Below, in pieces: positions 1-64,000 of a stretch of 64,000 bases of DNA; positions within the stretch are counted from its first letter, which is position 1; the number at the start of each line of letters is the position of its first letter. Source of the DNA: Eubacteriales bacterium (GTDB taxonomy: Bacteria; Bacillota; Clostridia; Lachnospirales; Lachnospiraceae). The notes under the pieces were generated by a model. It had not been told where the DNA came from, did no database searches, and saw only the letters and a program-made list of their open reading frames with translations. The position numbers and the translations under genes were made by a program. The stretch spans positions 301,577 to 365,576 of the forward strand of contig JAUNHC010000001.1 in the NCBI GenBank assembly GCA_030524175.1. Reading direction: 5' to 3'.

Positions 1-2015
1 CCTGTTGGGCAGACGCTTACACACTGTCCGCAGGAGATACATCCTGTGCTGGCCAAAGGCTGCTCCAGGGCAGGTTTCACAACTGTGTCGAAACCACGCT
101 GTACAAGACCTAATGCACCCACACCCATCACTTCGTCACAGGCACGTACGCAAAGTCCGCAGAGGATACACTTATTGGGATCTCTTAAGATAAACGGATG
201 TTCATCTTCATATTCCACTTCATTGATGTCACCGGCAAAGCGGTCCGGTTTCACATCATACATATTTGCATAAGAGATCAGCTTACACTCAAAGTAGTCC
301 TTACATCCGCATTCCAGACAACGGCTGGCTTCTTCTCTTGCCTGCTCTTCGTCATAACCAAACACTACTTCTGTGAAGTTGTCTTTTCTCTCTTCCGCAT
401 TGAGCTGATCCATAGCAGGACGGCACATTCTCTCACGGTCTTCAAAGGTTGCCGGAGTTACGTCCTTCTTTGTCACATAATAGCTTGGCTCATATGCGAT
501 TTCTTCGCCGCGAAGATATGCATCCACAACAAGAGCACCCTTCTTGGCATCTCCGATAGACTCAACAGCAATGGAAATCTTATCGTTACCGCAGTCTCCG
601 CCGGCGAATACACCAGGGATCGCTGTCATAAAGGTATCTTTATCGTAAACGATTCCGCCTTTTCTTGTAAGCTCCAGGCCTTCCATTCCGGCTGGGTTTA
701 CTTTCTGGCCGATTGCAAGGATAACAGTATCCACTTCGATAGTCTTTGTCTTACCTTCTACAGGAACAGGTGCCCGGCGTCCGGATGCATCCGGCTCACC
801 AAGTTCCATTACCTGAAGAACCATCTGTGTACAATGTCCCTTTTCATCAGATATGATTTCCAGAGGATTGGTCAGGTTCAGGAACTGTACTCCCTCTTCC
901 TCAGCCTCTTCGATCTCTACCATATCTGCTGGCATCTCATCTTTTGTTCTTCTGTATACATTGTATACATTCTCAGCGCCTAAACGTACTGCTGTACGAC
1001 AGGCATCCATTGCAGTGTTTCCGCCGCCGACGATAGCCACGTTTTTACCCAGGTCAATGGGCTCATTGCGTACAACTTTTCTAAGGAAGTCAATACCGCC
1101 AATCACGCCTTCTGCATCCTCGCCTTTGCAGCGAACGCCTGTGGATACCCATGCACCAATACCAACACAGACAGCATCGAAATCTCTCTTGATAGTCTCA
1201 AAAGAAATATCCTCGCCAATCTTTGTATTAGTAACCATAGTTACGCCCATTCTCTCGATCAAAGCGATTTCCTCATCGAGAACTTCTTTAGGCAGACGGT
1301 ATTCAGGAATACCGTAGCGGAGCATACCCCCAAGTTTAGGCATTGCTTCGTAAATAGTCACGTCATGTCCCTGCTGACGCAGGAAATATGCCATGGATAA
1401 ACCGTAAGGGCCGCCGCCGATCACAGCAACGTTCTTCCCTGTATCCGGCTCACATTCCGGCATGAAAGGATCTTCACCAAATTCGTCTGTATCAGCTGCA
1501 AATCTCTTAAGGTTTGCGATTGCAACAGGCTCTTCCACCATACCCCGGCGGCAGGCTGTCTCACAAGGATGAGGGCATACGCGTCCGATGGCTCCCGGAA
1601 GAGGGATGTTCTCTCTGATCAGCTTGATGGCTTCTTCGTACTGTCCGTTTGCGATCAGGCCTACATAGCCCTGGCAGTCTGTGCCTGCAGGACATGCCAG
1701 CATACACGGAGGACGGCAGTCTCCCTTATGATTGGAAAGAAGAAGTTCAAGGTTGGTCTTTCTGGATTCGATAACACGGTCTGTCTTTGTGTTGACGATC
1801 ATGTTAGGGGAAATCTGTGTGGCACATGCTTTGCAGAGCTTAGGATTTCCTTCTACTTCAACGACACAAAGACCGCATGCGCCGTAGATTTCCGTTCTTT
1901 CATCGTAGCAAAGAGTAGGGATAAAAATATCGTTCTCTTTTGCAACTTCAAGAATTGTCTGTCCCGGAAGTCCGTAGACTTCTTTTCCGTCGATATTTAA
2001 TCTGAATTTATTCAC
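1..2015 (-). CDS. NAD(P)H:ferredoxin-type oxidoreductase, StnA/NfnB-like (3' end off window)
   Basis: The first 671 codons are visible and the gene runs off the left edge. I start it at GTG 2015, six bases after an AGGAGGTG site. Order of domains: NuoG-type 2Fe-2S ferredoxin (about residues 1-80), a Cys-rich linker (CRPPCMLACPAG, near 100), a GltD/NfnB-type FAD and NAD(P) oxidoreductase with two Rossmann motifs (VIGGGPYG near 195, VGGGNTAMD near 325), then a Cys cluster (CLECGC near 565) and two 4Fe-4S motifs (CILCGLC near 618, CISCGQC at the edge). It is followed by NuoF-like and NuoE-like subunits, the arrangement of the Sporomusa-type Nfn (Stn) electron-bifurcating transhydrogenase, which links NADPH, NADH and ferredoxin. 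The missing C-terminus could instead carry a formate dehydrogenase or H-cluster domain, since the last motif also precedes those domains in related enzymes. Confidence 0.8.
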   Translation of the reverse strand, partial: MNKFRLNIDGKEVYGLPGQTILEVAKENDIFIPTLCYDERTEIYGACGLCVVEVEGNPKLCKACATQISPNMIVNTKTDRVIESRKTNLELLLSNHKGDCRPPCMLACPAGTDCQGYVGLIANGQYEEAIKLIRENIPLPGAIGRVCPHPCETACRRGMVEEPVAIANLKRFAADTDEFGEDPFMPECEPDTGKNVAVIGGGPYGLSMAYFLRQQGHDVTIYEAMPKLGGMLRYGIPEYRLPKEVLDEEIALIERMGVTMVTNTKIGEDISFETIKRDFDAVCVGIGAWVSTGVRCKGEDAEGVIGGIDFLRKVVRNEPIDLGKNVAIVGGGNTAMDACRTAVRLGAENVYNVYRRTKDEMPADMVEIEEAEEEGVQFLNLTNPLEIISDEKGHCTQMVLQVMELGEPDASGRRAPVPVEGKTKTIEVDTVILAIGQKVNPAGMEGLELTRKGGIVYDKDTFMTAIPGVFAGGDCGNDKISIAVESIGDAKKGALVVDAYLRGEEIAYEPSYYVTKKDVTPATFEDRERMCRPAMDQLNAEERKDNFTEVVFGYDEEQAREEASRCLECGCKDYFECKLISYANMYDVKPDRFAGDINEVEYEDEHPFILRDPNKCILCGLCVRACDEVMGVGALGLVQRGFDTVVKPALEQPLASTGCISCGQCVSVCPT

Positions 2016-2030
2016 AGTCTACACCTCCTA

Positions 2031-3785
2031 TTATACTCTCTTCACTGAGTCAAATTTACAAGATTCTTCACACTTGCCGCACTTGATACATACAGCCGGG
2101 TCAATCTTGTGCATCTTTTTCTTCTCGCCGCTGATGGCACCAACCGGACACTGTCTTGCACAGGCACCGCAGCCTTTACAGTTCTCAGTGATCTCATAGC
2201 TGATAAGAGCTTTACAGGATTTTGCTGTACATTTGTGATTGTAAATATGGTCTTCGTATTCATTGCGGAAATATTTAATGGTGGTTAGAACCGGATTGGG
2301 AGCTGTCTGGCCGAGAGCACACATTGCACCATCTCTGATTTTTGCCGCAAGCTCTTCGAGAAGTTCTATATCGCCGTCTTTTCCTTCACCTTTTGTGATT
2401 CTTTCCAGAATCTCAAGCATTCTCTTTGTACCGATACGGCAATAATTACATTTACCACAGGATTCCTTCTTCGTGAAATCCAGGAAGAAACGTGCCATAT
2501 CCACCATACAGGTGTTTTCATCCATAACGATCATACCGCCGGATCCTACAATTGCACCTGTCCTGTTAATATCTTCATATGTAACAGGCGTATCAATAAG
2601 TTCCGCCGGGATACACCCACCTGACGGACCGCCCATCTGGACTGCCTTAAATTCTTTGTCATCTTTGATACCGCCGCCAATGTTATATATAACATCTTTC
2701 AGCGTCATACCCATAGGTACCTCTACAAGGCCGCCCTTCTTAATTTTTCCTGCAAGAGCAAATACTTTTGACCCTTTGGAACGTTCTGTTCCCATTTGTG
2801 CAAAAGCCTCACCACCATTTAACATAATCCATGCAACATTTGCGTAGGTTTCTACGTTATTGATGTTGGTAGGAAGTTTCCAGTAGCCTTTTGCTGCCGG
2901 GAACGGAGGTTTCAGTCGAGGCATACCGCGTTCGCCTTCCAGAGAAGCGATAAGAGCTGTCTCCTCGCCGCACACGAATGCGCCGGCTCCAGCCTTAATA
3001 CGAATGTCGAAATCAAAGCCTGTTCCGAACAGGTTCTTTCCTAAATACCCTTTTTCTCTGGCCTGTGCCATTGCGATCTCCAGCCGTGCGATCGCAAGAG
3101 GATACTCAGCACGGCAGTAAATGATTCCCTCTGTAGCTCCGGCAGCAAAACCGCCGATGATCATACCTTCCAGCAGGGAATGAGGATCGCCTTCCAATAC
3201 GGAACGGTCCATGAAAGCACCGGGATCACCTTCATCTGCATTACAAACCATATATTTCTGCGGACCACTGTTAGACTTGATGGCATTCCATTTAAACCAG
3301 GTTGGGAAACCTGCGCCTCCACGTCCACAAAGTCCGGATACTTTAATTACTTCAATCACTTCATCCTGAGTCATGGAGGTGATCACCTTCTTGGCAGCTT
3401 CATATCCGCCAAGTGCCACATACTCCTCAATCTTCTCAGGATTGATCTTGCCGCAGTTACGCAGTACAATACGTTTCTGCTGGGTTAAAAATGCTTCGTC
3501 TTCCTGTGGGATAACATATTTCTCAACAGGCTTTCCGCCCATTAAATGCTCTTCCACGATCTCAGCAACCTTATCTGTGGTACATTTCACATATCTTGCG
3601 TCCAGTACGCCTTCGTCATTATAGACATCTACGATTGGCTCCAGATAACAGGTACCGATACATCCGGTCTTGTCGATCACAACATTGCTCAAATTTTTCT
3701 CTGCAACGATTCTCTCGAATTCATTAGAGGTTTTTTTTGCGCCGGTTGCGATACCGCAGCTGCCTTGTCCTACAACAACTTTCAT
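2031..3785 (-). CDS. NuoF/HydB-like flavoprotein subunit, StnB-like
   Basis: 584 residues, starting at ATG 3785 after AGGAGGT. It should bind FMN and NAD(H) and pass electrons to iron-sulfur clusters, as in the diaphorase part of complex I and of bifurcating hydrogenases. Visible order: a thioredoxin-like 2Fe-2S domain (only C10, C42 and C46 obvious), the NuoF core with GRGGAGFPT and CNADEGDPGAF, an SLBB region, the 4Fe-4S motif ESCGKCNYCRIG, and a C-terminal two-cluster ferredoxin (CKGCGACARQC, CIKCGKCEESC). It lies between the NuoE-like and GltD-like genes with 11 and 15 bp gaps, so one operon. It resembles the second copy at 22762-24549. It is assigned to a transhydrogenase because no H-cluster gene is visible beside it. 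Confidence 0.9.
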   Translation of the reverse strand: MKVVVGQGSCGIATGAKKTSNEFERIVAEKNLSNVVIDKTGCIGTCYLEPIVDVYNDEGVLDARYVKCTTDKVAEIVEEHLMGGKPVEKYVIPQEDEAFLTQQKRIVLRNCGKINPEKIEEYVALGGYEAAKKVITSMTQDEVIEVIKVSGLCGRGGAGFPTWFKWNAIKSNSGPQKYMVCNADEGDPGAFMDRSVLEGDPHSLLEGMIIGGFAAGATEGIIYCRAEYPLAIARLEIAMAQAREKGYLGKNLFGTGFDFDIRIKAGAGAFVCGEETALIASLEGERGMPRLKPPFPAAKGYWKLPTNINNVETYANVAWIMLNGGEAFAQMGTERSKGSKVFALAGKIKKGGLVEVPMGMTLKDVIYNIGGGIKDDKEFKAVQMGGPSGGCIPAELIDTPVTYEDINRTGAIVGSGGMIVMDENTCMVDMARFFLDFTKKESCGKCNYCRIGTKRMLEILERITKGEGKDGDIELLEELAAKIRDGAMCALGQTAPNPVLTTIKYFRNEYEDHIYNHKCTAKSCKALISYEITENCKGCGACARQCPVGAISGEKKKMHKIDPAVCIKCGKCEESCKFDSVKRV

Positions 3786-3796
3786 ATTATTACCTC

Positions 3797-4309
3797 CTAT
3801 GCATTCTTTGCTTTGTATTCATCAAGAATCTTTCTGACAGATGCTTTCGTCAGGTTCCCGTAAGTCTCCTCACCGTCAACTGTCTTGATCATCATTACCG
3901 GTGCAAGAGAACAGCAGCCAAGACAGGCTACATTGTTAAGGGTAAACAATCCATCCTCCGTTGTCTCTCCGTCTTTGATTCCCAGATGCTCAGTAACCGC
4001 TTCTTCAATCAGGTCAGAACCGTTTACATGACAGGCTGTGCCTTTACAAAGCATGATCAGATATTTACCGATGGGCTGTAAACGGAACTGCGCATAGAAT
4101 GTAGCTACACCGTAAATTTTAGCAGGCATGATGCCGGTTTTCTCCGCCAGATAGTTAATGGCATCCAGAGAAAGATAACCGTAGATATCCTGTGTCTGCT
4201 GAAGAATGGTAATCAGGCTTCCTGGTACTTTCGCGTACTTCTCAAGTACAGGCGCCAATTCAGCGAAATCCGCGCTTCCGCCGTTTTGACATCCACACTT
4301 ATTGCTCAT
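3797..4309 (-). CDS. NuoE/HydC-like 2Fe-2S subunit, StnC-like
   Basis: 170 residues, first gene of the operon, starting at ATG 4309 after AGGAGGGAC. NuoE-type thioredoxin-like 2Fe-2S protein: helical N-terminus with the family phrase QDIYGYLSL (about 40-48), GVATFYAQF (67-75), and four cluster ligands C88, C93, C129 and C133 (CKGTAC and CLGCC). These proteins work as a small electron-transfer subunit with the NuoF-like partner encoded directly downstream. The N-terminus has two extra cysteines (NKCGCQNG) that are not part of the usual motif. Transcribed from a good sigma-A promoter at 4365-4392. Confidence 0.9.
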   Translation of the reverse strand: MSNKCGCQNGGSADFAELAPVLEKYAKVPGSLITILQQTQDIYGYLSLDAINYLAEKTGIMPAKIYGVATFYAQFRLQPIGKYLIMLCKGTACHVNGSDLIEEAVTEHLGIKDGETTEDGLFTLNNVACLGCCSLAPVMMIKTVDGEETYGNLTKASVRKILDEYKAKNA

Positions 4310-4358
4310 ATGATTGTCCCTCCTATAAAATTAATTCTTACTTAAATAAATATTCATC

Positions 4359-4376
4359 CTTAGAATTATATCACAA
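4359..4376 (-). promoter_or_regulatory. Weak candidate Rex site overlapping the -10
   Basis: The minus strand reads TTGTGATATAATTCTAAG, 10 of 14 fixed positions of the palindromic Rex consensus TTGTGAANNNNTTCACAA, with one good half-site. It covers the -10 box, where repression would be effective. Rex is encoded in this window. Much weaker than a normal site. Confidence 0.25.
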
Positions 4377-4392
4377 ACGGACAGACAATCAA
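4365..4392 (-). promoter_or_regulatory. Sigma-A promoter of the Stn-like operon
   Basis: On the minus strand TTGATT (4387-4392), a 16-base spacer and TATAAT (4365-4370) with an extended -10 TG. About 55 bases lie between the -10 and the start codon. Confidence 0.65.
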
Positions 4393-4561
4393 AGTGTTTA
4401 TTTCGTGACTTTTCTCAAAATTTGTCAAAAAAAGGAGGCTTTACCTCTTCTGATTAAGTAATTAACTATATTGTCAAAAAAATACCAGGAAATTCCTTTT
4501 CTATTGTGCATTTTTCGTCTTCAATTCCCTCAAATTTCGGAATTTCCCTGTATATTTCGCC

Positions 4562-4602
4562 AAAAAAAGCCGCCGCCGGAGTTTATTCCGACGGCAGCTT
4601 TT
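4562..4602 (-). terminator. Terminator of the giant protein gene
   Basis: The minus strand has GCTGCCGTCGGA, a short loop and TCCGGCGGCGGC followed by seven T. It lies directly after the stop codon at 4617. Confidence 0.85.
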
Positions 4603-4616
4603 ACAGCTGAAAAACA

Positions 4617-7600
4617 TTATTTTGTTTTTGCTGCCGCACCTTTAGAGTAGATGCCGTAAACATTCTTTCCGTTTACCTTTTTGTAGCCCCGCACCATATA
4701 ATAATACTGGGTGCCCTTCTTTGCTTTTTTGTCCACATAAGTCAGTGTCTTGGAATTTGCAGTGAAAATTCTGCTCCAGGAACCATTCTTACCGGTCTTT
4801 CTGTATACCGCATATCCGGTTGCACCGGAAAGCTTATTCCACTTAACCTGAATGCTTGTCCTGGATTTTCCTTGTGCCGTAACTTTCGGTGCAGGCAGCA
4901 CTACCTTGACGGCTGCTGTCATCTTATCTGTGTACACACTCTTTACACTGTAATTTTTTGTTGTCCGGTATGCACGGACATGGTAGGTATATTGGGTTCC
5001 ATATTTCACCTTTTTGTCTATAAAGCTTGCTGCCTTTGATGCTTTTATGGTTCCCACTGCCTTATAACCCTGGTTACTGTTTGTTTCTTTCCGCCAAACT
5101 TTGTAGGTGGTTGCTCCCTCTACTTTGTTCCAGGTAACCTTCACCTGATTGGTGTTTACAACCGCAGCCTTTGCCTTAGGTGTGGCAAGCTTTGGCGTTG
5201 CCACCTTCTTATCTGCAGATGCTTTTGACTGGATACCTTTGCCGCCTTCATCCCAGAAGGCTCTTACTGCATAATAATAAGTTGTACCAGGTTTCGCGGT
5301 TTTATCTACGTAAGAGGTGGTGTTCTTTCCAACAGTTTTCAGTGCCGTATATTTAGCCCCTGCCTGTGTTCCTTTTCGGTAAACCCTGTAACTTCCTGCA
5401 TTCTCTATTGCTTTCCAGTTAATGGAGACAGTATAGAGAGTGTCAGCCTTTACGGTCACTTCCGGAACGGCAGCCTTGAAGGCATCTTCCGGGCTGGGAG
5501 TCGGTGTGGGTTCTGGACCCGGTGTTGGTGTCGGATCCGGAGTAGGACTTGGATCGGGAGTCGGTGTGGGGTCCGGTGTTGGCTGCGGTCCTGGTCCCGG
5601 ATCCGGTACATATATTACCAGCCCACTAATTGCTTCCCCAAGTCTTTTCAGTACCGCGTCAATGTCTTCCTGAACTGCTGCCGGATTTTCAAGGATACCT
5701 TTTGCACTTTCCAGTGCTGCCTGGAATTCACTCCATGATTCACGGGTATAGCCGATATCGGTTTTATCCTTGTTTGCCTCATACAGTTCCTTTAATTCCT
5801 CAGTGGATGTAGGCTTCGGAAGTTCTTCTGCTGTCTGCATCAGTTCTCCGAGTACCGCCTGGATTTCCTCAGAGGTTACCTGATCTGCACCTCTGTTCAC
5901 AAGTGCTTCTGTTTCAGTCATGGCAGTCTCAAAAGCATTCCAACGTTCTTCGGAATATTTCTCTTTTACCTTGCCCTTAAGCGCATATGCTTCTGTCTTT
6001 AAGTTGAAAATCGCTTGCTCCACTTCTGTCAGATCACTGGCTGCGGGCTTCAGTCCCCGTATAGCCTCTTCCAGCTCTGCCAATGCAGTGTCGATCATAT
6101 TCTGAGTCACATCACCTGCCTGAAGCATTATTTCTTCCTCGGAAACATTCTCTTCCTCTTCGGATGAGAAAATTTCTTCCGGAATGAATGCATCCTCATT
6201 CTCTACTGTCTCACTGTCCTGAGGATCCTCTGCCATAAAAGCATCTTCCGGCATAACCGGTTCTTCTGGAGCAAAAGCATCCCCTGATGTAAACATGTCT
6301 GCAGGTGCTGGTTCCAGTGCTTCTGTCACAGCCGCAGCTTCACTGATTTCTGCTGCTGATGTCTCTGCACCATCTGTAAACATCAGAATTTCCTGACTTG
6401 CATCCCAATCTTCCCCAGTATCTTCTGATACCGGTTCTTCCTCTGCCGGGGTTTCTGTGTCTTCAATAACTGTATTCTCAGCCTGCAGTTCTGCAACGTC
6501 TTCATCCTCAGGTTCTGTCTGCTCACCAAGAAGCTCAGCTGCTCTTGTTTTCTTTGCAGTGTAGTTGTTAAAGCTTTCTTCCGTATATAGTGTCTGAGTC
6601 TGTTCCGCATCTATAATTTCTGTTCCGAAATCATGGAGCTGTTTAAGTTCTCTGTAATCCAGCTCATTTTTCACAAGTCCGTTCACAGCATTTATGATCG
6701 CATCCATGGCTTGAGTCAACGCTTCCTGGTCCATACTGCCATTGTCCAGAAGTGCCTGTGCATCAGAAATAGCTGACTGCAGTACATCCCAGCTTTCCGG
6801 TGTGTAATTGTCATTGACAACAGCTTTAGCTATGGTAATTTGCTGAGCCAATTCCTCACGAAGTGCTCCGGCTTCTGTAATTCCGAAGGTCACTTCTAAT
6901 GCTGCATCTTCATTGATATTCTGGAAAGTATATCTGTCTGCAGTTTCCACTGGCTGTCCGTTGACCATGACAGATACTACCTGATAACCGGCATCCGGCT
7001 TGAAGATAAGTGTCTTGTCTGCACCGTCAAAGGCTGTTACTGCTCCTGTCTGGCTGACTGTGCCGTTCTCGCCTGATGTTACTGTGATCGTGCGTTTCTG
7101 TCGGTTTGTATAGTATGTTTCCTTCACAGAAATTGTGTTCGCTGCCCGTCTTGACGCATACGCATATTTTCCGCCCTGAGGTCCATAGCCTAAACCGGAA
7201 ACAGTTCCGCAAGATAATCCGTTTACAGTTAAAGTAAGGCTGTAGGTTCCGTCAGTATCCTTGTCAAAACCAAGCTCTAACTCATACTCCTTGCCTGCTT
7301 CCAGCTTGACAGGCTGATCCGGGAAATCTCCCCATCCCTGTCCCACAGAGGATTTATCATAGAACCAATGTCCGCCCCCTGCTGTTTCATATCCGATTCT
7401 GATATATCCTGCGGCAGAGCCGTCAGAAGTTCCGTCGGTCATCAAATCAAACAACACCTGGTCATCCAGATTTTCCACGCTGAATCTGGTATAGAAAGTT
7501 CCGCCTGTAAGTTCAGGCGCATTCGTATCCATGGCAATTGCAAAATTATTGTCTCCCCCTGCCTTCATTTTCAGGACTGCTGCTCCATTTTCTACATTCT

Positions 7601-10600
7601 GGCTTTCCAGAAGGTTTCCGGAATAAGCGGCTGCCGTGTCAACAGCAAAATCCTTATGGTAGGTCACAGCCTTGGGAATTTCCTTGAAACTTATTGTTAT
7701 CTCTTTATCTTCCTGAATATTCTCCAGAGTAAAGATACCGTTTTGTTCAACTTTCATTACAGTGCCGTTGACAGTCACATCTGCCTCATATCCTTCAGCA
7801 GGATTGATAAGGAAGGACTTGTCCGCGCCATGATAGGTTGTAATCGTGCCTGTTTCACTGACAGTACCGTTTGTCTCATCTGCGGATACTGTCAGGATGT
7901 GGGCACTCTGGCTGGTATAGTATACTTCATCAATGGAATATACTTTATCGGCTCTTCTTGCTCCCCATCCGAATGTACCTGGTGTAGTGAGATAATCTTG
8001 CTCCACAGTGCCGATAACAGTGCCGTTTACAGTAAGTGTAACAACATATAACGCCTTGCCGTTACCGTAATCCTCTTTGATTTTGAATTCAGCCTTCAGA
8101 TCATAAGTTTTGTCAGCTTCAAGTAATACGGCATTACCAATATCTCCCCATCCCTGTCCGCTAAGGGACTTGTCATAAAACCACATTGCCCTGGAAGCTG
8201 CAGGATCGTAATCATATCCAATTCGGATCACATCATTGTCTCCCGCACGCTTCAAGTCAAAGATTGTCTGATCTGCAATATCGTTTACCCGGAATCTCGT
8301 GTGTAAAACACCTTGGGAAATGGCCTCTGCCTCTTCCGGTACAGCGGCACGTACCTCATTTCCTGTTGTTGCTGTCTTTAATACCTTCAGGTTAAGATGC
8401 CCCTCCTCAAGAGCTGCCGTACTTTCTGAATATTTATCTGTACCATCCACACGGTAGTCTTTATGGTATAGGCCTTGTACTCCCGGATCCGGTTTATCAC
8501 TTCCTCCGGTAAATACAGCTTTTACTGTATGGTTGTCAAGAAGGTAAGTAAATGTATAGCTGTTTCCCGCATTTTTTACTTCTTCCGTCACATCTGTTCC
8601 GTCTACCACAACAGACTCCAGTTCTTCACCGCTGTCCGGTATGAATGAGATAGTTTTATCTGCTTCCTTAAAGCTGGTAACTGCCCCCGTCTGGCTGGCT
8701 GTACCGCTGCCTTCTGTGCTCACCTGAATCGTGACAGGATCTGCATCTGTTAAGTAAGTTTCCAGGATCTGGAAGTTCTTAGCTTTATTTCTTGCTTCAA
8801 ATGCAAGTCTTCCGGTTCCGGCCGCATAAGCAATATCCTTATGTGTCGCCCCAATCTGAACACCGTTGATCCAAAGCGTCAGATTGTATTTATTATTCTC
8901 ATTAAGTTCATACTTCAGATGCAGTTCTGTTTCCTTATCGGCCTGAAGAGGCTGGGCATTGCCGAAATCAGCCCAGCTTGCACTGTCCCAGAACCACTTC
9001 CCGCTGCCAGCGTCAAATCCAATGCTTGCCCGTTTCTCGCCCTGGTCATCCACAATTACAAACTTAGTCTGGTCTAAAGTATTATCAACCTTGAACCGTA
9101 CATACAGATGTCCTTCTGCCAGAAGCGGAGAATCCTTATCCACTGCAATGCTGTGTGCATTTACTGCTAGGTTCAAAGCATTATTTCCAATTGCGGCTAT
9201 GCCTCCGGTAAAGTTGGCTTCTCTGTCTGTACGATAATCCTTATGATAGCTTACAAACTGTGCCTTCTTCTGTGCGGCGAGGAAACTTTCCCTTGCCCCG
9301 TCCAGATCAGCAAAGGCCTGCTGCAGCTCTTCCGGAGCTGATTGGGAGGTGTAGCTATCGGCAGTATCTATTGCTGCCTTCAGGGAGTCCTTATCCTTCT
9401 GGTCAAATTCTCCCGGTCTGATACCGACTACTGCATTATCATATAATTCCCGGCATTCATTGATCAGCTCACGGAGGGCTTCATAAGAAACACCGGCAGG
9501 CATATAAGCCTTTACAACAGGAAGGATTGTCTCATGTCCTTCTGCGTTGGTAAGTCTCATCTCAACCTTAACATACTCTCTGGCCTGCGTAAGAGTTTTC
9601 ATGGTTGTTTTGAGCACATTTCCAGGCTCCTGGAACGCATCCTTCTTTTTAATTGAATATACATATTCCACAAAGGCGTTTTCCGGATCATCCAGATTCA
9701 CGTCAGAACGTTTATTAAATGCCAGGGCATCTGTGTTCTGGTTTTCTGAACCTGCATCTTGGGAACCGGCAAATTCAAATTTACTGCTGTCATAAATAAC
9801 TCTTACTTTCATGGTGCTGAACTTCTTGTAAATATTTTCTGCACCCACGGTGAGTTCATGAAGGTTTGCCTCTTCCTTGTCAGTGACTTCTGCAGAAGCG
9901 CTCATTTCTCCGCGTACTTCTGTCCCGTATACACCTAACTCAGTAAGAGACATGCCCCATTCGGCATTCATTTTCTCCCCTACAATTTTCACATATCTGG
10001 CCACAACAGAATCCAGCTCTGTTACATTGAGTCCGGGATTTGCTTCGCTTATAGAAGCAGCTGTTTTCCACTCCTGGCCATCCTCAGATATTTCAATGTG
10101 ATAAGAGGTGGCATAAGCTCCCGGTGTCCAGTCAACCATTACATGATTCAGCATATACTTAGTCTGGAGATCAACTGTAATAGATGCCTCAGACACTCCG
10201 TTTTCAGTGGACCATCTGGTTGCCTGGTCGTCATCGTTAGCATTTTCAAGAGCCTTATAAGACTCCGGTGCCGTGGAAGAAGACTCAAGAGTTACACCTT
10301 GTTTTAATGCCAGGTTCTCGTCTGTGATCGGCTCGTATGCTTCCAGAATAACAGCATTGACCATAGCCTTGGAACCACCAATGCCCTGGAAGGAAATGTC
10401 TACAAGTCCGTCCTTGGATGCTGTCTCAAATACAAGTGCAGTTCCTTTATCACTGCCTTTGGCTGCTTCGGTGACGGAATAATTCTCTTTCACTGTCTGT
10501 CCGTTGATCAATACATTAAATTTATGATTCTGCCCTGATCCTTCATTAAAATAAAGTTTTACCCGATACTGTCCGGGTGCTTCCTTAAATTTATATCCAA

Positions 10601-13536
10601 AGCTTTCGCCTTCACGGGCTGTTTTAAGAACTGTGCCCATTCCTGCGTCCGGATCAGGCAAAGTGTTGGAAACTGCTGTCTCCTGGCTGCTGCCGTAATA
10701 GCCGCTGCCGTTTTTGTCCGTATAAGCAGTATCCGCTGCCAGTCCGTCAAAAGCTCCGCCGCCGGCATTTAATCTGGAAACCACTTCCGTCATCGGCTGT
10801 CTGTCCGCAGATATACCGCATAGAACAGGATTTGTCAGCACTCCTGCCCCATTGTAGCTGGCTGTGAGCTTCACGCTGATTTTTCCGTCAGAGGGATAGA
10901 TTCCCCCCAATTCCACAATCTGATCTCCGGAAGGAAGATGGTAATCCTCTTTCATTGTCTTTCCGTTTACTAAAATATTGAAGGTCCTGTCTGAAACACC
11001 TTCGAGTTCATTGAAATACAGCCTGAGGGTGTATTCCCCTTTACTTCCGTAAATCTTGTATTCCAGTGTATCATCTGTAAGACCGGATGCAAAAACAGAA
11101 TCTGCATCTGTATTGCCGACCACCTGGGGTTCACCCACATAACCGGATTGTTTTCCCGTCTCCTGGAACTGCTGGTCTGCTGAAAAACCTTCGATTTCTT
11201 TTCCGCCTGCATTATAAGATTTGGAATGCTCCTGAAGCTGAAGCTGCCACTGCTGGGAAGCTTCGCCCCCTGAAGTCTGAAGGGATGCCTTGTTTTCTGC
11301 CGCTGTGACGGATTTCCCATTCACTGCTATGCCCACCAGGCCATTCTTCAAATCTTCAAGCTGCCATACGGTCTGACTGGTTTCTTTAAGCGCCAACACT
11401 CCGGATTCTGCCTCAAGATAGAGATAACTGTTAATTCCACTATCCCAGATGCGGATCTTATATCCGTTTTCACCGCTGCCTACTACCATAAAGTCCTGGC
11501 TGGATGCTTCCTCTGTGCCAATGGTCACATTTTCGCCGTCTCGTTGCAGATAGCTCTTTGTGTCACGGTTATAGAACTTGTAGACTGCATTCTTTTCAAT
11601 ATTTACAGGATTTGCCTCATAGCGTGACTCTTCAAGTCCGATGTCCGGTGCTCCCTGGTACAGAGCATTTCCGTAGAAATCCTGATAGGTATTATAATCC
11701 CCTGTCTGCCAATTCCACTGTGGTGCATAATCCCCGGTACCCTGAGGAACCACATCCACATAGGAGCCTGCACCAATTGCAGGAGATCCTTCCTGAAGCT
11801 GATATGCAGAAAGACTGCTCCAGTTGGCTGTTTCCCCTCCGCCTGGGTTTACAAACTTCGGGTCAACATGAAGTGCACCCGGAATCTCTTTCGAATCATG
11901 AATACCGCTGGCTTCATATACTATATTATTCTCTGTAACAGCGTTTTCCCAATTTCCAATCCTCCAACGTGAGGTCTTTTCTTCATTAGTATTATACCAG
12001 ATATTATTATAGTAATTAAAATACTTACCAATATTAAGATTGGCATTATCATCGGTGTTACCATCATGAATAAATCTCCAATTAGCTCCATCATAATAAA
12101 ATACATTATTATACACATAACTGGCCGAACGCTGATCATAAACAATATGTCTCCAGGTCAAACCATCATTCTGGCTTAAGTTATATCTTACAATATCTGT
12201 ATCATTATTACCCATAAGAAGCATAAAGCCCATTGGTGTATCATGGCTATAGTTATATTGGTAAATGGTTCCTCCTGACCAGTAATCACTGTCATAAGAG
12301 CAGCCGTCCTGATTGAAAGAAGGTCCGGCATAAGCTTCATTATACTGGAATACCGTATCAAAAGCATTCCACTGCCAAATACCTGCATTTGCCCCTGTTG
12401 CTCTCCAGGTATGATGATCCATAAGGTTGTTTTCACACAGAGCGCCCTTTGTAGAATCGATCAGGATACCGTCACCGCCGATATAAGAGAGCTTATTGTT
12501 GCGCACAACATAATTCAGTGCAGCCTGATTATAGCCCTTTGTATTGCGTACATTGCTGTAGCGGGTGCCGTCATTGCCTCCCCACTCTCCTTCGTCACCG
12601 TCCAGTCTGGTAAGGCGCACACCTTTGATTCCGCAGCGTTCAACCATCTCAATGACATTGTTCTGAAGAGTCACACCGTCAAAATATGGATGTCTGCCGC
12701 TGCCCTCATAAGCTTTGTCGGTATCATTATAATAATTGACTTCCACACCGATACCGCCGCTCAGTTTGTTTGTATTACAGTTCTCATCGCCGTCAACATT
12801 GTGGATATAACATCCGTCAATATTGATTCCTTTATAAGCGCGGTTTTCCTCGTCCACGATTCCCGTATCGGGATTTATAGCTGTGGATGTACCCTTTTTG
12901 AGCGTATCGGTTTTCCGCTCATCAATACTGATATGTATTCCCAAGGGACGGAATTGATCATATTCTCCACCTTTTCCTATGAAATTTTTTCGGTTATTAG
13001 GGTCATTAGCTTCTGTTGTTTCATTGAAAACATCATCATTAGTAAGCTCAAGACCTGTCACATCCACATATTCCATATTCTCAATAAGAAGAGCTTCCCG
13101 GAATTGATAACCTGCATTGATCACAGGTTTGTTATTGCTTTCACCATATGTACCGATAAGTATATGTTCTTCCGGAGTTCCCTTTCCTTTTGGATACAAC
13201 TGCTGGTCATCAAAAATACTTCCCTTTTTCAGCAGTATTGAATCCCCCGGCTGCAGAGCCAGTTCATTTACCTTATTGAGACTCTTAAATGCCGCAGCTT
13301 CTGTTTTACCGTCATTTCCATCATTTCCGGCTTCACTGTCAACATAATAAATCTGACCGCTGCCGGGCTGGTAAGTCCCCGCTTTCTCAGCCTGATATCC
13401 TCTCTGCTGTTGAGAAGCTTCATAAGTAGATTCAGGTTTTACCCCCCCCCCCGGCTGCAAATACGCCTGCAGGCATCATGGTTATTGTCATGACCCCTGC
13501 AAGGAGGAGACTTAAAATTTGATTTTTTCTTTTCAT
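4617..13536 (-). CDS. Giant secreted beta-helix/malectin/F5-8C/FIVAR/FN3 protein, out of frame at an 11-G tract
   Basis: A signal peptide starts at ATG 13536 (GGAGGACC upstream; MKRK, hydrophobic core, cleavage after GVFA). Its frame meets a run of 11 G (13442-13452) and stops at 13432. The body is open from the tract to 4617. Losing one G (or gaining two) would give about 2,972 residues. Body domains, numbered from 13460: right-handed beta-helix (30-620, pectate-lyase-like fold, possibly a glycan-active enzyme), two malectin-like domains (770-1040), F5/8C discoidin (1050-1180), cohesin-like (1185-1310), FIVAR, three tandem LamG-like plus InlB-B-type repeat units (1403-2200), FIVAR domains (2205-2265, 2470-2613) around an acidic stretch (2320-2450), a Pro-Thr linker (2617-2660) and three FN3 domains to the end. 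There is no LPXTG or membrane anchor. Probably binds or degrades host or plant glycans outside the cell. The catalytic family is not identified. Confidence 0.8.
6865..9255 (-). repeat. Three tandem ~265-residue repeat units in the giant protein
   Basis: Each unit begins with YHKDYRTD, YHKDYRVD or YHKDFAVD, continues as a concanavalin/LamG-like sheet with WFYDKS or WFWDSA, and ends with an InlB-B-like repeat (GTASQTGAVT, GTVSETGTIT, GTVSQTGAVT). Unit starts are near 9252, 8465 and 7661. Likely glycan-binding modules that arose by duplication. Confidence 0.8.
13442..13452 (-). repeat. Homopolymer tract of 11 G (minus strand) just after the signal peptide
   Basis: Eleven consecutive C on the plus strand. 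It separates the signal-peptide frame from the body frame of the giant protein. Such tracts slip during replication, and this position would switch the protein on or off; a homopolymer sequencing error would look the same. Confidence 0.95.
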
Positions 13537-13556
13537 AATTGGTCCTCCATTGTTTT

Positions 13557-14300
13557 TTAGGAAACAGCTTCAAGCAGAATCTCTGTCAGTTTATCACCTT
13601 CCTTTTTAATATTTGCCTGATCCAGCTGTTTGTTCATATATTCCTCAAAAGCCTGAGTATCAGCGAGATTCTTAACTGAATTCTCCACATCCTCATAGGG
13701 CTCCTCTAAGAAATACGTCTTATTATCCTGGTATAGTTTCTCTAGTTCATCCTCGCTGTGTTCCCAGGCCCCCTCTTTGCTGAGAAGCTCTGTCAGTCTC
13801 AGCTCCAGATTGGAATTCATATAGTCGTAGTATTCTTTTTCTCCATATGTAATAATGCCGTAAATAACCTCATTGTTATCTCTTCTCTTTTCCCGTTCCT
13901 TATTTTCTTCCTGACGTTTTTTGTCAATGCTCGGATAGTCTATGTTGTCCAGAAGCCCTTGCTTCCGCGATTCCTCTTGCAGCAGCTTTGCATAAGAGCA
14001 CTGCTTTAACACCACATCGGTAAGTTCATCCAAAGGGGTCTGTCCATTCTTATATTCCTGTTCCCAGGAGAATTCATCACTCTTAAGATGGTTATCTGTT
14101 ATAATATGGTTTCGGACAGTAAGACGGTTATCCTGTACTGCAAAATCCAGTTCCTGCTTGTAAACAGGTATTTCATCCACGTAGACAACAGGTTTCTCCT
14201 TCTCTGAAAAACAGCCGGAAATGGAAGCTGTCAGACATCCCGCTATCAAAATCCCTATAAAGCCTGAGAAGATACTTGTGATTTTTTTTATTTTCATCAT
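13557..14300 (-). CDS. Lipoprotein with SurA/PrsA-like N-terminal segment
   Basis: About 247 residues from ATG 14300; a TTG at 14321 would add seven residues and has its own GGGGAGA only within the extended frame. A hydrophobic signal is followed by two possible lipobox cysteines, LIAGC and SISGC, eight residues apart. After the signal comes VVYVDEIPVYKQELDFAVQ, which resembles the N-terminal chaperone segment of SurA/PrsA-type foldases; I see no peptidyl-prolyl isomerase domain. The rest is charged and helical. The gene stops 20 bp before the start of the giant secreted protein, so the two share an operon. A role in folding or export of that protein is an inference from position. Confidence 0.6.
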   Translation of the reverse strand: MMKIKKITSIFSGFIGILIAGCLTASISGCFSEKEKPVVYVDEIPVYKQELDFAVQDNRLTVRNHIITDNHLKSDEFSWEQEYKNGQTPLDELTDVVLKQCSYAKLLQEESRKQGLLDNIDYPSIDKKRQEENKEREKRRDNNEVIYGIITYGEKEYYDYMNSNLELRLTELLSKEGAWEHSEDELEKLYQDNKTYFLEEPYEDVENSVKNLADTQAFEEYMNKQLDQANIKKEGDKLTEILLEAVS

Positions 14301-14366
14301 ATTTTTATGTTGTCTCCCCAATTTTATTGTGAAATTCTTCTAATATACTTTGGTAAAATATGTATA

Positions 14367-14390
14367 ATTATATCATATGTTCCAAAGAGC
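14367..14390 (-). promoter_or_regulatory. Extended -10 promoter of the lipoprotein-giant protein operon
   Basis: The minus strand has TGATATAAT (TATAAT at 14367-14372) with no good -35 box at 17 bases, typical of an extended -10 promoter. It lies about 65 bases before ATG 14300. Confidence 0.5.
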
Positions 14391-14455
14391 TTATTTTCAT
14401 ATTCCCCCACATTTTATGCATAATCAATCAATTTTCGGCACATAATCTGTGCATA

Positions 14456-14490
14456 GAAAAAAGAGGAGTCTCTGCCCGGGAAACTCCTCT
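14456..14490 (-). terminator. Terminator of the ClpP-like protease gene
   Basis: AGAGGAGT and ACTCCTCT arms (14462-14469 and 14483-14490) around a 13-base loop, followed on the minus strand by a T run. Located about 40 bases after the stop at 14529. Confidence 0.85.
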
Positions 14491-14528
14491 GTCATTCCGT
14501 TTAATATCAAATTATAGAAACCTTCACG

Positions 14529-15248
14529 CTATTGGGAACAAGGTTTTCTCTTCTTTTTATCAGCCTCAATAAGCTCATAAAGCTTTCCTAAGGCTTCTTT
14601 CATTCCCCCCACCTCATCGATGAGTCCTTCCTCAACAGCTTCACGTCCTTCCAGCATAGTTCCTACATCCTTCACAAGCTGGGTAGTATCCAGCATCAAT
14701 TCTTCCAGACGTGCCTGGGAAGTGTGTGAGTGACTGGAAATAAATGTAGTGATGCGGTCCTGTATTTTTTCCATATTACGGTAGGTCTGGGCCACACCAA
14801 TAAACATACCGCTTGAACGTACAGGATGTATCACCATAGTGGCGCTGGGCACCACAAAGGAATAGTCTGCGGACACGGCCATGGGAACACCGATGGAATG
14901 TCCTCCTCCCAATACCAGGGAAACTGTGGGAATGCTTAAGGAAGCGATCATCTCTGCGATGGCAAGTCCTGCTTCCACATCACCGCCTACAGTGTTCAGC
15001 AAAATCAAGAGCCCGTCCACGGACTCGTCATCCTCAACAAGGGCCAGCTTTGGCAGAACATGCTCATATTTTGTTGTTTTGCTGTGTGAAGGTGCGGATT
15101 CATGTCCCTCCACCTCGCCTATAATGGTCAAAAGCTCTACTCTATGTTTTTTGGAATTGCCGTCCAGAATCACCTGACCCATGTCCTGAATTTGTTCATT
15201 TTGTTGGGATTCCTTGTCCAGTTCTTGTTTTTTCGGATCTTCAGCCAT
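14529..15248 (-). CDS. tepA: ClpP-family serine protease, TepA/YmfB-like
   Basis: 239 residues from ATG 15248, chosen because GGAGGT lies just upstream and an earlier TTG (15263) is inside the hairpin. ClpP/crotonase fold: LLILNTVGGDVEAGLAIAEMI, the nucleophile motif GGGHSIG, and VIHPVRS supplying the likely catalytic histidine. B. subtilis TepA/YmfB proteins of this type degrade small proteins or signal peptides in the cytoplasm; the substrate here is unknown. The N-terminal 40 residues are charged and disordered-looking (PKKQELDKESQQNEQ). Downstream of yebC and separated from it by an unusual perfect hairpin that covers the ribosome binding site (15253-15286). Confidence 0.8.
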   Translation of the reverse strand: MAEDPKKQELDKESQQNEQIQDMGQVILDGNSKKHRVELLTIIGEVEGHESAPSHSKTTKYEHVLPKLALVEDDESVDGLLILLNTVGGDVEAGLAIAEMIASLSIPTVSLVLGGGHSIGVPMAVSADYSFVVPSATMVIHPVRSSGMFIGVAQTYRNMEKIQDRITTFISSHSHTSQARLEELMLDTTQLVKDVGTMLEGREAVEEGLIDEVGGMKEALGKLYELIEADKKKRKPCSQ

Positions 15249-15286
15249 AAAAAATACCTCCAAGATTTTTCTCTCTTGGAGGTATT
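15249..15286 (-). promoter_or_regulatory. 13-bp perfect hairpin plus T6 enclosing the tepA ribosome binding site
   Basis: Arms 15253-15265 and 15274-15286 are exact reverse complements, with an 8-base loop. On the minus strand the second arm contains GGAGGT and is followed by TTTTTT and then ATG 15248. It has the form of an intrinsic terminator for yebC and at the same time hides the start site of tepA. Confidence 0.8.
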
Positions 15287-15331
15287 ATGTACGGAAAATC
15301 AAATTCCATACATTCTGTGTACTGGGATTTA

Positions 15332-16060
15332 TTATTCATCCCAATTATGCCACACATCTGTGACATCATCGTCATCGTCAAGGAGATCAAGAGTTTTCTG
15401 CAGATCCTTGATCGCTTTCTCATCTGTGAGTTCCACATATGTCTGAGGAATCATAGCTACCTGAGCTTCCAGAAGAGGTATTCCGGCAGATTCCAATGCT
15501 TCACGCACTGCGCTGAAATCATCAGGGTTAGTGAGAACTTCGAAGCTGTCTTCTTCTTCGCTGAAATCCTCAGCCCCTGCATCCAGTGCAACCATCATCA
15601 GCTCATCAGCATCCATTTCGCATTCTTCTTTGTCGATGATGATCTGGCCCTTCTGGTCAAACATAAAGGACACACAGCCTGGTGTACCGATATTTCCGTT
15701 ACCTTTTGTAAAAGCACTTCTCACATTTCCGGCAGTACGGTTCTTGTTGTCTGTCAAGGTCTCTACAATAATTGCAACTCCGTTTGGTCCATAGCCTTCA
15801 TAGACAATTTTTTCATAAGCGTCTGCTGAATCTGAGCCTGCGGCTTTCTTTATGCCGCGGTCAATGGTGTCATTGGGCATGTTGTTTGCCTTAGCCTTTG
15901 CGATAACATCACGGAGCTTGCTGTTATTATTAGGGTCCGGGCCGCCTGCTTTGACAGCCATAACGATTTCACGGCCAATGACGGTAAAAATCTTACCTTT
16001 TTTGGCATCGTTCTTCTCTTTCTTATGTTTAATGTTTGCAAATTTTGAATGTCCTGACAT
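15332..16060 (-). CDS. yebC: YebC/TACO1-family regulator
   Basis: 242 residues, the usual family length, starting with the hallmark [25 protein letters not shown] and keeping [18 protein letters not shown] and [14 protein letters not shown]. YebC proteins are cytoplasmic; some were described as DNA-binding repressors and more recent work ties them to translation of proline-rich stretches. Which role applies here cannot be told from sequence. The C-terminal domain is acidic ([12 protein letters not shown]). Upstream is the CNNM gene with a 38 bp gap, downstream the tepA gene behind a terminator-like hairpin. The giant protein of this window has a PDPTPTP linker, which may be relevant to a translation role. 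Confidence 0.95.
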
Positions 16061-16098
16061 CTTTTTTCTCCTTTTGGTTAATTTACCTGCAGTCCGGA

Positions 16099-17439
16099 TC
16101 AGCTGCCATTTTCAGGCTGCTGGTCATCCAGGCTGCTTTCTTTTATTTTAACGGCCCGCACCTTGTCTATGGTTTTATTTCCCAGGGACAATATTTTAAA
16201 GCGGTAGCCGTTGGCAACAAGCTCTTTATCCAAGTCTTTTCCGGTAGGGATATGACCAAGCATTGAGGTTAGAAATCCGTTTAATGTCTCAAAATCCAAA
16301 TCGCCGAAATCTACGTTAAGCTCTTCTGCCACGTCTTCCAGGTATGCCAGTCCGTCTATGATCACACTGTTGTCAACCTGCGTGCGTATGGTGATCTCAT
16401 CCTCATCATATTCATCCAGTATATCCCCCACGATCTCTTCCAGTATATCCTCCATTGAGACGATTCCGGAGGTCTGCCCGTATTCATCCACCACAATAAC
16501 CATGTGAAGCTTCTTAGCCTGCATGGTTGTGAATAAATCTCCGATTCCTCTTGTCTCCGGTATGAAAGCTGCCTGACGGATCAATCCCGGTATTTCTTTC
16601 AGCGGCTTGAATTTGGCCCAGGGATTTTTTGTCATAAACTTGAGGGCATCTTTGTAATGCACAACTCCCAGAATATCATCCATATCTTCCCCGTAGACAG
16701 GATATCTGGAATTCCCCTCCTCCAGCATGACCTCGATCATCTCCTGCAAAAGGATGTCCTCATTAAAGGACACAACATTTTTGCGGTGAGTCATGATATC
16801 CTTCGCCTCAGTCTCATTGAAAGAGATAATGTTCTGTATCATCTCTGCCTCATTTTCTTCAATGACACCCTGCTCGTGAGCCTCATCCACCATGGAAATG
16901 ATTTCTTCCTCTGTCACAGCATCCTGAGTCTGATCCAAATCAACCCCAAAAGGCTTCGCCGCCAGCTTTGCAACCCAGGTGACAAACACAGTAAGGGGAT
17001 AGATCATAGTGATAACAAAATTCACAATTTTCAGATAACGGTAAGCAAATTTCTCAGGATAAAAGGTTCCAACTCTTCGGAAAGTCAGAATCCCCAATGA
17101 AGCAAGCAGAATCACACATACAACAGTCACCAGAACCAGAGCCGGCGTATGTGTGATGTACGGACGAAAAGCATTTACCATCCATGGCACCATAAATGTA
17201 CCGAAACAGATTCCCGAGGTAGTGACGATCAGGGGAATGGCATTGACATACTGTGACGGCTTTTCCATCAGGGTTTTCAAAAGAGCAGCCTTTTTATCCC
17301 CTTCCTGGGCACGCTTCTCCACCTCGTTCTCACTTAAATTCTGGATCGCTGCCGCAAAACCATATAAAATACCGTTCAGCCAAAGCAGCAAAAACAAAAT
17401 CAACAGGCCCCATAGGGGCATACTACTGCCATCTTCCAT
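16099..17439 (-). CDS. CNNM/CorC-HlyC family membrane protein with CBS pair
   Basis: 446 residues. Order: a CNNM-type membrane domain with an N-terminal helix and three further membrane segments (residues 1-160), a pair of CBS domains (about 200-330, containing [10 protein letters not shown] and [25 protein letters not shown]), and the CorC_HlyC domain (about 345-435) seen in transporter-associated and hemolysin-like proteins. Family members are linked to magnesium or cobalt homeostasis, with CBS domains sensing ATP-Mg. The name hemolysin is historical and no toxin role is implied. A promoter with TTGACG-17-TATATT lies just upstream, and the gene leads the transcription unit with yebC. Confidence 0.9.
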
Positions 17440-17495
17440 TTTTCTTCAGATTAACTCCTCTGTTTTTAAGATAAAATTCCCATAGGTACTGATAA

Positions 17496-17524
17496 AATAT
17501 AGCACTTTCTCTAACATTCGTCAA
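17496..17524 (-). promoter_or_regulatory. Sigma-A promoter of the CNNM-yebC unit
   Basis: Minus strand TTGACG (17519-17524), 17-base spacer, TATATT (17496-17501). About 55 bases before the start at 17439. Confidence 0.65.
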
Positions 17525-17631
17525 GAATCTTGAGCTTAGACAACTCTCTTTCTTACTATTCCTGCCATTCACAGCCTGCCGGCCCCATGATAACCAATCT
17601 TATTTCTATGATCCCCGGATACTGCGGCAAT

Positions 17632-18804
17632 TTAATAATAAGTTATAGTCACTTGCTTTCCAAGGTGCTCTGCCACATCTTTAAGCTGCTCTACAAGATT
17701 CATGCGCACGCTGAGATCAAAGGGAAGGCTGGAATCCTTGTGAGCTGTGTTCTTTGCCCGCCCCACAAACATACGAAGCTCAGTACATTCTTCAATGATC
17801 ATTTTTGCAAGTCTGGAGGCTCCGTTGTCAGCGTCCAGCTCATCAAAGAACTCCACATCAAAGTCATCACTTTCATACTGCCTCAGCAAGGTCAATGCCT
17901 TCCCCAAGGTCAAGACACCTTCCGTCACCAGATCAAGCCCTTCTATGGAGGCTGCAGGCGGAACATTGGGGTCTGTGTAGTTGATGGAGGTGATAATGTT
18001 CTTATGCAGCACTCTTGCGGCTATATTAGCGCTTGTGCCTCCTGAAACTACCTTTTTCCCCTCTGAATGCATAAAGTCCTTCATCAGGCGCTGGTCATCC
18101 TCTTTGTTTTCCGGAGGCCCTGTAAATATATTGACAATCTGCCTTTTTTCCACCCGGACCACTGCTATGGTAGTATCATCCCCCGGGCGCTGTTCATACA
18201 AGTCGTCACAGGCCTGACTGAGAAGGCTTGCAAGACGGGATGCAGACAGTGTTTCCTTTGTACATTTCAGGGTATATTCTGCCATACTCTCCCAGGTCCA
18301 GCCAAAATTCAGGATTTCTCCCACCCCGGCATAGATGACACCATCGCTCATAAGTACAAAACAGTCATTTAACTTTACCTTAAAACGGTATTCCCGGATT
18401 TTCTTTCCTTGTATCATCCTTTCCCTGTAAGGATATTTGACGATTTTTTCATCTCTGATAAAAACACAATCAGGGTTGTCGAACTCTACCAGATAGGCGT
18501 TTCCATTATGGAATATCTGAAGGATGCTGAAGGTTGCATAGGCCACCTCCCGGACCTTGCAAACAGGCAGGGTCTTTGCAATGGTCTCCACGCAGGATTC
18601 AATGGATGCCCCGTTAAGAAACATAGTTCCCAGTATTTTTGAAGTAAGGGTTGCCAGTATATTGGCTTTCACTCCGCTTCCCATTCCGTCCGCCAGGATC
18701 ACAATATCAGAATCTCCTGTTTTCAGTATTTCTACTTTGTCCCCGCACAGCTCCTCCTGATATTTATTCAGGCTTTTCCAGGATACATCAATACTGACAT
18801 TCAT
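17632..18804 (-). CDS. SpoIIE/PP2C-type protein phosphatase of the hydrogenase locus
   Basis: 390 residues from ATG 18804 (AGGGGG upstream; an upstream in-frame start at 18825 has no site). The N-terminal two thirds is a SpoIIE-type phosphatase domain: LADGMGSGVKAN holds the metal-binding Asp and Gly, and FVLMSDGVIYAGVG and PGDDTTIAVVRV supply further metal-binding aspartates. SpoIIE-type enzymes dephosphorylate serine on anti-anti-sigma (STAS) or similar proteins. The last 170 residues after TGPPENKEDD match no domain I recognise. It begins one base after the stop of the PAS-containing sensory hydrogenase gene, so the two are translationally coupled and probably form a sensor-output pair. 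Confidence 0.85.
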   Translation of the reverse strand: MNVSIDVSWKSLNKYQEELCGDKVEILKTGDSDIVILADGMGSGVKANILATLTSKILGTMFLNGASIESCVETIAKTLPVCKVREVAYATFSILQIFHNGNAYLVEFDNPDCVFIRDEKIVKYPYRERMIQGKKIREYRFKVKLNDCFVLMSDGVIYAGVGEILNFGWTWESMAEYTLKCTKETLSASRLASLLSQACDDLYEQRPGDDTTIAVVRVEKRQIVNIFTGPPENKEDDQRLMKDFMHSEGKKVVSGGTSANIAARVLHKNIITSINYTDPNVPPAASIEGLDLVTEGVLTLGKALTLLRQYESDDFDVEFFDELDADNGASRLAKMIIEECTELRMFVGRAKNTAHKDSSLPFDLSVRMNLVEQLKDVAEHLGKQVTITYY

Positions 18805-18805
18805 A

Positions 18806-20518
18806 TTATTCCCCCTCTTCTTCAAAGAGGATAGAATCCCTCAGCTTCGTAAGCGTCACCTTCGTCTCTGCAGTTGTCTCACCCAGAAGACCTGCGATTT
18901 CCTGTGCTACCATCATCTGTTTGTCAATGACCTCCTGGGCCATTTCCACTGTCTCCATCTTAAGTTTGAACCTTTGCTCCTTAGCCTGTTCCTCCTTGGT
19001 CACATCCTGATAGATTACCAGTACCGACTCCATTGCTTCTATAAAAACAATAGTTTCCACAGCTATGATCCCCAAAGGCTTCAAATCTGTTTTTTTATGA
19101 TGAATAGGCCGTCTGGTACGGAGAACCTCCGCAATATCATCCTCATCCAGAAATTCAAAAATGTATCTCTCCAACGCCTCTTCCCTGGAAATGCCAAGAA
19201 CCTCCTGGGCTTTTTTATTACATTCTTTTATTCTGAAATCTTTGTCTACAATGAAATTCAGGTTTGGGGTCATGTCCAGCACCACATTTGACATAGATTC
19301 CGCCTGGGCAACCGCATAGGGAAGACACATTTCAAGCTCGGCCTTTTTCTGGAAAACTGCTGTGGCCTTTGCACGGCAGTCAGGATATCCGCAGGCACCG
19401 CAGTTAAGCTCGTCATCCCTGGTATACTTGCCGATAGCCCTAAGAAGTGCGGTAAGCTCCTCTTCTGTGGGAACCGGCTCCGGAATACGTCGGTCGGAAA
19501 AAGCTTTCTCCATAGCCACCTCAGGTGTCTCCAATTTTGCAGACTCCCTTCCCCTTACCTGTCTCTCCACGTTCAGTTTTCCTTTCACAAAGGAACGGTT
19601 CCAATTGTGGGAAGCCGGGCCTTTAATACATCCGCCTTCACAGATATTCACTTCCAGAAAACAGCCTTCTATCTCATCCTTCTCCATGCTGTCAAACAAT
19701 TCCATACATGGTTCCAGGCCATCCACATAGAGCATTCTGTATGTATCCCCGCAGGCCTCTGCCAGCACAGATTTCACAATGCCTCCGCTTACCGGATACA
19801 ATCTGTTCACCTGAGGACTGGGATTTCCCATTTCTTTTTCTTCACAGTCTTGAATATGGATGCCTTCCCTTTCAAGCCATGGCACGATCTCATCGAATGT
19901 GAGGATAGCATCAACCGCCCCTTCCACACGTTCGTCCCCTATGGCCTCCGCTTTCTTGGCAATACAAGGCCCTAAAAATACAACCTTTACAGAACTGCCG
20001 TATATTTTTTTGATCAGACGTCCGTGGACGATCATGGGAGACACCACCGGTGCCATCTGGGAAGTAAGGCTGGGATAGTATTTTTCCACCAGGTCGTTGA
20101 CACTTGGACAGCAGGTGGTGATAATGTTCTTCATTTTTCCTTCTGACAGCAGCCTCTGATATTCTCTGGTGACATAAGCCGCTCCTTCCGATGTCTCACG
20201 TACCTCAAAGAATCCCAGCCTCAGCAGTGCGTCCACCACCTGGCCGGGCTTCTTGTACTCCAGAACGCCCAGATAAGAGGGGGCTATGGAAATCACCACC
20301 TTTTCTCCCTGGCGGAGATAATTCTTCACCTTATCCATATCACTGGAGAATGTCTTTGCGTTCTGGGGACAGACCTCAAGACAGCGGCCGCAGTGTATAC
20401 ACTGCTCCGTGATAATATGAGCCTGGGCATTTCTGACAGAAATTGCTTTTACACTACAGTTTCTCACACATTTATAACAATGTTTACAGCTTGCATCACG
20501 AAAATCAATTACTTTCAT
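18806..20518 (-). CDS. Putative sensory [FeFe] hydrogenase with PAS domain (HydS-like)
   Basis: 570 residues, ATG 20518 after AGGAGG. Domains: two 4Fe-4S ferredoxin motifs (CKHCYKCVRNC and CIHCGRCLEVC, 1-60), an H-cluster domain with L1 TTCCPS (near 134), L2 GPCIAKKAEA (near 181) and L3 CEGGCIKG (near 293), a small Fes-type 4Fe-4S domain (CGACGYPDC, near 374), and a PAS domain (about 415-520, DFRIKECNKKAQEVLG). All four expected H-cluster cysteines are present. This architecture is that of group C putative sensory hydrogenases such as HydS. It should report H2 or redox state through the PAS domain, here probably to the coupled SpoIIE-type phosphatase. Catalytic turnover is expected to be low in this group. 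Confidence 0.85.
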   Translation of the reverse strand: MKVIDFRDASCKHCYKCVRNCSVKAISVRNAQAHIITEQCIHCGRCLEVCPQNAKTFSSDMDKVKNYLRQGEKVVISIAPSYLGVLEYKKPGQVVDALLRLGFFEVRETSEGAAYVTREYQRLLSEGKMKNIITTCCPSVNDLVEKYYPSLTSQMAPVVSPMIVHGRLIKKIYGSSVKVVFLGPCIAKKAEAIGDERVEGAVDAILTFDEIVPWLEREGIHIQDCEEKEMGNPSPQVNRLYPVSGGIVKSVLAEACGDTYRMLYVDGLEPCMELFDSMEKDEIEGCFLEVNICEGGCIKGPASHNWNRSFVKGKLNVERQVRGRESAKLETPEVAMEKAFSDRRIPEPVPTEEELTALLRAIGKYTRDDELNCGACGYPDCRAKATAVFQKKAELEMCLPYAVAQAESMSNVVLDMTPNLNFIVDKDFRIKECNKKAQEVLGISREEALERYIFEFLDEDDIAEVLRTRRPIHHKKTDLKPLGIIAVETIVFIEAMESVLVIYQDVTKEEQAKEQRFKLKMETVEMAQEVIDKQMMVAQEIAGLLGETTAETKVTLTKLRDSILFEEEGE

Positions 20519-20763
20519 TACTGTATCCTCCTAAGAACCTCTTCCTGGAAAAAAGCTTCTGTCTCATCCGGTTTTAAATGGTAAACCTTTTCTCCGTCCA
20601 CACGGACACTTACCCCTTTTGAGCAGGCATCCATACAGAAGGAGCCGCATAATTCAATCTCTGCATTTACTTTATATTGCTTTAGTAAAAGCGTCATTTT
20701 TTCAATCACTTCATGGGAGCCTCTCAGATGGCAGGAGCTTCCAATACAAATCTCAATTTTCAT
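20518..20763 (-). CDS. Small 2Fe-2S thioredoxin-like ferredoxin
   Basis: 81 residues, ATG 20763 after GAGGTGG. A stand-alone NuoE C-terminal-type 2Fe-2S domain with the complete ligand set C6, C11, C39 and C43 and an extra C47. Its stop overlaps the ATG of the sensory hydrogenase by one base (TAATG), so the two are co-translated and it probably delivers electrons to, or takes them from, that sensor. Such small ferredoxins accompany HydS genes in other clostridia. Confidence 0.85.
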   Translation of the reverse strand: MKIEICIGSSCHLRGSHEVIEKMTLLLKQYKVNAEIELCGSFCMDACSKGVSVRVDGEKVYHLKPDETEAFFQEEVLRRIQ

Positions 20764-20893
20764 TTGCCCACCTCTTAATCTAAAACATTGTCAGCACTAC
20801 AGCTTGTTTGATAATTCATTCCCACATATTCTGATCCTGTGAAACTCAGGACAGCCGGTCTCTGCGTTAATTTTATCACATGCCAATTGTATA

Positions 20894-20938
20894 AACAAGC
20901 CGGGCAGATACCATTTTCACGGTTCTGCCCGGCTTGTT
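20894..20938. terminator. Strong 15-bp hairpin after hydA
   Basis: Perfect arms 20894-20908 and 20924-20938 (AACAAGCCGGGCAGA and its complement) with a 15-base loop that has its own three-pair stem. It lies 67 bases past the hydA stop. The T-rich tail is short, so termination may be partial and allow read-through to the sensory genes. Confidence 0.7.
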
Positions 20939-21004
20939 ATCAAATCAGACGGCTGTGCAGTTGCCGCCTTAAAGTAACTGCCAAAGTTTCAGATGATGTT
21001 AAGA

Positions 21005-22747
21005 TTAATTGATCGTTCTTTTCACATAAGAGGTGTGTAAAATGTGGTGTGCTTTTTCGCTTCCCGGCTTTTCCAGATACTCGTCATATAATTTCTTGAT
21101 AGAAGGATTTTCGTGAGATTTGCGCAGTGCTTTGTTTGCGTCATTCTCATACAATACCTTTGCCCGGAGAGCACGTACGTCTGTAAAGTTTCTTACATGA
21201 CCTGATACCTGAGGCTGTCCGCCGCCGTTTACACAGCCGCCGGGACAGCACATGATCTCAATGAAATGATAATCAGCTTCTCCTGAACGTACTTTATCCA
21301 TAACAATTTTCGCATTGGATAGTCCGGAAGCCACTGCCACCTTCACATCCATTCCTGCCACATGGTAGACAGCCTCTTTGATGCCTTCTGTACCGCGGAC
21401 TTCTTTAAACTCCACATCTTTCAGTTCTTCCCCGGTAAGAGTTTCCACTGCGGTACGCAGTGCAGCTTCCATAACGCCTCCGGTAGCTCCGAAAATAACT
21501 CCGGCACCTGTGGATTCTCCCAGCGGATCATCAAAGCCTTCATCCGGAAGACTGTTGAAATCAATGCCAAGCCTCTTGATCAAACGTGCAAGCTCTCTTG
21601 TTGTCATGGCAATGTCAACATCAGGTACACCGGCAGCACTCTGGTCATCACGGCCGATCTCAAACTTTTTGGCTGTACATGGCATTACGCTGACACACAC
21701 AATATCTTTAGGATCTATGCCCATCTTCTCCGCATAGTAAGTCTTTGCCACTGCACCGAACATCTGCTGAGGAGATTTACAGCTTGACAGGTGATCCAGC
21801 TGATCCGGATAATAATGCTCGCAATATTTGATCCATCCCGGTGAACAGGAGGTCATCATAGGCAAAACACCGCCGTTCTGAACTCTGTCAAGGAATTCAT
21901 GTGCCTCCTCCATAATGGTAAGGTCAGCACTGAAATCAGTGTCAAATACTTTGTCAAACCCGATTCTGCGAAGTGCGGCGGCAAGCTTGCCTTCCACATC
22001 TGTTCCTATAGGATATCCGAATTCTTCCCCAAGGGCAGCTCTCACAGAAGGTGCCGGCTGTACGATCACATGCTTGGACGGATCGGCGATCGCTTCCAGA
22101 ACATCATCCAGGCTGTCTTTTTCCCGGAGGGCACCTGTAGGACAGACTGCAATACACTGTCCGCAGGATACGCAGCTTGTTTCAGCCAGGGGCAGATCAA
22201 AGGCCGTGCCGATATAGGATGCAAAACCTCTGTTGTTGGGGCCGATGATTCCCACAGTCTGTACCTTCTCACACACAGCACTGCAGCGTCTGCACAGGAT
22301 ACATTTATTGTTATCACGGATCATATGGGCAGCTGACAGATCCAGTTCATATTCATTCTTCTCCCCTGAGAAATAATCCTCATCAGCCACGCCCAGCTCC
22401 TTACACATCTGCTGAAGCTCACAGTTTCCGCTCCTTACACATGAGAGACAGGTTCTCTCATGATTGGATAAGAGAAGCTGCAGAGTTCTTCTTCTGGATG
22501 CCAGAAGCTGCGGTGTGTTGGTCTGGACTTCCATTCCTTCACTCACTGGATGCACACAGGCAGCCACAAGATTTCTCGCACCCTTTACTTCTACCACACA
22601 CATACGGCAGGCACCAATTTCATTGATATCCTTCAAGAAACAGAGGGTGGGAATTTTAATTCCTGCGATATGTGCTGCCTCTAAGACGGTAGCGTCAGCC
22701 GGTGCACATACATCTATACCATTTATTTTAAGATTAACGTTTTCCAT
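21005..22747 (-). CDS. hydA: Electron-bifurcating [FeFe] hydrogenase catalytic subunit HydA
   Basis: 580 residues; ATG 22747 has GGAGG eight bases upstream, whereas ATG 22762 overlaps the hydB stop. Domains: NuoG-like 2Fe-2S (1-80), His-Cys 4Fe-4S (about 95-135), two 4Fe-4S clusters (CILCRRCSAVC, CVSCGQCIAVC), then the H-cluster domain with L1 TSCSPGW (near 300), L2 MPCTAKK (near 355) and L3 CCPGGC (near 503). With HydB and HydC it forms the trimeric enzyme that couples H2 to NAD+ and ferredoxin by flavin-based bifurcation. L1 has Ser where most enzymes have a second Cys. Last gene of the hydC-GHKL-2Fe2S-hydB-hydA operon, followed by a strong hairpin. Confidence 0.95.
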   Translation of the reverse strand: MENVNLKINGIDVCAPADATVLEAAHIAGIKIPTLCFLKDINEIGACRMCVVEVKGARNLVAACVHPVSEGMEVQTNTPQLLASRRRTLQLLLSNHERTCLSCVRSGNCELQQMCKELGVADEDYFSGEKNEYELDLSAAHMIRDNNKCILCRRCSAVCEKVQTVGIIGPNNRGFASYIGTAFDLPLAETSCVSCGQCIAVCPTGALREKDSLDDVLEAIADPSKHVIVQPAPSVRAALGEEFGYPIGTDVEGKLAAALRRIGFDKVFDTDFSADLTIMEEAHEFLDRVQNGGVLPMMTSCSPGWIKYCEHYYPDQLDHLSSCKSPQQMFGAVAKTYYAEKMGIDPKDIVCVSVMPCTAKKFEIGRDDQSAAGVPDVDIAMTTRELARLIKRLGIDFNSLPDEGFDDPLGESTGAGVIFGATGGVMEAALRTAVETLTGEELKDVEFKEVRGTEGIKEAVYHVAGMDVKVAVASGLSNAKIVMDKVRSGEADYHFIEIMCCPGGCVNGGGQPQVSGHVRNFTDVRALRAKVLYENDANKALRKSHENPSIKKLYDEYLEKPGSEKAHHILHTSYVKRTIN

Positions 22748-22761
22748 TTTCGCTTCCTCCA

Positions 22762-24549
22762 TTACTCTTTATGAATTGCGCCGAATCGGCATTTTTCCAT
22801 ACAAGCACCGCATTTTACACATTTTTCCTGATTGATCATGTGGGGCTGTTTCTTCTCACCGACAATGGCTCCGTTTGGACATACCCTGGCACATAAAGTA
22901 CATCCTTTACATTTATCTGCATCAATCTTAAACTGCAGCAAATCTTTACATACGCCTGCCGGACATTTCTTATCCACGATATGGGCGATATATTCATCGC
23001 GGAAATACCGCAGTGTAGAGATTACCGGGTTTGGTGCAGTCTGTCCCAAAGCACATAAAGAGTTGGATTTCAAATGGTAGGCAAGCTCTTCCAGCTTGTC
23101 CAGATCTTCCATAGTTCCCTGGCCTTTTGTGATCTTCTCCAGGATTTCCAGCATACGTCTCGTACCGATCCGGCATGGCGCACATTTGCCGCAGGATTCA
23201 TCCACTGTAAACTCAAGGAAGAATTTTGCAATATCCACCATACAGTTATCTTCATCCATGACGATCAATCCGCCGGATCCCATCATGGAACCTATGGCGA
23301 TCAGATTATCATAATCAATGGGAACATCCATTTTCTCCGCAGGGATACATCCGCCGGAGGGACCGCCGGTCTGTGCTGCTTTAAATTTCTTTCCTCCCGG
23401 GATACCGCCGCCGATTTCTTCAATGATCTCACGGAGTGTGGTTCCCATAGGAATCTCAACAAGACCTGTATTGTTAATCTTGCCTCCCAAAGCAAATACC
23501 TTGGTTCCTTTGGATTTCTCAGTACCCATAGCGGAAAACCATTCCGGCCCGTTTAAGATGATCTGAGGAATATTTGCGTAAGTTTCCACATTGTTAAGTA
23601 TGGTAGGTTTCTGGAACAAACCTTTCAATGCCGGGAACGGAGGACGGGGACGGGGCTCACCTCTGTGTCCCTCAATGGAAGTCATAAGAGCTGTCTCTTC
23701 GCCGCAGACAAAAGCTCCTGCACCCAGTCTTAAATCTATATCAAAATTAAAGCCTGAATCAAAAATATTCTCACCCAGCAGACCGTAACCCCTGGCCTGT
23801 TCGATTGCAATCTGAAGCCGCTTTACAGCGATGGGATATTCTGCACGCACGTAGATGTATCCCTGGGAAGCACCGATGGCATATCCTGCGATCGCCATTG
23901 CCTCCAATACAACATGGGGATCTCCTTCCAGAATGGAACGGTCCATAAATGCTCCCGGATCTCCTTCATCTGCATTACAGCACACATATTTCTGATCTGC
24001 ATCATTGCCTTTTGCAAACTTCCATTTCAGTCCTGTAGGGAATCCGGCACCCCCGCGGCCCCGAAGCCCGCTGTCCAGCATTACCTGGATAACATCATCA
24101 GGTGTCATCTTGGTTAGCACGGTACCTAAAGCTTCATATCCTCTTGTTCCTATGTATTCATCAATATTCTCCGGGTTGATAACACCGCAGTTGCGCAGAG
24201 CGATCCTTTTCTGCTTTTTATAGAACTTTGTCTCCTGAAGGGGCAGAATTTCCTCCTGCTTTGTGGTCTCATCATACAGAAGACGTTTAACCACCCTGCC
24301 TTTTAACAGATGCTCGCTTACGATTTCCGGTATATCCTCTTCCTTCACCATAGAATAGAAGGAACCCTCAGGATAAACGATCATAATAGGACCAAGCGCA
24401 CAAAGTCCAAAACATCCTGTCTTAACGACACCGACCTCTTCTGAAAGGCCTGCTTTGCCGATTTCTTCCTGCAATTTCTCTATAATTCTCTGGCTTCCGG
24501 AGGAAGTACAACCTGTTCCGCCGCAAACCAATACGTGTGAACGATACAT
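22762..24549 (-). CDS. hydB: NADH-binding flavoprotein subunit HydB of the hydrogenase
   Basis: 595 residues, ATG 24549 with GGAGGG upstream. N-terminal thioredoxin-like 2Fe-2S domain (CGGTGCTSSG, then CFGLC), NuoF core binding FMN and NADH (GRGGAGFPTGLKW, CNADEGDPGAFMDR), SLBB region, 4Fe-4S motif ESCGKCAPCRIG and a two-cluster C-terminal ferredoxin (CKGCTLCARVC, CVKCGACMEKC). It is the likely site of electron bifurcation in HydABC. The stop overlaps the spurious upstream ATG of hydA. Close paralogue of the StnB-like gene at 2031-3785, but here the N-terminal 2Fe-2S domain keeps a full CxxxxC. Confidence 0.95.
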   Translation of the reverse strand: MYRSHVLVCGGTGCTSSGSQRIIEKLQEEIGKAGLSEEVGVVKTGCFGLCALGPIMIVYPEGSFYSMVKEEDIPEIVSEHLLKGRVVKRLLYDETTKQEEILPLQETKFYKKQKRIALRNCGVINPENIDEYIGTRGYEALGTVLTKMTPDDVIQVMLDSGLRGRGGAGFPTGLKWKFAKGNDADQKYVCCNADEGDPGAFMDRSILEGDPHVVLEAMAIAGYAIGASQGYIYVRAEYPIAVKRLQIAIEQARGYGLLGENIFDSGFNFDIDLRLGAGAFVCGEETALMTSIEGHRGEPRPRPPFPALKGLFQKPTILNNVETYANIPQIILNGPEWFSAMGTEKSKGTKVFALGGKINNTGLVEIPMGTTLREIIEEIGGGIPGGKKFKAAQTGGPSGGCIPAEKMDVPIDYDNLIAIGSMMGSGGLIVMDEDNCMVDIAKFFLEFTVDESCGKCAPCRIGTRRMLEILEKITKGQGTMEDLDKLEELAYHLKSNSLCALGQTAPNPVISTLRYFRDEYIAHIVDKKCPAGVCKDLLQFKIDADKCKGCTLCARVCPNGAIVGEKKQPHMINQEKCVKCGACMEKCRFGAIHKE

Positions 24550-24568
24550 ATGGTAAGCCCTCCTTCTC

Positions 24569-24949
24569 CTACTTTTCGCCTATTTTTTCCGAAGCAAGTG
24601 TATACTTTGTCACAACCTGTCCGTCAACAAGATGTAATCTTACTACTTCCATTGCTTTCTCCGGATTCATTTTCACATAGGTAACTTTTTCTTTTCCTGG
24701 TTCAAGGACCTCCACGATCGGCTCATACTGGCAAAGGCCGATACATCCGGTCTGAGTCACTGCCACATTATTCAATCCCATATTTTGTACTGCGTCGGAA
24801 AGGGTGGTAAGCACAGGCCTTGCTCCGCTGGCAATGCCGCAGGTAGCCATTCCTACAATGACTCTTGTCTGCTTCTCGTTCTCAGAGCGCATGCCGATTT
24901 TTCCTTCCATTTTTTCTCTTATTGCTTTTAACTCTTCAAGAGATTTCAT
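24569..24949 (-). CDS. Small 2Fe-2S ferredoxin-domain protein of the hyd operon
   Basis: 126 residues, ATG 24949 after GGAGG. An N-terminal helix is followed by a thioredoxin-like ferredoxin domain similar to the N-terminal domain of the StnB-like protein at 2031-3785. Only C37, C69 and C73 are visible at ligand positions (ATCGIASG, GCIGLC); the second Cys of the usual CxxxxC is absent. It sits between the GHKL ATPase and hydB with gaps of 19-23 bp. Probably an accessory electron carrier or a structural partner of HydB. HydABC enzymes of other species often lack it in the purified complex. Confidence 0.75.
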   Translation of the reverse strand: MKSLEELKAIREKMEGKIGMRSENEKQTRVIVGMATCGIASGARPVLTTLSDAVQNMGLNNVAVTQTGCIGLCQYEPIVEVLEPGKEKVTYVKMNPEKAMEVVRLHLVDGQVVTKYTLASEKIGEK

Positions 24950-24972
24950 AGATATCCTCCGTTCTAATCTTT

Positions 24973-25530
24973 CTAAATATCTGCCCCGCCGTCTGTACTG
25001 TCTTTGTTTTCTCTGAGATAATCCCGGATAAAACCGGAAATCTCAGCTTCCTGGAATGACACGTTCCCCAGTATTTCTTTTAATTCTCTTGTGTCAAGTA
25101 CAAAACGGCTGTCATTATAAATATATGTATAGACAAAATCAGTGTGCTGATTAAATACAACCAGTGTATGTATGGTTTCGCTGATATCTCCCAGCGGCAT
25201 CCTGTCTATGTGGGACAAGACAAAAACAGCTTTCACCTCTGTACCTTTTCCTTTTTCCGATGTGATAGAGAAGCTCCCTCCGGTACATTCTGCCGCCTGC
25301 TTAAAAAAAGGAACTCCCAGACCTACTTTTCTGGTAGTTCTCGTTGTGAAAAAAGGATCCTGAACCCTGGTTATCTGATTTTCATCCATTCCGCAGCCAT
25401 TATCTCTGATGATGACTGTCAAAGTATCCTCTTCCTTCTGAACAGATACCGTGATTTCTATCAGCGCTGCGTCAGCACGGATGGAGTTTTCTGCCACATC
25501 CAGAATATTAAGTGCAATTTCCGGCATCAT
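24973..25530 (-). CDS. GHKL (histidine-kinase-like) ATPase in the hyd operon
   Basis: 185 residues. It consists of an HATPase_c domain with N box NILDVAENSIRA, G1 IRDNGCGMD and G2 KVGLGVPFFKQAAE, then about 60 residues ending in a charged tail. There is no dimerisation/phosphoacceptor domain and no membrane segment, so it is not a complete sensor kinase. It overlaps or abuts hydC closely and lacks a clear ribosome site of its own, which points to translational coupling. Similar ATPases are found between hydC and hydB in other clostridial hyd operons. Function unknown; a regulatory or assembly role is possible. Confidence 0.8.
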   Translation of the reverse strand: MMPEIALNILDVAENSIRADAALIEITVSVQKEEDTLTVIIRDNGCGMDENQITRVQDPFFTTRTTRKVGLGVPFFKQAAECTGGSFSITSEKGKGTEVKAVFVLSHIDRMPLGDISETIHTLVVFNQHTDFVYTYIYNDSRFVLDTRELKEILGNVSFQEAEISGFIRDYLRENKDSTDGGADI

Positions 25531-25533
25531 AGG

Positions 25534-26028
25534 CTATTCATATTTATCTAATATTTCATCCAGATCATCCACTGTGAGACGTCCGTACACATCGCCGTTG
25601 ACCATCATAACAGGAGCCAGGCCGCATGCGCCTACACAGCGGCAGGCATCCAGCGAATATCTGCCGTCCGGAGTACATTCTCCTCCTACGATGCCAAGCT
25701 TCTCCATCAATGCATTGTACACATCTCCGGAACCTTTTACATAGCACGCAGTTCCAAGACAGACGGAAATCTGGTTTCTTCCCTTGGGGTTCAGTGTGAA
25801 CTGAGAATAAAATGTTGCGACTCCATAGACTCTCTCTAATGGAATTTCCATTTCATCTGCAACAATCTTCTGAACCTCCAGAGGCAGATAGCCGTAAATA
25901 TCCTGTGCCTTCTGGAGTACAGGCATGAGGGCTCCCTTTTCGTCTTTCAGTTCCCTGATGGCCTTTCGCAGTGCATCTTCTTGTTCCTGTGTCCCTTTAA
26001 ACGGGACAGTCTGTTTCTTTGAAAGCAT
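25534..26028 (-). CDS. hydC: 2Fe-2S subunit HydC of the hydrogenase
   Basis: 164 residues, ATG 26028 after GGGAGGT. NuoE family: QDIYGYLPL, VYGVATFYSQF, and 2Fe-2S ligands C90, C95, C131 and C135 (CLGTAC, CVGAC). First gene of the hydC-GHKL-2Fe2S-hydB-hydA operon. It would relay electrons with HydB. The upstream region carries a candidate Rex operator next to a -10 box, which would link expression to the NADH/NAD+ ratio. Confidence 0.95.
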   Translation of the reverse strand: MLSKKQTVPFKGTQEQEDALRKAIRELKDEKGALMPVLQKAQDIYGYLPLEVQKIVADEMEIPLERVYGVATFYSQFTLNPKGRNQISVCLGTACYVKGSGDVYNALMEKLGIVGGECTPDGRYSLDACRCVGACGLAPVMMVNGDVYGRLTVDDLDEILDKYE

Positions 26029-26087
26029 TTTTTTACCTCCCTGGTTTTATTTTGCCTAAACCCATATTTCACTCTCTCAATATAACT

Positions 26088-26105
26088 CTGTTAACATATT
26101 GACAT
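26088..26105. promoter_or_regulatory. Candidate Rex operator upstream of hydC
   Basis: CTGTTAACATATTGACAT agrees with 11 of the 14 fixed positions of the clostridial Rex consensus TTGTTAANNNNTTAACAA. It abuts a possible -10 box of the hydC promoter. Rex is encoded at 33932-34579. Confidence 0.5.
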
Positions 26106-26279
26106 ACATGTCATAAACTTATCATACCATATTACAGCACAAAAATCCATTTCTTTCGTAGTGTATTTTTATAGAATTTTATTATCATTCATTGGGCAAT
26201 TTTACAATAAACTGTAAAAAACATTGTTTTTTGCCCTTTATTCTTATCTATTTTAGTCCAATTTAAACAAATTATTCTG

Positions 26280-26308
26280 TTGTTTTTACATAATAGGGAT
26301 GATATGAT
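26280..26308 (+). promoter_or_regulatory. Promoter of the DRTGG-RsbW-HydS2 arm
   Basis: TTGTTT (26280-26285), 17-base spacer, TATGAT (26303-26308), about 42 bases before the ATG at 26351. Confidence 0.55.
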
Positions 26309-26350
26309 GTAAGAAAGAAAAAGGGAATTAAATGACAGAAGGAGGTATTT

Positions 26351-26695
26351 ATGACAATCAGGAAAATCAGAGAACTTTTAGATGCTGAAGTGTTATTCGG
26401 CGAAGAATTAATGGATTTGGATGTTGAGTTTGCATTTTCCTCTGATATGATGAGCGATGTCCTGGCATATGCTGATGAACAATCTGTTCTGATCACAGGC
26501 CTGTGCAATCCCCAGGTAGTACGTACCGCTGAAATGTTGGATATCGCATGTATCATTTTCGTCCGCGGCAAAAGCCCTGACGAACACATCCTTCATCTTG
26601 CCATGGATAAAAATATTGTCATTCTCACAACAGCCCACCACATGTTTACAACCTGCGGCATACTGTACAGCAATGGCTTACTTGGAGGTGCTTAA
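26351..26695 (+). CDS. DRTGG-domain protein of the hydrogenase locus (first copy)
   Basis: 114 residues, ATG 26351 after GGAGG. Small alpha/beta domain of the DRTGG type: it begins MTIRKIRELLDAEVL, has an SDMMSDVLAY segment that is typical of this family in clostridia, and a second half with VILTTAHHMFTTCGILYSNG. DRTGG domains occur with CBS pairs and phosphotransacetylase and probably bind a small ligand. The next gene starts right after its stop. A related copy lies at 28585-28917. Small proteins of this kind accompany sensory hydrogenases in several clostridia; their role is not established. Confidence 0.75.
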   Translation: MTIRKIRELLDAEVLFGEELMDLDVEFAFSSDMMSDVLAYADEQSVLITGLCNPQVVRTAEMLDIACIIFVRGKSPDEHILHLAMDKNIVILTTAHHMFTTCGILYSNGLLGGA

Positions 26696-27118
26696 ATGAG
26701 CGACAGCATTACATTCCGCTATAAAATTTCAGGCGATGACTTCACTCGGGCAGGGGAAGCCAGCAGCGATGTGAAAAACAAACTGAAAATGATGGGTGTG
26801 GATAATAACGTTATACGGAAAGTGGCCATTGCCATGTATGAAGGTGAGATCAATATGGTGATCCATGCGGACGGCGGAAATGTCACAGTGGATATTACAG
26901 ATGATAATATAAAAATCGTCCTGGCAGACCAGGGTCCCGGCATACAAGATGTGGAAAAAGCAATGGAAGCCGGTTTTTCCACTGCCCCTGAAGAGGTACG
27001 TGCCCTCGGTTTCGGTGCCGGTATGGGACTTCCGAATATGAAGAAATATTCTGATAAAATGGATATCCAGACTGTCTTAGGTGTGGGTACCACTGTCACT
27101 ATGAACATTCACATGTAA
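26696..27118 (+). CDS. RsbW/SpoIIAB-like serine kinase (anti-sigma type ATPase)
   Basis: 140 residues. ATG 26696 directly follows the previous stop, and its GGAGGTG site lies inside the end of the DRTGG gene. HATPase_c_2 fold: N box YEGEINMVIHA, G1 VLADQGPGI, and a glycine-rich lid GFGAGMGLPNMKKYSD, then a short C-terminus. RsbW/SpoIIAB proteins phosphorylate a serine of STAS-domain antagonists and may bind sigma factors. No STAS protein or sigma factor is encoded nearby. A SpoIIE-type phosphatase in the opposite arm of the locus would be its natural counterpart. Confidence 0.85.
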   Translation: MSDSITFRYKISGDDFTRAGEASSDVKNKLKMMGVDNNVIRKVAIAMYEGEINMVIHADGGNVTVDITDDNIKIVLADQGPGIQDVEKAMEAGFSTAPEEVRALGFGAGMGLPNMKKYSDKMDIQTVLGVGTTVTMNIHM

Positions 27119-27133
27119 GGGAGGCGGCATTTT

Positions 27134-28516
27134 ATGAATATGTATAAATTCGTCCGTTCCGTGCGTCTGGATGAGGATGCCTGCAGAGGCTGCATCAACT
27201 GCATCAAGAATTGCCCCACCCAGGCAATCCGGGTACACAACGGAAAAGCACATATCACCGACAAATTCTGCATAGACTGCGGGCGCTGCATCCGATATTG
27301 TCCGCATCATGCCAAGATTCCTGAATATGACTCCTTAAATGTCCTGAACAACTTCAAGTACACAGTTGCCCTGCCGGCACCGTCACTTTATGCCCAGTAC
27401 AACAATCTTACCAACGTGGATATTGTTCTCAACGCACTTTTAAAACTGGGATTTGATGATGTTTACGAGGTAAGCGCTGCGGCAGAGCTTGTATCTGAGG
27501 CATCCCGTGCCTATATTGAAGCTCATGAGGAGGATGCTCCTTTTATCAGTACGGCCTGTCCCTCTATTGTCCGGCTTGTACGTGTGAAATTTCCAACCCT
27601 TATCCCTAAACTCCTTCCTCTGAAACCGCCTGTGGAAGTGGCTGCGGAAATCGCCCGGGCACGGGCCATGGAGAAAACAGGTCTGCCCTCTGAAGATATC
27701 GGGATCATCTTCATTTCCCCCTGTCCCTCCAAGGTATCCTACGCCAAGGCTCCCCTTGGAATTAAGAAGAGCCAGATAGATAATGTAGTGGCGATCAAAG
27801 AAGTCTATCCCCTTCTCCTCCCCCACATGACCCATGATGAAAGTGCTCTTGATCCTCTGTGCAGTTCCGGGAGGATCGGCATCGGATGGGGAAACAGCGG
27901 CGGTGAAGCTGCGGGGATCATCACTGACAGCTATCTTGCCGCAGACGGCATCGTGAATGTGTTAAGAGTGCTGGAAGGACTGGAGGATGAGAAAATCCAC
28001 GGTCTTAAATTTATAGAGCTGAACGCCTGCAACGGCGGCTGTGTGGGCGGTGTACTCACTGTGGAAAACCCCTACGTTGCCGAGGCAAAGACAAAGAAGG
28101 TGCTCCGCTATCTGCCCGTCTCCCAGAATCACCTGGATTCCCACCCGGAAATAGAAATGACCTGGAACGGCCGCATTGAATATGAGCCTGTATTCCGCCT
28201 TGGCAGTACCTTCAAAGAGAGCCTGCACATGATGAAAACCGTGGAGGATCTGACAAAACGTTTTCCAGGCCTGGACTGCGGTTCCTGCGGTGCCCCTACC
28301 TGCCAGGCTCTTGCTGAAGATATCGTCAGAGGGGAAGCCACAGTAAACGACTGCACCTACGTGCTCCGTGACCACATCAACCATCTCTCCGATGAAATAG
28401 AATTTCTTGCCAAGTCCATTAACAAGCAAGGGCAGAACAATGATTCTATGCAGGAGTTAAAAGACTACATAAAAAAACTCACCGAAGAACTGGAATCACT
28501 GACTCTTCGGATATAG
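27134..28516 (+). CDS. Second sensory-type [FeFe]-hydrogenase-like protein (HydS2)
   Basis: 460 residues, ATG 27134 after GGGAGG. Two 4Fe-4S ferredoxin motifs (CRGCINCIKNC, CIDCGRCIRYC), an H-cluster domain with L1 STACPS (near 139), L2 SPCPSK (near 195) and L3 ACNGGC (near 299), a Fes-type 4Fe-4S domain (CGSCGAPTC, near 383) and a C-terminal coiled coil of about 45 residues instead of a PAS domain. In L1 Ala replaces the proton-relay Cys while the cluster-ligand Cys stays, as in known sensory hydrogenases. Co-transcribed with an RsbW-like kinase and two DRTGG proteins, so signalling rather than bulk H2 turnover is likely. Confidence 0.85.
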   Translation: MNMYKFVRSVRLDEDACRGCINCIKNCPTQAIRVHNGKAHITDKFCIDCGRCIRYCPHHAKIPEYDSLNVLNNFKYTVALPAPSLYAQYNNLTNVDIVLNALLKLGFDDVYEVSAAAELVSEASRAYIEAHEEDAPFISTACPSIVRLVRVKFPTLIPKLLPLKPPVEVAAEIARARAMEKTGLPSEDIGIIFISPCPSKVSYAKAPLGIKKSQIDNVVAIKEVYPLLLPHMTHDESALDPLCSSGRIGIGWGNSGGEAAGIITDSYLAADGIVNVLRVLEGLEDEKIHGLKFIELNACNGGCVGGVLTVENPYVAEAKTKKVLRYLPVSQNHLDSHPEIEMTWNGRIEYEPVFRLGSTFKESLHMMKTVEDLTKRFPGLDCGSCGAPTCQALAEDIVRGEATVNDCTYVLRDHINHLSDEIEFLAKSINKQGQNNDSMQELKDYIKKLTEELESLTLRI

Positions 28517-28584
28517 TCCACTCATTCTGAAACTGCGAAGCAGGGGCCAGTTATGAGAGACACCTGTCAGAAAGGAGAGGTTCA

Positions 28585-28917
28585 ATGACAGTACAGGATA
28601 TTATTGAAGCAGGCTATTTTGAACTATGCTGTGAAGGGAACACAAAAAGACTCATCACCAAGGCATTTTGCTGTGATCTGCTCAGCATAGCCATGAGCAG
28701 GGCGCCTGAAAACTGTGTATGGATTACTGTTATGGGGAATAAAAACACACTTGCCGTTGCGTCATTGACAGATACTGCATGCATCGTTTTGGCTGAGGGC
28801 GTCCGCTTAAGCGAAGCTGATATGGCCTGCGCCAGACAGGAAGGGATTACTGTCCTGCAGACAGAGCTTCCTGTTTTTGATGCTGCCCTGAAAATACACA
28901 GACTGGGGCTTGAATGA
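28585..28917 (+). CDS. DRTGG-like small protein of the hydrogenase locus (second copy)
   Basis: 110 residues, ATG 28585 after GGAGAGG. Same size and fold pattern as the protein at 26351-26695: MTVQDIIEAGYFELCC, then CCDLLSIAMSRAPENCVWITVMGNKNTLAVASLTDTACIVLAEG split over the domain, then a QEGITVLQTELPVFDAAL segment. Diverged, without the HHMF motif of the first copy. Its last four bases overlap the start of the PHP gene. Function unknown. Confidence 0.7.
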   Translation: MTVQDIIEAGYFELCCEGNTKRLITKAFCCDLLSIAMSRAPENCVWITVMGNKNTLAVASLTDTACIVLAEGVRLSEADMACARQEGITVLQTELPVFDAALKIHRLGLE

Positions 28918-29642
28918 TCCCCCTTTATTATGACCTTCATATCCATTCCTGCCTTTCCCCATGCGGGGATGATGATATGACCCCTGGAAATATTGTAGGA
29001 ATGGCTGCTGTCAAGGGGCTGGATGTCATTGCCCTCACCGACCATAATTCCTGCAGGAACTGCCCTGCAGCACTTGAACACGGCAAGAATTTCGGTGTAA
29101 CCGTCATACCCGGTATGGAATTGTGCACCTCTGAGGAGGTACATGTGATATGCCTGTTCCCAACGCTGTCCGATGCACTGGAATTTGATGCATATGTATA
29201 TGCCCATATGCTCCCCATCAAAAATAAAGAAGCTGTTTTCGGTAAACAGCAGATCATGGATGAACAGGACATGGAAACAGAAAGAGTGGAGAATCTGCTG
29301 ATCGCTGCCACTGATATTTCCTTCGACCAGGTGACAGAACTGACTGCCTCCTATCACGGCATCGCCTATCCTGCCCATCTGGACAAAACATCCACAAGCC
29401 TTCTGTCAAACCTGGGTTTCATACCCCCTGACAGCAAATTCACCTGTGCGGAGGTCCATGATTTAAAAAAACTGCATTCTCTCCAGAAAGCCAATCCATA
29501 CCTCAGCTCATGCAATATAGTAAGCTGCTCGGATGCCCATTATCTTGGAGATATAAATGAGCCTGATTACCAGCTTTACTCTGAATCAAAATCCATTCCC
29601 CACATTCTGGCAGCTCTCACTAATCCCAGGAAAAGCCCATAA
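28914..29642 (+). CDS. PHP-domain phosphoesterase-like protein
   Basis: 242 residues, ATG 28914 inside ATGA overlap with the previous gene. PHP metal-binding motifs are all present: DLHIHSCLSPCGDDDM, ALTDHNSC, PGMELCTSEEVHV, YPAHLDK and SCSDAHYLGD. PHP proteins hydrolyse phosphoesters such as histidinol phosphate or nucleotides using a multinuclear metal site. In the hydrogenase loci of other clostridia a PHP gene commonly closes the sensory arm. Its substrate is unknown. A bidirectional terminator starts at its stop codon. Confidence 0.8.
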   Translation: MIPLYYDLHIHSCLSPCGDDDMTPGNIVGMAAVKGLDVIALTDHNSCRNCPAALEHGKNFGVTVIPGMELCTSEEVHVICLFPTLSDALEFDAYVYAHMLPIKNKEAVFGKQQIMDEQDMETERVENLLIAATDISFDQVTELTASYHGIAYPAHLDKTSTSLLSNLGFIPPDSKFTCAEVHDLKKLHSLQKANPYLSSCNIVSCSDAHYLGDINEPDYQLYSESKSIPHILAALTNPRKSP

Positions 29643-29710
29643 AAAGCCGGAACCGCCAGCGTGCTGAATATAATTTGGTCAGCACACTGGTATATTGGCC
29701 CCGGCTTTTT
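29641..29710. terminator. Bidirectional terminator between PHP gene and cobT-like gene
   Basis: Outer arms AAAAAGCCGG and CCGGCTTTTT (29641-29650, 29701-29710) give T runs on both strands. An inner hairpin (29656-29667 with 29679-29690, one mismatch) is nested inside. The two flanking genes converge here. Confidence 0.85.
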
Positions 29711-29711
29711 G

Positions 29712-30566
29712 TCAGTGACAGCCTGTCACTTTATAAGGTTTTATTCCCACATCATAAAAAGTATCTGCATTGTCATATACCTGTTTTGCCATCTGCAGAA
29801 GCCCAAGACACATGGAGGCACCTGCCCCCTGCCCTACCCCCATACTGCAGTCCAGAAACGGCTCCAGAGCCAGCCTTTCCATAAGCTTTCTCACAGGAGC
29901 TTCTTTTCCCGCCTGAGCAGGAATTACATAACTGGCAGTAAGCCCGCTGAATTTCTTTGCCGCCGCAACTCCAAGAAGGGCTGAGTATCCGTCGCAGACC
30001 ACAGGAATCCCCCATGCTGCGCCGCCGATATAAACACCTGCAAGAGCCAGAATGTCATATCTGCCGTCCCTCTCAAGTTCCTCCAGGATGGTTTCTTTGT
30101 CATATTCTTTTTCAGAACAAACAAGGGCCGTACCTATATCCCCCGCTGCCAGAATTTGGATCCCCTTATCTTTGCACTGTTCTGCAGTGTAAAGTCCAGC
30201 TTCCAGGGCTTCCGATACGCTTGACACACCGCTTATATCCAGGGAAATCAAGTCCGCTCCCACCGTATCTGCCAATATGGCTCCATAGGTGTTTCCTCTT
30301 TGAAATCCTTCTGCCATTTTTCTGTTTTCGCTTTTTTCCTGAGTTTGACAGGCTTCTGGCCCGCCGTCTCCAAAAGCGGCGATCACTGCTGATTTCTCAA
30401 TATGTATTTTTTCCGTTCTCTGGATACCGGCAATCTGCATAAATGCTTCCTCAAACTTGCCGAACCCGTGCACCGGCTTTGCAATATGGTTCCAGCGGTC
30501 TTTGCATTGTACCATTGCTGCGGCGTCAAGGGGGCGGATCGCCCTGATCGCTTCCTGTATATTCAT
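29712..30566 (-). CDS. Divergent CobT-family protein with altered catalytic residues
   Basis: 284 residues, ATG 30566 after AGGAGG. It aligns by eye with nicotinate-nucleotide:dimethylbenzimidazole phosphoribosyltransferase (CobT, about 350 residues) over ALAGVYIGGAAWGIPVVCDGYSA and LEPFLDCSMGVGQGAGAS. CobT attaches the lower ligand in cobamide synthesis. Compared with Salmonella CobT, Glu317 (GEGSGA) is Gln (GQGAGA), Glu174 (GELG) is Asp (GDIG), and the KPPGSLGRLE phosphate-binding segment reads KPVHGFGKFE. It is about 70 residues shorter. No other cobamide gene is nearby. It may use another base, or have another job; I would not call it a working CobT from sequence alone. Confidence 0.75.
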   Translation of the reverse strand: MNIQEAIRAIRPLDAAAMVQCKDRWNHIAKPVHGFGKFEEAFMQIAGIQRTEKIHIEKSAVIAAFGDGGPEACQTQEKSENRKMAEGFQRGNTYGAILADTVGADLISLDISGVSSVSEALEAGLYTAEQCKDKGIQILAAGDIGTALVCSEKEYDKETILEELERDGRYDILALAGVYIGGAAWGIPVVCDGYSALLGVAAAKKFSGLTASYVIPAQAGKEAPVRKLMERLALEPFLDCSMGVGQGAGASMCLGLLQMAKQVYDNADTFYDVGIKPYKVTGCH

Positions 30567-30622
30567 CTGATGTTCCTCCTGTCCGGCCTGATATCTCCGG
30601 TCTTGTACCCCAGTGTCTGAAA

Positions 30623-30658
30623 TCTCCGGTCCCGGACCAAAGAGTCCGGGACCGGAGA
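30623..30658. terminator. Hairpin after ndoA
   Basis: Perfect 14-bp arms 30623-30636 and 30645-30658 (TCTCCGGTCCCGGA and complement), 8-base loop, only a short T tail on the minus strand. Sits just past the ndoA stop. Confidence 0.6.
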
Positions 30659-30665
30659 CAGGCTT

Positions 30666-31013
30666 CTAGAAAGTCAGCTCCAGGCTGATTTCCAGTGCAT
30701 GGTTCACTTTATCCAGCATAACATTGTCAAGATGACACACTTTGTCCTTCAGCCTCCGCTTGTCAATTGTCCTTAGCTGTTCCAGCAAAATTACGGAATC
30801 TTTCTCAATTCCATAAGCAGTGGCATCTATTTCAATATGTGTCGGCAGCTTTGCCTTATTCATTTTTGATGTAATTGCAGCACAGATGACAGTAGGACTA
30901 TGCTTATTTCCCACATCATTCTGTATGATCAGCACAGGACGGATCCCTCCCTGTTCACTGCCTACTACAGGTCTTAAATCTGCATAAAAAATATCCCCTC
31001 TTTTAATTACCAC
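30666..31013 (-). CDS. ndoA: EndoA/MazF-type mRNA interferase toxin
   Basis: 115 residues starting at GTG 31013. The alignment [13 protein letters not shown] with the MazF/EndoA start, plus GGAG eight bases upstream, favours it over GTG 31022. Very close to the Firmicute EndoA family: [53 protein letters not shown]. EndoA cleaves single-stranded RNA at U^ACAU and is normally held by the EndoAI antitoxin encoded just upstream. Here alr is upstream and the 144-base gap has no antitoxin frame. Same alr-toxin neighbourhood as in Bacillus. Confidence 0.9.
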
Positions 31014-31157
31014 ACAATTCACACTCCGATTCTGTTTCCGGCTTTCCGCCGTATTCTAGGATTAGTATTTCCACATTTTTCTTGTGTATACATGCGTGGT
31101 GTATTCAATATTCACTTGTTTCTCAGGAAAAGAGGGGACTGCCGGAGATTCCCGGCT

Positions 31158-32324
31158 TTAAGAAAAGAAATTTAATTCCCCGCACTCCTTCCCATCCTTT
31201 ATATATATTCTGGGAACACGCTTACTGATCTCACATACAAATTCATAAGAAAATCTTCCGCAAATGTCTCCCAGTTCCTCAACACTGATAACTTCCTCTC
31301 CGTCTCTGCCGATCAAAGTCACCTCATCACCGGCCTTTGTCTCAGGAATTTCTGTCACATCAACCATAAACTGATCCATGCACACGCGCCCAAGGATCGG
31401 TGCCTTTTTTCCGTGGATCAGCACCCAGCCCTTATTGGACAGCATACGCGGATACCCGTCAGCATAGCCCACCGGAACAGTTGCGATCCTTGTATATTTA
31501 TCTGTAATGTACGTTCCTCCATAGCTTACTTCCACATCGCGTCCCACATTTTTCACATATGAAACATGGCTCTTTAATTCCATAGCAGGCTGAAGCCTCA
31601 CGATATCCCGCTCAACCTCACCGGAAGGATAAATACCGTAAATGGTAATTCCGGCACGGACAACATTGAGATTTGCTTCGGGCACACGGATGATCCCCGC
31701 ACTGTTGGAACAATGCCTTACCGGAATGGATATTCCTGCCTGCTCCAGAAGGGCACAGAAGGTAAGATACCGGTCAAGCTGTCTCAAGGCCGGGCTTCTG
31801 TCGTACTCATCAGCTCTTGCAAAATGTGTGAACAACCCTTCAATTTCCAGATTAGGCAGATTGGAAATCATCCTGATCTCTTCCACATTATCAGGCACAT
31901 CTGCATAACCGATCCTCGTCATGCCTGTATCTACTGCAAGATGGATATGTATGGTTTTTCCCTGCCGCTGTGCCTCCAACGCCAGCTTCTTCGCTGTCTC
32001 CAGATCACACACAGAGGGACGGATATCATGTTCTACCATAACATCATAATATTCCTCAAAAACCAGACCAAGCACTAATATAGGCTTGGCAACGCCTGCA
32101 TTGCGAAGCTGCAATGCCTCCTCCACAGTAGCTGTGGCAAATCCCCAGATATAATCATACTCATGAATCAGCCTGGCAATGGCAGCTGCACCGTGGCCGT
32201 AGCCGTCTGCCTTTATTACAGCAATAATTTTAGTATCCCGGGAAATATTTTTTTTCATTTCTTCGAAATTATGGGCAATGGCATCTAAGGATACCAAAGC
32301 CTTTACCCTGCTATACTTTTTCAT
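31158..32324 (-). CDS. alr: Alanine racemase
   Basis: 388 residues from ATG 32324 (AGAGGA upstream; longer frames run into nnr). PLP-dependent racemase that makes D-alanine for peptidoglycan. The catalytic lysine is in VIKADGYGHG; the second catalytic base is the Tyr of YGIYPSGE-like context near the C-terminal barrel segment; VGYADGYPR and GRVCMDQFMVDVT are the family motifs. Starts with a four-base overlap with the stop of nnr. The order rex-nnr-alr-ndoA on one strand suggests one operon. A short GCCGG hairpin follows the stop. Confidence 0.95.
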   Translation of the reverse strand: MKKYSRVKALVSLDAIAHNFEEMKKNISRDTKIIAVIKADGYGHGAAAIARLIHEYDYIWGFATATVEEALQLRNAGVAKPILVLGLVFEEYYDVMVEHDIRPSVCDLETAKKLALEAQRQGKTIHIHLAVDTGMTRIGYADVPDNVEEIRMISNLPNLEIEGLFTHFARADEYDRSPALRQLDRYLTFCALLEQAGISIPVRHCSNSAGIIRVPEANLNVVRAGITIYGIYPSGEVERDIVRLQPAMELKSHVSYVKNVGRDVEVSYGGTYITDKYTRIATVPVGYADGYPRMLSNKGWVLIHGKKAPILGRVCMDQFMVDVTEIPETKAGDEVTLIGRDGEEVISVEELGDICGRFSYEFVCEISKRVPRIYIKDGKECGELNFFS

Positions 32325-33883
32325 ATATTTTCCTCTTTTCCATGTAAGATATCCGGAAGAAAATGGATGATATCCCTGGCAGTCATCCCCCGGAGCCCCT
32401 GCTTCTCCGCTGCAGCGTCGCCGCACAGACCATGGAGAAAGACCCCAAGGGCAGCTTTTTTCCCATTGTCCGGCGCAGTTTCCTTGTCAGCCAGAAACAT
32501 ACAGATCACAGATGCCAGTATGCCGGACAATACATCTCCGCTTCCTGCTGTTGCCATGCCTGCATTGCCGGAAAGATTCAGATAAATATTACCCTGGGGG
32601 TCTGCCACTACGGTACAGGCATCCTTCAGGACGCACACTGCCTTTGTCTCCGCTGCATATGCACATGCAGTCTCCACCATTGTATTCTGGATTTCCCCGA
32701 TACTTCTCTCACATATACGGCTCATTTCCCCGATATGAGGTGTAAGGATCACATGTTCTCCCAGATACTTCTTCCATTCCTCATGAAGCGCCAGCAGATT
32801 CAGCCCGTCTGCATCCAGGATCACCGGCTTGCCGCACATTCCTGCCCTGGACAGAAACCATTGAGCCCGCTCTCTGCTCTTACCGGAAACACCCAGACCA
32901 GGACCGATCACCAGTACATCACACCAGTTAAACATCTCCTCGTTTGCTGTCTCATCAAATGCGCAGGAAACCATGGCCTCGGGGATCAATGTCTGAAGGG
33001 GAATACGGTTTTCTTCCACTGTCTGGATTTTCACCATACCCGCCCCTGCTTTCAGACATGCCCTTGCACTTAAAAACGCAGCTCCGCACATCCCCTCTGA
33101 ACCGGCCACCAGCAGAACCTTACCGAAAGTGCCTTTATTCCCGTAGGGAACCCGGTCCGGCAGAAGTTTCAAATCCTCTGTCTCCAGATGCCATGTATCA
33201 GGATTCTGTATACCGGAAGAGTAAATGCCTATATCTGACACTACGACCTGCCCTGCATACATCCGTCCGGGATAAAAACATAACCCTCTTTTGCGGTAAG
33301 CAAAAGTAACAGTCAGGTCTGCCCGGAAGGCAATGCCCAGCTCCAGTCCGCTGTCCCCGTCAACACCGGAGGGAATGTCCACTGCCACTTTGAAAGCAGC
33401 CGCATCATTCATTTCACGGATCAACTGTTCATATGATCCCTGCACCGGTCTGGCAAGTCCAACGCCAAAAATGGCATCTACTATAGTAGTATATTCACTC
33501 CACACCGGGTTATTCACTCTGGGCACGTGATAATTAACTGCAATTTTCCACTGCCGGGCTGTTTCCCGGGTCATCTTCTCTTCTTTTCCTGCCAGAAAGA
33601 TTTCTGCCTTTATTCCTTTCAGATGAAGAAGCCTGGCAACAGCAGTTCCGTCACCTCCGTTGTTCCCGCTTCCGCACACTACAAGGATACGCTCTTTCTC
33701 TTTCAATAAAGGGATCATTTCCTCCACGACCTTAAGAGCCGCACGCTCCATAAGTACGCAGGACGGTATCCCCATTTTCTCCATTGTCGCAGCATCCAGC
33801 GTTTTCATCTGGCTGCAGGTCACGATTTCTTTCACATAATCACCTGATTTCCTCTCACCTGACAGATAAAGGGCTGTCACCAT
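32321..33883 (-). CDS. nnr: Bifunctional NAD(P)H-hydrate epimerase/dehydratase
   Basis: 520 residues. The N-terminal NnrE domain (YjeF_N, about 20-220) epimerises damaged NAD(P)HX: GSGNNGGDGTAVARLL and DAIFGVG. The C-terminal NnrD domain (about 240-515) is an ADP/ATP-dependent dehydratase with TPHIGEMSRI, a glycine-rich AGSGDVLSG and the catalytic AspHis region; it restores NAD(P)H. The start at ATG 33883 is weak; GTG near 33835 after AGGTG is an alternative that gives about 16 residues fewer. Placed after rex and before alr, which fits NADH homeostasis. Confidence 0.95.
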   Translation of the reverse strand: MVTALYLSGERKSGDYVKEIVTCSQMKTLDAATMEKMGIPSCVLMERAALKVVEEMIPLLKEKERILVVCGSGNNGGDGTAVARLLHLKGIKAEIFLAGKEEKMTRETARQWKIAVNYHVPRVNNPVWSEYTTIVDAIFGVGLARPVQGSYEQLIREMNDAAAFKVAVDIPSGVDGDSGLELGIAFRADLTVTFAYRKRGLCFYPGRMYAGQVVVSDIGIYSSGIQNPDTWHLETEDLKLLPDRVPYGNKGTFGKVLLVAGSEGMCGAAFLSARACLKAGAGMVKIQTVEENRIPLQTLIPEAMVSCAFDETANEEMFNWCDVLVIGPGLGVSGKSRERAQWFLSRAGMCGKPVILDADGLNLLALHEEWKKYLGEHVILTPHIGEMSRICERSIGEIQNTMVETACAYAAETKAVCVLKDACTVVADPQGNIYLNLSGNAGMATAGSGDVLSGILASVICMFLADKETAPDNGKKAALGVFLHGLCGDAAAEKQGLRGMTARDIIHFLPDILHGKEENI

Positions 33884-33931
33884 GTCCCGCCAAAGGATTG
33901 TCCGGGAGCCAGGTAACAGCCTGTTCTTAAG

Positions 33932-34579
33932 TTATTTGTCGGTATGCTCCTGCCTGTACTGGCTCAGATTGTAAGATAAAGTCATCAGACTCTCAGACAG
34001 ATGAACGTTCTCCACGATCACATCCTCCGGTGCATCCAGATCTATATGGGCAAAATTCCAGATTGCCTTAATTCCATTCTCGATCAAGATGTTGGCCATG
34101 TCTTTCGCCTTATTTTTCGGCAATGTCAGAATTGCTATTTCTACCGGATGTTCCTTTAGGAAAAATGGAAGCTCGCTCAACATCTGTATCTCGATGCCGC
34201 GGACAGCGATCCCCTCCAATATGGGATTTACATCAAAAATGCCCACCAGGCTAAAGCCCCGCTTTTCAAAATCTACATAATTGGCAAGTGCCTGTCCCAG
34301 ATTACCTGCACCGAGAATAATCATAGGATGCACAGTATCCAGCCCTAATATTTTCGCAATCTCTGTATACAAATATCTCACATTATAGCCATAACCCTGC
34401 TGTCCGAAACCGCCGAAATTATTCAAATCCTGACGAATCTGGGACGCAGTGACATGCATTTTCTTACTCAGATCATTGGAAGATATCCGTTCCACATTCT
34501 CTTCCATCAACTCCCCTAAATAACGGTAATAACGAGGAAGTCTCTTGATTACCGCTCTTGAGATCTCTTTAGCCTCCAC
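33932..34579 (-). CDS. rex: Redox-sensing transcriptional repressor Rex
   Basis: 215 residues, GTG 34579 after AGGAGGGG. N-terminal winged helix (ISRAVIKRLPRYYRYLGEL, ISSNDLSKKMHVTASQIRQDLNNFGGFGQQGYGYN) and a C-terminal Rossmann domain with GAGNLGQAL and FDVNP for NAD(H). Rex represses fermentation and hydrogenase genes until NADH rises. First gene of the rex-nnr-alr-ndoA operon, with a consensus promoter. A palindrome overlaps its own -35 box. Confidence 0.98.
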   Translation of the reverse strand: MEAKEISRAVIKRLPRYYRYLGELMEENVERISSNDLSKKMHVTASQIRQDLNNFGGFGQQGYGYNVRYLYTEIAKILGLDTVHPMIILGAGNLGQALANYVDFEKRGFSLVGIFDVNPILEGIAVRGIEIQMLSELPFFLKEHPVEIAILTLPKNKAKDMANILIENGIKAIWNFAHIDLDAPEDVIVENVHLSESLMTLSYNLSQYRQEHTDK

Positions 34580-34609
34580 AAACGTTCCCCTCCTTATAAT
34601 ACTATGTCA

Positions 34610-34638
34610 ATTATAACGAAATGACAATTTATTGTCAA
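34610..34638 (-). promoter_or_regulatory. Consensus sigma-A promoter of rex with overlapping palindrome
   Basis: Minus strand TTGACA (34633-34638), exactly 17 bases, TATAAT (34610-34615): a perfect consensus. The 16-base palindrome TGACAATTTATTGTCA (34622-34637) covers the -35 box and could be an operator, though its half-sites point outwards relative to the Rex consensus. Confidence 0.8.
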
Positions 34639-34698
34639 TTAAAGTTGTGCTGAATAAACAAATTTTTGCAAATTATTTTGTGATTTTGGAATTATCCT

Positions 34699-34726
34699 TT
34701 GAAAAATCCCAGATTTCCGGTATAAT
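34699..34726 (+). promoter_or_regulatory. Promoter of the ABC-F gene
   Basis: TTGAAA (34699-34704), 16-base spacer, TATAAT (34721-34726). Transcription would begin near 34733, leaving a 135-base leader. Confidence 0.65.
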
Positions 34727-34745
34727 CAAGTAGGATTGCCAGCTT

Positions 34746-34781
34746 ATGACCGGGGATCTGTACTCTGCTGACTACTCTTAG
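34746..34781 (+). CDS. Putative 11-codon leader peptide upstream of the ABC-F gene
   Basis: ATG 34746 to TAG 34781, sequence MTGDLYSADYS. TAGGA lies ten bases before it. It overlaps the left arm GGATCTGT (34754-34761) of a hairpin whose other arm is ACAGATCC (34817-34824), and its stop lies in a second small hairpin (34768-34772 with 34782-34786). ABC-F antibiotic-protection genes are often controlled by ribosome stalling on such leaders. Confidence 0.4.
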   Translation: MTGDLYSADYS

Positions 34782-34868
34782 GTCAGGCAGGCTCACTGTG
34801 CTATGATCAGGTTTACACAGATCCGATTCTTGTACAGTTTATTACTTAAGAAATTTGGAGGAATTTGT

Positions 34869-36776
34869 ATGATTTTATCATGTCAGAATATTTGCAAATC
34901 ATTTGGTGAAAAAGTCATCTTAAATGATGCTTCCTTCCATATAGAAGAACGTGAAAAAGCCGCCTTAATTGGAAATAACGGTGCAGGCAAAACCACCCTT
35001 CTGCGTATCATCATGCAGGAGGTTCCTGCTGATACAGGGAATGTAGTCCTTGCCAAGGATAAAAATATTGGATATCTCGCCCAGTACCAGGATATCCATG
35101 GATCCCACACCATTTATGAAGAGCTTCTCACCACGAAACAGTACATCCTCGATATGGAAAACCGCCTGCGCTCTCTTGAGCTGGAAATGAAACATGCTGA
35201 AGGGGACGCCCTTGACGGGCTTATGAACACTTACACACGCCTTAGCCATGAATTCGAGCTGGAAAACGGATACGCATATAAAAGCGAAGTCACAGGCGTG
35301 CTTAAAGGTCTCGGCTTTGGGGAAGAAGATTTTGAAAAACAGATAGAAACTCTTTCCGGAGGACAGAAAACCAGGGTTGCCCTGGGTAAACTCCTCCTTT
35401 CCAAGCCCGATATCCTTCTCCTGGATGAGCCTACTAACCACCTGGATATGGAAAGCATTTCCTGGCTGGAAACTTATCTTTTGAATTACCCGGGAGCTGT
35501 GTTTATCGTTTCCCATGACCGTTACTTTCTGGATAAAGTAGTGACAAAAGTGGTCGAGATCGAGGCCGGGATCATGCATATGTACAGCGGCAACTACTCA
35601 GCTTTTGCCCTGAAAAAGGCCCAGCTCCGCGATGCCCAGTATAAGGCTTATCTGAACCAGCAAAGAGAGATCAAACACCAGGAGGCTGTGATCGCCAAAC
35701 TGAAATCCTTTAACCGTGAGAAATCTATCCGAAGGGCTGAAAGCCGTGAGAAAATGCTGGAGAAAATCCAGCGGCTGGACAAACCGGCTGAGGTTCAGGA
35801 CCAGATGCGTATCTCATTGGAACCCCGCCACATAAGCGGAAACGATGTTTTAAGTGTTGAAAACCTTTCTAAATCCTTTCCCGGCCAAACCTTATTCACC
35901 CATATCTCCTATGAGATCAAGCGGGGGGAACGGGTTGCCCTCATCGGAAATAACGGCACAGGCAAGACAACTATGCTGAAAATATTAAACGGCCTTCTGG
36001 AAGCAGACGCCGGCAAATTCACACTAGGCTCAAAGGTTCAGATCGGATACTATGACCAGGAACATCATGTACTGCACATGGATAAGACTATTTTCCAGGA
36101 GATTTCGGATACTTATCCCACTCTTACAGACACGGAGATCCGCAACATGCTGGCAGCATTCTTATTCACCGGCGATGAGGTTTTCAAAGAAATTTCCGCT
36201 CTTTCCGGAGGAGAACGAGGACGTGTTTCACTGGCAAAGCTTATGCTCTCCGAAGCCAATTTCCTCATCCTGGATGAGCCTACCAACCATCTGGATATCG
36301 CCTCCAAAGAAATCCTGGAGGAGGCCCTTAACAGCTATACCGGGACTGTGCTTTATGTTTCCCATGACCGTTACTTTATTAACCAGACGGCCACAAGAAT
36401 CCTTGACCTGACAAATCAGGCTGTAGTCAACTATATCGGGGATTACGATTATTATCTTGAGAAAAAGGATGAGCTGACAGAAAAATATGCCCCTGCCCGG
36501 GAAGTGGCTGCCGAAGCTGTAAATGTATCTGAAAACAAGCTGTCCTGGCAGCAGCAGAAGGAAGAACAGGCCCGCCAGAGAAAACGGGAAAATGAATTGA
36601 AAAAAGTGGAAGCACGTATAGAAGAGCTTGAAGCACGCACTAAGGAAATAGACGAAACCCTTGTCCTTCCCGATGTATGTACCAATGTTGCCAAATGTAC
36701 AGAATTGAGCAGAGAACAGGCTGCCATATCTGAAGAACTGGAAACTCTGTATATAAAATGGGAGGAGCTTGCCTAA
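34869..36776 (+). CDS. ABC-F family ATPase
   Basis: 635 residues from ATG 34869 (GGAGG upstream). Two ATPase domains without membrane segments: Walker A GNNGAGKTT and GNNGTGKTT, signatures LSGGQKTRVALG and LSGGERGRVSLAK, Walker B LLLDEPTNHLD and LILDEPTNHLD, an arm/linker region of about 80 residues between them, and a C-terminal coiled coil (about 540-635). ABC-F proteins act on the ribosomal E site; some protect against antibiotics and others tune translation. The C-terminal coiled coil resembles Uup/YdiF. The leader upstream with a possible stalling peptide favours an antibiotic-responsive gene. Confidence 0.9.
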   Translation: MILSCQNICKSFGEKVILNDASFHIEEREKAALIGNNGAGKTTLLRIIMQEVPADTGNVVLAKDKNIGYLAQYQDIHGSHTIYEELLTTKQYILDMENRLRSLELEMKHAEGDALDGLMNTYTRLSHEFELENGYAYKSEVTGVLKGLGFGEEDFEKQIETLSGGQKTRVALGKLLLSKPDILLLDEPTNHLDMESISWLETYLLNYPGAVFIVSHDRYFLDKVVTKVVEIEAGIMHMYSGNYSAFALKKAQLRDAQYKAYLNQQREIKHQEAVIAKLKSFNREKSIRRAESREKMLEKIQRLDKPAEVQDQMRISLEPRHISGNDVLSVENLSKSFPGQTLFTHISYEIKRGERVALIGNNGTGKTTMLKILNGLLEADAGKFTLGSKVQIGYYDQEHHVLHMDKTIFQEISDTYPTLTDTEIRNMLAAFLFTGDEVFKEISALSGGERGRVSLAKLMLSEANFLILDEPTNHLDIASKEILEEALNSYTGTVLYVSHDRYFINQTATRILDLTNQAVVNYIGDYDYYLEKKDELTEKYAPAREVAAEAVNVSENKLSWQQQKEEQARQRKRENELKKVEARIEELEARTKEIDETLVLPDVCTNVAKCTELSREQAAISEELETLYIKWEELA

Positions 36777-36795
36777 AGGCAGCTCCTCCATAACA

Positions 36796-38862
36796 TCAGG
36801 ATGAAGACTGGGATAATATATTTTTACAGCTGAGATAGGTAATGATAAAATATCCTCCGTAAACCACCAGAAGCAGACCCATTGTAATGATAATGGATGG
36901 TACTATATTTTGGTTGATATAAAATGAGACATTATATCCTGCATACTGAACTCCGAAAATACAGTGAATGCAGGCAAGGGCCATAGGAAGCAGAAAGAAC
37001 GTGGCTGTCTGTGTGAACAATGCTCTGTTGATCATCTTTTCATCTGCTCCGATATTGCGCAGGATCCTGTATCTCTCCTGGTTGTCTGATATGTCTGCAA
37101 GCTGTTTCAGAGCCAGCACGGCAGCACTGGACAAAAGAAATACCATACCCAGATACAGTCCTACAAATACTACCACAGCTCCTGTTCCCACACTGGAATC
37201 AATGATCTGGTTCCTGGTGGTCACTGACATTGCTACATTTTCTGAAGCAGGATTTTTGTCAAGATCAGCAAGGATCTGATCCACTTCCTTCTTTCCCTCT
37301 TTATTCTCAGCCTTATAGTTGGCTGCCATTTGTTTTGACTTAATTTTAAGCCCTTCTACAGCCTTATCAGGCACAATAAAAAATCCGCTATTCATATTTC
37401 CATTACTCATATTAAGGAATAAATCTGTCCGGCACTTTGTATATTTAGGCTTCAGCACCCTGCCTCCGACTGTAATCTCTGTTCCATTTTCCAGGGCCAT
37501 ATCTCTGTACTTGACCACGTCTTCAAAGTTTGCAGCTGCCACATACTCATCATCCGAAAGCTCCATCTGTCCGAATCCATACAGTGCAGCCAGTCTGTTA
37601 AAATCACTGACTGTTACAAGTTTTTCCTCTGAATCACCGAAGAAAAAATTAGGCCGTTCACGCTCCATAACCTCTGCTGCACTTCCTAAACCTTCTCTCA
37701 TATGAAGATTTTCATCACTATAAATGTTATAACACACCATATCCTTCAGATACTTATCAGCCGGAAACCCTATTTCCTCCAGACTATCCTCGATGGATGC
37801 TTTCCAATTGTTCTCCTGTGCCTGAGTATAAGGCTCTCTTGTATAGGGATCCGGCTCTCCTGCCGTCACCGGAGTTTTCTCTACATTAAGATCCACAGGG
37901 GTATGCCCCAATACATTCTGTCTGCTCCCTTCATTAATGGAAGCACCGCTGCAAAATATAAGAATGGCAACAAACAGCATCAGACAGATAACAGTAAGTG
38001 ACACAACGTTTGTATTTACTTTACTGTTCAGCTCCCGGATAGTAAAGCTGTTCAGCCCTTTAAAGTAATGTTTTTTTGAGGACATGGAGAACCTCAGAAA
38101 GAATCCTGAGGCTGACCAAACGAAAAGGAAGGTTCCCACAGCACCCAATATCATAATAAATAAAATCGAATTTGTGGAGGCTACCGTCTCCGGGCGCACA
38201 CTCACCCTGTAATAGGAATATCCCAACATTACAGCCGAAATAATGAATACAACTCCACAGAGATAACTGTTCTTCATCTTGATTTTTTCGTTCTTCTGCC
38301 CTGCTCTTAAAAGGTCAATAAGCTGACACCTTCCCACTGAAAAAGTATTCAGCACCATCACAGACAGGTACATGATACCGAAATAAAAAATAGTTTTCTC
38401 TATAGCCTTGGCTGATATCACAAAAACAAATTTATTCATATCAGCGGCAAACATATTTGCCACAAGGACTGACATGAGCTGAGAAAGAAGAACACCTGCA
38501 GCAAGGGAAATCAATCCTATGACCACAGTTTCACACAGGAGAAGCCTTGAAATCCTCCCCTTCCCCATGCCCAGAAGCATGTATGTGCCGAATTCTTTTT
38601 TTCTCCGCTTCATCAGAAAGCTGCTGGCATATACGATCAGAAACCCAAGAATAACAGAGACAAAAACGCTGAAAGCATCGATAATATCTGCCATGACATC
38701 GATCATATCCCGCCCGGATTTGCTCACCTCCATCATTACCGTCTGTTCTCCAAGAGAATTAAAAATATAGAAGATTGCAACACCTAATATAAGGGTAAAA
38801 AAATAAACTGCATAATCCCGGAAGCTCTTTTTCATATTTTTCAGTGACAGTCTAAATAACAT
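36796..38862 (-). CDS. Bce-type ABC transporter permease
   Basis: 688 residues, in the FtsX/MacB family with ten predicted membrane segments and a large extracellular domain between segments 7 and 8 (about residues 310-530), the BceB layout. BceB permeases together with BceA remove peptide antibiotics such as bacitracin from their lipid targets and also signal to the BceS kinase. Its start overlaps the bceA stop by 11 bp. Encoded downstream of a matching two-component system, so a complete Bce module. Which peptide is sensed is unknown. The last 60 residues are hydrophobic with a short polar end. Confidence 0.9.
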   Translation of the reverse strand: MLFRLSLKNMKKSFRDYAVYFFTLILGVAIFYIFNSLGEQTVMMEVSKSGRDMIDVMADIIDAFSVFVSVILGFLIVYASSFLMKRRKKEFGTYMLLGMGKGRISRLLLCETVVIGLISLAAGVLLSQLMSVLVANMFAADMNKFVFVISAKAIEKTIFYFGIMYLSVMVLNTFSVGRCQLIDLLRAGQKNEKIKMKNSYLCGVVFIISAVMLGYSYYRVSVRPETVASTNSILFIMILGAVGTFLFVWSASGFFLRFSMSSKKHYFKGLNSFTIRELNSKVNTNVVSLTVICLMLFVAILIFCSGASINEGSRQNVLGHTPVDLNVEKTPVTAGEPDPYTREPYTQAQENNWKASIEDSLEEIGFPADKYLKDMVCYNIYSDENLHMREGLGSAAEVMERERPNFFFGDSEEKLVTVSDFNRLAALYGFGQMELSDDEYVAAANFEDVVKYRDMALENGTEITVGGRVLKPKYTKCRTDLFLNMSNGNMNSGFFIVPDKAVEGLKIKSKQMAANYKAENKEGKKEVDQILADLDKNPASENVAMSVTTRNQIIDSSVGTGAVVVFVGLYLGMVFLLSSAAVLALKQLADISDNQERYRILRNIGADEKMINRALFTQTATFFLLPMALACIHCIFGVQYAGYNVSFYINQNIVPSIIITMGLLLVVYGGYFIITYLSCKNILSQSSS

Positions 38863-39619
38863 CGTTTACATCACCTCCCAGAAGGGAAACCACTTCTATT
38901 ATCTTATCAAAAAATTGCTTTCTGGTATCCTCACCCTTATAGAATTCATGAAATAGTTTACCGTCTTTCAGAAAAAGGACTCTGGAAGCATAGCTTGCCG
39001 TAAATGCATCGTGGGTCACCATAAGGATCGTTGCCCCCATCGTCTCATTCATCTTCCGGAAGCTTTCCAGAAGCATCCTTGCACTTTTGGAATCCAATGC
39101 TCCTGTAGGCTCATCTGCAAGGATCAGCTTCGGCTCCGTAATGATCGCCCTGGCGCTGGCCACCCTTTGCTTCTGTCCTCCTGACATTTGTCCCGGATAT
39201 TTATTTAAAATATCCTTAATATTAAGACTTTCTGCAATGGCCGACACACGTTTCTCAATTTCCGGAACCTTCACATTCTGTATCTGCAGTGCAAGCGCAA
39301 TATTCTCATAGCCTGTCATGGTGTCCAGAAGATTAAAATCCTGGAAGACAAAGCCCAGCTCCTCCCTGCGGAATGCATTCAAGGCATTTCCTTTTAAGCT
39401 TGTGATATCCTGTCCCTCAAGATAAATATGGCCCCCGGTTACCCTGTCGATGGTTGCAATACAGTTAAGCATGGTAGTTTTTCCGCTTCCGCTTGCACCC
39501 ATGATCGCCACAAACTCCCCGGGCTGTACTTCAAAGGTAATATTATCAACAGCTTTGGTCAGACTGGATTTATTTCCGTAATACTTTGTTATTTTATCTA
39601 GTTTTAATAATTCAGACAT
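38852..39619 (-). CDS. Bce-type ABC transporter ATPase
   Basis: 255 residues, ATG 39619 after AAGGAAGGG. Walker A GASGSGKTT, signature MSGGQKQRVASARA, Walker B LILADEPTGALD, and the H-loop VTHDAFTASYASR. It powers the permease encoded just downstream. The upstream intergenic region carries a BceR-type box and a TATAAT, so this gene pair has its own peptide-inducible promoter. Confidence 0.95.
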   Translation of the reverse strand: MSELLKLDKITKYYGNKSSLTKAVDNITFEVQPGEFVAIMGASGSGKTTMLNCIATIDRVTGGHIYLEGQDITSLKGNALNAFRREELGFVFQDFNLLDTMTGYENIALALQIQNVKVPEIEKRVSAIAESLNIKDILNKYPGQMSGGQKQRVASARAIITEPKLILADEPTGALDSKSARMLLESFRKMNETMGATILMVTHDAFTASYASRVLFLKDGKLFHEFYKGEDTRKQFFDKIIEVVSLLGGDVNDVI

Positions 39620-39711
39620 TTTATTTCCCTTCCTTTATTCCTATTCACCCATTTACCATGGTTCCTGGCCCTGTCCGCCGTCCTGCGGCCCGGACTGGCT
39701 AAGTTGTTATC

Positions 39712-39774
39712 ATTATAAAATGCCTATTCCTCTCCTGCCATAGAAACACATAACAAAACCTTACAGTCTTGTCA
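39712..39774 (-). promoter_or_regulatory. BceR box and -10 of the bceAB promoter
   Basis: The minus strand has TGACA-AGAC-TGTAA (39761-39774), an exact match to the TNACA-N4-TGTAA box of BceR-like regulators, and TATAAT at 39712-39717, about 45 bases further down. No good -35 box is seen, as expected for an activator-dependent promoter. Confidence 0.6.
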
Positions 39775-39795
39775 CATTTCCCAAGGACTGTAAGG
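39752..39795 (-). terminator. Hairpin after the bceS-like gene, overlapping the BceR box
   Basis: Arms CCTTACAGTC and GACTGTAAGG (39759-39768, 39786-39795) around a 17-base loop, followed on the minus strand by TTTTG. It shares bases with the BceR box. Confidence 0.55.
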
Positions 39796-39847
39796 TTCAC
39801 TGGAGCGTGTTTGAATCTAGTGCACTGACACATTCATGTTTAGCACA

Positions 39848-40867
39848 CTAGCGTAACGCCGCCTGATAATAACTTTCCGGCCGGAAACTCAAACGCACAC
39901 AGGTAAATTCTCCTTCCCGGGATTGAATTTCTATGCCGTGACCAAGCTTTGTGCACAGTTCTCTGCACAGATACAATCCCATCCCGGTAGCCGCAGACAC
40001 CTTTCTGCCGTTGCTTCCCGTGTAGGATTTTTCAAATACCCTAGACAGCTCACTGTTTGGTATTCCCATTCCGTTGTCACAGATTTCCAATACGGAATCC
40101 TCCTGTATGTGACGGATTGAAAAGGAAATTTCTCCCTTTTGCTCTTCAACATATTTAAGACTGTTGCTCACTATCTGATTGATAATAAACTCAAGCCATT
40201 TACTGTCTGTAAATATTTCACAGTCATCATCCGGCAGACAAATTGATACCTTCCGGCACAATATAGCATCCTTGTTCCTCTGAATGACCCTTGCGATGAT
40301 TTCCTGAAGAGAGCAGCGTTTAATAAGATAATCCTTCTCTACGTTTTCGCTGCGCACATAATAAAGAACCTGCTCAACGTCACTTTCAATCCTCTGCATC
40401 TGCTCCCGAAGCTTCCTGGTCACCTCATTTCTGTTGTTATGCATAATGAGAAACGAGCTGGCAATGGGCAGCTTTATCTCATGTACCCAAAGCTCTACAT
40501 ACTCTTTAAATTCCCTGACCCCTGCTTCATGCTTTTCTACATTGTCATACATGTTTTTTCCGATTTCCCGGAGACTGTCGTAGAACAACTGCCCTTCCAG
40601 AAAAGAGGGACGGTTTATGATCTCCGTGATCAGATATTTCTTATCCAGCTCAAAAAGATATTTCTCAATCTCACAGTAAAAACTGTATCTGATAAAATAC
40701 CCATGCCAAAGAAGAATGATTCCAAACCCTGTTAAAATCACGGCAACCGCTGCAGTCAATGCTCCCGGCACCTGAAACAAGCCCAAAAACGCCAGAATAC
40801 ACACAGTCATAACAATGTATATTAAAATTCCTATTCCTCTGTCCTTACAATAGTTTTTCCAATTCAT
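39848..40867 (-). CDS. Intramembrane-sensing histidine kinase, BceS-like
   Basis: 339 residues. Two membrane helices close together (about 14-32 and 37-57) with almost no extracellular loop, the mark of kinases that take their signal from an ABC transporter. Phosphoacceptor H129 in ELWVHEIKLP, N box FIINQIVSNSLKY, G1 CDNGMGIP, G2 GMGLYLC. It starts with a four-base overlap (ATGA) with the response regulator. The nearby transporter is the bceAB pair downstream. Confidence 0.95.
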   Translation of the reverse strand: MNWKNYCKDRGIGILIYIVMTVCILAFLGLFQVPGALTAAVAVILTGFGIILLWHGYFIRYSFYCEIEKYLFELDKKYLITEIINRPSFLEGQLFYDSLREIGKNMYDNVEKHEAGVREFKEYVELWVHEIKLPIASSFLIMHNNRNEVTRKLREQMQRIESDVEQVLYYVRSENVEKDYLIKRCSLQEIIARVIQRNKDAILCRKVSICLPDDDCEIFTDSKWLEFIINQIVSNSLKYVEEQKGEISFSIRHIQEDSVLEICDNGMGIPNSELSRVFEKSYTGSNGRKVSAATGMGLYLCRELCTKLGHGIEIQSREGEFTCVRLSFRPESYYQAALR

Positions 40868-41532
40868 ATTAAGACATACCCCTGACTTCTACGGGTCTGC
40901 ACAACATTCTTCAGACCGATTTCCTCCAGTTTCCTGCGCAGGCGGTTGATATTTACTGTCAATGTATTATCATCCACAAACTCACGGTTATCCCATAGAT
41001 CATCCATAAGTTCATCCCGGCTGACAATCTGTCCCTGCTTCAAAAGAAGGCACCTGAAAATAGTAATCTCGTTCTTTGAAAGGAGAATGTCCCCATTCTC
41101 TGTCTCTAGTGTACTTTTCAGAAAATTCACTTTCACATTCCGGTATGTGAGACTCTCCTTCTCCACCGGCTGTCCAAGCCTCTTGAACAAAGCTTCCACA
41201 TGAAGGAGCAGCAAAGTTGGGTTATAGGGCTTGGTAATATAATCATCAGCGCCCCAGCTCATGCTGACAACCTCATCCATCTCACTGTCCATGCTGGTAA
41301 CCATGATCACCGGTATCTGAGATTCCCGCCGAAGTTCCCTGAGGATCATCTGACCGTTCTGGCCGGGCAGTTTAATATCCAGAAGAACAAGATCCGGCTG
41401 CAATGACAGAACCTCCCCCGGCACATCCGAAAAATCTGCCAAAATATGCCCTTCATATCCGTTGTTATCCAGAAAAATCTTCAGTTCCTGACGCATCTGC
41501 CGGTCATCTTCCACAATCAGTATTTTTCTCAT
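40864..41532 (-). CDS. OmpR-family response regulator, BceR-like
   Basis: 222 residues from ATG 41532 (GGAGGAG upstream). Receiver domain with the acidic pocket VEDD, phosphorylated Asp52 (LLDIKLP), Thr and Lys at TSMDSE and YITKPYNP; then a winged helix with NEITIFRCLL and VNINRLRRKLEEIGL. It should bind the TNACA-N4-TGTAA box seen upstream of bceAB and activate it when peptide antibiotics are present. Confidence 0.95.
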   Translation of the reverse strand: MRKILIVEDDRQMRQELKIFLDNNGYEGHILADFSDVPGEVLSLQPDLVLLDIKLPGQNGQMILRELRRESQIPVIMVTSMDSEMDEVVSMSWGADDYITKPYNPTLLLLHVEALFKRLGQPVEKESLTYRNVKVNFLKSTLETENGDILLSKNEITIFRCLLLKQGQIVSRDELMDDLWDNREFVDDNTLTVNINRLRRKLEEIGLKNVVQTRRSQGYVLI

Positions 41533-41728
41533 GAAATAAACTCCTCCGTTATATTTATGAATGAATATAGCAGACAACTGCCCGCATTTTTATGATCATT
41601 ATAACAATTCATTCTGCACTTCTATTTCCCAGATTATAACATACTTATTCCATTGTCTCCACACTGATTTACCATATTTCAATTACAGCCGGATGACTGC
41701 CTGGGTTCATATAGGAAAAACTATATAC

Positions 41729-41775
41729 AAAAAGCTCTGGAAAAAACAGCTTTACGCCGTGTCTTTCCCAGAGCT
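41729..41775 (-). terminator. Terminator of icd
   Basis: AGCTCTGG and CCAGAGCT arms (41733-41740, 41768-41775) with a 27-base loop; on the minus strand the hairpin is followed by TTTTTG. About 30 bases after the icd stop. Confidence 0.75.
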
Positions 41776-41803
41776 TATGTACAGTATTGATCACAGTATT
41801 TTA

Positions 41804-43012
41804 TTACATCATCTTATCCAGTTCTTTTCTCACTGCCAGAATAAAATCTCTGCTGTTAAGTACCTTGGCATTTTTTAGTGTAGTGATAAGGGCAAGGTCC
41901 TTCGTCATTTTTCCGCTTTCGATCGTATTCAGGGTTGCCTTCTCAAGCTTCTGGGCGAAGTCAGCCAGCTCAGCATTTTTATCCAGCTCGCCTCTTTTTC
42001 TCAGGGCGCCTGACCAGGCGAAAATGGTAGCCACAGAATTGGTGGATGTCTCCTTGCCTTCCAGATGGCGGTAGTAATGTCTCTGTACGGTACCGTGGGC
42101 AGCTTCATACTCATAATATCCGTCAGGGGACACAAGGACAGAAGTCATCATTGCCAGTGAGCCAAAGGCCGAAGATACCATATCGCTCATCACATCGCCG
42201 TCATAATTCTTGCAGGCCCAGATAAATCCGCCTTCCGCTTTCATCACACGTGCCACAATGTCATCGATGAGACTATAGAAATATACAAGTCCGGCATCCT
42301 GGAATTTTTCTTTAAATTCTTTCTCAAAAACATTCTGGAAAACTTCCTTGAATCTTCCGTCATAGGTCTTGGAGATCGTATCCTTTGCACCGAACCATAC
42401 ATCCTGTTTTGTATCCAGGGCATAATTGAAGCAGCTTCTGGCAAAGCTCTCAATAGAGGCATCCATGTTGTGCATTCCCATAGCCACACCAGGGGCTTTA
42501 AACTCCTGGACAAGTGCCCGCTTCTCTTCCCCGTCCTCACTGGTGTATACCAGTTCTACTTTACCCGGCTTATCAATATAGAACTCTGTGTTCTTATAGA
42601 CATCGCCGTAAGCATGACGTGCCAAAGTGATTGGCTTCTTCCAGTTCTTTACACAAGGTTCAATCCCCTTTACCACTATAGGTGCACGGAACACAGTTCC
42701 GTCCAGGATTGCACGGATCGTGCCGTTGGGACTCTTGTACATCTTCTTTAAGCTATACTCCTTCATCCTGGCCTGATTCGGGGTAATGGTAGCACATTTC
42801 ACGGCTACGCCATACTTCTTCGCAGCCATAGCCGCGTCTATTGTTACCTGATCGTCTGTCTCATTGCGGTATTCCAAGCCCAGGTCATAATATTCTGTGT
42901 TCAGATCAATATAAGGAAGCAGCAGTTCCTCCTTGATCATCTTCCACAGGATTCTTGTCATTTCATCGCCGTCCATCTCTACAAGAGGTGTATGCATCTG
43001 AATTTTCTTCAT
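41804..43012 (-). CDS. icd: NADP-dependent isocitrate dehydrogenase
   Basis: 402 residues, ATG 43012 after GGAGG. Of the eukaryote-like (type II) class: [37 protein letters not shown] split across the active site, [10 protein letters not shown] and [12 protein letters not shown]. The type II class normally uses NADP+ and converts isocitrate to 2-oxoglutarate and CO2. It follows the citrate synthase gene with an 18 bp gap; the two are one operon that gives 2-oxoglutarate for glutamate and some NADPH. Aconitase is not in the window. Confidence 0.95.
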
Positions 43013-43030
43013 TATTTGTTTTCCTCCGTC

Positions 43031-44425
43031 TTATTCTCCAAGAGTAATACCCAGCCGGCTGCAGGTATCTGACACTACCGCCTCTAATTCAGGGTCGGAC
43101 AAAACAGTCACTCGTCCATCCTCATACTGGGCATCCACCCACGCTTTGATCATAGCCACCAGTTCACAATTCTTGTCAATCTGCTTTTCCCCCCGCAGGC
43201 GGTAATGGGTATTCAGCCAATGGGCGATCCCTGCGGCACCGGAGGTGTTGGAGACTGCCACCTCCACGGGACGGTTAAGAAATTTATCTGTATCAAAAAT
43301 ATTATAGATCTCTTCGTTTTTCAAAAGTCCGTCCGCATGGATTCCGGCTCTGGTCACATTGAAATTTTTCCCTACAAAAGGTGTCCTCTCTGGAATGGGA
43401 TAACCGATTTCCTTCTCATAATACTCTGCCAGCTCAGTGATGACAGCTGTATCCATTCCCCCAAGATTCCCACGAAGCTGAGCATACTCAAAGACCATGG
43501 CCTCAAGAGGTGTATTTCCCGTACGCTCTCCGATCCCAAACAGGGAAGTATTGACTCCGCAGGCACCGTAAAGCCATGCTGTGGTGGAGTTGCTTACAGC
43601 CTTATAAAAATCATTATGGCCATGCCACTCAATAAGCTCTGAGGGAACACCCGCATGTACCATAATACCATAGATGATACCAGGAACGGAACGGGGGATC
43701 ACTGCGCCGGGATAATTGACGCCATAACCCATGGTATCACAGCAGCGCACCTTCACCGGGATGCCGTACTGCTGGCGAAGCTTCATAAGCTCCAGACAGA
43801 AAGGTATCACATAACCGTAAATATCTGCCCTTGTAATATCCTCAAGATGACAGCGCACTGCCACACCGATATCCAGGCATTCTTTTACAATACTGAGATA
43901 ATGGTCCATTGCCTGGCGCCGGGTCATCTTCATCTTATAAAAAATGTGGTAGTCGGAACAGCTTACAAGGATACCAGTTTCTTTCATTCCCATATCCTTG
44001 ACAAGCTGAAAATCCTTCTTGCTGGCACGGATCCAGCTTGTTACCTCAGGAAATTCATATCCCCGCTCCATGCATTTCTCCACTGCATCCCTGTCCTTCT
44101 TACTATAAAGGAAAAATTCAGATGCGCGGATCCTTCCGTCAGGACCTCCCAGCTTATGAAGATAGTCGTAAATCCTTACAATCTGCTCCGTGGAGTATGG
44201 GGCCCGTGACTGCTGTCCATCCCGAAATGTGGTATCTGTGATCCAGATATCGTCCGGCATATGGTGGGGTACGATACGGTCGTTGAATGCAATTTTCGGA
44301 ACTTCAGAGTATGGGAAAAGATTACGGAATACATTTGGTGTTTCCACATCGACTAATGGATACATATGCTCTTCCAACTGAAGAAGATTTGTATGACGGT
44401 CCATCATCACGCGTCTGTTCTGCAT
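43031..44425 (-). CDS. Probable citrate (Re)-synthase, isopropylmalate-synthase family
   Basis: 464 residues from ATG 44425 (AGGAAGG upstream). TIM barrel of the DRE-TIM metallolyase family: WITDTTFRDGQQSR, EWHGHNDFYKAV, RTGNTPLEAMV, and FVGKNFNVTRAGIHADG. The N-terminus begins the DRE motif as DTTFRDGQ, typical for this branch. Isopropylmalate and homocitrate synthases and the Re-citrate synthase of Clostridium kluyveri share it. The immediate link to icd argues for citrate production from oxaloacetate and acetyl-CoA with Re-face stereochemistry, common in anaerobes without Si-citrate synthase. Homocitrate or isopropylmalate synthase activity cannot be excluded by sequence alone. Confidence 0.8.
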   Translation of the reverse strand: MQNRRVMMDRHTNLLQLEEHMYPLVDVETPNVFRNLFPYSEVPKIAFNDRIVPHHMPDDIWITDTTFRDGQQSRAPYSTEQIVRIYDYLHKLGGPDGRIRASEFFLYSKKDRDAVEKCMERGYEFPEVTSWIRASKKDFQLVKDMGMKETGILVSCSDYHIFYKMKMTRRQAMDHYLSIVKECLDIGVAVRCHLEDITRADIYGYVIPFCLELMKLRQQYGIPVKVRCCDTMGYGVNYPGAVIPRSVPGIIYGIMVHAGVPSELIEWHGHNDFYKAVSNSTTAWLYGACGVNTSLFGIGERTGNTPLEAMVFEYAQLRGNLGGMDTAVITELAEYYEKEIGYPIPERTPFVGKNFNVTRAGIHADGLLKNEEIYNIFDTDKFLNRPVEVAVSNTSGAAGIAHWLNTHYRLRGEKQIDKNCELVAMIKAWVDAQYEDGRVTVLSDPELEAVVSDTCSRLGITLGE

Positions 44426-44635
44426 ATTAAATACCTTCCTCTTTTTGTTTTTATACAATATGCACTGCGCCGGGCAATCTGGCAAAATGCAGGCTGCTGT
44501 GGGCGGTCAGGTATATTTCGGCAGCCGGAGAATCCTTTTGGTTCCGGTTACATTATCTAACATTGTATCGAAAAACCCCACGTACGTCAACGCTTTTATA
44601 CTTTACCATGATAATTTATACAAAATGTCATAAAA

Positions 44636-45472
44636 TCATAAGGATAAGAACTTTTCACAGTTAAATTTGCCCCATCCCTGTTGATTCCTGGGCAAGCCTA
44701 AATCGTCAGCACTCTCTTTCAGCATCATTTTGATCTCCATGTTGGTCAGCAGCGGATCCTTCTCCAGCATCAGGGCAACAGCGCCTGAAATAAAAGGAGT
44801 GGACATAGAAGTCCCGCTTTTTGTTTTATAGGGAAAATCAGGTCCCGGCGCACAGGAGATCACTTTATTTCCAGGTGTGACCAAGTCTGGTTTACATACG
44901 CATTCAAATGTAGGGCCTCTGCCGGAAACGCCGGATTTGCCCTCCAGCATGTCACTGGACCCCACTGTGATAACCTTTTTACTGCATCCCGGCGCCGTGA
45001 TACTCCCCGGACGGGGGCCCTGATTTCCTGCTGCCGCCACTACCACAAGACCTTCATCCCATAATTTCTCCACCCCTTCTATCAAAGCATCATGGTCGTT
45101 TCTTGTCCTGTATGTGGTACCTACAGAGATATTTACAATGCGGATACGGTATTGCTCTCTGTACTCCAGGATCCATCTGAATGCTCTCAGAACATCCTCT
45201 TTGTTCCCGTTTCCAAAACGGTCCAGCACCTTCAATGAAGTAATTCCGCACCCTGGTGCAATCCCCCTGTATCTACCCTGGGATGCCGTACCGTCACCGG
45301 CAAGAATACCTGCCACATGCGTTCCGTGTCCATTGTCATCATAGGGTAATCTTTTATACGATAAAAAATCAAAAAATGACCAGATACGATTTCCAAAATC
45401 AATATGAGGATAGATTCCGGTGTCCAAAACAGCCACACCGATACCTTTTCCTGTATATACAGATTGTTTCAT
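44636..45472 (-). CDS. Cytoplasmic subtilisin-family (S8) serine peptidase
   Basis: 278 residues, ATG 45472 after GGAGG. Catalytic triad in order: Asp in VLDTGI, His in NGHGTHVAGI, Ser in SGTSMSTPF, with the oxyanion Asn in AAAGNQGP. There is no signal peptide, no pro-domain and no C-terminal extension, so it would act inside the cell or be released by lysis. Similar single-domain subtilases are widespread in Lachnospiraceae. Substrate unknown. An unusual hairpin lies between its start and the next, divergent gene. Confidence 0.9.
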   Translation of the reverse strand: MKQSVYTGKGIGVAVLDTGIYPHIDFGNRIWSFFDFLSYKRLPYDDNGHGTHVAGILAGDGTASQGRYRGIAPGCGITSLKVLDRFGNGNKEDVLRAFRWILEYREQYRIRIVNISVGTTYRTRNDHDALIEGVEKLWDEGLVVVAAAGNQGPRPGSITAPGCSKKVITVGSSDMLEGKSGVSGRGPTFECVCKPDLVTPGNKVISCAPGPDFPYKTKSGTSMSTPFISGAVALMLEKDPLLTNMEIKMMLKESADDLGLPRNQQGWGKFNCEKFLSL

Positions 45473-45497
45473 TCCAAGCCTCCAGAATAAGATTATC

Positions 45498-45566
45498 AGC
45501 GGCTATCCCACATAGTGCACTGACCTGATTACATTCAGCACATTGGATGTGGAATAGCCGCTTTTT
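45498..45566 (+). terminator. Terminator-like hairpin on the plus strand between divergent genes
   Basis: Arms 45498-45513 and 45547-45562 (AGCGGCTATCCCACAT and near complement, one mismatch), followed on the plus strand by TTTTT. There is no plus-strand gene upstream for it to end. Confidence 0.6.
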
Positions 45567-45756
45567 AATACTTTATTCAGAGTTCCCGGGTTTTGCGCCT
45601 TGACACAAAACTTTTGCCAAAAATGGAAAGACTTGTATAAAGTATTTCGCCGGCGGCAAAACTATCATTACCTGTATCCCAAAATGATACTGCTTTGTCA
45701 GTTAAAATTAATAAAAGGTTGTTGTGAATTATACCAGAAGAATGGAGGACATTTGT

Positions 45757-46920
45757 ATGCTGGAAGAAAAAGTAATGATAGATTTTCTTAAAAAATTTGA
45801 TGAAACCCCTTTTCTCGTTAAGATAAACGGTAATAAATACGAAATAGGAGACGGCGCCCCTTCCTTCACCGTAAACTTTAAGAGGACAATACCTCTTTCT
45901 AAGCTGGCCGCCAGCACTTCCCTCGCCCTTGGAGAAGCGTATATGGACGGGGATTTGGAGATAGAAGGTGATCTTTATGAGGCATTGGATTATTTTCTGG
46001 GACAAATGGGCAAATTTTCCACAGACAGACATGCCCTTAAGAAACTGATGTTTACTTCAACGGCAAAGAAAAACCAAAAGAAAGAGGTAAGCAGCCACTA
46101 TGATATAGGCAATGACTTCTACAAATTATGGCTGGATGACACACTTAGCTATTCCTGCGGTTACTTTCTTCACGAAGATGACACTTTATATCAGGCCCAG
46201 GTAAATAAAGTGGATTATATTCTGGAAAAATTGTATCTTAAGGAAGGCATGACTCTGCTGGACATTGGCTGCGGGTGGGGTTTCCTGCTTATAGAGGCAG
46301 CAAAAAAATACAAGATCAAAGGCACCGGCATCACCTTAAGTAAGGAGCAATACAGGGAATGCAGCAGACGAATCGCTGAAGAAGGACTTGAAGACCATCT
46401 CCATGTTGAGCTGATGGATTACCGTGATCTGCCACAGTCGGGACTCACCTTCGACCGGGTGGTAAGTGTAGGTATGGTGGAGCATGTAGGACGCGACAAC
46501 TATCAGCTTTTCATAGATTGTGTAAATAAAGTCATGAATCCCGGAGGTCTCTTTCTCCTGCATTTTATCAGTGCCCTCCAAGAATATCCCGGTGATCCCT
46601 GGATTAAAAAATATATCTTTCCGGGAGGAATGATCCCCAGCCTCAGGGAAATGCTATCCTGCATTGCCGAAGACCAGTTCCATACCCTGGGAGTGGAAAA
46701 TTTGCGCATGCACTATAACCGCACATTGCTGTGCTGGGAAAAGAACTTCCGCGAACACGTGGACGAGGTACGTAAAATGTTTGACGAACGTTTTGTGCGT
46801 ATGTGGGATATGTATCTCTCATCCTGTGCAGCCACCTTCCATAACGGAGTGATCGATCTGCACCAGATATTAATGACAAAAGGAATCAACAATAACCTTC
46901 CATTGGTGAAATGGTATTAG
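45757..46920 (+). CDS. cfa: Cyclopropane-fatty-acyl-phospholipid synthase
   Basis: 387 residues from ATG 45757, with GGAGG eight bases upstream; the ATT-initiated frame further upstream has no site. SAM-dependent methyltransferase with SSHYDIGNDFYKLWLDD, the SAM-binding LLDIGCGWGF, VEHVG and HYNRTLLCWEKNF. It methylenates unsaturated phospholipid fatty acids in the membrane, which helps against acid and solvents. The N-terminal 90 residues form the small lipid-binding domain. A terminator follows at 46971-47000. Confidence 0.95.
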   Translation: MLEEKVMIDFLKKFDETPFLVKINGNKYEIGDGAPSFTVNFKRTIPLSKLAASTSLALGEAYMDGDLEIEGDLYEALDYFLGQMGKFSTDRHALKKLMFTSTAKKNQKKEVSSHYDIGNDFYKLWLDDTLSYSCGYFLHEDDTLYQAQVNKVDYILEKLYLKEGMTLLDIGCGWGFLLIEAAKKYKIKGTGITLSKEQYRECSRRIAEEGLEDHLHVELMDYRDLPQSGLTFDRVVSVGMVEHVGRDNYQLFIDCVNKVMNPGGLFLLHFISALQEYPGDPWIKKYIFPGGMIPSLREMLSCIAEDQFHTLGVENLRMHYNRTLLCWEKNFREHVDEVRKMFDERFVRMWDMYLSSCAATFHNGVIDLHQILMTKGINNNLPLVKWY

Positions 46921-46970
46921 GCATTTCAGACAATATAGCATGTGAGATTGAATCTTCCAATACACTCCGG

Positions 46971-47000
46971 GCAGCTCCCTATCGGCGGGAGCTGCTTTTT
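46971..47000 (+). terminator. Terminator of cfa
   Basis: GCAGCTCCC and GGGAGCTGC arms (46971-46979, 46987-46995) with a 7-base loop, followed by TTTTT. Confidence 0.9.
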
Positions 47001-47035
47001 GAGTTTTCATAATTAAATCCGTTCACTTAAAATAC

Positions 47036-48328
47036 TTAATTTGCAGTACTATTATTCAACGTCTTGTTTTCTTTTTTATCCCATACGGCCTCTACACTTT
47101 TTCCTCTATGTGCAAGCCCTATGCACAAAACGGTGCCCGTCAGCCCTATGAATGCCGTCTTCACTTCTTTGTTCGGAATCCGGATTTGATAATATCCTGG
47201 TTCTAGTTTATGTTCGATTGTAATCATACCAGAATTCAGCAAAAGTCCCCATAATGAAGAGGTGCTTGGCATCTCATAAAAAGAATTTTCCGGCTGAATA
47301 AAAGTTGTGAGCGTTCCCTTCTCAATCAATTTCTCATAACCGTGGTAGAATGTTTTATCGCATTGCATCATTGCAGAACGAATCATTTTATTTTCGCTGG
47401 TGTTGACCCAGTAAGGTTCCAAAGTACCACGCTGTGCATAATTCAGAATAGACCAGGGATTATAAATATCAACTTCCGAAAAAGAGTATCCATCGTACAT
47501 TGCCCGTACTTCTTCGCCAAGTTCTATACCATAGTAATTTAGCAAAGTTTGCGTTTCTGAAAAAGTAAATCCGAAACAGTCAGCATATTCAGGGTCCTTT
47601 ACCGTACATACCAAAAGATTGTTTAGACCGGAAAAAATATTTTCTTTTGCCACTCTTTGTATTCCTGTAAGCATAGCTAGATGGAGATATTCATTGCCCT
47701 TCAACGCCGAAGACATCATAACCGCAAGTTCATTGTGTATCTCTTTATAAAACCCGTTCATATGTGCTTCCAAAAACGGAGTATCGTATTCATCAATCAA
47801 AAGTATCACTGGCTTTTGATAATAATTAAAAGCAGCCTTTGAAAGAAAATACAATGCGTTATCAATTCCAGACAGACTCCCGCTATTATAATCCAGCAAT
47901 TCCTGTAGTGTACGTTCATAGATCATTTGTTCAATATAAGACTGCCGCAAAAAAACTTCTGAAAACTTCTGGTATTCCGCAAGCAATGCAAGTTTTATTT
48001 GCTTAACCATTAAATTTCTGGTTCCTTTGGCATCCTTTAATGATAAAAAAATAACCGGATAACTGTTCATTTCACTTGTATAATCGGTTTTCATGATATC
48101 CGTATCACTAAAAATATCTTTAGAGTCTTTTGTAATATCCAGAAACTCTGCCAACATAGACATATTCAATGTTTTCCCAAACCTGCGCGGGCGTGTGATC
48201 AAAGTAACTTCTGCTTTTCGCTTCAAGAACTCACTTATCATACGTGTTTTGTCTACATAATAATAGTTATTTTCTTTAATCTTGCGATAATCCTGTATGC
48301 CAAGTGCTATATCTTTTTTCTGTCTCAT
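47036..48328 (-). CDS. AAA-ATPase-like/DUF1703 family protein lacking its nuclease core
   Basis: 430 residues, ATG 48328 after AGGTG. N-terminal AAA-ATPase-like domain: YYYVDKTRMISEFL, P-loop TRPRRFGKTLN, Walker B VILLIDEYDTPF, and LTGIQRVAKENIFSGLNN. Full-length relatives are about 520-580 residues and end in a PD-(D/E)XK nuclease (DUF1703). Here IPNKEVKTAF is joined directly to the C-terminal tail IGLAHRGKSVEAVW, so about 100 residues with the nuclease motifs are gone, without a frameshift. The gene is more AT-rich than its neighbours, which may mean transfer. Function of the family is unknown, possibly phage defence or DNA turnover. Confidence 0.75.
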   Translation of the reverse strand: MRQKKDIALGIQDYRKIKENNYYYVDKTRMISEFLKRKAEVTLITRPRRFGKTLNMSMLAEFLDITKDSKDIFSDTDIMKTDYTSEMNSYPVIFLSLKDAKGTRNLMVKQIKLALLAEYQKFSEVFLRQSYIEQMIYERTLQELLDYNSGSLSGIDNALYFLSKAAFNYYQKPVILLIDEYDTPFLEAHMNGFYKEIHNELAVMMSSALKGNEYLHLAMLTGIQRVAKENIFSGLNNLLVCTVKDPEYADCFGFTFSETQTLLNYYGIELGEEVRAMYDGYSFSEVDIYNPWSILNYAQRGTLEPYWVNTSENKMIRSAMMQCDKTFYHGYEKLIEKGTLTTFIQPENSFYEMPSTSSLWGLLLNSGMITIEHKLEPGYYQIRIPNKEVKTAFIGLTGTVLCIGLAHRGKSVEAVWDKKENKTLNNSTAN

Positions 48329-48403
48329 AATTTCACCTGCTCTCCGTAGCTTTTACAAACTAAGCAAGAGATATTTTTTACTATTACTTTTGCATTTTCC
48401 TTA

Positions 48404-48409
48404 ATTATA
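48404..48409 (-). promoter_or_regulatory. Extended -10 promoter of the AAA-ATPase-like gene
   Basis: The minus strand has TGCTATAAT about 75 bases before the start codon; no good -35. Confidence 0.45.
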
Positions 48410-48437
48410 GCACATTACCCACCCAAATTATACCTTT

Positions 48438-50084
48438 TTACTTCTCCAAAACAATTATCTCGTAAGGTCTTAAAGAGATATCATGTAAATCTATGATTTC
48501 CGGACTGCTGTCATAATTTCCCAGCAGTTTTCTGTAGGTATTCCATTCCGGTTGTATTCCCGCACTGCTGTTTTCCCCCCTAAGGTTGCAGAAGATGATC
48601 AGTTCCTGTTCTTCCCAGTTTCTTTTGTATGCCATTACATCCTCATTGTCCTGGGCAAAGAAGGTGATCCGGCCTTTTGAAATGATCTCCTTTTCCTTAC
48701 GCAAGGCAATAAGCTTTTTGTAAAATGACAATATGGAGGTACTGTCATCCTGCTGCGCTTTGACGTTGATTTTCCCGCAATTATCCGATATGGGAAGCCA
48801 TGGCTCTGACTTTGAAAATCCGCCGTAGATCTCGTCTGTCCACTGCATAGGAGTACGGCTGTTATCCCTTGACCTGGCTCCCAGAATCTCTAAAGCCTCT
48901 TCTGATGTCTTATTCTGTTCCAGAAGGATCTTATAATAATTCAGGCTCTCCACATCCCGGTATTGCTGGATAGAAGTATAATGGGGGTTTGTCATGCCGA
49001 TTTCTTCACCCTGGTATATATAAGGAGTCCCCTGCATCAGATGAATCATCCCGGCCAGCATCTTTGCTGATTCCTTCCAATATTTCTCTTCATCCCCAAA
49101 TCTGGATACGATCCGGGGCTGGTCATGATTGCACCAGAACAAGGCATTCCATCCACCGCCTTCCTGCATTCCTGTCTGCCACTGCCGGAACAAGGTCTTT
49201 AACGCCGGAAAGTCCGGTTCCATAAGCTCCCATTTATTCCCATCCTTATAATCCACCTTTAAATGGTGGAAATTAAAACACATAGAAAGCTCTTTTTCCT
49301 TAGGTGAGGAATAGCGGACGCAATGTTCCAGTGACGTTGATGACATTTCACCCACTGTTATTAGGGCATCAATCTCTGTATCTTTTACCAGCTCTTTTAA
49401 ATATTCATGGATGTGTGGGCCATCTGTATAAAACCTTCTTCCGTCACCCTCAAGGTCGTCTTCCCATATTTCAGGTTTAGATATAAGATTTACAACATCA
49501 AAACGGAATCCCTTTATTCCTTTGTCTTTCCAGAAACGGATGATTTCCTTAAGTTCTTCTCTCACCTGACGGTTTCCCCAGTTCAAGTCTGCCTGGGTCA
49601 CATCAAAGAGATGGAGATACCATTTATTCAGCCCCGGAACATATTCCCACGCGGAACCTCCAAACTTAGACTGCCAGTTTGTTGGGGCATATTCCTGACT
49701 GCCGTCCTTAAAATAATAGTACTCCTGATATTTTTCATTCCCTTCCAGTGCTTTCTGAAACCATTCATGAGCTGTGGAGGTATGGTTAAACACCATATCC
49801 AGCATAATTCCCATACCCCGCTTTTCGCACTGGAGGATCAGGCTCTCCAAATCCTCCATGGTTCCGAACTTAGGATCGATCCGCCTGTAGTCTGCCACAT
49901 CGTACCCATTATCCTTCTGAGGGGATAGAAAGAATGGGGTCAGCCACAAATAATCCACGCCAAGTCCGGCCAAATAATCCAATTTCTCTATCACTCCCGG
50001 AATATCTCCAAAACCATCACCGTTGGAATCCCGAAAAGACTTGGGATAAATCTGATAAACCACCTTATTGCCAAGATCTGTCAT
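48438..50084 (-). CDS. treA: Trehalose-6-phosphate hydrolase
   Basis: 548 residues. Glycoside hydrolase family 13, phospho-trehalase type: VVYQIYPKSFRDSNGDGFGDIPG, NGYDVADYRRIDPKFGT, the region MGIMLDMVFNHTS, nucleophile in FRFDVVNLIS, acid in VGEMSS and the third carboxylate in NHDQPRIVS. It splits trehalose 6-phosphate into glucose and glucose 6-phosphate in the cytoplasm. It overlaps the PTS gene by four bases and takes substrate from that transporter. Related oligo-1,6-glucosidases share the fold; the PTS context decides the assignment. Confidence 0.95.
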   Translation of the reverse strand: MTDLGNKVVYQIYPKSFRDSNGDGFGDIPGVIEKLDYLAGLGVDYLWLTPFFLSPQKDNGYDVADYRRIDPKFGTMEDLESLILQCEKRGMGIMLDMVFNHTSTAHEWFQKALEGNEKYQEYYYFKDGSQEYAPTNWQSKFGGSAWEYVPGLNKWYLHLFDVTQADLNWGNRQVREELKEIIRFWKDKGIKGFRFDVVNLISKPEIWEDDLEGDGRRFYTDGPHIHEYLKELVKDTEIDALITVGEMSSTSLEHCVRYSSPKEKELSMCFNFHHLKVDYKDGNKWELMEPDFPALKTLFRQWQTGMQEGGGWNALFWCNHDQPRIVSRFGDEEKYWKESAKMLAGMIHLMQGTPYIYQGEEIGMTNPHYTSIQQYRDVESLNYYKILLEQNKTSEEALEILGARSRDNSRTPMQWTDEIYGGFSKSEPWLPISDNCGKINVKAQQDDSTSILSFYKKLIALRKEKEIISKGRITFFAQDNEDVMAYKRNWEEQELIIFCNLRGENSSAGIQPEWNTYRKLLGNYDSSPEIIDLHDISLRPYEIIVLEK

Positions 50085-52093
50085 TGCGCATCCCCTCCCT
50101 CTGTGAACTCTGCAATTACTGTTGTCTTTTCTGCTGCATGTATACCAGTCAGGAATCTTATATTTTTATCCTCAGCCCCATCTGTGATAATACACACAGT
50201 CACATCAGGATGCCCGGCCTCTTTTATTTTCTTCCGGTCAAAACGGATCAGGGGAGTTCCTGCTTTTATCTTCTGGCCTTCCTGTACCAGATATTCAAAT
50301 CCATCTCCCTGCATATCCACTGTGTCAATTCCAACATGCAGCAAAAGTTCTGTCCCGTTATCCAGACTAAGTCCGCAGGCATGGCGTGAATCCTGCATCA
50401 GCACCGCAACCTCCCCGTCTGCCGGTGCATAAAGAATATCATTTTCAGGGATAATAGCCAGCCCTTCTCCCATGACTCCTTCTGAAAATACTCCATCGTT
50501 TACTTCCTTGAGGGAAATTACTTTTCCACTTAAAAAGGCTTTCAGTTCTGACACTTTACTGCTATGCATAGCTCTTCCATCCACAACAGCATCTTCCGCA
50601 GATTCATCTTTCTCGCCGGTTCCTTCTGCGGCTGTTTCCTCCGTGGCAGTAAATTCTCCTGCGGCGCAGCCTCTGTCTGCAGGGGAAAGCTTCTTCTGCC
50701 CCACAATCAAGGTCAGTATAAGAGGAACAACAACTGCGATCACCATACTGACAGCAAAACTGCCCATATATCTTGTCTGGATAGACAGAATTCCCGGAAG
50801 ACCGCCCACACCAATGGCATTTGCAGTCGTCCCCGTAGCCACACACACAATTGCTGCACATGCAGACCCGGCCATACCGCATATAAACGGGAATCCATAT
50901 TTCAGGTTAACACCAAATATAGCCGGTTCCGTAACACCAAGATAACAGGAGATTCCTGCCGGAACATTTACTTCCTGAGCCTGGGGATTTTTCTTCTGGA
51001 GAAGTATCATTCCCAGAACTGCCGAGCCTTGAGCGATGTTGGAAAGGGCAATCATGGGCCACAGCATCGTTCCCTGATAATCTGCGATCAACTGAAGATC
51101 AATAGCGTTTGACATATGGTGAAGCCCGGTAATGACAAGAGGTGCATATACAAATCCAAACACAGCGCCAAACAAAATTTTCAACGGTCCGGTAATACCT
51201 GCATATACCACAGAGGAAATCACAGACCCTATCTTCCATCCCACAGGTCCTAATATAAAGTGGGCAGCCATAACAGCCAGCAAAAGACTGCAGAAAGGTA
51301 CAACGATCATTGAAATCACCTGGGGAGTTATCTTACGGAAAAACTTCTCCAGGAAGACCAGTGTAAATGCCGCCAGAATGGCCGGAAGCACTTGTGCCTG
51401 ATAACCGATCATATTCACTTTAAAAAACCCAAAATCCCATGCCGGAATATCTGCTGCAGCTGTTGTTGCCACAGAGTAAGCGTTCAATAGCTGTCCTGAC
51501 ACAAGCGTCAGACCAAGTACAATGCCAAGCATCTGCGTGGTTCCCATCTTTTTCGTGACTGACCAGCAGATACCCACGGGGAGCATATGGAAAACAGCCT
51601 CTCCGATCAGCCACAGAAAACTGTCGATTCCGGTCCAAAACTGGCTGATATCACATAATGTTTTCGTTCCATTCTCAAACAGATATAAACTGTCAATACA
51701 GTTACGGAATCCAAGAATCAAACCGCCTGTTATGATCGCCGGGATCAACGGCGCGAAAATTTCGGCCAGCGCTGTTATGATCCTCTGCAGTACATTCTGG
51801 TTCTTTTTGGCAGCTTGTTTCACAGCATCCTTGGATACTCCTTCAATACCTGCCGCGGCCACAAAATCATTGTAGAAATCAGCAACCGTATTTCCGATGA
51901 TAACCTGGAACTGCCCGGACTGTGTGAAACTTCCCTTAACTACCTTCATAGCTTCAATCTTTTTGATATCTGCCTTCCCCGGTTCCTCCAGTACAAACCG
52001 CATCCTTGTCATGCAATGTGAAACAGCGGCAATGTTTTTCTTTCCGCCCACAAGACTGAGAAGCTCACGCGCTTCCTCTGCATACTTACCCAT
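50081..52093 (-). CDS. treP: Trehalose-specific PTS EIIBCA transporter
   Basis: 670 residues, ATG 52093 after GGGAGGAAGG. EIIB (1-90) with the phosphocysteine in HCMTRMRFVL, EIIC (about 100-450) with ten membrane helices and GITEPAIFGVN-like motif at the sugar site (GVTEPAIFGVN), and a C-terminal EIIA (about 510-660) whose phosphohistidine lies in LLLHVGIDTV. It imports and phosphorylates trehalose. The fused EIIA means it needs only HPr for phosphate. Operon with treA, and its promoter is covered by TreR operators. Confidence 0.95.
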   Translation of the reverse strand: MGKYAEEARELLSLVGGKKNIAAVSHCMTRMRFVLEEPGKADIKKIEAMKVVKGSFTQSGQFQVIIGNTVADFYNDFVAAAGIEGVSKDAVKQAAKKNQNVLQRIITALAEIFAPLIPAIITGGLILGFRNCIDSLYLFENGTKTLCDISQFWTGIDSFLWLIGEAVFHMLPVGICWSVTKKMGTTQMLGIVLGLTLVSGQLLNAYSVATTAAADIPAWDFGFFKVNMIGYQAQVLPAILAAFTLVFLEKFFRKITPQVISMIVVPFCSLLLAVMAAHFILGPVGWKIGSVISSVVYAGITGPLKILFGAVFGFVYAPLVITGLHHMSNAIDLQLIADYQGTMLWPMIALSNIAQGSAVLGMILLQKKNPQAQEVNVPAGISCYLGVTEPAIFGVNLKYGFPFICGMAGSACAAIVCVATGTTANAIGVGGLPGILSIQTRYMGSFAVSMVIAVVVPLILTLIVGQKKLSPADRGCAAGEFTATEETAAEGTGEKDESAEDAVVDGRAMHSSKVSELKAFLSGKVISLKEVNDGVFSEGVMGEGLAIIPENDILYAPADGEVAVLMQDSRHACGLSLDNGTELLLHVGIDTVDMQGDGFEYLVQEGQKIKAGTPLIRFDRKKIKEAGHPDVTVCIITDGAEDKNIRFLTGIHAAEKTTVIAEFTEGGDAQ

Positions 52094-52115
52094 AATCCTT
52101 CCTCCCGGTATTTAT

Positions 52116-52193
52116 CTTGTTTAAACAAGTTTCTTTACATTTCTTTTATATCACACTTGTTTAAACATGTCAACAGAAATTTGTTTAAACAAG
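52116..52193. promoter_or_regulatory. Three TreR operator palindromes (TTGTTTAAACAA) over the treP promoter
   Basis: CTTGTTTAAACAAG at 52116-52129, CTTGTTTAAACATG at 52156-52169 and TTGTTTAAACAA at 52181-52192, centres 40 and 24 bp apart. The minus-strand promoter TTGACA (52168-52173), 17 bases, TATAAA (52145-52150) contains the second palindrome in its spacer. The third lies just upstream of the divergent treR promoter. Confidence 0.85.
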
Positions 52194-52207
52194 TATTCTT
52201 TTTTCTC

Positions 52208-52235
52208 TTGACATCAGATTTGCATGATTTATAAT
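52208..52235 (+). promoter_or_regulatory. Sigma-A promoter of treR
   Basis: TTGACA (52208-52213), 16 bases, TATAAT (52230-52235). It lies 16 bases from the third operator, which could allow autoregulation. Confidence 0.75.
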
Positions 52236-52368
52236 AGAATGCAGAGGTAAAAAAGTATTTTGACCCCTGATGCCTATGGATTTCTCTGCACTTTGTACTC
52301 CTGAAATCCCAAATAAAACGGACATGTCTGTGTCAGCAGACATCGCCAATCATAAAAGGAACGAGCTT

Positions 52369-53103
52369 ATGCCTAAAAATAAATATGAACTGATTTACCA
52401 GGATTTAAAGAAAAAAATAGAATCCGACCAATATGTATATCAGGAATTGCTTCCTCCTGAGAATACTTTGATCCAAATATATGATTGCTCAAGAAATACT
52501 GTACGGCGTGCCGTAAGCAGACTGGTAACTGACGGATATGTACAAACCCTTCAGGGAAAAGGTGTGCGCAATATTTTCCGTCCCGTAGAGCAGACGGCTT
52601 TCACAATCGGAGAAATAGAAAGCTTTAAAGAATCCGCACTGAGAAACGGACAGACTGCAATGACAAAGGTACTTCTATTCTTGGAAGTGACTGCTGATTC
52701 CTCACTGGCTGCTCATTCCGGCTTTCCGGCCGGATCACAGCTTTATTATATACAGAGACTTCATTACCTGGATGGAAAGCCTCTGATCCTCAATCACAAC
52801 TACTTCTTAAAGGAAGAAGTCCCCGGCCTCACTCCGGAAATCGCCCAGGATTCTATCTATAATTATCTGGAGAATACTCTGCACATGACCATTGTAAACA
52901 GCAAGCGTATCATCACAGTGGAAAAGATTACGGAGATAGATGAAAAATATATGGATTTGGATGCAGATGTTTATAACTGTATGGCAGTGGTCACAAGCTA
53001 TACCTACAACAGCGAAGGGGTGATGTTTGAGTATACACAGTCACGGCACCGTCCGGACTGCTTCCGCTTCCAGGATAATGCTGTCAGACGGCAGACTCCT
53101 TGA
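52369..53103 (+). CDS. treR: GntR/UTRA-family trehalose operon repressor
   Basis: 244 residues from ATG 52369 (AAAGGA upstream). This matches the B. subtilis TreR start and length; the longer frame from 52270 lies inside the leader. Winged helix (about 1-70, KYELIYQDLKKKIESDQ, CSRNTVRRAVSRLVTDGYV) and UTRA effector domain (about 90-235, GSQLYYIQRLHYLDGKPLIL). It should bind the TTGTTTAAACAA palindromes and release them on trehalose 6-phosphate. Divergent from the PTS operon. Confidence 0.9.
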   Translation: MPKNKYELIYQDLKKKIESDQYVYQELLPPENTLIQIYDCSRNTVRRAVSRLVTDGYVQTLQGKGVRNIFRPVEQTAFTIGEIESFKESALRNGQTAMTKVLLFLEVTADSSLAAHSGFPAGSQLYYIQRLHYLDGKPLILNHNYFLKEEVPGLTPEIAQDSIYNYLENTLHMTIVNSKRIITVEKITEIDEKYMDLDADVYNCMAVVTSYTYNSEGVMFEYTQSRHRPDCFRFQDNAVRRQTP

Positions 53104-53218
53104 CTTCTCATCGTATTATTACCTTGACATGAGATATATAAAAGAAATGTGTGTTATGAGTATTACAGACATGGCTCATCTGCATAAACTGTAGAAACAT
53201 TTGGAAAGGATCTCTTTC

Positions 53219-53857
53219 TTGAACAATCATTATAAATTCCAAAACCCACCGCTGCCGTATGCATTTGATGCCCTTGAGCCATACATTGATGCAAAAACAA
53301 TGGAACTCCATCACAACAGGCATCTTCAGACCTACATTGATAATCTGAACAACATTTTAAAAGATTATCCTGAATTCCAGAATAGTTCTCTGGAAGAGCT
53401 GATCATGTATTCCGACGGTCTTCCGATGTCTGTGCGGATTCCGGTAAAAAATAATGCCGGCGGTGTATACAATCATATTTTCTATTTTTCAAATCTTAAA
53501 AAGACAGAAAATGAAGTTTTACCTGCAACAACGAAAGCTTATCTTGATTTCAGCTTTGAAAGCTTTGAGAATTTCACAAAAGAATTTACCCAGGCTGCGC
53601 TGTCTGTATTCGGTTCCGGATACGCATGGCTGGTGCTGGACTCCACGGAAACCTTAAAAATCATCACTACTGCCAACCAAGATACCCCGCTTCCTCTGGG
53701 ATTATGCCCTATCCTTAATATAGATGTCTGGGAGCACGCTTACTATTTAAAGCATTATAATCTTCGGGCTGACTACATTAAGGACTGGTTCCGGGTCATT
53801 AACTGGGACCAGGTTAACAAAAACCTGGTTTCATGCCTGGGTTATCCCTATTCTTAA
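53219..53857 (+). CDS. sodA: Iron/manganese superoxide dismutase
   Basis: 212 residues from TTG 53219, chosen because AAAGGA lies eight bases before it; TTG 53201 has no site. Metal ligands by alignment: His in LHHNRHLQTY, His in GGVYNHIFYF, Asp and His in DVWEHAYYLKH. The usual second His of HHQTY is Leu. Whether Fe or Mn is bound cannot be told from sequence. SOD is not found in every strict anaerobe, so it marks aerotolerance. A hairpin ending CAGCCC-TCTTTT (53884-53943) follows. Confidence 0.9.
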   Translation: MNNHYKFQNPPLPYAFDALEPYIDAKTMELHHNRHLQTYIDNLNNILKDYPEFQNSSLEELIMYSDGLPMSVRIPVKNNAGGVYNHIFYFSNLKKTENEVLPATTKAYLDFSFESFENFTKEFTQAALSVFGSGYAWLVLDSTETLKIITTANQDTPLPLGLCPILNIDVWEHAYYLKHYNLRADYIKDWFRVINWDQVNKNLVSCLGYPYS

Positions 53858-53883
53858 ATATATGATGGAACTGTAATATAACC

Positions 53884-53943
53884 GGGCTGTAAGAAATGAA
53901 TAGCTTGTACAGGCACTTTCATTTTCCCGCAGCCCTCTTTTCA
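53884..53943 (+). terminator. Probable terminator of sodA
   Basis: GGGCTG at the left pairs with CAGCCC at the right, with an inner stem (GAAATGA with TCATTTTC), followed by TCTTTT. Confidence 0.5.
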
Positions 53944-54585
53944 TCATTGCGCCTGACTGCCAGGCTGCAGACCTAATATCTCCATTAATTCCGTATGAGG
54001 ATTTCCGGTATCAGCCTGATACACGTCCACGCTGTTTTGGTCTGTACTTCTGTCTGAAAAAGCCGGAAAAAGAAATCCGCACTCTGGTTTACCCGGTTCG
54101 TAATCTCCTGTTAAGGGGCATATGGCACAGATAATATATTCAAAAACTTCTTCTGACTCCCACAATCTCTCGTGGTCCTTTGCTTTCACAGGCACATCAT
54201 AACGGTCATGGAACACAAACACTCCATAATTGTGCCCGGACCTGTATAATGCAGCTGTCAGATCATAGAGCGTATCCATCAAAGCATCATTCTTCAGCCC
54301 GCAGGATTTCATCCCCATAAGAAGCTGCCACATACCCCCTGGTTTCTTTGCTTCCTCTGGAAAACAATATCTTTTTAAATTTTCATTGGTGCCGGAAAAG
54401 GGAATAGCCTTGGCAACTGCCAGTTTTTTCTCTTTTTCGCCCGGCGAAAGCTTCATAAAATTAACGTTAAATGTCCCGTCTATATCACCATCGGCATCCA
54501 TATAACTACCTGCCACCCTTGTCATGGATGTTCTGGCCAGTGTCATACGCCTGGTTAATTCCAACATATCTTCTCTGTTTATCAT
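53944..54585 (-). CDS. DUF4317-family protein, probably shortened at the C-terminus
   Basis: 213 residues from ATG 54585 (GGAG upstream), which aligns with the start of DUF4317 proteins. Family phrases are clear: TRVAGSYMDADGD, HNYGVFVFHDRYDVPVK, YIICAICPLTGDY and GFLFPAFSDRSTD. The usual length is near 390 residues; this one stops about 60 residues past the last motif. Many Lachnospiraceae carry full-length copies and the function is unknown. Either a natural short version or a broken gene; no frameshift or nonsense codon can be seen beyond the end. Confidence 0.7.
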   Translation of the reverse strand: MINREDMLELTRRMTLARTSMTRVAGSYMDADGDIDGTFNVNFMKLSPGEKEKKLAVAKAIPFSGTNENLKRYCFPEEAKKPGGMWQLLMGMKSCGLKNDALMDTLYDLTAALYRSGHNYGVFVFHDRYDVPVKAKDHERLWESEEVFEYIICAICPLTGDYEPGKPECGFLFPAFSDRSTDQNSVDVYQADTGNPHTELMEILGLQPGSQAQ

Positions 54586-54789
54586 ATGAGTCTCCAAATT
54601 TAATCTCATCTGCCTTCCCCCTGATGTATCATTATTTCTCACAGTATATCACAAACACCTCCACTATTTCCATTCATTTCGAACATGGACCATAGCAGTG
54701 TCACTGGTTACAGGTAAGCGTGTTATTGGTCACGGAGTGAACAGTATCATAGCAGAAGCAGCTAATAGTAACGTATCTCTTTACCAATG

Positions 54790-54817
54790 TTGAATTTTAA
54801 GTATAATTTGCTATAAT
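54790..54817 (+). promoter_or_regulatory. Sigma-A promoter of the nitroreductase-ArsR-EFR1 genes
   Basis: TTGAAT (54790-54795), 16 bases, TATAAT (54812-54817). Just after it lies GTTAACAAACTTTAAC, a 16-base imperfect palindrome that could be an ArsR operator. Confidence 0.6.
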
Positions 54818-54849
54818 GGTTAACAAACTTTAACGAAGGAGTTGTGATC

Positions 54850-55624
54850 ATGGCAGACCATATGGTTATAATAGACAATGATAAATGTATAGGGTGCGGA
54901 TTATGTGCAAGGACATGCGCCGCACACAATATAAAGATTACAAATGGAAAAGCGGATACTCTGATCAACGACTGCGTCATGTGCGGCCAATGCTCAGCAG
55001 TATGTCCTAAAGAGGCAGTAAGGATCAGCGGCTATGATGATAAACAAATCCCGCAGCCAAAAAACATACGCCTGGACCCAGATGAGGTTTTACAAGTCAT
55101 TCGTTTCAGGCGGAGTATCAGACAGTTTCAGGATCAGGAAATTCCCAAAACATGTACTGGAACAGATTCTGGAGGCAGGCAGACTGACTCATACCGGCAA
55201 AAACATGCAGGATGTATCTTTTGTGGTACTTGATAAAGAAAAACACCGGATTGAACAAATGGCCGTCAAATTATTCAGAAAAGTCAAACCCCTGGCAGAT
55301 TTGTTCAGCCCCATGGCAAGGAACAATAGGATTGATGACCATTTTTTCTTCTTCCACGCACCTGCTGTCATTGTAATACTTGCCAAAGATAAAACAAATG
55401 GCATCCTTGCTGCACAGAATATGGAATTTGTAGCAGAAGCTAACGGGCTTGGAGTTCTGTTCAGCGGTTTTTTTACCTCTTCTGCAAATATTTCCCGGAG
55501 GATAAAAAAAGCCTTAAATGTTCCAAAAGGCAAAAAGGTTGCTGCTACCCTGGTGCTTGGCTACCCAAAGGTGAAGTTCCTTCGCTCTGTACAGCGTGAA
55601 AAATTGGATGTCAGATATTTGTAG
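54850..55624 (+). pseudogene. Ferredoxin-nitroreductase fusion with a frameshift
   Basis: ATG 54850 (AAGGAG upstream) opens an N-terminal ferredoxin with CIGCGLCARTC and CVMCGQCSAVC, then a nitroreductase start RRSIRQFQDQEIPK. At AAAA (55147-55150) the frame changes: only after removing one A does it continue as HVLEQILEAGRLTHTGKN and on to residue 55624 with the FMN-binding GFFTSSANIS. In the genome as given the protein ends about 25 residues later. Ferredoxin-nitroreductases reduce nitro compounds or quinones with FMN. A sequencing error in the A run or a recent mutation are both possible. Followed by an ArsR regulator and a flavodoxin-ferredoxin. Confidence 0.8.
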
Positions 55625-55665
55625 GAAGAATCAGACAGTGTAAGATCCATACAACGGAGGTAATC

Positions 55666-56007
55666 ATGGAAAAAGAATGTGAAGAAAGACTGAAGAAAAT
55701 TGTATCCGGGTTCCAGGACTGCAGAAATGCTTTTACTGCTATTGGCGACGACACAAGGCAATTAATATTGCTTGTACTTTTAGAAAGCGACCTCTCGGGA
55801 ATCAGAGTAGGTGAAATATCGAAGAAAACACATCTCACAAGGCCTTCTGTCTCACATCATTTACAGATTCTGAAACAAGCAGGAATTGTAGCAATGAGAA
55901 AGGAAGGGACAAAGAATTATTACTATCTCAGTTCAAATGAAACACAATGGAAAAATATTGCCGAATTGATCAACCTTATTTATGAAAGCATTAAATGCAT
56001 CCGCTGA
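55666..56007 (+). CDS. ArsR-family transcriptional regulator
   Basis: 113 residues, ATG 55666 after GGAGGT. A winged helix with the ArsR pattern: DDTRQLILLVLLE, VGEISKKTHLTRPSVSHHLQILKQAGIVAMRKEGTKNYYYL. No metal-binding CVC motif, so not a classical arsenic or metal sensor. It lies between the broken nitroreductase and an EFR1 protein, so a redox or small-molecule signal that controls these genes is the simplest guess. Confidence 0.9.
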   Translation: MEKECEERLKKIVSGFQDCRNAFTAIGDDTRQLILLVLLESDLSGIRVGEISKKTHLTRPSVSHHLQILKQAGIVAMRKEGTKNYYYLSSNETQWKNIAELINLIYESIKCIR

Positions 56008-56073
56008 CGCAGCAGTTCAAGCTGCCTGAACAGTTACCCGCCAACAAGACATAGACCATCAGGAGGATCTCAT

Positions 56074-56826
56074 ATGATTCTATACTTTTCAGGAACAGGA
56101 AACACTGAATACACAGCAAAAAGGATTGGGAAAGAAATACAGGACGAGACCTTGGATCTCTTCGAAAAAATTCGTAACCGGGATTTTTCAGACATGACTT
56201 CAGACAGCCCCTGGGTTATCGCAGCCCCTACTTATTCATGGAGGATTCCCCGCGTGTTACAGGAATGGCTGTCTAAAACCAGGCTTAATGGGAATAAAAA
56301 TATTTATTTCGTTATGACCTGTGCCGGAAGCATTGGAAATGCAGGCGCCTGGCTGAAAAATTTATGTTTCTCCAAGGGACTGAACTATATGGGTTGCATT
56401 TCTGTAATCATGCCGGAAAATTACATTGCGCTCTTTCACAGTCCCACACAAGAAGAAGCATTAAAAATTATTGATCAGTCAGAAAAGAAAATAGACGAAA
56501 TATCACTTATAATAAAAAATAAGGAAATTTATGCTACGCCTCCCATTACTTTTAAGGACAAAGTTAACAGCGGAATTGTGAATGACCTCTTTTATCCCTT
56601 GTTTGTCCATGCCAGGAAGTTCCATACCACAGACGCATGTATTTCCTGCGGAAAATGCGCCAAGGTTTGTCCCTTAAAAAATATTCACCTTGAAAAAGGA
56701 AAACCAGTATGGAGCAATCATTGTACACACTGCATGGCATGTATTAACCGCTGTCCTGCCGAAGCGATCGAATACGGAAAGCATAGTAAAGGTTTAGTCC
56801 GGTATACCTGTCCTAAAAGAATATGA
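56074..56826 (+). CDS. EFR1-family flavodoxin-ferredoxin
   Basis: 250 residues, ATG 56074 after CAGGAGG. N-terminal flavodoxin domain with the FMN phosphate loop FSGTGNTEYTAKR and APTYSWRIP, and a C-terminal two-cluster ferredoxin (CISCGKCAKVC, CTHCMACINRC). Such EFR1 proteins should pass low-potential electrons to unknown partners. The last 33 bases overlap the end of the YqxD gene on the other strand. Confidence 0.85.
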   Translation: MILYFSGTGNTEYTAKRIGKEIQDETLDLFEKIRNRDFSDMTSDSPWVIAAPTYSWRIPRVLQEWLSKTRLNGNKNIYFVMTCAGSIGNAGAWLKNLCFSKGLNYMGCISVIMPENYIALFHSPTQEEALKIIDQSEKKIDEISLIIKNKEIYATPPITFKDKVNSGIVNDLFYPLFVHARKFHTTDACISCGKCAKVCPLKNIHLEKGKPVWSNHCTHCMACINRCPAEAIEYGKHSKGLVRYTCPKRI

Positions 56827-57270
56827 CACCATAAAAGTGTCAATCAATCTGCTGAAGGATTCCTCAAACCTTCTGTCATCCTCTGCGGTCCGCTTCGCCG
56901 GACCTTTCAGATGATGTTTGCTTTTTGCTTTCCTGACTTTCTTAGACATATGGCGCTCCATAAGCAGCTGGTCGATATTATCATTTGTATACCATCTTCC
57001 GCTCTGATGTATACCCAATGCCCCCTTACCCAGAATCATGGCTGCCACACCGTAATCCTGGGTTACAACGATATCACCTTTTTCACAAAGTCCTACCAGG
57101 GCGAAATCTACAGCATCTGCCCCGGCTCCTATTACCTTCACCTCACTGTAGTCTGACTGCAGTATATGGTTGGTGTCACAAAGAAGAATAACCGGTATAG
57201 CATTCTTTTTTGCAATGCGCTCCACAATCTTCACTACCGGGCAGGCATCAGCGTCCACTAAAATTTTCAT
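56794..57270 (-). CDS. YaiI/YqxD-family protein (UPF0178)
   Basis: 158 residues, ATG 57270 after AGGGATAG. The family has the PIN-like fold with ILVDADACPVV, LCDTNHIL, GADAVDFALVGLC, VTQDYGVAAMILGKG and HMSKKVRKAKSKHHLKGP. The function is not known, though nuclease activity is suspected from the fold. It directly follows the osmoprotectant ATPase gene with a 3 bp gap and converges on, and overlaps, the EFR1 gene by 33 bases. Confidence 0.85.
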   Translation of the reverse strand: MKILVDADACPVVKIVERIAKKNAIPVILLCDTNHILQSDYSEVKVIGAGADAVDFALVGLCEKGDIVVTQDYGVAAMILGKGALGIHQSGRWYTNDNIDQLLMERHMSKKVRKAKSKHHLKGPAKRTAEDDRRFEESFSRLIDTFMVSYSFRTGIPD

Positions 57271-57273
57271 TTT

Positions 57274-57996
57274 CTATCCCTGTACCAGCTTTCTGACAAA
57301 GCTGGTTGCAGGCTGGTTCCTGATGATTTCAGGTTTATCCAGCTGAACCACTTTGCCTTCATCCATTACCAGCACTCTGGTGCCAAGCTTCATTGCTTCC
57401 CGGATATCATGGGTGATAAAAACAATGGTAAGCTCTAATTCCTTCTGCAGTCTGAGTATCTCATCCTGCATGGTCTGCCTTGTTATTTCATCCAATGCCC
57501 CGAATGGCTCATCCATCAGTAAAATACGGGGACTGGCTGCCAGTGCCCTGGCAATCCCCACTCTCTGCTGCTGACCGCCGGAAAGCTCTGCCGGATATCT
57601 CCCTGCCATACCTTCCTCAAGACCCACTGTGTCCAAGAGCTTAAGGGCAAGCTGATGATTCTCAGCCTTATTCTTTCGTCCGCTGATCACCGGCACATAA
57701 GTAATATTTTTCTCCACAGTCATGTGGGGAAACAGGCCCTTATTCTGGATCACATATCCGATTCTGCGCCGGAGAGCAATGATATCCACGTCCCGTATAT
57801 CCTTGTCCTCAACAAATACAGCTCCCCTGTCCGGCTGAAACAATCCGTTGATCATTTTCAGCATAGTAGTCTTGCCGCACCCGGAACGTCCGATAACAGT
57901 AAGAAATTCCCCTTGTCCCACAGAAAGGCTGAAATCATCCAGTACAACATTCTCGCCGAAACTTTTTGTCACGTGCTCCAGTCTGATCGCATCCAT
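57274..57996 (-). CDS. Osmoprotectant ABC transporter ATPase, OpuBA/ProV-like
   Basis: 240 residues, ATG 57996 after GGAG. Walker A GRSGCGKTTMLK, signature LSGGQQQRVGIARA, Walker B LLMDEPFGALD, and the H loop FITHDIREAM. Glycine betaine/choline/carnitine uptake in response to osmotic stress. Shorter than ProV and lacks C-terminal CBS domains, so gating by ionic strength through CBS is absent. Last transport gene in the permease-binding protein-ATPase operon. Confidence 0.9.
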   Translation of the reverse strand: MDAIRLEHVTKSFGENVVLDDFSLSVGQGEFLTVIGRSGCGKTTMLKMINGLFQPDRGAVFVEDKDIRDVDIIALRRRIGYVIQNKGLFPHMTVEKNITYVPVISGRKNKAENHQLALKLLDTVGLEEGMAGRYPAELSGGQQQRVGIARALAASPRILLMDEPFGALDEITRQTMQDEILRLQKELELTIVFITHDIREAMKLGTRVLVMDEGKVVQLDKPEIIRNQPATSFVRKLVQG

Positions 57997-58000
57997 CCTC

Positions 58001-58912
58001 TTACTCCTTGATCAGACCCTTGGACACAAGGAAATCTTCAGCTACCTGAGCTTCATCTTTTCCGTCAATTTCAACCTGATAATTCAGTTCTGCCATCTCC
58101 TGGTCTGTGAGAATACCGTCCATAAGCATTAAAGTCTCTTCAAGCTCCGGATATTCCGATAAAGCGTCCTGACGTACAACCGTAGAACAGAAATAGTTTA
58201 CCTGGAGATGCTTATCATCCTCCAGCACTTTGATATTGCCGTTTCCAAGCTGGGCATCTGTGGTGAAACCATTTGTCACATCAATATCTCCCTTTTCCAT
58301 AGCTGCATATTTTAAACCGATGTCAATATCCTTTACATCTTTAAATTTCAGTCCATATGTGTCACAAAGCACATTGAATCCGTCTTCTCTCTCAATATAA
58401 TCCGGGTTGCCGCCGAACACCAGCTTGTCTGCTGCCCCGGCAAGATCTGAACAGGTTTCCAGTTTATATTCTTCCGCCGCATCTTTGCTTACGGCTACGG
58501 CAAAGGTATTGTTGAATCCGTAAAGTCCTACCCAGGTCATCCCGAATTTCTCTTCATACTCAGCCTTCAGCTTGTCAAACATATCAGCGTCATCCACACC
58601 CTCTGCCTCATGGCCCAGAACCATTACCCAGCCGCTGGAGGTATATTCCGGATATAAATCAAATTCTCCTTTTTCCATGGCCGGCTGGATATTGCTGGTA
58701 CCGCCGCCGATACCTTTGGTGATTTCTGCTGTATAATCTGTTTTTTCTTCAATGAGAGCCTTCAGCATTTCACCAAGGATGTACTGTTCCGTCATCGGCT
58801 TCGTGGCAATCTGGACAGGGTCTGCTGCTGCCGCGCTCACTGTTCCCAATCCTGTACCTGCTGCCAAAAGTGCTCCTGCTGCTATTCCTGCTGTTATTTT
58901 TTTCATGTTCAT
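58001..58912 (-). CDS. Osmoprotectant-binding protein, secreted without a lipobox
   Basis: 303 residues from ATG 58912. A Sec signal peptide with an Ala-rich cleavage region (GTVSAAAA) is followed by the OpuAC domain: ATKPMTEQYILGEML, GGTSNIQPAMEKGEFDLYPEYT, and DCDITNG-like DIDVTNGFTTDAQL. The aromatic box for quaternary amines is in the YPEYTSSGW segment. In Gram-positives these proteins are usually lipid-anchored; here no cysteine follows the signal, so it may be released unless it is held by the permease. Encoded between permease and ATPase genes. Confidence 0.9.
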   Translation of the reverse strand: MNMKKITAGIAAGALLAAGTGLGTVSAAAADPVQIATKPMTEQYILGEMLKALIEEKTDYTAEITKGIGGGTSNIQPAMEKGEFDLYPEYTSSGWVMVLGHEAEGVDDADMFDKLKAEYEEKFGMTWVGLYGFNNTFAVAVSKDAAEEYKLETCSDLAGAADKLVFGGNPDYIEREDGFNVLCDTYGLKFKDVKDIDIGLKYAAMEKGDIDVTNGFTTDAQLGNGNIKVLEDDKHLQVNYFCSTVVRQDALSEYPELEETLMLMDGILTDQEMAELNYQVEIDGKDEAQVAEDFLVSKGLIKE

Positions 58913-58913
58913 C

Positions 58914-59558
58914 TTAAAATGTTCTCCTTTTCTTTATCTTTTTCTCCAGCTTTCCCAGTAAAAGATCGCTGATCAAAGCAATAAATGCAATTAAAAAGCT
59001 GCCTCCAAAGGTAAGAGCCGTGTTGTATATAGTAATTCCTCTGTATATTGCCACCCCAAGTCCGCCTGCACCGATAAAAGAGGCTATGGCAGCAACAGAA
59101 ATGGTCATAACTACCATGTTCCTCACCCCGGCAATGATCACCCCAAGAGCAAGGGGAAGTTTTATTTTCATCATGATCTGAAACTCAGTGCTTCCCATTC
59201 CTCTGGCAGCCATGATCACATCTGCGCTCACCCCTTTTATACCTGCATACGTATTGCGCACCATGGGCATAACCCCATAAATGGTAAGAGCCACCACCGC
59301 TGTTTTATTGCCGATTCCCAGAAAAGGTATCAGCATTCCCAGCAGCGATATGGAGGGAATGGTATAGAATACGTTGGCAATCCCCAATACCAGCGAGGAT
59401 ATCCTGTCATGCTGGGAAATCCACATTCCAAGGCCAAGGCCGATAACCCCCGCCAGTACGATCGCTGTTGCCGATAATGCAATATGCTCCAATATAAGCT
59501 GTGCAAACCAATCCTTTCTCTCTATGTATATCTGCACCACTTGTTTTAATAGCTCCAA
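58914..59558 (-). CDS. Osmoprotectant ABC transporter permease, OpuBB/ProW-like
   Basis: 214 residues from TTG 59558 (GGGAGG upstream). Five or six membrane helices, the permease EAA-like loop VIMAARGMGSTEFQIMMKIKLPLALGVIIAG, and VYTIPSISLLGMLIP-like FYTIPSISLLG. It forms the pore for the binding protein encoded next. First gene of the four-gene operon. TTG start codons are not rare in this window. Confidence 0.9.
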   Translation of the reverse strand: MELLKQVVQIYIERKDWFAQLILEHIALSATAIVLAGVIGLGLGMWISQHDRISSLVLGIANVFYTIPSISLLGMLIPFLGIGNKTAVVALTIYGVMPMVRNTYAGIKGVSADVIMAARGMGSTEFQIMMKIKLPLALGVIIAGVRNMVVMTISVAAIASFIGAGGLGVAIYRGITIYNTALTFGGSFLIAFIALISDLLLGKLEKKIKKRRTF

Positions 59559-59612
59559 AGTCTTTCCTCCCGGTCATTTTTACTGCTGCCTGGCTTTTCT
59601 GTTCTCCAGGTC

Positions 59613-60218
59613 TTAACTTCTTTCGCGGACGGCTTCTGAAGGGCAGATTTCCCGGCAGGCACCGCACTGCAGACAATGGGCAGTATGAATTACGTAAGGG
59701 CTGCCCTGGTCAATACATTTCTGGGGGCATACACTTAAGCAGGAACCGCACCCGGTACAGGCATCTGTTATCTCAAAACCAGATGTTTCTTCCTCCATTC
59801 CGTAGGAGAAAGTTTCCCTGCTGATGGGATAATTGAGTAAATCAAACCATTCCCCGGTTCCTGCATAAATCAGAAATGCATCGAGGATATATCTTGTATC
59901 TCCGGGATAAACTTCATTCATTCCCGGATTTTCCTCAAACACCCTATCCACCCAGATTTTATCTGCCATCCTTACCTTACCGTAAAATTTCAGAGACTGG
60001 CAGTCAGGGCACATGGCACTGAGGGCGATCTCGCCGGAATCAACCAACTGCCTGTAAAAAGGCTTACCCTTAGAAGTTACAATGTACATCCCCTCCTCAG
60101 CGGCGATCATTATATTGATGATCCTGCTTCGGGGATGACCTGCTACGTCCACTGTTGCCGCAGAAGCTATCTTCACTTTTCTAAACATTTTAACATATTT
60201 CTCTGCTTTTGTATTCAT
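59613..60218 (-). CDS. PNPOx-like flavoprotein fused to a 2x[4Fe-4S] ferredoxin
   Basis: 201 residues, ATG 60218 after GGAGG. N-terminal pyridoxamine-phosphate-oxidase-like split barrel (about 10-135; GHPRSRIINIMI, ALSAMCPD, YGKVRMADK) that probably binds FMN, and a C-terminal ferredoxin (CTGCGSCLSVC, CLQCGACREIC). Fusion proteins of this kind are common in anaerobes and may reduce small redox partners; the role is unknown. It precedes the osmoprotectant operon with a 55-base gap and may be expressed separately. Confidence 0.8.
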   Translation of the reverse strand: MNTKAEKYVKMFRKVKIASAATVDVAGHPRSRIINIMIAAEEGMYIVTSKGKPFYRQLVDSGEIALSAMCPDCQSLKFYGKVRMADKIWVDRVFEENPGMNEVYPGDTRYILDAFLIYAGTGEWFDLLNYPISRETFSYGMEEETSGFEITDACTGCGSCLSVCPQKCIDQGSPYVIHTAHCLQCGACREICPSEAVRERS

Positions 60219-60624
60219 TTTTTCTTATGCCTCCGTTTTCATTCCTGAAGAACTGACTTCTATTTTGCTCTTTTCCTGTGCCAATATAACGGACTGAACT
60301 CCATTTCCTTTATATTTTGCTGTTTTTTATGTTAATCCTTTTTCATTCATTTGAAAAGTACATACTTGAAAGTGGCATAGTATCTTTTGGATACTGTTCA
60401 AAATAATATAAGATATTAAGTTAATCTCTGATATAGAAACTGAAAGCTCAAATCGGACGGAGGCTGCAACCGCAAAGTGATACTTCACAGTCTCCATCTG
60501 ATTTGAGCCTTCAAAATATTGACTATCCATCAATTAAATTGATACTCTTCTCAATGAATATCCTTGTTAATTTATAAATTGATCACACTATTCCTATAAT
60601 CAGTTACTATAAGGATTCTCTGAT
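60219..60624. other. Intergenic region with a 20-bp near-perfect hairpin
   Basis: 406 bases between the PNPOx gene and asnB, both on minus. Contains the hairpin at 60446-60508 and a 68-codon minus-strand frame at 60327-60533 that reads through it without a ribosome site, which I do not call a gene. The rest is AT-rich. Confidence 0.7.
60446..60508 (+). repeat. 20-bp inverted repeat with 23-base loop
   Basis: Arms 60446-60465 and 60489-60508 (starting GCTCAAATCGGACGG). As plus-strand RNA 19 of 20 positions pair, two of them G-U; as minus-strand RNA the same positions become A-C mismatches. No T run follows, so not an ordinary terminator. The loop contains GTGA-TACT-TCAC, another small hairpin. 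Confidence 0.7.
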
Positions 60625-62457
60625 TTAAACTTCAGCAAAAAATTTCTTATGCCATACCAGGAATGCATATACTGTCCATATTTTTCTGCTGTTGTCCCGC
60701 TTCCCTTCCAGATGCTCATCCAAAAGCTTAACAAGCTTATCAACATGAAAGAAATTCCTGGCTGTCTTGCTTAAAAACGCTGTCTTAATCTCTCTGTACC
60801 AGTCGCCGTCCTTCATCCACAAGCGGATCGGTACCGGAAATCCCAGTTTTTTCATTTCTGAGGTTTCTTTTGGCAGATGTCTGGCTGCTGCCTGTCGGAA
60901 AATATATTTCGTACTGTTATGTCTCAGTTTTGCCTTCAGAGGCATTTTTCTGGCTGTCTCAAATACATTCCTGTCCAAAAACGGCACCCGAAGTTCCAGT
61001 GAATGTGCCATACTCATTTTATCCGCCTTTTGCAGAATATCTCCCGGGAGCCAGTATTTCAGATCAATATACTGCATTTTTTCCATGTCTTCCAGACCAG
61101 CTGCCTGTTTATAATCTTTTTGCAGTAATTTCTCCGTAGAAACAGCCCCGCTTCTCCTTCTCATGATCTCCCGCCGTTCCTCAGTGGAAAAAATCCTGGC
61201 ATTTCCAATAAACCTCTCTTCCACGCTTTTCCCGGCCCTTATGAGATAATTCCTGCCTTTGATCTCAGGAAGCTTTTCCGCAAATCTGCCCAGCCCTCTG
61301 CGGAATCTTTCCGGCATCCAGTTCATCCATCTTAACGCAAGAGGTTCACGGTAAATATTGTACCCTCCAAACAGCTCGTCTGCGCCTTCTCCCGAGGTTA
61401 CTACTTTGACATATTTGGATGCTTCTTCTGCAACAAAATACAAAGCCACTGCTGCTGCATCTCCGCTGGGTTCATCCAGATAATACATAACCTCAGGCAC
61501 TGCCTGCCAGAATTCCTCCTTGGAAATAATTTTACTGTGATGCTCCAATTCCAACTTTTCAGCCAGACCACGTGCACGGCTCACCTCGCTGTACTGGCTG
61601 TTCTCACTGAGAAAGCCCACTGTAAACACTTTTTTTCCTGAAAATTCTGATGCAATATAACTGGAATCCACTCCGCCTGAGAGAAATGCCCCCACTTCCA
61701 CGTCACTTACCATGTGCGTGTCCACAGAATCCTTTATCACACGCTCCAAATGCTGAGTCAGCTTCTCATCATCCCCTGTTTCCTCCGGATGCAACATAGG
61801 ATCAAAATATTTCTGTATTTTCACCTGGCCATTCTCATATGTGAGGAAACATCCCGGCATAAGCTTATAAATCCCTTTAAAAAAAGTTTCCTCCAGTGCA
61901 GAATACTGGAATGACAGATACTGCTCCAAAGCTTCTTCATTCACTTCTCTGGGACATCCTGGAAATTCCAGTATACTTTTAATTTCAGAAGCAAATACAA
62001 AACATCCGTCAATTTCAGCATAATATACAGGCTTGATGCCAAAGAAATCTCTTGCAATAAAAAGTCTGTTCTTCTTTTCATCCCACACAGCAAAAGCAAA
62101 CATGCCTCTTAAGCGGTCCAGCAGATCCTTTCCATAACTTTCTAATCCGTGAAGCAGCACTTCAGAATCGGAATGGGTTGCAAAATGATGCCCTTCCTTC
62201 ATAAGCTCTTCCCTAAGTTTCCGGTAATTATAAATCTCACCGTTAAAAATTAAAGTCAAATCCCCCTTTTCGTTGTTCATGGGCTGGTTCCCATCTTCCA
62301 GATCGATAATACTAAGCCTGCAAAAACCTAACGCAACCTCTTCCGTAATATGAGTCCCATTGGAATCCGGTCCCCTGTGATCGATCACCTTCATCATGTC
62401 ATGTAAAATCTTATTTTTCTCCTTCTTACGTCCAACAAATCCACAAATACCGCACAT
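60625..62457 (-). CDS. asnB: Asparagine synthetase (glutamine-hydrolysing)
   Basis: 610 residues, ATG 62457 after GGAGG. N-terminal Ntn glutaminase with catalytic Cys2 (MCGICGF) and RGPDSNG; C-terminal ATP-pyrophosphatase with SGGVDSSYIA, FGGYNIYR and RAVELRVPFLD-like ELRVPFLDRNVF. It makes asparagine from aspartate, glutamine and ATP. A T-box, often seen in this gene's leader in Firmicutes, is not visible upstream. Confidence 0.95.
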   Translation of the reverse strand: MCGICGFVGRKKEKNKILHDMMKVIDHRGPDSNGTHITEEVALGFCRLSIIDLEDGNQPMNNEKGDLTLIFNGEIYNYRKLREELMKEGHHFATHSDSEVLLHGLESYGKDLLDRLRGMFAFAVWDEKKNRLFIARDFFGIKPVYYAEIDGCFVFASEIKSILEFPGCPREVNEEALEQYLSFQYSALEETFFKGIYKLMPGCFLTYENGQVKIQKYFDPMLHPEETGDDEKLTQHLERVIKDSVDTHMVSDVEVGAFLSGGVDSSYIASEFSGKKVFTVGFLSENSQYSEVSRARGLAEKLELEHHSKIISKEEFWQAVPEVMYYLDEPSGDAAAVALYFVAEEASKYVKVVTSGEGADELFGGYNIYREPLALRWMNWMPERFRRGLGRFAEKLPEIKGRNYLIRAGKSVEERFIGNARIFSTEERREIMRRRSGAVSTEKLLQKDYKQAAGLEDMEKMQYIDLKYWLPGDILQKADKMSMAHSLELRVPFLDRNVFETARKMPLKAKLRHNSTKYIFRQAAARHLPKETSEMKKLGFPVPIRLWMKDGDWYREIKTAFLSKTARNFFHVDKLVKLLDEHLEGKRDNSRKIWTVYAFLVWHKKFFAEV

Positions 62458-62904
62458 AGATCCTCCATTAAGTATTTTTCTTCCTTCGCTTTTCCTCCTG
62501 AATAGTTACCTATCTGTTAAATATTATATATAATGTGCCGCAAATCTCTGTAGTTATCACTTTTCCTCTTTAAGTGTTGGTATTTTGTGTATTTTTAATT
62601 CTATTATTCTACTCTGCGCTTCTGATTTACTAACAAATACATCCCTGATAAAGCCCCTCGTTTCTGATATGTGATTTATATGGAAGACAGGCCTTGGAAA
62701 ATAGCCATATATTTATGCATAACTCTAATTTTTTTCAATTTTAATCCCTATAAAAATATATATTTCTGAAAATATCCTTTTGCGAATCTAAGTTTTTTCT
62801 GATATACTATATGAAAAAATCACACAAACATATGAATAATGTAACTTTTTCTCACTGCCTCTTTCACTTATAATAAAAGTATCTCAAAGAAGGAGGTTGT
62901 GACA
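62458..62904. other. AT-rich divergent intergenic region
   Basis: 447 bases between asnB and the substrate-binding lipoprotein gene. The plus-strand promoter of the latter is at 62780-62808. I find no T-box or other leader for asnB, and nothing else in the AT-rich middle. Confidence 0.6.
62780..62808 (+). promoter_or_regulatory. Promoter of the substrate-binding lipoprotein gene
   Basis: TTGCGA (62780-62785), 17 bases, TATACT (62803-62808) with extended TGA. Confidence 0.55.
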
Positions 62905-63894
62905 ATGAAAAAGATAGTTATGATTTTAACCACACTTTTACTTTCTATTTCCTTATGGGGCTGTTCCGCTGAACCAAAAGGAGCTAAAGTCACTGAAATA
63001 AAAATCGAACAGATCACCCCAGATAAAGCTGCCGGTATTACTGTAGGCTGGACAGTGTACGCAATGGACAATACGTTTTTCCAGCGTATGGACGGAGCAG
63101 TCCGGGACAAAGCTGTAAAGGACGGTATTACCCTCCTTGCACATAATCAAAACTATAACCCCCAGGATATGGTAAACGCGTGCAAAAGTATGATCGCCCA
63201 GGATATCGACGCACTGGTCATCTCTCCCTGTTCCCCGGAAAAAATGCCTGAGATTATTGAAGCGGCTCATGAAAAGGATATTCCGGTTGTGATCGTAGAT
63301 ATCGGAGACGGGGGCGGTGATAAGGATGCTATTATTGTCTCAGACGGCTATGAAGGAGGCAAAGAGGTAGGAAACTACGCTGTCAATCTCCTTAAGGAAA
63401 AAGGAATCTCCGGCAAAAAGCTTGGTATTGTAAAATGTGAAGAATCTGCTGTATATGCCAACCAGCGCGGGGAAGGATTCAAGGAAGTGACAGAGGCTGC
63501 CGGATATGAAATCCCTATCGAAGAAAGAGGGGATTCCAAAGAGGACCTTGGCTATGAGGCTGCGAAGAAAATGCTGAAAGAAGAGCCTGACCTGGCGGCC
63601 ATTTTTGCAGAGAATGATATGATGGCGCTGGGAGCTGTAAAGGCGGCAAAGGAGGCAGGAAGCGATGCTTTGATCTTCGGTTATGACGGAAATGATGCTG
63701 CTGTCAATGCCATCGTAGATAAGAAGATGCATGGAACGATGAAGCAGGATGCAGAAGCCATGGGTGAAAAAGGTCTGGAGACTGCCGAACAGATTCTCAG
63801 AGGGGAAAGTATTACTTATGACAATCCTGAAACAAAGGAAATTTTTGTAGACGGTTATCTTATAGGCGAGGACAGCTACAGAGCAGATAAGTAG
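62905..63894 (+). CDS. Sugar-type ABC transporter substrate-binding lipoprotein
   Basis: 329 residues from ATG 62905 (GGAGG eight bases upstream, the GTG at 62899 is less likely). Signal peptide with lipobox LWGC, then a periplasmic-binding-protein type I fold (Peripla_BP_4): GWTVYAMDNTFFQRM, LVISPCSPEKMPEII, VVIVDIGDGG, and IFAENDMMALGAVKAAKEAG. Binds a sugar or autoinducer-like ligand at the cell surface; the ligand is not identified. It begins an operon that continues past the window edge. Confidence 0.9.
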   Translation: MKKIVMILTTLLLSISLWGCSAEPKGAKVTEIKIEQITPDKAAGITVGWTVYAMDNTFFQRMDGAVRDKAVKDGITLLAHNQNYNPQDMVNACKSMIAQDIDALVISPCSPEKMPEIIEAAHEKDIPVVIVDIGDGGGDKDAIIVSDGYEGGKEVGNYAVNLLKEKGISGKKLGIVKCEESAVYANQRGEGFKEVTEAAGYEIPIEERGDSKEDLGYEAAKKMLKEEPDLAAIFAENDMMALGAVKAAKEAGSDALIFGYDGNDAAVNAIVDKKMHGTMKQDAEAMGEKGLETAEQILRGESITYDNPETKEIFVDGYLIGEDSYRADK

Positions 63895-63949
63895 ACGGTC
63901 ACTCCATACCAAAATGAAACTGCACTAAATGGGGCAGAAGGAGGCAAGT

Positions 63950-64000
63950 TTGAAACAAAGAAGTAGAGGCAAACCAATGAAAAAGGGTATGGCAAATAAG
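63950..64000 (+). CDS. 5' end of the next gene (partial)
   Basis: TTG 63950 follows AGGAGG (63939-63944) by five bases and opens 17 codons to the edge, a basic N-terminus (KQRSRGKP...). An ATG at 63977 in the same frame is an alternative. Probably another component of the sugar ABC system. Confidence 0.4.
   Translation, partial: MKQRSRGKPMKKGMANK

Follow-up and report, generated by a model that had tools for sequence, protein, structure and literature searches.

The 64-kb stretch of DNA analysed here (the window, 64,000 nucleotides) belongs to a Blautia, a gut bacterium of the same genus as Blautia schinkii DSM 10518, and carries on its minus strand a very long gene, lnbX, whose signal peptide and body stand in different reading frames on either side of a homopolymer. 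An ATG at 13536, with the ribosome-binding-like sequence GGAGG 7 nt on its 5′ side (13544..13548), opens a typical, intact signal peptide of 28 codons (13453..13536) that leads into 11 consecutive G at 13442..13452 (C11 on the plus strand). The open reading frame from 13536 to 13432 translates as MKRKNQILSLLLAGVMTITMMPAGVFAAGGGGKT and then stops, a TGA at 13432..13434 closing the signal-peptide frame at 34 codons. The body, offset by one from this frame, comprises 2,941 codons counted after the glycines (4617..13442) and is open until its stop; the same frame extends from 13460 to 4617, or 2,947 amino acids from the earliest possible start codon. Both the position of the G11 run between the signal peptide and the 2,941-residue body and the frame arithmetic that places a stop after 34 codons had been given in the first-pass annotation, and they are exact. 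As assembled, the translated gene thus encodes no exported full-length protein, and a long homopolymer is so placed that its length decides expression. The window holds no further G run of at least 7. A terminator-like hairpin lies 3′ of lnbX at 4435..4447 on the minus strand, by pattern match alone (one found against 0.2 expected).

The gene directly upstream on the minus strand, lnbY (13557..14300), ends 20 nt before the lnbX start and encodes a lipoprotein-like homologue of the lacto-N-biosidase chaperone LnbY (GH136I; NCBIfam LnbY, E 2.3e-10; 40.7 bits, under the equivalog cut-off of 400). The same arrangement is found in B. schinkii and in the relatives L049 and L050. A terminator-like hairpin 5′ of lnbY (14462..14490, minus strand; pattern match alone, one found against 1.0 expected) suggests that lnbY and lnbX form a two-gene unit. 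The adjoining genes (Fe-hydrogenase, NuoF-like, YebC and CorC-like by Pfam) offer no clue to lnbX. On the minus strand at 2031-4309 and 18806-24549, the region is flanked by genes for NuoF-like proteins, thioredoxin-like ferredoxin and Fe-only hydrogenase (Pfam), which resemble electron-bifurcating hydrogenase sets.

Lacto-N-biosidases cut milk and mucus sugars. The lnbX body starts with a GH136-type lacto-N-biosidase domain (residues 27-613 of P0001; 11622..13382, minus strand) that matches the NCBIfam LnbX model with E 6.2e-44 and the solved lacto-N-biosidases with E 2e-36 to 6e-27. The acid/base and nucleophile roles of the GH136 Asp pair are taken from PMC7335108, while the residue numbers were matched to the structure chains in the present analysis. 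Two catalytic-type Asp codons (12306-12308 and 12285-12287, minus strand) lie within FNQDGCSYDSDYWS, and the seven-residue spacing of the pair in FNQDGCSYDSDY corresponds to that in NQDSMAWDADS of 6kqs; in alignment A1 the first Asp is invariant in 15 rows and the second is replaced by Glu in two. The predicted fold of the domain is the right-handed beta-helix of GH136. Homology, the two catalytic-type Asp and the predicted beta-helix thus all identify the product as a GH136-type lacto-N-biosidase homologue. Since its equivalog score of 150 bits is below the cut-off of 2500 for the full-length LnbX model of 1,498 positions, it is named here a GH136-type homologue and not an LnbX enzyme proper. 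Further along the minus strand, Pfam places malectin (best stretch) and F5/8C domains at 9945..10775, a FIVAR domain at 6675..6866 (the best of two stretches) and an fn3-like stretch at 5238..5468. As context for a release of lacto-N-biose, matches to family GH112 number three in each of two Blautia genomes (the present one and B. schinkii), with none in 14 control genomes. The in-phase product would presumably be exported and active, acting on type-1 milk or mucin glycans. What had been called a surface protein can accordingly be described more sharply as a secreted GH136-type glycosidase with an adjoining chaperone gene.

The N-terminal 700 residues of the body find a match in 38 of 397 genomes of the family and in 4 of 64 Blautia genomes; within the genus, B. 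schinkii alone besides the present genome has a close match (84%). Its lnbX orthologue carries G10 at the same junction, likewise out of frame, with the signal-peptide frame stopping right after the run. Between the two junctions the letters at the run edges differ, the total length is equal, and both genes are OFF in one and the same phase. The bodies share 79.8% identity over 2,931 aligned codons with no stops, and dN of 0.126 against dS of 1.26 (dN/dS 0.10) places the body under purifying selection. A dead gene would not be expected to keep some 2,940 codons free of stops at this ratio. In L049 and L050 (49-58% identical) a signal peptide stands in frame with the GH136 domain and no run intervenes, from which it follows that signal peptide and body are one gene. 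Among 21 relatives, a hydrophobic leader was recognized by reading in 15 and none was seen near the domain in six (L017, L018, L051, L061, L063 and L065); none of the 21 contains a G run of at least 6 in the stretch examined.

Long G runs constitute a distinct class in Blautia, as the counts of runs of exact length derived from several genome run listings demonstrate. The present genome (a draft of 5.95 Mb) contains 23, 5, 6, 6 and 3 runs of exactly 7, 8, 9, 10 and 11 G. Were the drop between 23 and 5 to continue at the same rate, one or two runs of nine or more G (G9+) would be expected, and there are 15; base composition alone could yield some G9 in 6 Mb, and the argument against chance lies in how the lengths are distributed and not in the number of runs as such. 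B. schinkii, with 32 G9+ runs, has 22, 1, 10, 7, 9, 4 and 2 runs of exactly 7 to 13 G; the corresponding counts from 7 G upward are 18, 2, 6 and 4 in genome G010 and 3, 1, 3, 1 and 1 in G014, giving a hump at 9 G or more in four genomes. A G9 run is present in 51 of 64 Blautia genomes and a G10 run in 84 of 250 genomes of the family (the present genome included in both), and the earlier statement that such runs are rare in this group of bacteria consequently falls.

Placement sets the class apart as well. Under a fixed rule (an ATG behind a ribosome-binding-like site and 200 open bases past the run, applied to loci fetched around runs), the share of split genes among split and in-phase genes is 27/512 for G4, 10/102 for G5, 1/12 for G6, 1/4 for G7-8 and 18/22 for G9+. 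The G9+ set comprises 99 runs, a part of those in 14 Blautia genomes chosen partly from among the matches listed and excluding two runs less than 60 nt from a stretch end; 18 split a gene, four are in phase, 13 are promoter-like, nine lie near gene ends and 55 are unclassified. Strand bias was considered as evidence of selection and dropped: G9+ runs lie in the sense direction by 48 to 7 (seven further runs without an ORF; 62 runs in four genomes), and ordinary G5-7 runs do so by 207 to 60 (27 without an ORF), so that the bias of the long runs is no stronger (Fisher p 0.14). TA follows 56 of the 99 G9+ runs in the fetched Blautia loci, of which 13442-13452 is the example in the window, and 17 of 315 G5-7 runs; it also follows 10 of the 18 coding splits, and -10 boxes account for 13 cases only.

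A second design places the run within a promoter. A -10 box directly follows 13 of 99 G9+ runs against 3 of 315 G5-7 runs. In four of these 13 cases a -35 box is matched as well, in 5 or 6 letters and at a distance of 18-20 nt, where shuffling gives a mean of 0.43 (p 0.001). The strict promoter-spacer pattern occurs at 14 places in 8 of 64 Blautia genomes and at none when reversed; it is absent from the present genome and from B. schinkii. The consensus TTGAC-N-G run-TAWAAT is seen at G003 C2:54185, C14:42881, C77:1449 and C88:64486 and at ten other places, and the spacers counted under this pattern, 18-20, are longer than the usual 17, making them candidate promoter-spacer switches. A homopolymer between the -35 and -10 boxes operates the Bordetella fim and Neisseria porA switches; these resemble the Blautia promoter runs in their spacer homopolymer, and differ from lnbX in that the parallel concerns other Blautia runs.

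Many such runs stand in surface and control genes. Besides lnbX, three runs of the present genome split secreted proteins closely behind the signal peptide: a BspA-type leucine-rich-repeat protein (L004), a protein of some 1,160 residues with no family assignment (L005), whose gene occurs in 1 of 64 Blautia genomes, namely its own, and a Cthe_2159/List-Bact-repeat protein (L006). In B. schinkii the orthologue of the last (58%) is a single ORF with a signal peptide and no run, which indicates that runs come and go on otherwise functional genes. Elsewhere in this genome, runs interrupt the genes for an acyltransferase (L009) and for a 7TMR-DISM histidine kinase (L013); still others lie in front of genes for LytTR regulators (L010, L012), for a MerR regulator (L002) and for a prepilin (L003). 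In B. schinkii the split genes include those for a GHKL kinase, a glycosyltransferase, an acyltransferase, a prophage adenine methylase and an FdtA-like enzyme. At L010 4971, L046 4009, L012 5036 and L078, long runs were noted in front of or within genes for LytTR-type response regulators and sensor kinases, and some long runs may thus switch regulators. At L077, L087, L088 and L089 (two-contig G010 and one-contig G014), long runs cut frames that resemble sugar O-acetylation transferases, called acyltransferase- and hexapeptide-like by reading alone.

Given the many runs of this kind in Blautia surface and control genes, the G11 run probably makes lnbX a contingency gene, in which replication slippage switches a secreted GH136-type lacto-N-biosidase by phase variation. 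As slippage added or removed G, a single phase out of three would join signal peptide and body, leading to export of the giant enzyme, and in the other two translation would stop just past the signal peptide, so that the assembly would show the gene in its OFF state. The upstream lnbY would not be switched and would be readable in both states. By analogy with B. breve (Bifidobacterium; see below), slippage would drive the changes in length, selection on enzyme export would sort the resulting variants, and run length would be expected to vary within populations. The lnbX run would then belong to a genus-wide set that splits secreted proteins, glycosyl- and acyltransferases and sensor kinases, or sits in promoter spacers. 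The phase-variable design proposed at first pass thus gains support in part: signal peptide and body form one gene, given the in-frame homologues without a run, the run is common to B. schinkii, and the layout is that of the B. breve pilus genes.

Comparison between species bears on this interpretation in a more mixed manner. Six run pairs taken as orthologous were aligned base by base over 55 to 613 nt. A clear net change in length is found in two, by one base in L003/L043 and by two in L132/L139 (82% identity over 613 nt), and no net change in three, namely lnbX itself (L015/L048), L010/L046 and L001/L036; for L110/L124 the alignment gives no clear-cut difference. The promoter spacer is 17 in both members of L010/L046, and a fixed spacer of this length may explain the constancy. 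An initial reading in which four orthologous runs all differed in length was discarded, as three of the four show no net change when aligned base by base. The constancy of the lnbX junction leaves room for transcriptional slippage or for a miscount, and the OFF phase common to two species either reflects coincidence or hints at programmed transcriptional slippage.

Under programmed recoding, an OFF-looking run would be kept, and RNA polymerase slippage or ribosomal frameshifting would supply a steady fraction of full-length protein with the DNA unchanged. The equal step by which both species are out of frame over a junction of unchanged length speaks for such an arrangement, and transcriptional slippage is used by Thermus dnaX and by IS elements according to PMC5009743. 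However, two species would share one OFF phase by chance in 2 of 9 cases, recoding makes no sense in promoter spacers, where runs also sit across the genus, 4 of 22 coding G9+ runs are in phase, and in the B. breve analogue the variation was measured in DNA (PMC9187656); we consider recoding unlikely. Equally improbable is a sequencing or assembly miscount, in which the run would be real, its true length fixed in phase and the gene intact. The assembly is a draft in 119 contigs, and PMC9187656 remarks that annotated G-run lengths can be wrong, but the B. schinkii assembly would have to contain, independently, an error of equal phase, genes are split by long runs in many assemblies including the one-contig G014 and the two-contig G010, and a long coding run would remain slippery regardless. 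A pseudogene, inactivated by a frameshift that has become fixed, is very improbable: the assembled lnbX cannot yield an exported full-length protein, yet its body is stop-free in both species despite a dS of 1.26, and the catalytic Asp pair and the chaperone gene are retained.

Homopolymer phase variation has mostly been studied in Gram-negative pathogens, and the commensal example is provided by bifidobacterial pili. In the sortase-pilus genes bbr_0113 and bbr_1889 of B. breve UCC2003, G-run slippage was measured in DNA: as PMC9187656 reports, a single-colony culture contained 37% G11, 59% G12 and 3% G10 at one locus and 93.4% G10 and 6.5% G9 at the other, and run lengths shifted in mice. In these genes of a gut commensal, too, a G10-G11 run separates a short ORF for the signal peptide from a long one for the body (2,674 aa in one case); they differ in belonging to Actinobacteria, in encoding an LPXTG pilin followed by a sortase gene and in having had their slippage measured, whereas lnbX is a Blautia glycosidase without downstream operon genes and is known here from its sequence. 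Campylobacter jejuni cgtB also has a coding G run with ON/OFF control through slipped-strand mispairing, as given in PMC6437147, but in another phylum and in a glycosyltransferase instead of a secreted hydrolase. The Bifidobacterium longum LnbX/LnbY and the Roseburia and Eubacterium GH136 enzymes (PMC7335108; 5gqc, 7v6i, 7v6m, 6kqs) share with lnbX the beta-helix, the Asp pair and an LnbY-type partner gene; lnbX is distinguished by its 2,941-codon body with malectin, F5/8C, FIVAR and fn3 domains, by the G-run split and by scores under the NCBIfam cut-offs.

The slippage mechanism and the split layout are thus already known. A search of open-licence papers found, among the matches listed and judged by title or the start of the abstract, nothing on homopolymeric phase variation in Blautia; in the same literature, poly-G phase variation or slipped-strand mispairing combined with Lachnospiraceae led to a match that concerns Campylobacter, homopolymer repeats in Firmicutes to one on Mycoplasma, homopolymeric slippage of a glycoside hydrolase to one on Helicobacter, and phase variation with lacto-N-biosidase to a review match only. 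As far as this literature goes, the lineage, the genus-wide repertoire of two designs and the host-glycan hydrolase as target are new. With even chances, in our judgement, genome-wide poly-G switches (coding splits and promoter spacers) make clonal gut populations of Blautia, and perhaps of many Lachnospiraceae, mosaics in polysaccharide decoration, sensing and host-glycan foraging, the lacto-N-biosidase with its always-on chaperone being one such switch. If so, chance would decide, as a form of division of labour, which cells release lacto-N-biose, a major gut genus could flip clonally in its use of glycans, and annotation would be labelling as broken genes that are merely switched off.

Two further observations concern B. 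schinkii. At about position 4040 of L033, a prophage D12 adenine methylase is split by G9 within its FVGGG motif. Its relatives comprise nine IMG/VR loci, one of which (L068) is an identical sequence with G9, the other eight having the motif in frame and no G run longer than 4; the split methylase had no match in the phage collection. Prophages were considered as a route to length variation, and this was rejected since the eight run-less methylases show an intact ancestor and not a varying length. Finally, at L031, L032, L036, L042, L044 and L047, long runs lie within mutually similar repeated stretches, which are perhaps a repeat element.
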